Assembly: GCA_023053685.1 (NCBI GenBank)
Contig: JALIGW010000003.1
Coordinates: 44,090,496 to 44,154,495, forward strand
DNA: 64,000 nt
DNA from: Diadophis punctatus similis
Taxonomy: Eukaryota; Chordata; Lepidosauria; Squamata; Dipsadidae
Direction: 5' to 3'
A program made the position numbers and the translations under genes. The notes under the pieces were generated by a model that saw only the letters and a program-made list of their open reading frames with translations, searched no databases and was not told the origin of the DNA. This document shows positions 1 through 64,000 of the stretch, one piece after another. Position 1 is the stretch's first letter; every line of letters begins with the position of its first letter.

Positions 1-461
1 GGAGACAAATTAAATCAGCTTTTAAAGAGCTGATTTTAAAATTAAATCAGCTTTTAAAATTTTTTTAAACTAGAGAACTAGTTTAAAAAAAATGCAAGCA
101 TTTAATCATGTATGAAATAAGAAATTCATGACAATGCATTTCGTATCAAAAAATATCAAAAAGGAGGGGGGAAGACTTTAAGATCACAAAGATGTTTTAT
201 ATCATTCTTACCCTACAACTCTGGCCAGCCTTCTTTCAGATGTAATCTTAAAACTGAACTGCAGTAAACTCCTCTAAATTTGGAGTTTCTTTTTCTTTTT
301 TAGCTCCCATTTCTGGGATTCATCTACTGTATCCAGGCACTAATAAGGATAATCTCTGCTTAGCTTCTGAGATCAGCCAAGGCCAGCTAAGTATTGCCAT
401 CAGCTAAGGCAAAATTAACAGCAGGGATATGCAAGACATACAATTCTAAGAAACGCTACAA

Positions 462-589
462 TAGGGATGTCAAACTCACAGCGGCATCACGTGACGTATC
501 ACGACTCCCCCCCCCCTTCGCTAAACCGGGCGTGGACGTGGCCAGCACGTGACGAATCCGGCCCATGGGCCGGGAGTTTGACCACTCTG
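462..589. mobile_element. hAT-type MITE with 8-bp target duplication
   Basis: 128 bp bounded by CGCTACAA at 454-461 and 590-597. The ends are TAGGGATGTCAAACTC and GGGAGTTTGACCACTCTG, an inverted repeat. It lies in the last visible STK38 intron. Confidence 0.85.
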
Positions 590-938
590 CGCTACAACAT
601 TCTGATTTTCTTTCTGATAATGTCAACTTGGACATTTCAGAACTGGTCTGCTCATTTCCTGGAAATAAATTTTCTGTAATGGGAAATAGTTAACTACTGT
701 AATATGAAGCTAGTGTTTTGTCAAAAGAAAAATGGAGCATTCTAATGTTCCCAGAATCCTCAGTCTCTGGAGGAGAAACTTTTGCATACAACATTAGAGT
801 ATATATGACATCCCCAAAGTAGAGACTCTCTACCACAGATCCACCCTGCTCCTAAGTGAAGAAGCCTAAGGATTTGCAGTGATTTTTTTTCTATGAAAAG
901 GCTATTACTTGAGAGAATCAGTGAAAGCTAACGTCTCA

Positions 939-23984
<23,046 letters not shown>

Positions 23985-24739
23985 AATTACTTTAGGAGAG
24001 GGGAAGAAAATAAAAAGATTTTGAGGCTAGGTTATTTACATTCTTTATGCTTAATTGAAGGAAAGATTCATACTGAACACACAGAAATGCAATACAATAA
24101 CAAGTAGTAACCCAAACTGGAAGCACATTAGAAAACCATATTGTTACAAAATAATTTCACACACTGGACTTCCTCTTTTTTTTTTAACCGGAGTTATAAA
24201 CAAGACAGAAAGAAATGCAGTATTTATATCACCAAATACTGTTTAGCTCCCTCATTCTTTCTTTTAAAACAACACGCAAAAGATTACTCAAGTTATTGGA
24301 AGTTAAAGGTAGCAAAGGCAGCAGAATTGGTTGCAAAGCTGCCAGTACTTTAAAAACGTTTAAAAAGCAGTTTTAATGAAGTTCCTGTGCCTATGTTCAC
24401 ACCGCCAACATAATTAGCCAATCTGGAACCACCTTCAGTACTCTTTACAAGAAATGATATGCGAGTTGCTTAGAATGCAGCTGAAATCTCTCCTTAGTTC
24501 AAAAGAGTCTTTGAAGGGATATTCAAAAACCACTAACATGTTTTTCTTGATTTGACATCCGAAAAAGTTTCCTGAACTATTGCAGCTGCTACTCAGCAGC
24601 CATCGTTCATATACCGTAGGAATCCTAAAAAAAACCCATCCCTGATCATTTAAATCCCCCCAAATCAAAGTCTTGCGCGTGCCAACCATACTTGGAAATA
24701 AATAAAAGAAGTCGGGTACGCTTTCCTCCTTTAAAAAAA

Positions 24740-25350
24740 AAAGTTCCGCGGAAAGGAAACAAAAGACCGCAGGTGCGGACAAAGAAAGCAGAGGAGGAAG
24801 ACGCCAGGTGCGCGACCCGCTAAAGATCGACAGAGCCAGTCTAGAAAAGGGGGCCAGGAAGCAGAGCCCCCCTCTTCCGCCGAATACGGCCACGCCACCA
24901 GAAAGGGGACGAGCCGAGCCCAGCACGATGGGCACCGGAGGAGAGGTCTTCGCCCTCCGGGCATAACTTTTTTTCAGGGAAGTAGAAAGGTGGACCCTGA
25001 AGACAGAGGCAGGACAAGGAGGCGCGGGGAGGAGAGTAACTTACCAGCGCCCTCTTCCAAACGGGGCAGCCCGGGAATCGAAACAAGAAGCCTCGCCGAT
25101 GAATTCCCGCTCAGGCCCCGAACACGAGAGAGAGAGAGAGACAGAAAGCCGCTCCGGAGGCCTAACCCCGCCTCCCCCTCTGAAGAAAGCCGGAGCCTCA
25201 GACGGGACAAGAGCCAGCTCAAAAGCCTGGCCTCATCCGCATGCGCAAAAGCTCTCCAGGTTCCGCCCTCTCTGGCTGGCCTGAGTCTTCGCGGAGGCGG
25301 GGTCTTTCAATTTGTTTAGATGAGTGCAGAGGCGCGCGTGCGCCGGTTGT
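24740..25350. promoter_or_regulatory. STK38: CpG island and promoter of STK38
   Basis: Locally GC- and CpG-rich against an AT-rich surround. It contains an NRF1-like palindrome CGCATGCGCA at 25,238-25,247 and a second GCGCGTGCGCC near 25,334. No TATA box is seen, as is typical for a housekeeping kinase promoter. Confidence 0.75.
25045..25250 (-). other. STK38: STK38 non-coding exon 1 (5' end approximate)
   Basis: A strong donor GCTG/GTAAGT on the minus strand at 25,045 ends a GC-rich first exon, leaving about 1.05 kb of intron before exon 2. The transcription start is not visible and is placed near 25.25 kb by the CpG-rich block and the NRF1-like site. The open frames here are GC-rich chance frames. 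Confidence 0.7.
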
Positions 25351-25642
25351 CTCTCCGGCGATTGCGAAGTTGTGATTAAGTCCGTTTTTGAGCGTATGAA
25401 GAATTTGGTGATTTATTTTTCTTGTGCAAATGCGAATTGTGCGCTTTACAACTAGGCGTATATTCCAGGGCATTACTTGCTCCCGAGTAAATATGAGTGT
25501 ATTTCCAGGTTGCAAGCATTAGCAATTAAACTCAATGGTGATGTTAACTGGTAGGTTAAGAGTGTGATTCCCATCTCTACATAGGATGGCGATGCTGAAA
25601 AGTTTTGGACATCTGACTGTTCTTGTATACAGTTATTCAAAA

Positions 25643-26050
25643 CTAGCTGATACCCCTGCCTCGCTATGAAACTATGTGATGGTGCTTGATAAATTGACAC
25701 TTAAGCTTGAAAATTAATGAGTACTTAAAAAGGGGACTGTATTATTTTGTTAGAGATGGTAAGCTAAGTTTCTGTTACAGATGAAGACGTTATTTGCATA
25801 GCATAGACACTCAATTCCTCCCTCAGATGAATTGCTTAGGACCTTCCTGTAAACATTCCTGGTTCTGCTGTCTGGCTGGAGGATGACCAGGCTGTCAGGT
25901 GAACTGACTCTGGAGCATGCCACATAGAACTGGCCATAGGAGAAACAGGCAGCTTCTCTTACTTGTGTTTTCCTAATCGCATCTGTAAATCTTTTCCTGC
26001 ATTTTTTGCCACTTTTCCCTTTAACTGGTGTTATGGTAGAAGGAACAGAT
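25643..26050 (-). mobile_element. Helitron fragment with 3' terminus and Pif1-helicase remnant
   Basis: On the minus strand the sequence ends GGGGTATCAGCTAG followed by T, the expected Helitron 3' end. Inside, at about 25,840-25,950, the minus strand encodes CFSYGQFYVACSRVSSPDSL, which fits motif VI and its surroundings of Pif1-type Helitron helicases. Frame and borders beyond about 26.05 kb are unclear. It lies just upstream of the STK38 promoter. Confidence 0.72.
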
Positions 26051-27198
26051 TCGTCTGAACTGAGGAGGAAAATAAGGGGGGGAAATCTGTCTGCCTACCA
26101 GCATCCATTGGTATTCATCTGGCTAGCGTCCTGTTAGTGTGTGAGAGAATTGAGGGGTGTTTGGAAAATCAAAGAGTATTTGCTGTGTGAGCAAGAAGGA
26201 GACAGGAAGGAGTCTGTGCGTGGCTTAGATCAACTGTAAAGCTGCTTGCTGCTGTGAAAGCAAAAGCGAAACTGAAACTCCTCTGCTTGTGTTTTACATT
26301 TGGATCAGATTTCTTTTCAGGTGGGAAGGGGGGAGTAGAACTCCTTAGCATCAGAACTTGTTAATAATAATATAAGAAATACTCATGGTCTGATGGTCAT
26401 TTTGAAAAATCCTTTCTTAGTGAGCACCTAGAAGCCAAGAGGAACATACGTGGCAAATTTCAAGTTTGTAGGCTTTACAGTTCTGGAGATTTCATGATTA
26501 ATGCGTGAGTGGTTTTCACTTTTATATATATATATATATATTTTGTGTTGCTAACTTTAATGAGACAGCTCTAACCTCTACTATCAATTCAGAAGTACCA
26601 TAAAGCCCCATCAAGTTAATGAATCTGAATGCAGAGCATGGAAAGCAGTTAGGTACTTATTCATTGCTACAGTTTATAGGCCACTCCATTTCCGGAGACT
26701 GAGTGGAATACTATATATGAAAACTATATATAGGATATAGGAATGAAGTGTTTATCTGGAAACTAGACAAGATATTATTGTCTTAATTCCCAGGACAATA
26801 GTTCTGGAAATTAGCAGTTCTGTACGTCTCTTATCAGAAGCAATCTCCAAGGAGTACAATCTAACTCTACCTTATTAGGTTTGCAAATCGAGCAGCATTT
26901 AATGCTGTAAGTCAGAACAAGTAATACAACTATTTCCTCTCCCCCCCCCTCTACTTCCAAATGGCCATCTAAAAATCCAAAGACATCACATGTTTTCATT
27001 CATAAGCTAATTGATAATGGGGGGTTTTTTGTGTCTAAAAAGTTCTGGAGTGTCCAGAAAGGGTAATGCAGATAAGAAAGGAGCAGGGCTTCAATTTCGT
27101 GGTTGGCTACCATTTTGACTTTTTTGACTCTAATTCAAGACTCCCCCCCCCCCGGTTTATTTTGTGAAAAAAAAGCAGCAGGCTGAAATGGTGGAAAA
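26051..27198. other. No gene seen
   Basis: AT-rich spacer, possibly including more of the Helitron up to about 26.35 kb. It has a short (TA)n run at 26,523-26,540 and homopolymer C tracts at 26,941 and 27,144. Confidence 0.6.
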
Positions 27199-27600
27199 GA
27201 GCCGAGGTGGCATAGCGGTTAGAGGCAGTACTGCAGGCCACTTTAGCTGACTGTGATCCGCAGGTCAGCGGTTCAAATCTCACCGGCTCAAGGTTGACTC
27301 AGCCTTCCATCCTTCCGAGATAGGTAAAATGAGGACCCAGATTGTTGGGGGCAATATAAATATACATTGCTTAATGGTGTAAACCGCTTAGAGCAGTGTT
27401 TCCCAACCTTGGCAACTTGAAGATATCTGGACTTCAACTCCCAGAATTCCCCAGCCAGCAAATGCTGGCTGGGGAATTCTGGAAATTGAAGTCCAGACAT
27501 CTTCAAGTTGCCAAGGTTGGGAAACACTGGCTTAGAGAGTGCTTGCACTGTGAGGCGGTATATAAATCTCACAAACAAACAAACAAACAAACAAATAAAT
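27199..27600 (+). mobile_element. tRNA-derived SINE interrupted by a hAT MITE
   Basis: Box A (TGGCATAGCGG) and box B (GGTTCAAATC) are readable. The body breaks inside GCTTAGAG, continues after the MITE and ends in a (CAAA)n tail at about 27,569-27,600. Confidence 0.93.
27394..27529. mobile_element. Palindromic hAT MITE nested in a SINE
   Basis: 136 bp, same family as 17,093-17,227. The SINE word GCTTAGAG is duplicated at 27,386-27,393 and 27,530-27,537, giving a clear 8-bp target duplication. Confidence 0.96.
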
Positions 27601-28383
27601 AAAATGATGTCTGGTAAAAGAAAGCTGAGCAATTTCACAAGAAAGCCTCATCAAAAGATTTCCCCTGATATGCATTTTGTGAAAACTCCCAAAGTAAAAA
27701 AGGTGACACTTGAGGGAAATACAAAGACTTGTGTCCAGAGAAGAAGCCATGTTAATCTTTGCATGCATCCAGGCATCTCCCTAATTCTGCATGACAGTCT
27801 TCCTTTCATCCTACCCAAGGCCAACCAGCTTCCTAAATTTTGAACTGAAGCTGAAGTGGCAAGTTCAACTGGGATAAGTACTGTTAATCTGCCACTTCAA
27901 AGGCTTTCATGTTAATGTTATGGCCAGGAGGTATGTAGAGGGTAAGGAAGATGACCTTGAGGGATATATGCAGGCTCTGTTGCCTAGGCAAAGGGCCTGC
28001 TTATCTTCACTAATGTCATCTTCCTTATTCTCTATTGGGTGGGATCTAGCCAGCTGCTCTTAGATACTACAAGCTCATTGACTTGCATCTTATCTGGTTG
28101 CCGAGTAGCTTGCCATTGTGGTTTTTACTGTTGGACTGAGAGGACACCTGATTTCCACAGGAAACCATCTACTGGGCTGCTTTCAACCACTGGTGTGTGT
28201 GGGAACACAGCATTAAAGAGTATTTGGGACAGTTATACAGCTCTCTTCCCCAAACATACTTTTGCAGATGGTTGAAAGATCAGAAATGCAACTTGACTTT
28301 TGCCAGTTTTTATATATTCTGATATGTTTCCCAGCTGTTCTCTGACTAATCATGTGCTTCATAAACACCATCAAATGGTTTAG

Positions 28384-28540
28384 CCCATGGGTCGGCAACC
28401 TTAAAAACTCAAAGAGCCATTTGGACCCATTTCCCAGAGAAAACAAAACACCCGGAGCCACAAACCCTGGGTGGGCGTGGCCAACTCGAAGTCACTCCCA
28501 CCTAGTCACATGACACCCCCCCCCCCCCAGATATGCCTAC
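28384..28540. mobile_element. One end of a hAT element
   Basis: CATGGGTCGGCAACCTTAAA, AAAGAGCCATTTGGACCC and GGGTGGGCGTGGCC are typical of a reptile hAT family. The other end is not found; the sequence runs into a pyrimidine tract. Confidence 0.6.
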
Positions 28541-28564
28541 CCAGGTTTTGTGGCTGTTTTCTAT

Positions 28565-28765
28565 GAGAAAAGGGTATCTCTCTTTTCCCCTCTCTCTTTC
28601 TCCCTCTCCTATCTATCTATCCTCATCTTTCTTTCTCTCTTTCCCTCTCCCCATCTCTCTATCTCTCCCTTCCTCCCCACCCATCTCTCTCTCCCTCTCC
28701 TTCCCTCATCTCTCTCTTTCTCCCATCTCTCTCTTTCTCCCTCTCTCTCCCCTTCTCTCTGTGTG
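28565..28765. repeat. Polypyrimidine (CT-rich) tract
   Basis: Two hundred bases of TCTC/CCTC/TTTC with very few purines on the plus strand. The Ser/Leu/Pro frame reaching 29,132 is a product of this composition. Confidence 0.95.
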
Positions 28766-29983
28766 TGCTGAGGAACGATCTTCGGGCAACCCTCCTCCCC
28801 TTGTCGCGACTCCCTCGCTGGCTGTGGCGCACATGGGGAGACCCTCCTCAAGCAAGCGGCAAGCGCAGCAAAGGCGCACGCAGAGGGCAGGCAGCTGCTC
28901 ACTTAAGGAGGGTCTTTGGACCTTCTCTCCTGCCCTAAGGATATGGCCATCACCTTGCCGTGCCCCCCACACCCCACATGACAGGAGGGGGAGGAGAGTC
29001 ACCATCTTTATTATTAGCAAAAAGAAACACAGATGTTTCACAAATCTAATTGTGATGTATGTCAAGAGATTCTCTGAAAATGTACCAAAATATATGCAAT
29101 GTCCCAAAAGTAAGAAACAGATTTACGCTTAACACCATCTAATAGGCATTCAGCTAGACTCCTGAAAAATGTTGCCCTGCACAATGGACATTAATATGCA
29201 CCTGCACCTAGCAAGCAGTTTGATCACATATATGTCCAATACATTAATCAGAATTAGGTTACTTGTGTTATGTTATGATGGGTATGCAGCACCTACAGCT
29301 TTAACATTAGCAAAGCACTATTCTTGACTGATAATCAAGCCCAATTGATTAGCTCTCCCATTAAGTATAAGTTACTCTTGTCTTAGATGAGAAAACAAGC
29401 CTAAATTCCTATTTGAATGATGGCCCAGAAAGCTGAATATTATCTTGCATTTTTATTTGAATGGTGCCTGAAAATAACACATGTTCTGTTTCTCCTGTCA
29501 TTTCACATTCCATTCAGTATTTCTATCATTGGAACATGTAAAATCATGCCTTTTTTCATGGAACTAGTCTTTAAAGACTCAAGGATATACCATAATTTTT
29601 TTCATTTTTAACAATTTGGAAAATTACAGCCAATTAATTCAAAGTAATTCTTCCACAGATATGCCTGAATGGTTTCTTTATACGGAAGTAGTTCCAATTA
29701 TTTCTGATTCAATTGATTATTCCAATAATTTTATTTAAAATCTGTTCGCTTTTTCTTGAGTGCAACCAGTAGACGCAAACTCTCATAGTAGGCCCATTGT
29801 CTTAAATTAGAAATGTGAAGTATTCTGGTCCTTACTGTCTGTAAAAACTGAGAAGAAGTAATAAATGGTAGAAACATGCATGTCTAATTATAGTATAACT
29901 TTACTTCTGTCCTAACTCGGACAGTACATAATTCAGGTGATGCAATAGACACAGACAAAGAGACAGCAGCTGGGGTTAGAAAT

Positions 29984-30371
29984 CTACATCTGAGCACTAA
30001 GATTTCTTTTGCCATCTTGGCTTCCCATTTGAAATAAATCAGAAAGATCTTGCAGGAGCTGGTGGCCTTTTCCATTCTTAAGATAGTGCAGCAGATTTGC
30101 TTTCGGTATTTTGGTAAAAGGTGTGTCCCTCCCCAGGAGCTCTACCAATGAAGGCTCCATCGTATCAGACATTTCTTCTCCATCCATGGTGTCATAGAGA
30201 TCTGCGAGATCTTGCTCCTTTGAGGTCAGCAGGACATGTGCTTGGGAGAGGTCTCTGCCACTAGCTGTATGCACTCCCCCCAGGGCATTATGGAGCCACA
30301 TGAGTCGCTTTAAACCTTGAAGGGTTCTTCCTCTGTCATTCAGCAACTGGTGTTCTGTCACAGCTCTTTTA
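29984..30371 (-). CDS. PTH4: PTH4 exon with the mature hormone and stop codon
   Basis: Acceptor CATATTTCAG/T. The first base completes Asn, then Lys-Arg, then the mature peptide. The acidic middle (LADLYDTMDGEEMSDTMEP) and the C-terminal region ending DGKRNLSAQM are unlike PTH. A second dibasic KR lies near the end. The stop TAG is at 29,984-29,986. Minus-strand AATAAA at 29,730-29,735 is a possible poly(A) signal. Confidence 0.92.
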
Positions 30372-31195
30372 CTGAAATATGAAAAATCAGTACCTTGAGA
30401 AGCAGAAGCATATTTAGAATGGAAAAATAAAACATTTCCAGTCTCTCTCACTTTCTGCTACAGACTTCTTAACAAAGGAAGATGAAGACTCTGAACACAG
30501 AAGAACACAGCAGTGCATTCTATTGTCATATTACATCCAACTCCTTGCTCAAGCATTTAATACCATTCCAAGAATTTCAAATGGAAATACTATACATTGC
30601 TGTTGATCCTTTAAATTTAGGTTGATAACCTGCCTTGCTTCTATATAATTCAAGGCGGTATACATAATGTTCCCTCCTGCTATCTTCCCCACAATGGCGA
30701 CCCTTTGAAGTGAGCTGGGCTAAGCTGAGAAAGAATGGCTGAAAGAATTAGAAATCCCAGCCTCTTTATACATCAAGTCTAGTTGGGTTTTGAATTCAGA
30801 AGGTTAAATGTAAGCTTTCAATCTGAGTCAAATTGTTCAGCATCAGCACCTGTGATTCACTTCAATGCTCTCCAAATCCTCTTTTGAATTAACAAAATAC
30901 CAGAAGAGTTTTACATTTAGTTTTGCAATTTTCTGGCTACAGGATAACTATGCCTTAAAAAAATGTCAAATGAAAAATAATTTTGAAAAAGATAACATTA
31001 AATTCCTGTTTTAATTTTTTTCTACAATTTTAACTAGTAAAATACCAGTATCATTACATTTTAACAGCTAATTTCACATGCAAGAGGCAAAACAAGACAA
31101 AACACATTACGTAATTCTATATGAAATTCTTACTTTTCTGTTTCTTGACATGTTGCAAAGCAAGCAAGAAAAAAGATTGATATAATTTTTGCCAT
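29984..31195 (-). CDS. PTH4: Parathyroid hormone family precursor, probably PTH4 (PTH-L)
   Basis: Two coding exons (62 + 388 nt) separated by a 762-bp GT-AG intron join in frame to a 149-residue secreted precursor. Residues 1-16 are a signal peptide (MAKIISIFFLACFATC), followed by a very short pro-segment QETEN and the convertase site KR at 22-23. The mature peptide starts AVTEHQLLNDRGRTLQGLKR and then LMWLHNALGGVHTA. Mature Glu4, His5-Gln6-Leu7, Gly12, Arg20, Trp23, Leu24, Val31 and His32 match positions that bind and activate class B PTH receptors. Trp23 is PTH-like, while AVxEHQLL and HTA are PTHrP-like, a mixture described for PTH-L/PTH4. The splice before the K-R pair matches the family's gene structure. 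It lies between STK38 and SRSF3. The symbol is inferred; PTH1 and PTHLH normally lie elsewhere. Confidence 0.9.
30600..30800. repeat. Old SINE/LINE relic in the PTH4 intron
   Basis: AACCTGCCTTGCTTC, AAGGCGGTATACATAATG, CTTCCCCACAATGGCGACCC and GAGCTGGGCTAAGCTGAG match a widespread squamate repeat body. Class unresolved. Confidence 0.45.
31134..31195 (-). CDS. PTH4: PTH4 exon with start codon and signal peptide
   Basis: ATG at 31,195, twenty codons plus AA, then donor GAAAA/GTAAGA. The hydrophobic core IISIFFLACFA makes a signal peptide. The phase fits the next exon exactly. TTTACAG/G at about 31,234 on the minus strand could be the acceptor of an untranslated upstream exon; its partner is not identified. 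Confidence 0.85.
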
Positions 31196-31235
31196 TTGTA
31201 GATGTTTTTCCGACAAGGAAATCTTTTTTCAATCC

Positions 31236-32320
31236 TGTAAACTTTTTAATGAGATTTAATTATAATCATTGAAGTACAATTATAACATGCCACCTTTAAA
31301 TAACTGCTAATAATAAATATATCTCAATCAAAAAAGGTAAAGATAATTGATCTTTCATATTGCTTTAATGTATACACATTAAAGTAACACTAGTACCAAA
31401 AGAATGACTGTATCAGTTCAATATTACAAAACCATCACATTTGATTTTCATGTTATTTGTATTTAAGGCAAAAAAAAGCAGTTGTACATTCCTATTATCC
31501 CGTTCATTTAAAAAATTTATATATTTACTTGGTTATAGACTTCCTCATTTAAATACTGTCCAGATTTTTTTCAAATTCAGCACCCATTGCCAGTCGGCAT
31601 AGTAAAGTTAGGTAAAGATCATATCGTAGAGGAAAACCAAGAACATATGCCTATAAAACAATATGCTTTGAAAACCATAAAGCAAATGCAATGATTTTCC
31701 CCCCCAAAAGGCTTGATGAACAATACAAGATAATAGTTCAATTTTTAAAGAATACTAATCCCTTATTGATGAATTTTGTAAAGGATTTATACTCAATACT
31801 ATTATATGTCTTCCTACTGAAGTATATTCAAGCTGACCTGCTGGAGTCTATTGATGCTACTGGAACTCCGGTGAACTGCAGAATGAGTCTTCAGAGCTGT
31901 TTTTATACTTACTCTGTGCCTCATGAACAATAGGTATGAGCTGTGCATCATATTCCATAAGACCTTCCCCCCCTGCCCTTTTATAAATGGAATACGTGTT
32001 CTGTCTGAAATCAGTCAATTCTGAAGAAAAAATATATATACTGTTTTATTAGTGATTGAGGCATTGGGATGTCATTGGTTTGGAATATTACCAAATATTT
32101 GATACTGCAACATTTCTTTAGAGGATCATAAAATAGTACAATAAGTGAGTCAATAACAAGTCATGGGTGATTTTTTTTTGTTTTAATCATGGGGTGCACA
32201 ATTCAATCAAATGGGGGTAAGAAGACCTCATCCCCATCTCTTCCATCTCTTAGCTCACTTAATTTCGGTTTTAGTACAGTTTTTAACGATGAGTTAATCT
32301 GTGTACTTTTTAATATTTTG
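31236..32320. other. No gene seen, AT-rich
   Basis: Upstream side of PTH4. No splice-linked exon or clear promoter could be identified. Confidence 0.5.
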
Positions 32321-32324
32321 ATAT

Positions 32325-32421
32325 TTTAATTATTCTTGTTCTATGTTATTCTTATTCTTGTTCTATAACTTGTAAACTGCCCAGAGTCACCTTGTGAGGG
32401 TGATAGGCAGAATAAATAAAA

Positions 32422-32453
<32 letters not shown>

Positions 32454-32506
32454 AAAATAAATAAATAAATAATAAAATAAATAATAAAATAAATAATAAA
32501 ATAAAC
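32325..32506 (+). mobile_element. LINE 3' end with (AAATA)n tail
   Basis: AACTTGTAAACTGCCCAGAG, then GATAGGCAG and about 95 bp of AAATA/AATAAA repeats. Confidence 0.7.
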
Positions 32507-32668
32507 TGGGGAAAAATGTTGGACACCTTTTGACAGGTATTTAAAATGAGCATCAATGGATGCTATAAGACATGTGTTAAGAGTAGGGGAAGGCAGTCCA
32601 CATCCTCAGAGTTGCATACCTCTTGCATTCTCATTATTTGTGCTACTAGACTTTGATGTGTCATAATA

Positions 32669-32811
32669 CAGTGGTCCCCAACCTTTACGGGTTGGTGGCT
32701 TGGTTGCGGGGGATGAGAAGAACCGGGTCGCACAAGTGCATGCCAGCCCTCTACTCATTGGCCTGGTTCTGAATAGGCCACGGTCTGACAGACGGGGGTT
32801 ATGGATCCGTG
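32669..32811. mobile_element. hAT MITE with 8-bp target duplication
   Basis: Begins CAGTGGTCCCCAACC. TCATAATA lies at 32,661-32,668 and 32,812-32,819. Confidence 0.92.
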
Positions 32812-32819
32812 TCATAATA

Positions 32820-35007
32820 GTTGAAAATCAATGGTATGATTTTGAGATGAACAAATAAAGTAGTTATAGCGTAAGCCCCACAATGAGACTTAAATTACTT
32901 AGACAAACAGCAATGCACTATCCTTCCAAGACCAAGAGACAAGGAGAAGCCATTCTCCATCTCATTACAGCATAGAAATCCCCCTGCCTCTCAGCCTTCT
33001 ATAACATGTAGACTCCAACCACCAAAGGCTTGCCCACTGCATATTGATCACCTGAGTGGGTTCTTTTTAAAGGTACCAATAAATAAGTGTGAGACAGCAA
33101 GAGAAAATGAGAACTATTATACTTTGTAAACCATAGTTTATAGCTTAATTTGTAGCCATTTATTGTTTACATAGCAAACCATGTTTAAAAACTAACTTCA
33201 CACAGTAAATAAGTACGCTTTATGGTAAAATTTAAAATTCGGATTATTTAATGAGAGGTAAAAAAGAAACAAAATAAATACTGGTAAATATTAATACGTG
33301 TACAACTTCATCTTTCCTTTGTCTAGACAGGGCTATTAGACCTAGACTGCCAAATCTCAGACAACCTATAGATGACAGCAAAGGGATACAGGATACATAA
33401 CTTCTTGATATCTTGTGATAAACTTAATTTTGCAACCCAGGCCTTGTAGCCTAGTTTATGATTTTTTATATTTGTTGACATCATGCTTCTTAACTTCACT
33501 TAAGGGTTCTAATATTGTAGCCTGATTTTCAGCTGTTGGCGTAAGAGCCATTTATTGAAAAGGTTAAAAACTGTAACCAATTAAAACTTTTAAATAAAGA
33601 TTGCTAAATTGGTACTTTTGTGAATTCTCTTTGGTTTTCAGGGTACACATAAAAATAAATTCTTTCTTTGTGAAAGAAAAACTACCTAGTTACATGACTA
33701 ATCAGCACTAGACAAAGTCAAGTCGAAAACATCTGATCTAATTTGCTGTTCAGCTTTATGATTGCCTTCATTTAATGGAAATGAATTGAAAGGAAACAGC
33801 AATTATTTTAAGAACTATGTTTACATTCATCTGAGCAACTGAATGTCAACTGGAGAAACCACGTCATGCATTCTATCCTGGACCAAATGCACTACCATGG
33901 CTACTCTTTTGTTATATTTGAGAAGGTGCATCCAAGGAAAGATCAAGATAGTTCTGGATTCAGAGACTGGGTCTGTCCAGCATTTTTAATTTCTGCACTA
34001 AAGAAATTATGGATGCTTCACAATGTGGTGATATTACTATTAGACCAAGAACAGCCAGGCAAAAATGAAAGCCTAATGATTCTCAGTTTTGGCTTCCTAT
34101 GTTGAACTCAAAAATGTTCTGGGCAAAAAATGTCTCTCTTCTCCGAAAAGTATTTGCTGTTCATTTCTGAACATTGTAGTGGCTTAAATGAAAATATAGG
34201 AGATTACCATCAGAAAAAGTATTAAATGGATAGACAATAAAATGGTTTTAAAACTTGATTTTTAAAATATACAATTTAATATAATAAGGTTCCTAAACCC
34301 AATTAGGTTAGTCCAAATTGTATACCAGAGGTTCAGTTGGTTGTAGTAACTGGTAGTACTGTAAAATAGTTCATATGTAACCCTTCTGTTAGAATTGACA
34401 ACCACAAAGATTAGATTTCTTTAAAGCTAGCATTAACTGTCATAATCCACCACAAAATCTCCATTCTGAACTTCAAAAACTAATTTCTCAGCTTTAATGT
34501 GATTGCAAATTTTAGGGTAGGAGAAGGCAACCTGTGACTCTTAAAACTTCTCCAGAGTGACTAGAAATATGTGTCATGAAATATTAGTGGCAAAGCATTA
34601 CAAATGTATATGTAATTTGGAGTATGTGCTGTTTGCTAATAACTTTTGATGTGCCTTTGTTTAGGCTGGATTCACCAAAAATAAATGTAAACTCCATCTA
34701 CACAAGAAAGCTAGTTAGCACGGAGGAAAACATTATGGAGGGAAAGTTTATATATGCCTTCTACTTATACATACACATACTTGACGATTGATTGCCCCTA
34801 ATACTGGAAAGTAAAAAAAAATCCACAAGCTTAGTGTAAGCTTGCAGTAAGTTTCTATTTTCAATATGGAAATTTGAATTAGAAAACTATCACCAACTTC
34901 TGCAATTAGAGTCAGAAATAATAAGAGTTCTAGATTGTGACCACAAAACCATCAAATCCATTTTCTCAATGAAACAGAAAACCAAGAGCTGCATTATCTC
35001 TGACAGG
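32820..35007. other. No gene seen
   Basis: AT-rich spacer. The frame at 33,866-34,105 has no homologue that I recognise and no good splice context. Confidence 0.55.
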
Positions 35008-35015
35008 GTGTTCAC

Positions 35016-35174
35016 CAGTGGCGGGCTGCTCCTGGTTTGGCCCGGTTCAGCGAACTGGTAGCGGTGGCAGCTGGAGGCTCCACCCATCCGCCTAGGACGC
35101 TTCAGCACATGCGCAGAAGCATCGCAAGCGCATACGAGTTAACCGGTAGCGACGGGTTTTACAACCCATTATTG
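35016..35174. mobile_element. hAT MITE, 159 bp
   Basis: The ends are CAGTGGCGGGCTGC and ACAACCCATTATTG. The duplication GTGTTCAC is perfect on both sides. It carries the GTTAACCGGTAGCGAC phrase seen in related CAGGGG families. Confidence 0.9.
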
Positions 35175-35412
35175 GTGTTCACTATTTGAGGCAGTCTATT
35201 TTACTGGCAAACAGGTTATAGTTTAAATACAATTTACTTTTGAATAATATCCACCTGTTGGTTCAAATCCTATTTTTCTGATCTGAAAATCCAAATTTGC
35301 TTCATCTTTAATGTGAAAATCCTTCAAAACTTTGAAGATACAGTAACTGCTTTTTTTTTTTGGTCTTTTTTCTTGGCTAACATTATGGAATTCTTTCAAC
35401 CTTTCCATAGCT

Positions 35413-35655
35413 ATTGTGGTGAAATCCAATTTTTTTTACTACCGGTTCTGTGAGCGTGGCTTGGTGGGCGTGGCAGGGGAAGGATACTGCAAAATCCCCA
35501 TTCCCTCCCCACTCCTGGGGGAAGGATATTGCAAAATCTCCATTCCCACCCCACTCGGGCCAGCCAGAGGTGGTATTTGCCGGTTCTCCGAACTACTCAA
35601 AATTTCCGCTGCCGGTTCTCCAGAACCTGTCAGAACCTGCTGGATTTCACCCCTG
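35413..35655. mobile_element. hAT-like element with internal duplication
   Basis: Inverted ends GGTGAAATCCA / TGGATTTCACCCCTG. A block of about 45 bp (GGGGAAGGATACTGCAAAAT, then CCCCATTCCC) is duplicated in tandem with small changes. No target duplication could be set. Confidence 0.7.
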
Positions 35656-36184
35656 CTTTTAGACCTTTCATTACCTTTTTTCACGCTCTCAACATGTTTC
35701 AGTTTAATAATATGCTTCTTAAATTAGGCAAACCTTTTCCAGTGAAGTTACCTATACATCTCAGAAAGAGAAAGTAATCTTTTGTGGCTGATAAATATGT
35801 TTGGATTTTTAAGATTGTGTCATGAGTATTCTCAGAAAAAGGCTTTCATGGGGATTTGCTCATTTATAAAAGTACTGCCGTGGTTGAGCAGACAAAAGCA
35901 TCTATTTACCAGACATCAGAAGAAATGAAAGCAGAAATAATGTGAGGAAGAAGTCAATTACTTTAATTACAGATATCTAAATATAGTTACAGTGGTAAAG
36001 GACAACAATTACATAGTAAACCTTTAGATATTAAAATAAATGAATCCAGAAGAGCAAAGACTACTGGCAGGGAGGCATCAAGATGTGAGTGGCTAAGCAA
36101 AGAAGGCTGTGATGATAAAAATAGGGATAATGCTCATAGGCTCCAGAATAGTAAAAAAGAAAGAAAGAAAGGTAGCATATGATT

Positions 36185-36566
36185 ACAGTCCTCAATTTAC
36201 TATCACAATTAGGACCAAAATTTCTGTTGCTAACCAAGCTGGTTGTTAAGTGAGTCATGGGCAATTTTACCACCTTTTTTGCCACAATTGTTAAGCCGCT
36301 CACTGCAGTTTTTAAGTGAATCACATAGTTGTTAAGTGAATCCAGTTTTTTCCATTGACTTTGCTTGTCAAAAGCTGGCTGGGAATGTTGCAAATGGAGA
36401 TCACAAGACTCCGGGACACTGCAAGTATTGTAAATACATTCCGGTTGCCAAGCATCCAAATTTTGATCACCTGACTGTGAGGACCATTCATAAGTCATTT
36501 TTTTCTCAGTGCCATTGTAACTTTAAACAATCACTAAATGAATGATTGTAAGTCAAGGACTACTTG
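36185..36566. mobile_element. TA-flanked MITE
   Basis: Inverted ends around AGTCCTCAATTTAC and GTAAGTCAAGGACTACTTG with TA at the right border. Repeated GTTAAGTGA phrases and CATTGACTTTGCTTGTC occur inside. Open frames through it are repeat-derived. Confidence 0.8.
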
Positions 36567-37366
36567 TACTAATAATTGTAAATTATTTTGACAACTGATG
36601 CTAGAAGGGATGAAACTGAAAGAATACATTCCCCAAAAGAAAACTGCAAGAGAGAAGAATTTTATAAGAACAAAAATAAATTATTTACAGTCCCAATTGA
36701 CAAAATAAGCAAGAAAGAAAATGGGTTTATTAAAGCGTACATGACAGGGTTGAATAACTTTGTGTTGAATACAATGTGATTTGAGAATGCCCCACTGCTA
36801 AAACAATTTGTAAATCTTCCTGATAATTAGACATTGCTTCAAATTCTACACATCATAAAATATACTAGGAAACTACTGTGATGGAGATAATAAAATATAA
36901 TAGGGCAGCTATGTCCAAATTGTTGAACACAAGAAACATCGAAAGCAAAAAATGAAACCATTAGCATCATCAGAAAGGCAAACAAACAGATTTACTTAAC
37001 TCACCGCTAGATGGCAAAGTGCAACAAGTTCACATTTATAGGACACTAGGCCAAAGTATATACCGTACTATATTCTATACTTGAGCTACTCACTTGCATA
37101 CAGTATTCCACTCTAAAGATCAGTGTCAAGAGTATCCATTACTAGGTTGGACTGCAATCATAGAGAAAGATGCAAAAGACTATTTGCTTCCATCTACTGG
37201 TAACCCAGATTTTTGCCCATCATTTCACTTGCATCAAAAAACATTATCAATGCTAGCATGGATGGGAAGACCTCTCCAAAACTTGGTTGCCATGAGAAAA
37301 TCAGCACTTGGAAGAAAGATGGCGATATTAGTGATACTATACCAGTGCACTAGCTACAGTATAGTG

Positions 37367-38163
37367 CAGTGATGAGTGTCATGGGTGCCAAAATGGTGTG
37401 CACGTGCCCACCCATAATGCAATGCCCTGCACATGCGCACAACCCCCCGCGCATGCGCACAGGCCTCACTGTAGCCTCCGGACTTCCGGTAGGCCCATTG
37501 GGCTGTTTTTCGCTTTCCTCAGGGTTCAGGAAATCCTCCTGAAGCCTGGGGACGGCAAAAAAAATGGCCCAAGGGGCCAATCGGAAGTTTGGAAATGAAA
37601 TGGAAGTGGAGCTGCCCTACTACTTACCTTCAGATAGTTGCAGCAAGGCCTCCCACACCTCGGCCCATTTCTTCTGCAGCCTGGAAGGCTTTCCTGAAGG
37701 CCTCCGTAGCCAGTAACAGAGCTCCAGATCGATCTGGAGCTCTGTTATTGGCTGCAGAGGCCTTTCTAAAGGCCTTTCCTGAAGGCCTCTCTAGCTGATA
37801 ACACCTCCGGATCGATTTGGAGCTCTGTTATTGGTTGCAGAGGCCTTCAGAAAAGCCTTGCCAGCTGCAGAAGAAATGTGAAGAGATGTGAGAGGCCTGG
37901 CTGCAACTGTCCAAAGCCGAAGAAGTTCCTGAAGACCTCTGACAGCGAAAAGGAGGCTGTGGGTGACGCACACAAGTGAACTTCCAGTTGGGCAGTTTTT
38001 GCCATTCCCAGGCTTCAGGAGGCTTTCCTGAAGCCTGGGGAGAACGAAAACAGCCGAAAAGGCGGCCAAAAATCAGCTGCCCAACGTGCACATGCGCTGA
38101 CATAGGGCAACGCCTTGCGTGCCCTCAGATATGGCTCTGCATGCCATAGGTTCACCATCACTG
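37367..38163. mobile_element. Non-autonomous hAT element, 797 bp
   Basis: Ends CAGTGATGAGTGTCATGG and ACCATCACTG, with perfect duplication GTATAGTG at 37,359-37,366 and 38,164-38,171. The interior is GC-rich, with repeated words such as CTTTCCTGAAGGCCT and GATCGATCTGGAGCTCTGTT. Confidence 0.93.
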
Positions 38164-38852
38164 GTATAGTGTGTGTGCCTAGACCAGGAAGGGGGCAAAA
38201 AACCCAGAAATCCCAAAAAGGCATAAAAAAAATGAAAAACACATCCTCATGGAAGAACTGCAAATTGCCACCAATTTGGGTATGCTAAGACATTGCCCAT
38301 ATGTCAACCAAGTCCTACTTATATTGTGGAAGCCAGCTGATCCCAAAAGAAGCACCAGGGTACTTCTCAGAAAACATCACACATTTATACCATCTCCTCT
38401 GTGAATTCCAGTAGCACATTTACATTGTTTTTTAATATTCCTTCAGAGGAATATTTAAGACACTTTGCTGCAAACTTTCATTTTAGAGCAAAATATATAA
38501 GACATCAGCCACATAGGTTCCTTGATAGGATATTTACAAGTTACACAGCCTTTTTTGGAACAATAGATAAAGAGCAACCAAAAGAAATGTTTTTCAAACA
38601 GCAAAGGTAAGGTCTAGAGCTCAAACTACAGAATCCCAAGTCATAATGATTTATTTGTGCATTATTCTAAATCATAAATCATGATTAATAACAATTCTCA
38701 GTTGTTGCATTCACATGTCCAAAGGAAACTACATGATGTATTATGGTTCAAAAACATTTTATAATGTAATAAATATGGCTTATTGTCAGCTCACTCATTT
38801 TAAACTGTGAGTCATAATTTAGCAAGTTGCATAAATGTAGGTAATGACAATA

Positions 38853-39194
38853 CAGGTAGTCCTCAACTTACGACCACAACTGAGCCCAAAATTTGTTGCT
38901 AAGCGAAACATTTGTTAAGTGAATTTTGCCCCATTTTACGATCTTTCTTGCCGCAGTTAAGTGAATCTGGATTCCCCATTGACTTTGCTTGCCGGGTCGC
39001 AAGAGGTGATCACATGATCCTGAGACACAGCAACTGTTATAAATAGGAGTCAGTTCCCAAGTTTCTGAATTTTGAACACGCGGCCATGAGGATGCACAAT
39101 GTCATGTGTGAAGAGTGGTCGTAAGTCATTTTTTTCAGTGGCGTTGTAACTTTGAACAGTCACTAAATGAACTATTGTAAAGCAAGGACTACTC
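38853..39194. mobile_element. TA-flanked MITE, best preserved copy
   Basis: Begins CAGGTAGTCCTCAACTTACG after TA. It ends at about AAGCAAGGACTACTC before TA. Interior phrases TGCTAAGCGAAACATTTGTT and GTGATCACATGATCC match the other copies. Confidence 0.85.
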
Positions 39195-40480
39195 TAATGT
39201 CTTCCAGAGACCTGCTGTGGTATTTGGGAATTGGAGACAGGAGTTTGTATCTTGCCAAAAGAACAAAGCAGTATACCCCACTGACCTGTTGCATGTTTGG
39301 CCTTTTAACAAATGCATCAGGCAAAAAAAGAAAGGACTGGGGTGGGGTTTTAAATCTGCATATCAACTATTCATATGTAGAAATATCTGGGCATTAGCCT
39401 TCAACATTAAGTTGTGTACTGCAGGAAAAAACTTTTGTGGGGTGAAATAGTTTTGTTTTACAGAATCCAAGACAGAGTTCAATATGGAAAAGGTAGACGC
39501 CCTATTGATGCAATTGTCCAAATCCTCAACTGTCACAAGTCCTCCTCATAAATTAGATTTTTCCCACTTTGTCACTTCTCCCAGCGTTGGCTCCTTCACT
39601 ACCCCACCCAAGTGCACTTGGCATGGTCCCAGAGGCCCCTTTCCTTACAAATCATCAAAGCTTCCATTTGGGAACATTTTTTGTTTCTTTTCTGCTAGGA
39701 GTCGGTTGGCAAAAAAGTAAATTATTAAGTTTTTTAAATTATTACCGGTATTTTAGCTCCTTTTCATGTCATCTTAGTCCAAAGATAACCAGAGCAAGGT
39801 GATTCCATTGAAAAATGCATTAACGCTTCGCTTTAGTTGGGGTGTTTGACCCTTGAAATTGTTTTCATATTCTGATCAGAGCTCAAATACGTTAAATTAT
39901 TAGCACAATATATATATATTTTGTTCAATTTCTGTAGTGACCCTTCTCAGTCAATGACTTTAATTGCAGCTTACAATTAAAAATATATATTAAACATATT
40001 CGAAACATTTTAAAATAATAAAAACAGTAAAACCAATAAAAACAGTAAAACATTCAAATTAAATATACATAGGAGCAAGATACTTGGCCAGTTAGCAATA
40101 AAGCCAGGAAACGGGAAATTCTGTATTATTAATCATTGTTTTCCTTATTTAAAAGAAGTTTGCGGTTGCAAAGTATAATTTAAAAAAAATATGTAGAATG
40201 AAGTCTTTCATTTAGCGCTGAATCAACAGTATCCGAAACCGAGCTGTAACATTACAAGGTTTGGAAAGTCTGAATAAACATCCCCTTTTTCCCCTCCCTT
40301 TTCCACAACACAATGCGGTTTGTAGTTAAGATGGCATTACATAGTCCTGATATTCAAAAACACTCATCAACTGGGACATAACTATTCCCCAGAAAGAATG
40401 GAGTGTCTGGAAAAAACAACAACCCTCTCCTTGAGCCTTTCTGCATCACAAGAAAACGCTGAGCATAAAACATGACCGAT
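39195..40480. other. No gene seen
   Basis: AT-rich sequence upstream of the SRSF3 CpG island with short poly-A and TA runs. Confidence 0.55.
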
Positions 40481-41060
40481 CTAATCGCCGCCCGGTCCCA
40501 GGCCTCCATGGCTCCACTGTCGGGCCCACCTATTCCTTCCTTTCCCTCCCTCGCCACTTCCCTGCGGTTACAATAACGGTTGCTATGGCGAACCGGCTTG
40601 TGCCCCCAGACCAGCACTCTCCGTCTGAGCTGTGCACCGGGAAGAAGGTAGGGCGCTGGAGAAAGTCAATCATCAGAGAGGTGTCTTGCTATTGGCGAAT
40701 GCTTTGGTCACGTGCCAGTTGAGCAGGTGGTATATAAACTCAGGGCGTGGAAGTGCCATCCGCCATTTTGTCCAGTGGGGGGAAGAAGTAAAAGAGACAG
40801 CAGAATCGAGTCTTGGCGGGAAAACAAGCGACTCCGACTGCGCTTACGGGGCTGCAGGACGAAGTAGAGGAGGCGAAGAAGGAAAAGACTGGCAACCGCT
40901 CGCAGGAGTTTTTTACACTCCTGGCCAGGGAACCGGTGAGGGAAAGGGGGTTGGGTCGGCGTAGAAGGCCTCGCGGTTGTATTAGCGGACAAAGAGCCGC
41001 CGCCATTTTGTGTGATCGGAATAGCGTCAAAGATACTGCGATATAGGGATTGATCGCATA
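40480..41060 (+). promoter_or_regulatory. SRSF3: SRSF3 CpG island and promoter
   Basis: A TATA box TATATAAA at 40,731-40,738 places the start near 40,762. Upstream are an E-box CACGTG at 40,709-40,714 and an inverted CCAAT (ATTGG) at about 40,691. YY1-type CGCCATTTTG occurs near the start (about 40,761) and again at about 41,001, with a similar CGCCATTTTC at about 41,210. An RFX-like X-box GGTTGCTATGGCGAACC lies at 40,578-40,594. Confidence 0.85.
40762..40935 (+). other. SRSF3: SRSF3 exon 1 (5' UTR)
   Basis: Non-coding exon from the predicted start below the TATA box to donor AACCG/GTGAGG. The 5' end is approximate. Confidence 0.8.
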
Positions 41061-41682
41061 CGTGGGAGAGGAGATGGACTGATGGGCTGTTGTGTTTTTT
41101 TTACTGTACTCGCACCCGAGGTGAACAGGGGGCTAGTCAAAGGGAGACGGAGATTGTGAGGAACTCTCGTAGCTTCATCTATTACGGTAAAAGCGGTTTA
41201 AAAAGGGCGCGCCATTTTCTACGTATGGTTTTTCCTTGTGGACGAACACGAGGTTTATTTCACTGGTGTGCTCGTCTGCCTACCTGATGAAAGGATTTCC
41301 CCGAGTATGTGGTGGTATATGTACTTTGCACAGCAGCAATTGGGGAGGGGGAATGTAACAAAAATGGAAAACGTCGCTGCTGGTTACCTTCCTGATTTTC
41401 TATTGAGTTAGCTAATTACCTTCTCCAAATTCAGATCATTTTCGGATTTCAACTTGCATCAGAACAGGTTTCTGACATCAGAACATTTTTTCGATAAATG
41501 TGAACGTTTATGAACTCGGAAGTTGATTGTTCACAACGGTTTTTTTAAAACTTTAGCGTTATCTGTAATAAAGCCGTGTGCGATTTATAAGATTCTCTTG
41601 TTTGATAATCGGTACGTGGATTACCTTCCGCTATAATTGTCGTTTTTGCCCATATTGATTACCATTTTTGCATGAATTTCAG

Positions 41683-41890
41683 AGATGCATCGCGATTCGT
41701 GTCCACTGGATTGCAAGGTTTATGTAGGAAACCTTGGGAACAATGGCAACAAAACTGAATTGGAACGAGCTTTTGGCTACTATGGACCGCTGCGGAGCGT
41801 CTGGGTTGCTCGAAATCCCCCTGGTTTTGCTTTTGTTGAATTTGAAGATCCAAGGGATGCTGCCGATGCAGTGAGAGAACTAGATGGGAG
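41683..41890 (+). CDS. SRSF3: SRSF3 exon 2 (start codon, most of the RRM)
   Basis: Acceptor GAATTTCAG, ATG at 41,685, donor GGGAG/GTAAAC. It encodes [18 protein letters not shown] and on to RELDG plus a split Arg codon. Confidence 0.97.
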
Positions 41891-44800
41891 GTAAACTGCA
41901 TTATGGTTTTCTTGGGAAACCAAGTGAGCATTCTGATTTTTTAAAAATGGAATGAATAATGAAAAAACCCATGTTAAAATGTCCCTTTAAAAGGATTTGA
42001 AGTAAAGGACTTTTTGCAGGGAGTTCTAAGTACTGATCAATGTATGAATTGATTGGGAAGATTTTAATTTGAAAGCAACTCAAAGATACACTTTTTTCAC
42101 AGTTACCATCTATCATTTGGTATTTTGATTTAGCATTTAAAATTTTAAGCATTCTTAATGCTAGGGAATAATGATTCAATCCAACCATATTACTGCCAAT
42201 TATATTTGCATATTAATTTCTTTAAATATTAGCCTTTATACTGAAAACCTAAAAGTGAATAAAAAATAACATTTTGGATTTTTGTACTTGTACTGTTGGC
42301 ATTCTCCAATAATTAAATAGCTTGTATGTGAGCAATAGGACAAAGTGAATAGATTGGCTTGCAATATTCTGTGTTCAGATTATTCTGACCACTGGCTTTG
42401 TTTAAAACATTGGAAAGCATCCCTGTCTCCTAGTATAGGAAACTATGAGCACATGTCCTTAAGTTGTTTGACTTAAATCTATTAATATCAATCATGATCT
42501 TTCCCAGAACATTGTGTGGCTGTCGGGTCAGGGTGGAGCTGTCCAATGGTGAAAAACGCAGTCGGAACCGTGGCCCACCTCCCTCATGGGGTAGACGACC
42601 TCGAGATGACTATCGCAGGAGAAGTCCTCCACCTCGCCGCAGGTATCCAGGATGAAATAACTTTATTAATGATGTTGGCAGTATTACCATTTTGGCAAAA
42701 TAGACTTTTCAAAACCTGCACTATCAAATCACCAAATTCTAAAGCATTAAGCAGATGTTAGAGGTATACACTTTGTTGAGCACTGGCTTCTGTCCTTGGG
42801 TACCTGTACCAGTTGATAGTATCCTCTAACGTGGATTATCATCTTTTCTTCTGAGGTATATTCATCTAGTCACTTCCCTTTTTTGTCCCAGTACTTCAGC
42901 TTTTTTTTTTCTTCATTGTTGATAAACATTACATACAACAGCTTGGATTTTTTTCACTCAGTTTGCTTTTCCTTTAGCACAAGTGATGCTAAGCAGGCAA
43001 CTGTTTTATGGATTCTGAAGCAATGAATAGTTACTCAGCTAAATTTCGACTGTAATAAGTCTGTTGAAATATTATTGCCTCATTTGAATTCTGCAGTTAT
43101 GAATTCCCCAAACAAAAGCAGATTGCTTGGTAATGCATCCTCTGACCTGGATAATTGATGAAGTGTTAAATACTCACTTCAGTACTTAAAACCTGATTTC
43201 TGCAAGGGCTGATCTCAACCTATTGCAGATGAATGAAGTCCATACAAAATAATGAAACCTGTTCCCTTTCACTGTAGAACACATAGGAGTATTTGTTAGC
43301 TGCTAGATGGTTGTACTGATGGCTTGTTTTTCATTTTTTTATGCTTTTTGGTCCATCTATTAATAAAAATGAACCCGTTACAGAGTCACCATCATGTCTC
43401 TTCTCACCACCCTCTGAGTCTGCATTAGCCAGTCAACTAGCCCTTTCAGCGTCATGTGACCAGCGCGCCCCATTCAGCTTGGCTGGTGTCGTTTCACATG
43501 ACCCAGGCATGGCCAGTCGTCAGGTTGCACCGCCCTTTGGTTCCCGAGCATGCTGTTTCTCTCAGCCTTCTCTCCAACCTTAACCAAATCGGCAGCAGCC
43601 ACCTCGACCGCCCACACATTCCCGGCCAATCAGCTCAGCTGTTTATTTACCAAATGTCTTCACAACAACTACAGCAGCAGCCTTCGGCTAACAAAAAAGC
43701 AGGAAAAATCCACAACACCCCCTTCGCCAACCAACTAAATACAACGCAACATCTGGCAAAACCTTTTCAGCAAATTCTTCTTGGCAGTCAGTCCGGCAGC
43801 CTCACCTCACCATTTCTAGCTTGTTGAAACCAAAAACTAGTAAGTTTTTCCTGCTTATACAGTTTACTGCTGGTTAAAATAAGGAGTAAGCGGCTTATAA
43901 GTAATTATTTTTTCTCAATCAAAGGCTGGCTGTGCATAATTTCGTGGTAACATACATATGTTGCTTGAATAAAACTTTTAAGGGTGTTAAGGAATCTAAT
44001 ATAAATAACTAAGCTGCAGTATATTTGCATGTGAGTTGGGCAAACTTAATTGCTAACTTTGGTTTTCCTTGCAAAAAAACTGCCGCCACCTTTCACCTTT
44101 AAATTGTTTTACTAACTATTTCAGAACAATTACTTTATGGGATAAACTGGGCAAGCTAAGGTTCTTTAGACTAAACACACTATGACCTTTTAAAAGTTAC
44201 ATTCACAGATGCAATTCTAATTAGTCATTGTCACTGTGTGCATTAGTCTTTCACTTGGTACTCTGCCTTGCATGGGTTCCAAAACACTAGTTTATACCAA
44301 TTTTGGAACTACTTGTGGGACTTTGATATAGTCTTTTAGGCAGTGGATTTAGTTGAGATGGAAGTGCTGCATTGGAGACAGGTTTGCTATGACATGGTAT
44401 TAGTTAAAACAAACTCATGGCTGGAAACATGCTGATCACGCTGAGTCTTTTTAATGCCTGAATCTTTCCATTTTGCTGGACGATGGGTGCCATTTATCTT
44501 GGCACATTCACTGGGCCCAACAGTGACTTGACAAGTTGGGAATTACCTCACCTCAGTTGTGTTGAGTTGAAGAAAAGACTCACCTTTCTTTTTTGATTGT
44601 AGATCTCCACGGAGGAGGAGTTTTTCCCGTAGTCGTAGCAGGTAAATTGTTGAGGCTGATCATGCATTGCCAAAGTATTTCACACACAGATGTAAAGAAA
44701 CATTCCCTGTGTCATGAAAATGTTTCACAAATTCAGTAAGTCATTCAAACAGACTTACTTTGTAGATCTGGGAATGGGGACTGTAATGCACTAATGGTCC

Positions 44801-45759
44801 ATACCATACCATAAAGGGGAAATTTAATTTTGAATTGGGAGGCTTCAGAATAAGATATCTTGCTAAAGATATAAATTGAATTGTTAAATTTTTGCTGAAT
44901 AGTTTATTCACAGTTTATTCTGAAGTCATCTTTGACTTTTTCTGGTACTAAATATTCATATGGAATCTATTAGGGATTGCCAAGCATGAATCTGAAGCAT
45001 TGATAGAGCTTAATGTATCACAGCTCTAAATCACACTAGAAAACAGTTTATATGTATACATCAGCCGCAAGTGTTGATCCTACGGGATTGGGCGGCTTAT
45101 AAGAACAATAAATTTAAAATTAAATTAAAGTGTTAATTGCAAATCTTTAACACACTATTTCTATTTGAGACTGATAAACGCTTATCTTCTAGAACGAGTC
45201 CCCAACCCCTAGTCTGTGGACTGATACCCGGCCACGGCATGCCAGAACTTTGCCGTGCAAACAAGCAAAGCCCCTTTTGCAGGATGCAGGCGATGTGCAA
45301 AACCACACCCCCTCTGATCCATGGAAAAACCTCTACAGAATCAGTCCCTGGTGCTCAAAAGGGGTGGGGGTGGGAGATGCTGTTCTAGAACCTGATTTTT
45401 GATGCAACTAACTTTATGATACTATTTATTTTACAGGTCCCTTTCTAGAGATAGAAGGAGAGAGAGATCACTCTCAAGGGAGAGAAATCATAAGCCTTCC
45501 CGTTCATTTTCCAGATCTCGTAGGTAAGAATATATGGACTGATTCAAATACTGGAGTGATTAAAAATGTGTTAAAATATAATGTATTGTCCTTAAAAAAT
45601 CTCTTTGACGATATTCAGGCCAAGTTGAATATTCAAATGTAAATTAAACTTGTATAATATTTACATTATATTGCAATATATTTGAGAGTCCATTTACCAT
45701 TGTTTGACTAAATCGTTTGTGTATACTCTAGCCGTTCCAGGTCAAATGACAGGAAATAG
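41685..45759 (+). CDS. SRSF3: SRSF3 (SRp20) splicing factor, complete
   Basis: The smallest classical SR protein, acting in splicing, poly(A) choice and mRNA export in the nucleus. Five coding exons (206+135+39+87+28 nt) give 495 nt, i.e. 164 aa plus stop, the same length as the mammalian protein. Residues 9-83 form one RRM with RNP2 (CKVYVGNL) and RNP1 (PPGFAFVEF). The RNA-contacting Trp is in VWVARN. From about residue 84 there is an NXF1-binding linker ([12 protein letters not shown]), then an RS domain rich in RS/SR ending SRSNDRK. The protein looks identical to the human one except Asp for Glu in the last four residues (recalled comparison). A poison exon lies between coding exons 2 and 3 of the productive message. 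Confidence 0.98.
42508..42642 (+). CDS. SRSF3: SRSF3 exon 3 (end of RRM, linker)
   Basis: Acceptor TTTCCCAG, donor CGCAG/GTATCC, 135 nt. It encodes [18 protein letters not shown] and on to RRRSPPPRR plus a split Arg codon. Confidence 0.97.
43384..43839 (+). other. SRSF3: SRSF3 poison cassette exon (exon 4), 456 nt
   Basis: Acceptor CCCGTTACAG, donor AAACTA/GTAAGT, exactly 456 nt, the length reported for the mammalian regulated exon. Joined to exon 3 it reads on through [10 protein letters not shown] and stops at TGA 43,415-43,417, giving a 124-residue truncated form and a message open to nonsense-mediated decay. The exon is rich in CA and CCA motifs of the kind bound by SRSF3. Longer frames inside it are in other phases and are not translated in this context. 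Confidence 0.93.
44603..44641 (+). CDS. SRSF3: SRSF3 exon 5 (RS domain, 39 nt)
   Basis: Acceptor GATTGTAG, donor AGCAG/GTAAAT (one base shared). It encodes [12 protein letters not shown], the first RS repeats. Confidence 0.96.
45195..45382. mobile_element. hAT MITE in SRSF3 intron 5
   Basis: 188 bp bounded by TTCTAGAA at 45,187-45,194 and 45,383-45,390. It begins CGAGTCCCCAACCCC and ends GGTGGGAGATGCTG. The right border is 46 bp from the exon 6 start. Confidence 0.9.
45437..45523 (+). CDS. SRSF3: SRSF3 exon 6 (RS domain)
   Basis: Acceptor TATTTTACAG, donor CGTAG/GTAAGA, 87 nt. It encodes [18 protein letters not shown] and on to SRSFSRSR. Confidence 0.97.
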
Positions 45760-46700
45760 AACTTCAGGAAGAATGGTGTACAGGAAGTCACATTTTGGTC
45801 TGAAGACAGTATGTACAGAACATTGTTTTGTTTAAGACCTCATAAAGCTCGGTGCATTTTAAAAATGTTTTAGCTGTCAAATTTTGTTTTTTTTTTTTGT
45901 AACAGGTGACATGTAACAGTTGTGAAAATGTATATGGTTTTGAGCAGGTCATTCAAAGTGTAATAAACATGTTCTACATTGTACCCTTAAGCATAAACTA
46001 TTTTAATGTTAGCCAGTTACCTTGCAGAGGTAAAACAAACAAATATTCAAGAAACCTACAGCAGCAAATGTTCATAGTCTGCTGGGTCATCTAGAATCTG
46101 CAAATGCTAAATTCAAAAATAAATTAACACATAGACTTATAAATCATGAATATTTGCTATAATTGTGAATGGACAATCTCTGCAGTATGAAATGTGGAGG
46201 CTTAATTGGTCAGAATAAACTAATGGCAAACAAGAAGACTGAAAACTTGTAGTTAGCCTTTTTTCTAAATCTGTCTTGAGTTCTGATTTATGCCAGAATT
46301 ACCATTGTGCAAAATTCTAATTAAATGTTATACCTTTTTCTGTAGAGCACTACTGCTAAAACAGGTTTGTAATGCAGATTAACTGTTGATTTGGATAAGT
46401 AAATATGTATAAGGGTACATTGTAGATAGAAATTTTCCTCATTGTGCATAAGTTGTCACTGTAAACTCTTGGAGATTAAAGTTTTTGTTACAAATCGTTC
46501 TAAGGATTTAACTCTTGTATCTTGACAACCATTCGTGCAAAATAAAACATGTAAGTTGACTTAGGTATAGCTTAATTAAAATCTCTTAATAGTTTGAAGG
46601 CACATTCAAACTTAATAACTTCCAAGCAAACTCTAGTGCTGCTTGGCTTAGCATCCCGTCTTCCATTACTCTTGTATTTGAGTAATAAAGAATTCAAGCT
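45732..46700 (+). other. SRSF3: SRSF3 exon 7: last nine residues, stop and 3' UTR
   Basis: Acceptor TACTCTAG. It codes for SRSNDRK with stop TAG at 45,757-45,759. The 3' UTR is AT-rich. Candidate poly(A) signals are AATAAA at 46,118, ATTAAA at 46,475, AATAAA at 46,541 and AATAAA at 46,684; several may be used, so the 3' end is uncertain. Confidence 0.85.
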
Positions 46701-49700
46701 TTAACATCAAAAGTTCGCTTACAGCCCTGCAAGTAAAAATTAAATACAAAAATTATTGTTCTTATGTTTACAGAACTTTAAAATTCCCTCTAAATATTGC
46801 ATGCAATATTTATCCACATAACCTTTGATGGTTTGTGATTTAAATGCCAAAATATACATTGATTTTGTACCCAGATATTTATTGGTCTCATGCATTTAAA
46901 TTAAATCCATGCCAGTGGAAATAAATCTGTTTTAATTTCTTCATATGTTTTTAAAAAATAATTTAAAGATCCTAAATATTAAATTTGTTTTTAAACAGAA
47001 GGTCTTCAAGGGAGGTATCAAATAGGAACTTCATAAGATTTAATATTCTCTCTCAAGTTATATCAGTAATGTATTTAAGGAGTAGTAACTAAGCAGCTTC
47101 TTATCTTTTATTATTTTGTATATCTTAGTTAAATTTGACCTTTCTAAGTTTGCAAATCTTCCCTAAACATAAAAGTTATGAAACTTGTGTAGGGGGTATA
47201 CTACAGAGCCACACTGTGAAAGGATTGTGCAGTAAATCCTGGTAATTCAGCTACATGTTTAATAGATCCAAGAAAAAATGGGTATATTCTTGGGATAGCT
47301 GTATATAATTTTGTTATTTGGCCTAAGCAAAGTAGTAACAATTGTTTACTTGGTGGTTGTTCTTGTCCTAATTAGCATTGTGATCTGTGAAAGGATCTTA
47401 TTCTTTAGAGTGTTGGAACTCTCTTCTGTAACCCTCTATAATATTGATAGCAAAGGCTGGTGGATTTTTAATAGCTAAATTAAATTTCCTTTAATAGGAA
47501 AAATAATATAAAGTAATTAATCTTTTTAAAAAAAATTTGCAGTTGGAGATTATAGTGGGTTGCATATATGCTCATCATACATCACTTAGATAAGGTATGT
47601 GGTACAGTTCTAAAAGTTCCTTCAGTTAAAATAGACTGATAGTGTAGGTGATCACTACAGTTTAATACTCTCAAATGCAGTATAGTTAATTTTGAATTCT
47701 GACTCAGAAAATTACATCTAACCTGTGTTATTGCAATCAAGGCTTGTAATTTTCTTTTGATTTTACTTGTACCAAATGTAAATAAATTTAAAATTGTGCT
47801 AGTCACAGCTTGAGATACTGATAGTAACCATTGAGCAGAATCAGTTGCAGTTGTCAGTTTCAGCTGGGAAGTAGGAGATGCTACTCTTCAGTACTTGATG
47901 AGGGAGAGCAGCATAAGCATAATTGTATTTTTACTTCTGAGAGGTTAAATCAGCTTGGAGTTTGTCGGTAAGTCTATAGAAAATAATCCCTCTTCCAGTG
48001 AAATTATTAAATATATACTTAATTGAATCAATACTGTCATTGTTCAGGTCAATTTGTTCAATATTGTTCAGGTCAATTTATACTTGGGCTGAGTGAAAGA
48101 AATTTTTGCTCATTGAAAAATATCTTAAATTTTAGTTAAAAAGAAAAGGGAAGAAAACCAATAAATGTGGTCTACAACAAAACATTTTACATTTGGACTA
48201 TCCACACAAATATTTTGTGGGAATCCTGTATAAATAATTGAAGATTCAGTAAAAAAAAAAAAGTAAGTGACAAAATCTTGGAAAATGACTTAACGTTTTA
48301 TGTAGAGGATATGAAGCACCTAGACCCGCTAGGTATTTCTGACTTCCAGTTTACATAATCTTTGGTTGTTAGCAACAGTCTTTCATGCTACAGACTACAA
48401 TTAATGTAGTTCTCTATATACTTTAAGATGGTTGTGTCTTACTTCCTAGGTGTGTATGAAATAGAAAATGTTTTTGTTTCCGATGCAAACATTACCATTC
48501 AGATGTTTTGTCAATCCATTTTGAACAGTTACCTCAGTTTTTGAAAACGTAAGTTTTCAGATGTTATGGCCACGGTATTCTGATCAAGAAAAGGGCAATT
48601 CTTTGCTGCCATTTAGTAACCATCTACATTTATTCAGCCCAAATCCACAAAATCTTAGCTTTTGCATGCATAAGCAGATATTTTCACTGGAGGTATAGGC
48701 ATTCTAGTGAAATGTGAGGAGAGCTAGGCTACCTTGTGCATGAGAGAACACTTTTCAATCAATCCTGTCCTCTAGAGCAGAAAATACTACATTCCAGTCA
48801 GATTATGTTTATGTATACAGAATGAATTACATTTGTTGTCAAAACACCAAATACAATACTTACATGACTTTTGCACATAACTTAGTTTTGCACATCTGAG
48901 TGCTACAGGCACAAAACTGCACCAACAGGTCAAGCATGCTTGTTTAGTAAAATGCACAATCAATTGTATCAACAGTGCACAAGAGTATTGTACACAATCC
49001 ATAAAGAATCCTCTTTGCATTTTTAAAATACATTCTAAAGTTTCTATAAAAGGAAAGGCATAAGGAGAAAGAATGAGCAATATCCATGTTAAAACTTAAG
49101 TCAATCAACCCATTACCATATTTTTTGCTTTCAAATGCACTCAGTCAGAAACTCAGCTGAAAGCTTACAGAACCAAAAAAGCCATCAGTGCAGAAATTTG
49201 GGGGGAGGGGGGAGAAAGAACATGGTAATGTCTTGCTGAATTTAGTTATGCACACACACTTTCATCTTGTTAATTGGGAGTTTTCAGGATGCCTTTGAAG
49301 TTGAAGAAACTGCACAAAAAGGCAATCTGAATCTCAACATCAGTGAACCATGTGGATCTCATCTGATGTGCATCTCAGGTGATATGAGCCAGAGACACAT
49401 CCCACTGATCTCTTGCCTGTACTGGCGACTTAATAACAGATTAAGAACTTGAAAAGGTGAGTTGATAGAATAGTCTGGACACAGAGATAAAAGACATAGA
49501 CCTCAGTCTTCACTGGTCCCAGCAAAGGGACGTTCATCTTGAGGACATATAATCAAATCCATTTTCAGGTATGAATTGTGATATTGCCACACCACTTAGC
49601 CGGGAGAACTTTGTCTTCCTCAGGACCTCTTAGTTGGTGAGAAAGAAGCGTATAGCTGGACAACTATTACTGGATCTGGTGAGACCTTTACATCAATTGC

Positions 49701-51085
49701 CCAAAACAAGCAGGTTCAACTTTCCTCTGGAAAACAACTCTTGTCTGGCAATAGATCACTGGAATTGAGGTTGGTGTTCTTGGGCTTGCCAGGCAGAATC
49801 CCAGGCTCCAAATTCCTTGTCTTAGCTGCACCTAAATCTGATCTTCAGCTAAGTTGAGCAACCAAAAGTTCTTGGGAGCAGGCAGAGATTGCTTCCTTCA
49901 CCCTTGGGTCACAAACTGACAAACGCTAAGAATCAAAGAACTGGCCACTGTAGGACTGCAGTGTGATTGGGTTTCCAATGCCATGTCATCCTCAGAATCA
50001 AGGTTCTTCAAGCATATTTTGAAGAAGAAAATATAGAAACTCCCAGTCTGGCTATTTCTGCACTTGAGATTCATTGCAAAGAAACACTGAAGTGCATGCA
50101 TGCTCTGAATCCCCTCTCCGATTCTAAGAAACTAGCAGTCAGTGTCATCCAGTAGCCTCTTTAAAAAATAATTGGGACTTTCACCGAAGGGGAACATCTA
50201 CCTCTTCTTCACATTTGGGTAGAAATAAACATGAATCTTACAATAGTGGTCTATTAAAGCTGTGTGACAGGCTGTAATCTACTGCTGGACCTCTGCAGAC
50301 CAAGATCAACTCAATGTAAGTTGCCAAATTGCTTTTCATAGATTGGCTTCACTGTAACTATAAAGCCACAGCTGAGATTTGGTAGCATGATTACTCAATT
50401 AACCAGCTCAACATGGTTAATGGCTGTGCACTTCTCATTTTCCACATGATTCCCCCATCTAGCATCTCTGCATGAAGCAACACCCACCTGGGAAGCACTG
50501 GGTCTACAGCAGCAAACATCTCACCTCCCACTGGTGGATAGTGAAGGAGAGGTAAAAAATACCCTCCATCTCAATGGAATCAAATGTCCGAGGTGGAATG
50601 GACACCAGTATTGGGCCTGCTGCCCTTTCCTAGTGATACAGAGAGGAAGGCACAATTCAGTTGCTGAAAAAGGTATGGGCATGTGGTAGTCATAGAAAAT
50701 TAGATGAAGTGCCACTTGAATGGCTGAACATTCAGAATCTATCATCTGAAGGGTATATTTCATATTTGATGCCTTGGACCACTCTGCCACTTGCCACCTG
50801 TTGCAACCAGTGTGCAAACATATTGCTTTGGCTAACAGCAGAAACCTTACTATTAATCAACAAAACGGGTACCTAGTACTGCCAGAGGTGGGAAGGAGAC
50901 TCCAATTATGTCTAAACAGGAAATGAAGTATCTCTGAGATCGAAAGATGCCCCATATCCTTCCTATCTCTAGGAGTTGCAGACCAAAGGCATGAGTCTTC
51001 AAGGACAAGTACTTCCATCAGATTCTGCCCTTGGCCACTCAGCATATCCATTTGGTGTAGTAGATGGTGTGCTAGGATGTCTGAA
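46701..51085. other. No gene seen
   Basis: AT-rich single-copy-looking sequence downstream of SRSF3 with no supported exon. A G-rich run occurs at 49,200. Short frames here lack splice or family support. Confidence 0.6.
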
Positions 51086-51087
51086 GT

Positions 51088-51285
51088 GGATCTACGACAA
51101 CCCGCTATGGCCAATTCGCCGCAGCCAACTCAGCATAGAACAATTCACCACGGCAAACTCAGCATGGGACAACTCATCACGGGACAAGAGTTACAAAATT
51201 AAAATATTTTTAAAATTATTTTAAATGATTACATTGAATTGTTGAATTGTCACACAGCGAGTTGGCCATGGTGAGTTGTCCCGTT
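51088..51285. mobile_element. MITE-like palindromic repeat
   Basis: Phrases such as GGGACAACTCATCACGG and CCATGGTGAGTTGTCCC are inverted around an AT-rich centre. GGCCAATTCGCCGCAGCC and related words are repeated at the left. Borders not determined. Confidence 0.45.
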
Positions 51286-51974
51286 CCTGTCTGAAGCATC
51301 ATTACCATCACATGCTGGGAGATTCAGACTTTCCTTCTCAGAACTTGGGCTGCTGAGGAAAGTGGAGGCACATCTACGATCGTCATCTGGGCTTGTGCGG
51401 TGTGTAGAATTGCTTCAGCAATGGGTTCTTCCTGAGCACCGCCCACCATGGTTCCCCCAAAGAACTCTTATGGCATGGGTTCAGCTGAAGCCTCCTTACA
51501 GTGTCTCTGCAGACAAGCAAATATTGGCCCCAACTTCCCTTTGCCCTAATTTCTCTGAGCAGTGAGTACTATAGTGGGCTTGGGGTTGGTGAAGATAGTT
51601 TGAAAAAGGTTCCTGGCTAGTCTAAAATTGGCATGATGGTGGAGTTGAACATTTTTTAAAGCAAGTTTCTGGACAAAAAAAGAAAGGAATCTTCATGCAT
51701 GTATTCAGAAAGCAGTATTGTAATGTGATCAGCATCCATCAGGTTGGGAAAAAATTAGTTCCTGCTCATATAACAGCAGGCTTATTTGGATTAAATGTTT
51801 TGGGGGTGACAGAAATATTCTTTTGAATTCAAACGGTCTGATCTAAAAAGTGACGAAATGGAAAATCCCTTTAACCATCACACATTCCACCACATTGAAT
51901 CAAAATTGAAATGATAAGAATAGCAGGAGTCAAAATGAAATTGGGGCTGTGGAGGTTGTAGTCAGTTAGCCAGG

Positions 51975-51977
51975 TAT

Positions 51978-52052
<75 letters not shown>

Positions 52053-52160
52053 TTAATTATTAGGTTCTTTTATGCCGCCCTACTCCCTAAGGACTCAGGG
52101 CAGCGTAGTTATCACTAGTCACTACAAATCCAGGAACACCACCAGTCCTGCTCTGAGCCC
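51975..52160 (-). mobile_element. LINE 3' end with (TTTA)n tail
   Basis: About 19 TTTA units followed by TATGCCGCCCTACTCCC and AAGGACTCAGGGCAGC, the 3' end of the LINE family at 20.0 and 63.6 kb, in minus orientation. Confidence 0.75.
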
Positions 52161-52239
52161 AGCGGCTTTGCAACAAATTCCCTTGGCAGTTTTTCCCCAG
52201 ATCCAGAATGGCTTCCTCTGTCTGGTATTTTTTAAATGA

Positions 52240-52540
52240 CTGCAGTTTTATTTATTTCTTTTTTAAAAAAACATTCGTATAGCTGCCAATCTTAAACCAA
52301 ACACTGGGTGGCTTACAACTAAAAATAAAGCCCCATATATACACAATAAAAACAAATAATAATAATAAATCCAATAAGTAGAAAAACTTGGTACCACAAT
52401 CACACTCCCCTAATAAAACCCACATGTTCTTGCCCACTCTGAGCTCACCCCATCCCACTTCTTGGAGGGGGTGGGGGTGGAAGCCAGCTTTTCCCTGCCT
52501 TCTGGTCAGGGTGGGGCCTGTCAAATCTCAGGGGGGTAGA
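52240..52540 (-). mobile_element. Old LINE 3' UTR fragment
   Basis: TTTAAAAAAACATTCGTATAG, CACTGGGTGGCTTACAAC and AATAAAAACAAATAATAATA, then GGAGGGGGTGGGGGTGG, resemble a LINE 3' region. Low detail. Confidence 0.5.
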
Positions 52541-55500
52541 TGTTCTATAAGTCAAGGGCTACAATGGAAATGTCACAAAAGTAATCTGCCAACCAGTTTA
52601 AACGGCAGTAGTTTAAACAGCAGTATGGACCCAATCCTGTTCCACTGGTCCAGAAGGAGAATGCAAAAGAAGTATTTCAACTGCAACAATCAACACAGCA
52701 TCCAGCATAGAATCTTTTTCAATCCATACTCCCTTTGGTCCTTGTCTGGAACAAGACATCTAAAATACACATGTTTTAGTTCAGGCGCAGACCACCCCAA
52801 ATCAGCTGTTCCCTGCCTAGAACAGTTCAGACACAGAACATTCTGCATATTTCTTCCATCTCCCAATTGTTTTAATTTCAGTTTCTCCAACCTGGCTCAA
52901 GTTCAGGCAGCTCAAGTGTGATAAGGCAGGAATAAAATATTCTGAATATCTTGGCAAGACTGATAAAACTGACTTATCTGTGCAAAAGGATCAGCTTCTG
53001 CTTAAAGTTTAGCATCTCTTCTGTAGTTTTAGATTTGGGAACACTGATTATGCCACTGTGACCTGCATTGCAGGGGTCAATTGCTTTTAAACAACCTCTG
53101 GTGGTTTAAGGGGCACTTCTGGCTTTGTCTGGCATGCCAAGGGCTGCACTCCAAGAATAAGCAGATCCAGAATCCATTTGAGGAGGGTTTGGGGGGATCC
53201 TACAGAATAAAATAGGCACATAAAGCCCGCTCGGAGCTTAAGACCGTGCTTCTTACCTCCTGCAAAAAAAGATGAAATCTTTTACAAAAAGAATACTGGC
53301 AGACCACATGCCCACCTACCACTATACTTTTTGCACCTGGCTCTGCACAGTGTGTAATCCTGGCCTATGTTTTCCAACAGACACATTTAATTAGTCATAC
53401 AATTTAATGAGAGCCTAGCAGTGTGTTGACACAATTCATGATTTCCTTACGATCTGCAAAACGTAAGTCCAGTGGGTGGCAGACTTAGTTGCCAGAAGCT
53501 GGGAAGCATAGGACGAAGCCTTTGTAATCACATTTCAGATGAGAAAGAACCTGTTCTGGCTGCAGGATCTAGGGAATGCATGTGGTATTGGAGAGAGCAA
53601 AACTGACAGAGTCTGTCAGCTTCTATAGCTGGTTGGGTACCAGTTGCACTGTATTTCTCTCTGCTGAGAGGTCCATGAGAGTTCTAGCAAGCACGCAGGA
53701 ATGGAAACGGGAATCTTGCCCAATACTGTATCTAGTTAGGAAAGATACAGCAGGAGACATGCCAACCAAATTGCATTATCTTTTTGAGTCTCCCAGGAAT
53801 CGCCATCACTAGCAGATGAGAGCTGTAGGTTTCTAAATAATGTATGCCCTCAATTGAATATCTTCTACTCAAAAGAAAAAAAAACGCAGAGCATATTGAC
53901 ACTGAAATCTTAACATCATCTGCTTTCATCGGATGCTGATAAAATTGAAGCAGTTGACTAAAGTAACAGAATGTATAAACATTTACACATTCCTTCATTT
54001 AACATCTTTTTCACAAAACCTAAAGATGATTTCATTATACGGGATTGTTCAAGCTATGTTTATCGAAAGATGCTGAACTCAGTGAGTGTACAGAAGCTGA
54101 TACAATTTACAGGTCTCCATTCTGAAATCTATTACAACTATAGCTTTGACTTACTGATACTGAAAGTTTATTAGCAAAGATTATACACATCCATACATAT
54201 TCATTAGCTGATCCCTTTTTGGAATAAGCGACATTATGCAAAGTCCAAAAAAGAACTGGTGAGCAAAATAATTGGAAGGCAGGATATTAAGAAAAAGAAA
54301 TATAAATCTAGTTCACTCTATTCACTTTACTTCTTGTCTTTCTATCCTTCCAATCCAAATGTGCTCCCATCAGATCTGGACACCAATGTGTAGATGATTT
54401 GTTATCCCCCCCCCCTTTTTTGTAAACATCAACTCCATCCTGATTCATTTACTGATCATATTGTAATGTACTCTGTACTGAGTTGCCCTATCACTAATCC
54501 AGAAATATCAAATAACCAAAGAATTCAGTCACCAGGGTTGTTCTCTGGCAAACTCAAAGGGCCAACAGTACTAAAAGCTTGCATTGGCTACCAATCCTTT
54601 TCCAGGGAAAATGTAATGTACTGGTTCTCTAAAATCCTACACAGTTTGGGTCCCTGTTAGCTGAAATAATTACGTTGCTGTGGAATCTACTGTGGGCATT
54701 GAGGTCATTGGTGAGAATTTGGCTGCAGTTGCTGAAACTCAACTGGTGATGAAGCAGGAATGAAGCCTGCTTTATATGGTCCTGCTGGCTGGAATACACT
54801 TCCTCTTTCTTGTTTTTATTGTAACCTACTGTCAACTTACAACAGCTGGTGAAATAAATAAAGCCTTTTCTGTCATTTAACTTTCCCTGCTTCAAAATTG
54901 CCACGTCATAGCGCTGCAATACTTATTGAGAGGCTACAAGTGCCAGAATTTTTCTTTCTTTTCAGTTCTAAGAAGGTTTTTTTTAAAAGAGATTTAAAGA
55001 TATTAGAAAGCCCTAATAGAGCTGGCCAAGATTCTATTCAAACATTCTCTATTGCATTTGTATGTCATTTCACGGAAGGATAGAATTTCAGGTCTGCTAG
55101 TTTTGATGGATGGTGATTCCAAGGCCAAAATGAGAACTAAAACCGTAAGTACACAAGGGATCTGTGCCTATTAGCTGGCAACCAGATTGGTTGGCAATCT
55201 TGAGAGTTGTACAGTAGTCCAAAAAGCTCCATGCTTTAGTCATTTTCATTTTTTTCAGATGCTAGTACAGTATTCCTTATTTTGGGGAGGGTGATTTTTA
55301 TTAAAAATAATGGAAGCCCCTCAGCATCTGTCCACACTTTTTATTCAAAATGGATGAGCTTAATTATTTAACATAACCAAGTAAAGAGGCAATAAAACAA
55401 CCAGAACCAACTATATTAAAGTGTACATCAGGCCTATTCTACATTTTTTCTTCCATTTACAGATATAAAATATCAATTTTAGAGGAAAAAAATAACAAAA

Positions 55501-55690
55501 ACTTACAATAACATGGTTGCACAAGTGTGCACGTCCTTTTATAAATAGGGATGTAGCTGCATTCAGAATTAACCAATAAGCATTCGAACTGATGTTAAAC
55601 AGTAGTTGGTATACACCTGCCACCAATTAAAGTAACTCTGATCAAGCCAATATAAAATTCAGCTGTTGTAGGATTTTTCTGACATTTATT
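52541..55690. other. No gene seen
   Basis: Apparently unique AT-rich spacer. A 177-codon frame from 52,388 starts in a LINE and has no recognised domain. Confidence 0.55.
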
Positions 55691-55694
55691 CAAT

Positions 55695-56845
55695 TGCTCT
55701 TACTGCAAAATTCACGGTCTGCCAAGACCTTGCAAAGCATCAAAGGGATTTTATTGGTGAAAGGTATCAGTCAGAAGAAGGGTACAAAAAATTTTCAGGG
55801 CATTGGACGTACCATGGAACATAGGATGGTAATGTTCAATGGGTGGAGAAAATATAGCACAACAGTGACATTACCAAGATGATAACAAGGATTTTAATTT
55901 TCATTGATGAAAAAACAGAAAAAACTGGTCCGAAAGGCTGCCAAGAAGCCTAAAGCAACATTAAACTTCATCTAGTCTGACAAAAGCATGTGGGGAAATG
56001 TGTTAGGGTCTGATGAGACCAAGGTTGAATTTTTTAGCCATAATCCCAAAAAGTATGTTTGTGCAAAAATAACACAGTGTGTCATCAAAAGTACACCGTA
56101 CCCCCACTGAAGATCGGTGGTGATGGCAGTATTATGCTTTGGGGCTGCTTTTCTTCAGCTGGAACTGAGGCTTTGGTCAAGGTGTAGGGAATTATGAACA
56201 GTTCCAAGTATTAGTCAATTTTGGAACAAAACCTCCAGGCCTCTGCTAAAATGCTGAAGATGAAAAGGAATTTCACCTTTCAACATCACAACCCAAAGCA
56301 CACCTCCAAATCAGGGGTGTAATGCAGCCACCTCGCACGAGGTAGTAGCGCTGGTGGCGGGTGCTTCAGCGAACCGATAGCAGCGGCTGCTTGAGCTCCC
56401 CCCTCACTCGCCCGGCCGTCATTTCGGCCCGGTTTTAACCATCTGCGCATGTGCAGAAGGCTTTGCACATGCGCAGACGGTGGTGCATGCGAGCAAAGCA
56501 AGCGTACGCACCGCGCACACACATTCCCAAGCCAGTAGGAAAGGTAAGTTCATTTTTACCCCTGCTCCAAATCAATGAAAGAATGGCTTCACCAGAAGAA
56601 GATCAAAATTTTGGAATAACCCAGCCAGAGCTGAGACCTGAATCCAATTGAAAATCTGGGGGTGACTTGAAGAGGTTCATACATAGGAGACTCTGTTGCA
56701 ATTTGACAGATTTGGAGCGGTTTGGCAAGGAAGAGTGGCCAAAGATTCCCAAGGCAAGACATGCCATTCTGAAAGTCTCCTATCCAAAAGACTGAACGGT
56801 GTCATAAAATTAAAAGGTGCTCCAACAAAGTATTAGTTTAAAGAT
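55695..56845 (+). pseudogene. Tc1-type transposase fossil, interrupted by a hAT MITE
   Basis: Recognisable remnants include ACGGTCTGCCAAGACCTTGC, GTCTGATGAGACCAAGGTTG, TTTGGGGCTGCTTTTCTTCA and CTGAATCCAATTGAAAATCT. The HDN motif is read as HHN (codon CAC), so a catalytic Asp is lost, and several stops and frameshifts are present. A 253-bp hAT is inserted just after the PKHTS region. Confidence 0.85.
56312..56564. mobile_element. hAT MITE nested in the Tc1 fossil
   Basis: Ends CAGGGGTGTAATGCAGCC and TTTTTACCCCTG. CTCCAAAT is duplicated at 56,304-56,311 and 56,565-56,572. The GC-rich interior has CGCATGTGCAGAAGG words. Confidence 0.94.
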
Positions 56846-59725
56846 GTGCAAACGTAACTTTTTTTTTTTATTATTCCCCCCTCCAAAAAGATTTGTTTGT
56901 TTTTCAATTGAATTGCACAGCTTATATGTTACATTAAAGGTGGGAAAAATTCTGAAGTGATTTATCTTGGTCTGATTTTTTTAACATCTCAAAAACCTGG
57001 CACTTTAACAGGGATGTATAGGTTTTCTAAGTCCACTGTATTTCCCACCTTCCTTCTAAACCTTAAGATATCATGCATGGATCACTCGTGTGTCTGATTA
57101 AACTGAGAGAAAGTGACTGATGAAAAGCTCCATAATGAAATGGAAATTTGAACCTGGTCTCAATCCAATATTAACCACTGCTCTACCCTGGCTTGAGGAT
57201 AAAATAATCTCCATCCCCACATTGTTAATCCCTTGGCAATTTTCATCTTAATTTTGACAAAAGTTCCAGTGCATCATTATTAACTACCTTTCCCCCCCTG
57301 CAACAGCAATACAAGCAGGGGTCAAAGTGGCTGTTGGCTTCCAGAACAAGACCTCTTCCACTTCCCTATCTCAACAGCACTGGTATTGTAATGAAGCCTG
57401 GTGATCAGGGAAATGACCCTGTTTGCTAGAGGAAAATGTGTGTTGATGTTCCAGTTCAGTTGGTTACAGAACTATCTCGAACCGCAATAACTAAATTAGG
57501 AAGCGCCTTTTCTCTCTGCCACCTGGGCAGACACTCATAAATTTTCTTGCACAGCAGAGAGTCTAATTCTTTCTGTATAGATAGTTTAAAACATCCCCTG
57601 ATTGTCTGATGGGTAAACTTGGCTGCTAATCTAGCCTAAGGCATAACATGAACCTACAAGATAGAATAATATTGTATATCAGGCTTATCTTTGCCAAGTT
57701 ATACACATCTGTAATGATTTCCAAGTGTCAGAGATTAAGAAATGACAGCCCAGAGTAAAGAAGAGCTGTGTGTGGTTGATCCCTTAGTAACAACAGCAAC
57801 AGCCACAGATTTCTGACACGAGTACCATATTTCTGATGGTTTTTTTAATAGATAGCAGCCCTGATGATCCAATAAAAACAGGGATATTGTATGTTTATGA
57901 GGGCTAATTAAAGCAGTGGATGCATTTTGATTTCTACATTTGATGTTGATGAAAAAGAGAAAGAAACTCCAATTATGAGATGGAGTTTCTGAGTAAAGTA
58001 AGTTCAATAGCATTTAATTCACTTAATTTATAATTTGAGACTGTTGTAAACCATAGATAGATCCCTCCCCAATCATACCTCTATGGAATATTGCTTTTTA
58101 AAACTTAATTTAGTTCAGAAATCTGAATACCCCTTCTTGAAGTCTGAAAATCAAGCAGAGTGGGAAGGAAGGATTCAGACTCAATTGTACAAATGTTTTA
58201 TACCTCTCTGTGAACTGGTGTGAAATTTAGCATGATGATTAACATTCATGTGTGCATGCATGCATATGTAATCTAGTCAAGGGCATGCATTTTAATTATG
58301 CTTTTCCAGCAACATCCTAGAAGCAAATAACTGATTCAAAACAATAATCCACAGTATTTTATTACAAATAAGAAAAATGAGAATTAGATACATTACTTTT
58401 CAAGAAAAAGATTTTTTTCTCCATTTTAAAAGCTAGAATGCACACTGCACTGGTAACGCTTTTTATTATGAATTACTGGTTATTTGCAATGTATAAATTG
58501 CCAATTACTAGGCTATATTGCAGAAACATTTATGGTTAGTTCATACAATGTATTGCTGGTTGGGGTTTTTTTTTTGCATCTACAATATTGTAGATACTAA
58601 CTTGCTTTTGAAAAATATAAAGATTGTCCATTAAGGCTCTGTTGATAAATTTTGGTCTTAAACTACGTTTATTTGGTATTAATGCCTGATCTGGTTGATA
58701 ACACTAACAATGAATTGGAAGCCTTTAAAATACAAAGATAATTATGGAAGAAAGCTTAGTTTTAATCCTTTTCTTTAATTAATGCATCTGCTAACATTTT
58801 TGGAGGGTTTCCACGGTCAAGAATATTACAGAATTGAGACGTTACGAGAAAGGCCTTTTTGTATGCTCTCTGGGCTTGCTTCTGATAAAGGATTAACACT
58901 TTTTAAAAATCCATCGTTTTATGAAAAGACTAATTTAGAAGTAATCCTGGATGTGTATATTAAGTAGCCACATTGGTGTTGACATAGCCAGTAACATTTA
59001 AATTGCCTTGCTACCCTCTGTATATTAGCCCAGACATAATCTAAGGCCAGGATATAAGAAATCTGAGTATTGCATGCACCTGATTTAAACATGATGCTGA
59101 CTGGCTATCAGATCAATATATGGAGCTTTTTCCTCCACTCATTTAATTAAAGTGATCTTGGGACTTAAGAACAACCAGGTTCCTCCCTCTGCCCCCACAA
59201 ATCCTTTCAATATTTGGATGAGTGGAAAAAAAGTGAAAGATGTTTCTGCTTTTTCAAGTGCCCTGTAATTGTTAAACCACTTAGCTTTCTGTGGGCAGGA
59301 GGCATTATGGGATGGTGGATAGTCTTTCTAGCACCTTTCCCAAATAAGGAAAATTCAAGGCTATTATTTTTGGTATTTTAATTTATTGAAACATAGTTTG
59401 TCATTCTGAACTTGCCTTGTAGTTAGCATTAGGCTGAGTGCTAAAGAAAATCTTATTTGAAGACAAAAGTTGTAGAATGTTAAAAATGCCAGCTGCATTC
59501 TGGCATAACACAAAACTGAGAACAGCTGGTTGGCACACAAAGGGAGCCAAAACTAAAATACTTTAGAGCTAGTAAGATCTATGAATTGAATTGCATTTTA
59601 AAAATGTTGGAATTAGTAGATATAAATTATAATATTAATAATTCAATTAACTGCTGCTGCCTTCAATGTTAAACCCATTTAGACAGCAACATCAAGACAA
59701 TCTTGGTTGATTTTGAAATGTTAAT
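56846..59725. other. No gene seen
   Basis: AT-rich spacer with short unsupported frames. Confidence 0.55.
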
Positions 59726-59728
59726 TAG

Positions 59729-59865
59729 TGTCAAGCCTTACTAGTTCTAGGATGGGAGACCACCAGGAAATCTCTGGGTCATTGGGACTGGGAAGTTGAA
59801 AATAATCTTCAAAGAAGTGGTGGTAAACCATTAGTTTTCTGTTATCAATAAACTATTTGGACATA
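59729..59865 (+). mobile_element. 5S rRNA-like SINE fragment
   Basis: TACTAGTTCTAGGATGGGAG followed by ACCACCAGGAAATCTC copies the box C region of 5S rRNA (GGATGGGAGACC). It continues into GAAGTGGTGGTAAACCA, a tail seen in squamate SINEs. Confidence 0.55.
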
Positions 59866-62420
59866 ATTGTGTAGTCATCAGGAACTGAGCTGATTTGAAC
59901 TGGACTTTATTAAGTTCAATACTTCATATTCTCAGCACCTTCACTGGATAGGCAGATTTTCATTTATTCTCATATATTAAAACATTAAGCCAGCAATTCA
60001 GTTATAAAAGTGCTGTTCTTTCATACATCTTGCTAATAATTACATCAAACCTCTTTTTTTGGCAATTGGACAATGCAATACATTTATTTTATGTAGAAAT
60101 AAACATCTTTGGGTTTAATTTACTCCCACATAAATAAAAATGGAACTACATTAAAATGGAACTACATTACTCCTTAAAACATAACTGCTGTTCACTTAAT
60201 CTCTAAGTAAATTCCATTGTTTTAATTGAATATTTTCTGGAAAAAACATGTACAGTCCAGCAGGCAAATGGGGCAATAGCAATGAATACACGGATCATGC
60301 CAGCAAGAATTAGGTTCCTTGTATTCAGAAGGAAACCTAAAATTTACAGTTTAAAATATTTCAAGGCTACTTAAATTACACTACAGCAGTTTATATGGGG
60401 ATGTATTATATAATTAAGTAGGAAAAATTAAGATTTTAATGAACATCAGCAATTATATGAAATATCCAGATCAAACAATAATAAAGTGGATTTGATTGTG
60501 TATGAGAATCAGGTAAAAACCACAAGCTTGGTAAGAATATACCTGGGGAAAGGCCAAAGACCACAGATTATTTTTATTGTATTATTACTGTATAGTCACT
60601 GCCTTATTTCCCCTTTCAGGATAAGCAACATTTATGCTGAAGTACAAACTGTAAAAGAAGTAGTAATTTAAGGCATGAGAGAAGGAAACAAAAGCATAAC
60701 CAAAATGAGTTCACAACTGTATGCTACACCTTTCTATAGATTTCCATCCTTGTAAACCATCCCTATTTCCTTTATTTCTGTTCAGGGCATCATATGTTGC
60801 TTCTGGTTCTTTACCTTTCTCACCTGTTTAATAGAATGGATGCTTAGTTACAAATGCAACTGCAGCAAGTGGATAATTTAAAGAAATAATTGTTGGAAGA
60901 AAAACTTAGGTAGTCCCTGATGTCTTTTCAATGCAGTGCCTCAAACAATGACATTTCTTTCCATCAGCCTAAACTCTTGCCAGATACAAGAAAATATTCC
61001 CAGAGCAATTATGTTAACGCTAGGGAATGAACTCCAAAATAAGTGTGACTGGAATTGAATGGGGAGAAAGAATGAAATTCAGGGAATGAATCAAGCAGAC
61101 CGCCTGGACCAGCAATGTCACCCTCAGCCAAGAGAATTTGTTTCAGAATATGTTTCATCCGTATTGTGTTTGGCAAGATTGTGTTTACACACTGCTGCAT
61201 TTTGGATCCCATCAAGATGCTTTATAAATGGCGTAAACAATGTCTGAATATGGCATAGCAGGGAGGGAGGCAATTAAACGATCCAAATTAGTAGAGGGGC
61301 AGTGTTAATGAAGCATTCTGTGCTTTGTCTTTCTTTCCTGGGAAAATCCTATTAGTATAAAAACACTTAATAGAGGCACTTCAAAGCACTGGTGGGGAAA
61401 CATTTCCTCCCCCCCCCCCCCATCAGATGTGAGCACCATTCAGCCAAACACAGGTTTCATTTAGGCTCTGACTGAAGCAGGAGCTCCATTAAGGGTGTTC
61501 ACGTTTCTCTGCTTTCAAAAAAGATGCTTGTCAGTAGAGATAACAAAATCCATCAAAGAATTATGACACAATCCAGGGCATGTTTACTTGGAAGTAAGCC
61601 CTGCTGAGCACAATGAGGCCTGAATACAAATACATATGTATTTGTATTGATTCAATATATGTATACAATTGCAACCTTAAGAGACCAATTTCCACAGACG
61701 ACAACATCTCTTTATAGATGCATTTGGCACAATAGGTGTGAAACAGTAACTTTTCTAGTGGGAAGCCTTTGTCTCTCTCTCTTTGGAAAAGGACACAAGA
61801 CACCCTCATGGGCATTTTAAATCAGAATACTGAAACCTTCGAAATAAAGAGAGGGTTCAGGTAATAAAATACCCATATGGCAAGTTGGGACTTAATAAAT
61901 AGTTGTTGGCTTCCTGCAGATAGATCATGCTATTAGAAAGCCACAGAGCTGCACATTCAGCCTCTGTGTGGGTTTATATTAGGGAAGAGACATAAGAGCT
62001 GAATAGGGCTCCGATCAAATCTAGAACATTGTACAAGACAGCATCCTGCCGGTTTTCTTCTCTGGATATCTGGAAGTGCCATTTTTCTGTATTTGCATGA
62101 GAAAGGTATTAGGGTGGCAGTGAATAGCTTTCAGATAAGCAAATATATGTAAGTCCCAGGAGTTAAGTTAGTATTTGAAGGTCTCAATGGGATTTGCAGT
62201 AAAGAAATGCGCATGCAGCATATATCTTCATAGTTTCAGCCATTGAGTGTTTTCTTAAGGTATTCTGTTCTGTTCTATCCCTACTCCAATGCCTAGTTTT
62301 ATATATAGGAGGTGACATTTTATGATAATTATTGCTTCCCCTCCTCAGCCCTGGAAAAAAGCTACCAATTTAGAGATTTACTCAAATCTGTAAATGTGTC
62401 CTCTGCTTATATAAAGGGAG
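59866..62420. other. No gene seen
   Basis: AT-rich spacer with a poly-C run at 61,410. Confidence 0.55.
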
Positions 62421-62423
62421 TCC

Positions 62424-62610
62424 TATTTTACGACTGTAATTGGGACTGGCAATTCAATTGCTAAGCAACGTGGTTGTAAAGCAAAAAGTAATGTGACCAT
62501 GTTGACTTAGGGTAGCACTTTCAACTGCAGCCATTAAGCAAATTGCCTGTGGTTGTTATATGCGATGTCACATGTGTCTGTGACTTGCAACTTGCTGCTC
62601 CCTTTCCCAC
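62424..62610. repeat. Old diverged TA-MITE copy
   Basis: GAGTCCTATTTTACGACTG, CAATTGCTAAGCAACGTGG and CAGCCATTAAGCAAATTGCC follow the MITE family wording. Confidence 0.55.
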
Positions 62611-62819
62611 TGACCGCGTGTCAGGTCTGGGTGCAGGCTGCAAACCTGCTCTTCAACTGATTCTGTTCAATCTATTCCATCATCTCTTTGTCTCCTCTAA
62701 AATCTTGTGATTCCACCAACTAAATTGTCCTTCAACAGTTCCCAAATTTTAGACAGCAGTAACATTCCAATTGATATTTTTCTTCAGTCCATTATTAGAC
62801 ATCTCAGATGGATCTCTCT

Positions 62820-62863
62820 CTCTCTCCTCTCCTCTCCTCTCCTCTCCTCTCCTCTCCTCTCCT
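62820..62863. repeat. (TCTCC)n pentanucleotide microsatellite
   Basis: About eight TCTCC units preceded by (TC)n. Confidence 0.95.
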
Positions 62864-63276
62864 GATTAATTTATGGCTCAGGGGACTACTATGAGAGGGC
62901 ACTCGCATGAAAGTTTTTATTTCAATGGAAAGAACGATAAGAATAACTTTATTTCCATATGTAGCATATTTGAAATTTGTCATAAGCTTCGGCACTAAAA
63001 ATAAGTGGTTGCTGGAGAGTGAGAGGACTCTACTTCATTATTTGCTTTGTCACATGTTTATTACCACGTGGACATAATCAGGGCAGCCCAGTCTCTTTCA
63101 CACTATGCTTTCAACATTCATTTGTACTATTGAAGGATTATTTACACAAGAAAACTTACATCATCCAATCAGATTTTTGCAGCTGGTGCTCTCTAGATGT
63201 ATTAGACTGCAGCTAGCTCAATGGGATGCAATTCCCAACAAGATGAACATAGCTACATATTAGACCAAGAATATTA

Positions 63277-63599
63277 CAGGTAGTCCTTGACTTACAGTCA
63301 TTCAGTGACTGCTCGAAGTTAAAACAGTACTGAAAAAGTAACTTATAAACATTTTTCATATTTATGACCATTGCAGCATCCCCAGGGTCACATGATCAAA
63401 ATTCAGTCCCTTGGAAACTGGCATGTATTTATGATGGTTGCAGTGTCCCGGGGTCATGTGATCACCTTTTGACACCTTCTGACAAGCAAAGTCAATGGGC
63501 AAGCCAGATTCACTTTACAACCATCTTAGTAACTTAGCAACTGCAGTGATTCACTTAACACCTGTGTCAATAAAGGGTGTAAAATGGAACAAAACTCTC
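63277..63599. mobile_element. TA-flanked MITE, cut by a LINE at its right side
   Basis: Begins CAGGTAGTCCTTGACTTAC after TA. It runs to GTGTAAAATGGAACAAAACT and is then interrupted by (TTTA)n of the LINE. Confidence 0.8.
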
Positions 63600-64000
63600 T
63601 TTATTTATTTATTTATTTATTTGGCTTTCTTATATGCCGCCCAACTCCCGAAGGCGTACAGCATGGGAAAATACAAGGAACCAATAAACAAAATTTAAAA
63701 ACATAATATAAAAATTAAAAATGCAGTATAAAAACAACCATGCAACAACCAGGCATACCCGGGGGAGAGTTCAGCTGGAATTAAGCTCTACCCCCTGCCT
63801 GCAGGAAAAGCCACGTCTTAACGGCTTTTCGGAAGGCCAGCAGGGTGGGGATGGTTCGGGTCTCTGGAGGAAGTTGGTTCCAGAGCGCGGGGCCTGCCAC
63901 AGAGAAGGCCCTCCCCCTAGGGCCCGCCAGCCGGCATTGCTTGGTTGACGGGAGCTGGAGGAGGCCGACTCTGTGGGCCCTAACCGGTCGAAGGGAAGTA
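63600..64000 (-). mobile_element. LINE 3' fragment running off the right edge
   Basis: (TTTA)n then TATGCCGCCCAACTCCCGAAG. The remainder parallels the insert at 19.95-20.6 kb (TTCGGAAGGCCAGCAGGGTG; GCCACAGAGAAGGCCCTCCC). Minus orientation; the 5' part lies outside the window. Confidence 0.8.

Follow-up and report, generated by a model that had tools for sequence, protein, structure and literature searches.

The PTH4 gene and its precursor

The window, by which we mean the whole 64,000-nt stretch of DNA analysed here, is part of contig C217 of a 1.78-Gb snake genome and carries a two-exon PTH4 (PTH-L) gene on its minus strand, between STK38-type exons and SRSF3. Coding exon 1 (31134..31195, minus strand) measures 62 nt, starts with the ATG at 31195 in a moderate context (C at −3, G at +4), encodes the leader and the beginning of the pro-segment (MAKIISIFFLACFATCQETE and two further bases), and ends at the donor AAAA/GTAAGA. 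A GT-AG intron of 762 nt (30372..31133, minus strand) interrupts the codon immediately preceding KR. Coding exon 2 (29984..30371, minus strand) spans 388 nt, follows the acceptor TTTTTCATATTTCAG/TAAAAG, and contains the KR cleavage site, hormone residues 1–34, a C-terminal part, and the stop codon TAG at 29984–29986. The two exons join in phase into a reading frame of 62 + 388 = 450 nt, or 149 codons plus the stop. A candidate polyadenylation signal, recognized by its AATAAA motif, lies 249 nt past the stop (29730..29735, minus strand). Splicing of the transcript is predicted from the splice signals and from a leader homologous to those of the NCBI Ahaetulla and lizard models.

The encoded precursor consists of a hydrophobic leader (nine-residue Kyte-Doolittle means of up to 2.93), a short pro-segment ending in KR at residues 22–23, and the hormone at residues 24–57 (30264..30365, minus strand), which we placed from the exon 2 start at 30371 and the KR site and which coincides with the span of the PDB alignments. 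Cleavage after KR would leave a mature peptide of 126 residues that begins AVTEHQLLNDRGRTLQGLKRLMWLHNALGGVHTA. The exon join, the leader, and the Pfam match described below bear out the preliminary description of an in-phase two-exon gene with a signal peptide, a KR site, and a 34-residue hormone.

This architecture agrees with what is published for the family. A two-exon plan has been described for PTH-L (PMC3009671), and chicken and Xenopus PTH-L resemble the window gene in having two coding exons and in being linked to SRSF3 (PMC3009671, PMC3483286). An intron before KR, expected of PTH4 and present in the window, is described for elephant shark in PMC4354418, with teleosts differing. The short first exon had been called easily missed by annotation, which holds for the Naja naja model (P0003), where intron-side sequence is read in its place, but not for the NCBI models of Ahaetulla, Varanus, Elgaria, and Hemicordylus, which all contain it. 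The NCBI models of Varanus (P0008) and Elgaria (P0007) place seven additional residues ahead of KR, as would result from an acceptor lying 21 nt farther upstream. Related sequence (GTDFSYFS) stands at this position in the window, and use of the upstream AG there would break the frame.

Family membership and closest relatives

The product matches the Pfam Parathyroid family PF01279 with 51.3 bits (E = 2.2e-13; curated cut-off 22). In the PDB, PTHrP chains align to residues 24–57 with E = 2.1e-6, and PTH chains match much more weakly (E = 0.021 to 0.53). The best protein match, P0001 from the snake Ahaetulla prasina, named "parathyroid hormone 4-like" by NCBI, is 93% identical over all 149 residues (E = 3.8e-86) and differs from the window by 10 substitutions. 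Because of the PF01279 score, the PTHrP matches, and this full-length homologue, the resemblance is not due to chance.

Of 110 candidates in the protein search, 84 had E values no higher than 10. Besides P0001, many of these bear the name PTH4-like or PTH4 and come from lizards, birds, lungfish, and axolotl; the remaining names are parathyroid hormone, parathyroid hormone-related, hypothetical, and apolipoprotein A-II-like, and several matches are nameless. The Naja protein is 90% identical over 87% of the query, and the four lizards Varanus komodoensis, Elgaria multicarinata, Hemicordylus capensis, and Anolis carolinensis reach 64–67%. The Ahaetulla and Naja matches narrow the squamate source suggested beforehand to a snake. 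The PTH4-like proteins of Ahaetulla, Varanus, Elgaria, and Hemicordylus, together with that of Anolis (UniRef G1KSU8, there named Parathyroid hormone), have the same leader end, KR site, and hormone as the window, including Asn at hormone position 9.

Six unnamed Logan proteins were considered as cDNA evidence. In P0002, P0004, and P0006 the frame continues through intron-side residues before KR, which identifies them as genomic and not as transcripts, and they were rejected; P0005, P0013, and P0014 were set aside, as their initial residues do not match the leader.

The window gene is thus an intact snake orthologue of PTH4, a small hormone gene related to calcium and bone that is known from fish, frogs, birds, and lizards and is already annotated automatically in several squamates. 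What is new is the change at position 9, a change of start codon, and a gap in the literature on squamate PTH4: our literature searches found no work on snake or lizard PTH4, and the tree description in PMC3483286 names lizard PTH, PTHrP, and TIP39, with no lizard PTH-L named there.

Neighbouring genes and linkage

PTH4 is flanked by minus-strand exons of an NDR-family kinase gene (3257..24026) and by plus-strand SRSF3 (41676..44642), the latter identified by the SRSF3 chain 9asq_H with 259.9 bits. The kinase exons were recognized by characteristic motifs and by exon 15544–15675, which matches NDR kinases in the PDB (human NDR peptide 1psb, 43.8 bits; STK38L, 34.6 bits; yeast CBK1, equally 43.8 bits). 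Its first coding exon (23853–24026), which we take to be that of STK38, has no Pfam match. Judging from this single PDB comparison, the gene is probably STK38 and not its paralogue STK38L. The exon motifs and PDB matches support STK38 and SRSF3 as the neighbours named beforehand.

Linkage to SRSF3 is what is expected of a PTH4 gene. According to PMC3009671, PTH-L neighbours SFRS3 (SRSF3) in Xenopus and, in chicken, on chromosome 26, but not in Takifugu, and human chromosome 6 has the flanking genes without PTH-L. Short motifs of CDKN1A, sought near SRSF3 across the window and its flanks (20 kb on the right, 10 kb on the left), gave no match, which is not evidence of absence.

The region also contains remnants of mobile elements. 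A Tc1/mariner-type transposase fragment (11783–12187, plus strand; DDE_3, 41.3 bits) lies inside the STK38 gene region, a LINE-like frame at 18540–18833 (plus strand) matches ALKBH8_N with 33.1 bits and RVT_1 below threshold, and a second LINE-like frame at 16249–16857 (minus strand), which by eye resembles the remnant of a reverse-transcriptase element, matched no Pfam family. Repeats at the PTH4 gene itself amount to weak pairs, and neither a tRNA scan nor an Rfam scan of the window produced a match.

Relationship to PTH and PTHLH

A profile search of the genome with PF01279, in which the best candidates were scored, revealed three loci: the window, L001 on contig C313, and L003 on contig C1. 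L001 is PTHLH and L003 is PTH, each on the minus strand of its own contig and each in agreement with its best named relatives; for all three genes, the closest named proteins come from snakes. The PTH4 product shares with mammalian PTHrP the AVxEHQLL start, the HTA motif, and the Pfam family, whereas PTHLH proteins differ from it by Phe23 in place of Trp23, a different tail, and the separate locus. Phe23 is present in 98 of 99 PTHLH rows (Tyr in one). PTH resembles the window gene in Trp23, the two-exon plan, and the KR site, but differs at positions 5 and 13 and in the tail, and occupies its own locus.

We calculated a tree of 58 rows and 82 columns, consisting of 19 of the 84 matches from the PTH4 search, 15 of 25 from the PTH search, 21 of 109 from the PTHLH search, the window, L001, and L003. 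The rows, mostly named, were picked by hand for spread, and neither TIP39 nor teleost PTH4 was among them. PTH forms a clade with support 100/99 that excludes the window, PTH4 including the window has 94/89 (not starred), and PTHLH has 90/74. Twenty PTH4 rows, the window among them, fall on one side of the 94/89 branch, and L001 and L003 fall in the PTHLH and PTH clades.

That the gene might be a second copy of PTHLH or PTH would fit the mammalian PTHrP-like AVxEHQLL and HTA motifs and the choice of PTHrP as the best PDB match. A tree against PTH and PTHLH had been proposed as a check on this point: the best tree keeps the window in PTH4, and the AU test on the same 82 columns rejects at the 0.05 level neither the placement with PTHLH (p = 0.106) nor that with PTH (p = 0.058), which we read as weak power over a long-branch attachment, given so few columns. 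Yet the snake has its own PTHLH and PTH elsewhere, grouping with named rows of each, and the product is 93% identical to an Ahaetulla PTH4-like protein and linked to SRSF3, so that a second copy is very improbable. Full-length identity and linkage are stronger evidence of orthology than the tree and the AU test. Together, the Ahaetulla match, the tree, and the SRSF3 linkage uphold the PTH4 identity assigned at the outset.

Conservation of the hormone and loss of the ancestral start codon

Segment conservation was computed on 23 of the 84 matches. Within hormone residues 1–34, the window is identical to Varanus, Elgaria, Hemicordylus, Phrynocephalus, Anolis, and the gecko Sphaerodactylus at 30–31 of 34 positions, and in the remainder of the mature protein at 43–54 of the 87–92 positions compared. 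Five birds share 26–28 of 34 hormone residues and 29–35 of 90–91 in the rest, lungfish 26 of 34 and 21 of 92, and axolotl 29 of 34 and 21 of 70. Compared with the rows of the six squamates listed above, the 1–34 segments of this snake are identical at 30–31 (PTH4), 29–31 (PTH), and 25–29 (PTHLH) of 34 positions, the agamid row being a mix of Phrynocephalus and Pogona. Position counts were made on rows with a full 1–34 segment (79 of 84 for PTH4, 23 of 25 for PTH, and 99 of 109 for PTHLH). His5, Arg20, Trp23, Leu24, His32, and Ala34 are invariant in all 79 PTH4 rows, and the window has all six.

Hormone position 9 is Asn in 11 of the 79 rows (P0001–P0011), comprising Ahaetulla, Naja, Elgaria, Varanus, Hemicordylus, Phrynocephalus, Anolis, and four unnamed rows, and hence seven of the eight named squamates. 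His9 is found in 67 rows, including that of the gecko Sphaerodactylus, and Gln9 in the turtle P0016. The MHD motif at residues 8–10 is said in PMC4354418 to be present in all PTH-L investigated there. Bird PTH4 rows share the KR site, His5, and Trp23 with the window, and the five compared above have MHD at this position, where the window reads LND. Because the Asn9 rows still group with PTH4, we treat MHD as not defining PTH4 across squamates.

The start codon has also changed. In most of the named precursors from lizards, birds, lungfish, and axolotl, translation starts nine codons upstream of the window ATG, with MLLSQRYLQ or similar followed by M; the gecko begins five codons upstream. In the window, the nine in-frame codons (31196..31222, minus strand) encode ISLSEKHLQ, and ATT occupies the ancestral start position. 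Translation should therefore begin at the next Met, nine codons downstream of the start in Varanus, Elgaria, Hemicordylus, and Anolis, and the NCBI Ahaetulla model starts at this same Met.

These observations bear on whether the gene still works. Tetrapod PTH-L has been proposed in PMC3009671 to be potentially non-functional, having lost its function in this group, and a PTH4 frame that was recently inherited intact but is no longer expressed or functional would be in line with the lost start codon, the change at position 9, and the poorly conserved tail. We consider such decay improbable. Substitutions avoid residues 1–34, the lost start is followed by an in-frame Met and an intact hydrophobic leader, a start that the Ahaetulla model shares, and the frames of the retrieved snake and lizard relatives are open, with no break in any, though a protein search cannot return broken copies. 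At the protein level, and with that same limit on retrieval, a hormone part kept to this degree is the pattern to be expected if a working hormone were under selection, and it counts against the suggestion of non-functional tetrapod PTH-L.

Proposed function and receptors

We propose, with a probability of about 0.86, that the window contains a functional PTH4 gene of an advanced snake, encoding a secreted hormone that is most likely a PTH1R agonist. The transcript would be spliced from the two coding exons, the leader would be removed upon secretion, and a furin-type protease would cut after KR to release the 126-residue peptide. Its N-terminal helix (residues 1–34) would be presented to PTH receptors, most likely activating PTH1R and raising cAMP, and a role in calcium and phosphate balance or in the skeleton may follow. 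Chicken PTH-L(1–34) is reported to act at chicken PTH1R with an EC50 of 7.7 nM, and chicken PTH-L to be weak at PTH3R and on intracellular calcium (PMC3483286). An AlphaFold model of Ahaetulla P0001, calculated with 18 relatives, predicts that the hormone region is helical (mean pLDDT of 71 for the block of residues 31–40 and 83 for 41–50), with moderate confidence; the precursor as a whole is modelled poorly (mean pLDDT 53.2, pTM 0.21), and the part beyond the hormone is not confident. Points that count against the proposal are the genomic origin of the Logan proteins P0002, P0004, and P0006, the unstarred PTH4 branch, the AU test, the poor model of the precursor, the weak chicken activities just mentioned, and the departure of Asn9 from the His9 of most PTH4 rows.

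The preliminary description of a brain-expressed bone regulator originates from zebrafish, where Pth4 is expressed in the hypothalamus (PMC5645135); chicken PTH-L transcripts are reported as most abundant in cartilage (PMC3009671) and those of Xenopus as present in brain, lung, and bone (PMC4354418). Zebrafish Pth4 is linked to the window gene by name and by published ohnology, and its hypothalamic, bone, and phosphate role is described in PMC5645135 and PMC5640766. Teleost pth-l is reported to have no KR site (PMC4354418), and no teleost PTH4 rows were among the protein matches retrieved. Transferring the zebrafish role to snake PTH4 would require expression data.

A genome search for the hormone-receptor domain, with 150 of 272 first-look candidates scored, identified 17 exons, three of which (L010, L012, and L015) carry YIYDFNH. 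The best PDB match of L012 is PTH2R (123.2 bits versus 102.8 for PTH1R), whereas L010 (66.8 versus 55.0 bits) and L015 (55.5 versus 47.9 bits) match PTH1R better than PTH2R. Seen as exon pieces, L010 and L015 seem to belong to two separate PTH1R-type genes, of which one is presumably PTH3R, and the genome seems to keep PTH2R plus two PTH1R-type receptors. Three receptors are also listed for Anolis in the table of PMC3483286, where birds are reported to have lost PTH2R and TIP39, and placental mammals to be without PTH3R and PTH-L. Exons of PTH4, PTH, PTHLH, PTH2R, and two PTH1R-type receptors thus coexist in this snake genome. Set against the bird and placental losses, this repertoire therefore makes squamates a useful amniote group for testing the role of PTH4 on land.

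The presence of a PTH2R exon invites a different view of receptor preference, in which squamate PTH4 would chiefly bind PTH2R as an antagonist, or act on a PTH3R-type receptor, in place of PTH1R agonism. The hormone combines the Trp23 of the PTH2R ligands PTH and TIP39 with the His5 of PTHrP, and, judging from work on human receptors, this pair might mean PTH2R binding without activation. PTHrP is reported to gain activity at PTH2R by His5 to Ile plus Phe23 to Trp (PMC2991341), and PTH4 has only half of that pair; the paper also names the Trp/Phe difference as the main discriminator, in which case Trp23 might be enough for agonism. The His5/Trp23 pair occurs in all 79 PTH4 rows, many of them from birds, which are reported to be without PTH2R, human-receptor rules may not carry over, and the chicken hormone activates PTH1R but is weak at PTH3R (PMC3483286). 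We therefore regard this view as unlikely and retain PTH1R agonism as the preferred reading.

The PTHLH gene of this snake (L001) begins TVAEYQFLHDKGKSVQDNRRR. Squamate PTHLH has Tyr5 and nearly always Thr1, compared with His5 and Ala1 in most other rows. Tyr5 occurs in 26 of 99 PTHLH rows (P0110–P0135), 25 with Thr1 and one with Ser1, and the 24 named ones are all squamates. His5 is thus lost from squamate PTHrP and kept in PTH4. As a long shot, the PTH ligands of squamates may have traded parts, PTHrP losing Ala1 and His5 while PTH4 kept both and changed His9 to Asn outside geckos; PTH4 could then replace part of PTHrP-type signalling, or, through His5 with Trp23, serve as a natural antagonist of PTH2R, a receptor that these amniotes still possess. 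In the tuatara, PTHLH (P0136) keeps Ala1 and His5.
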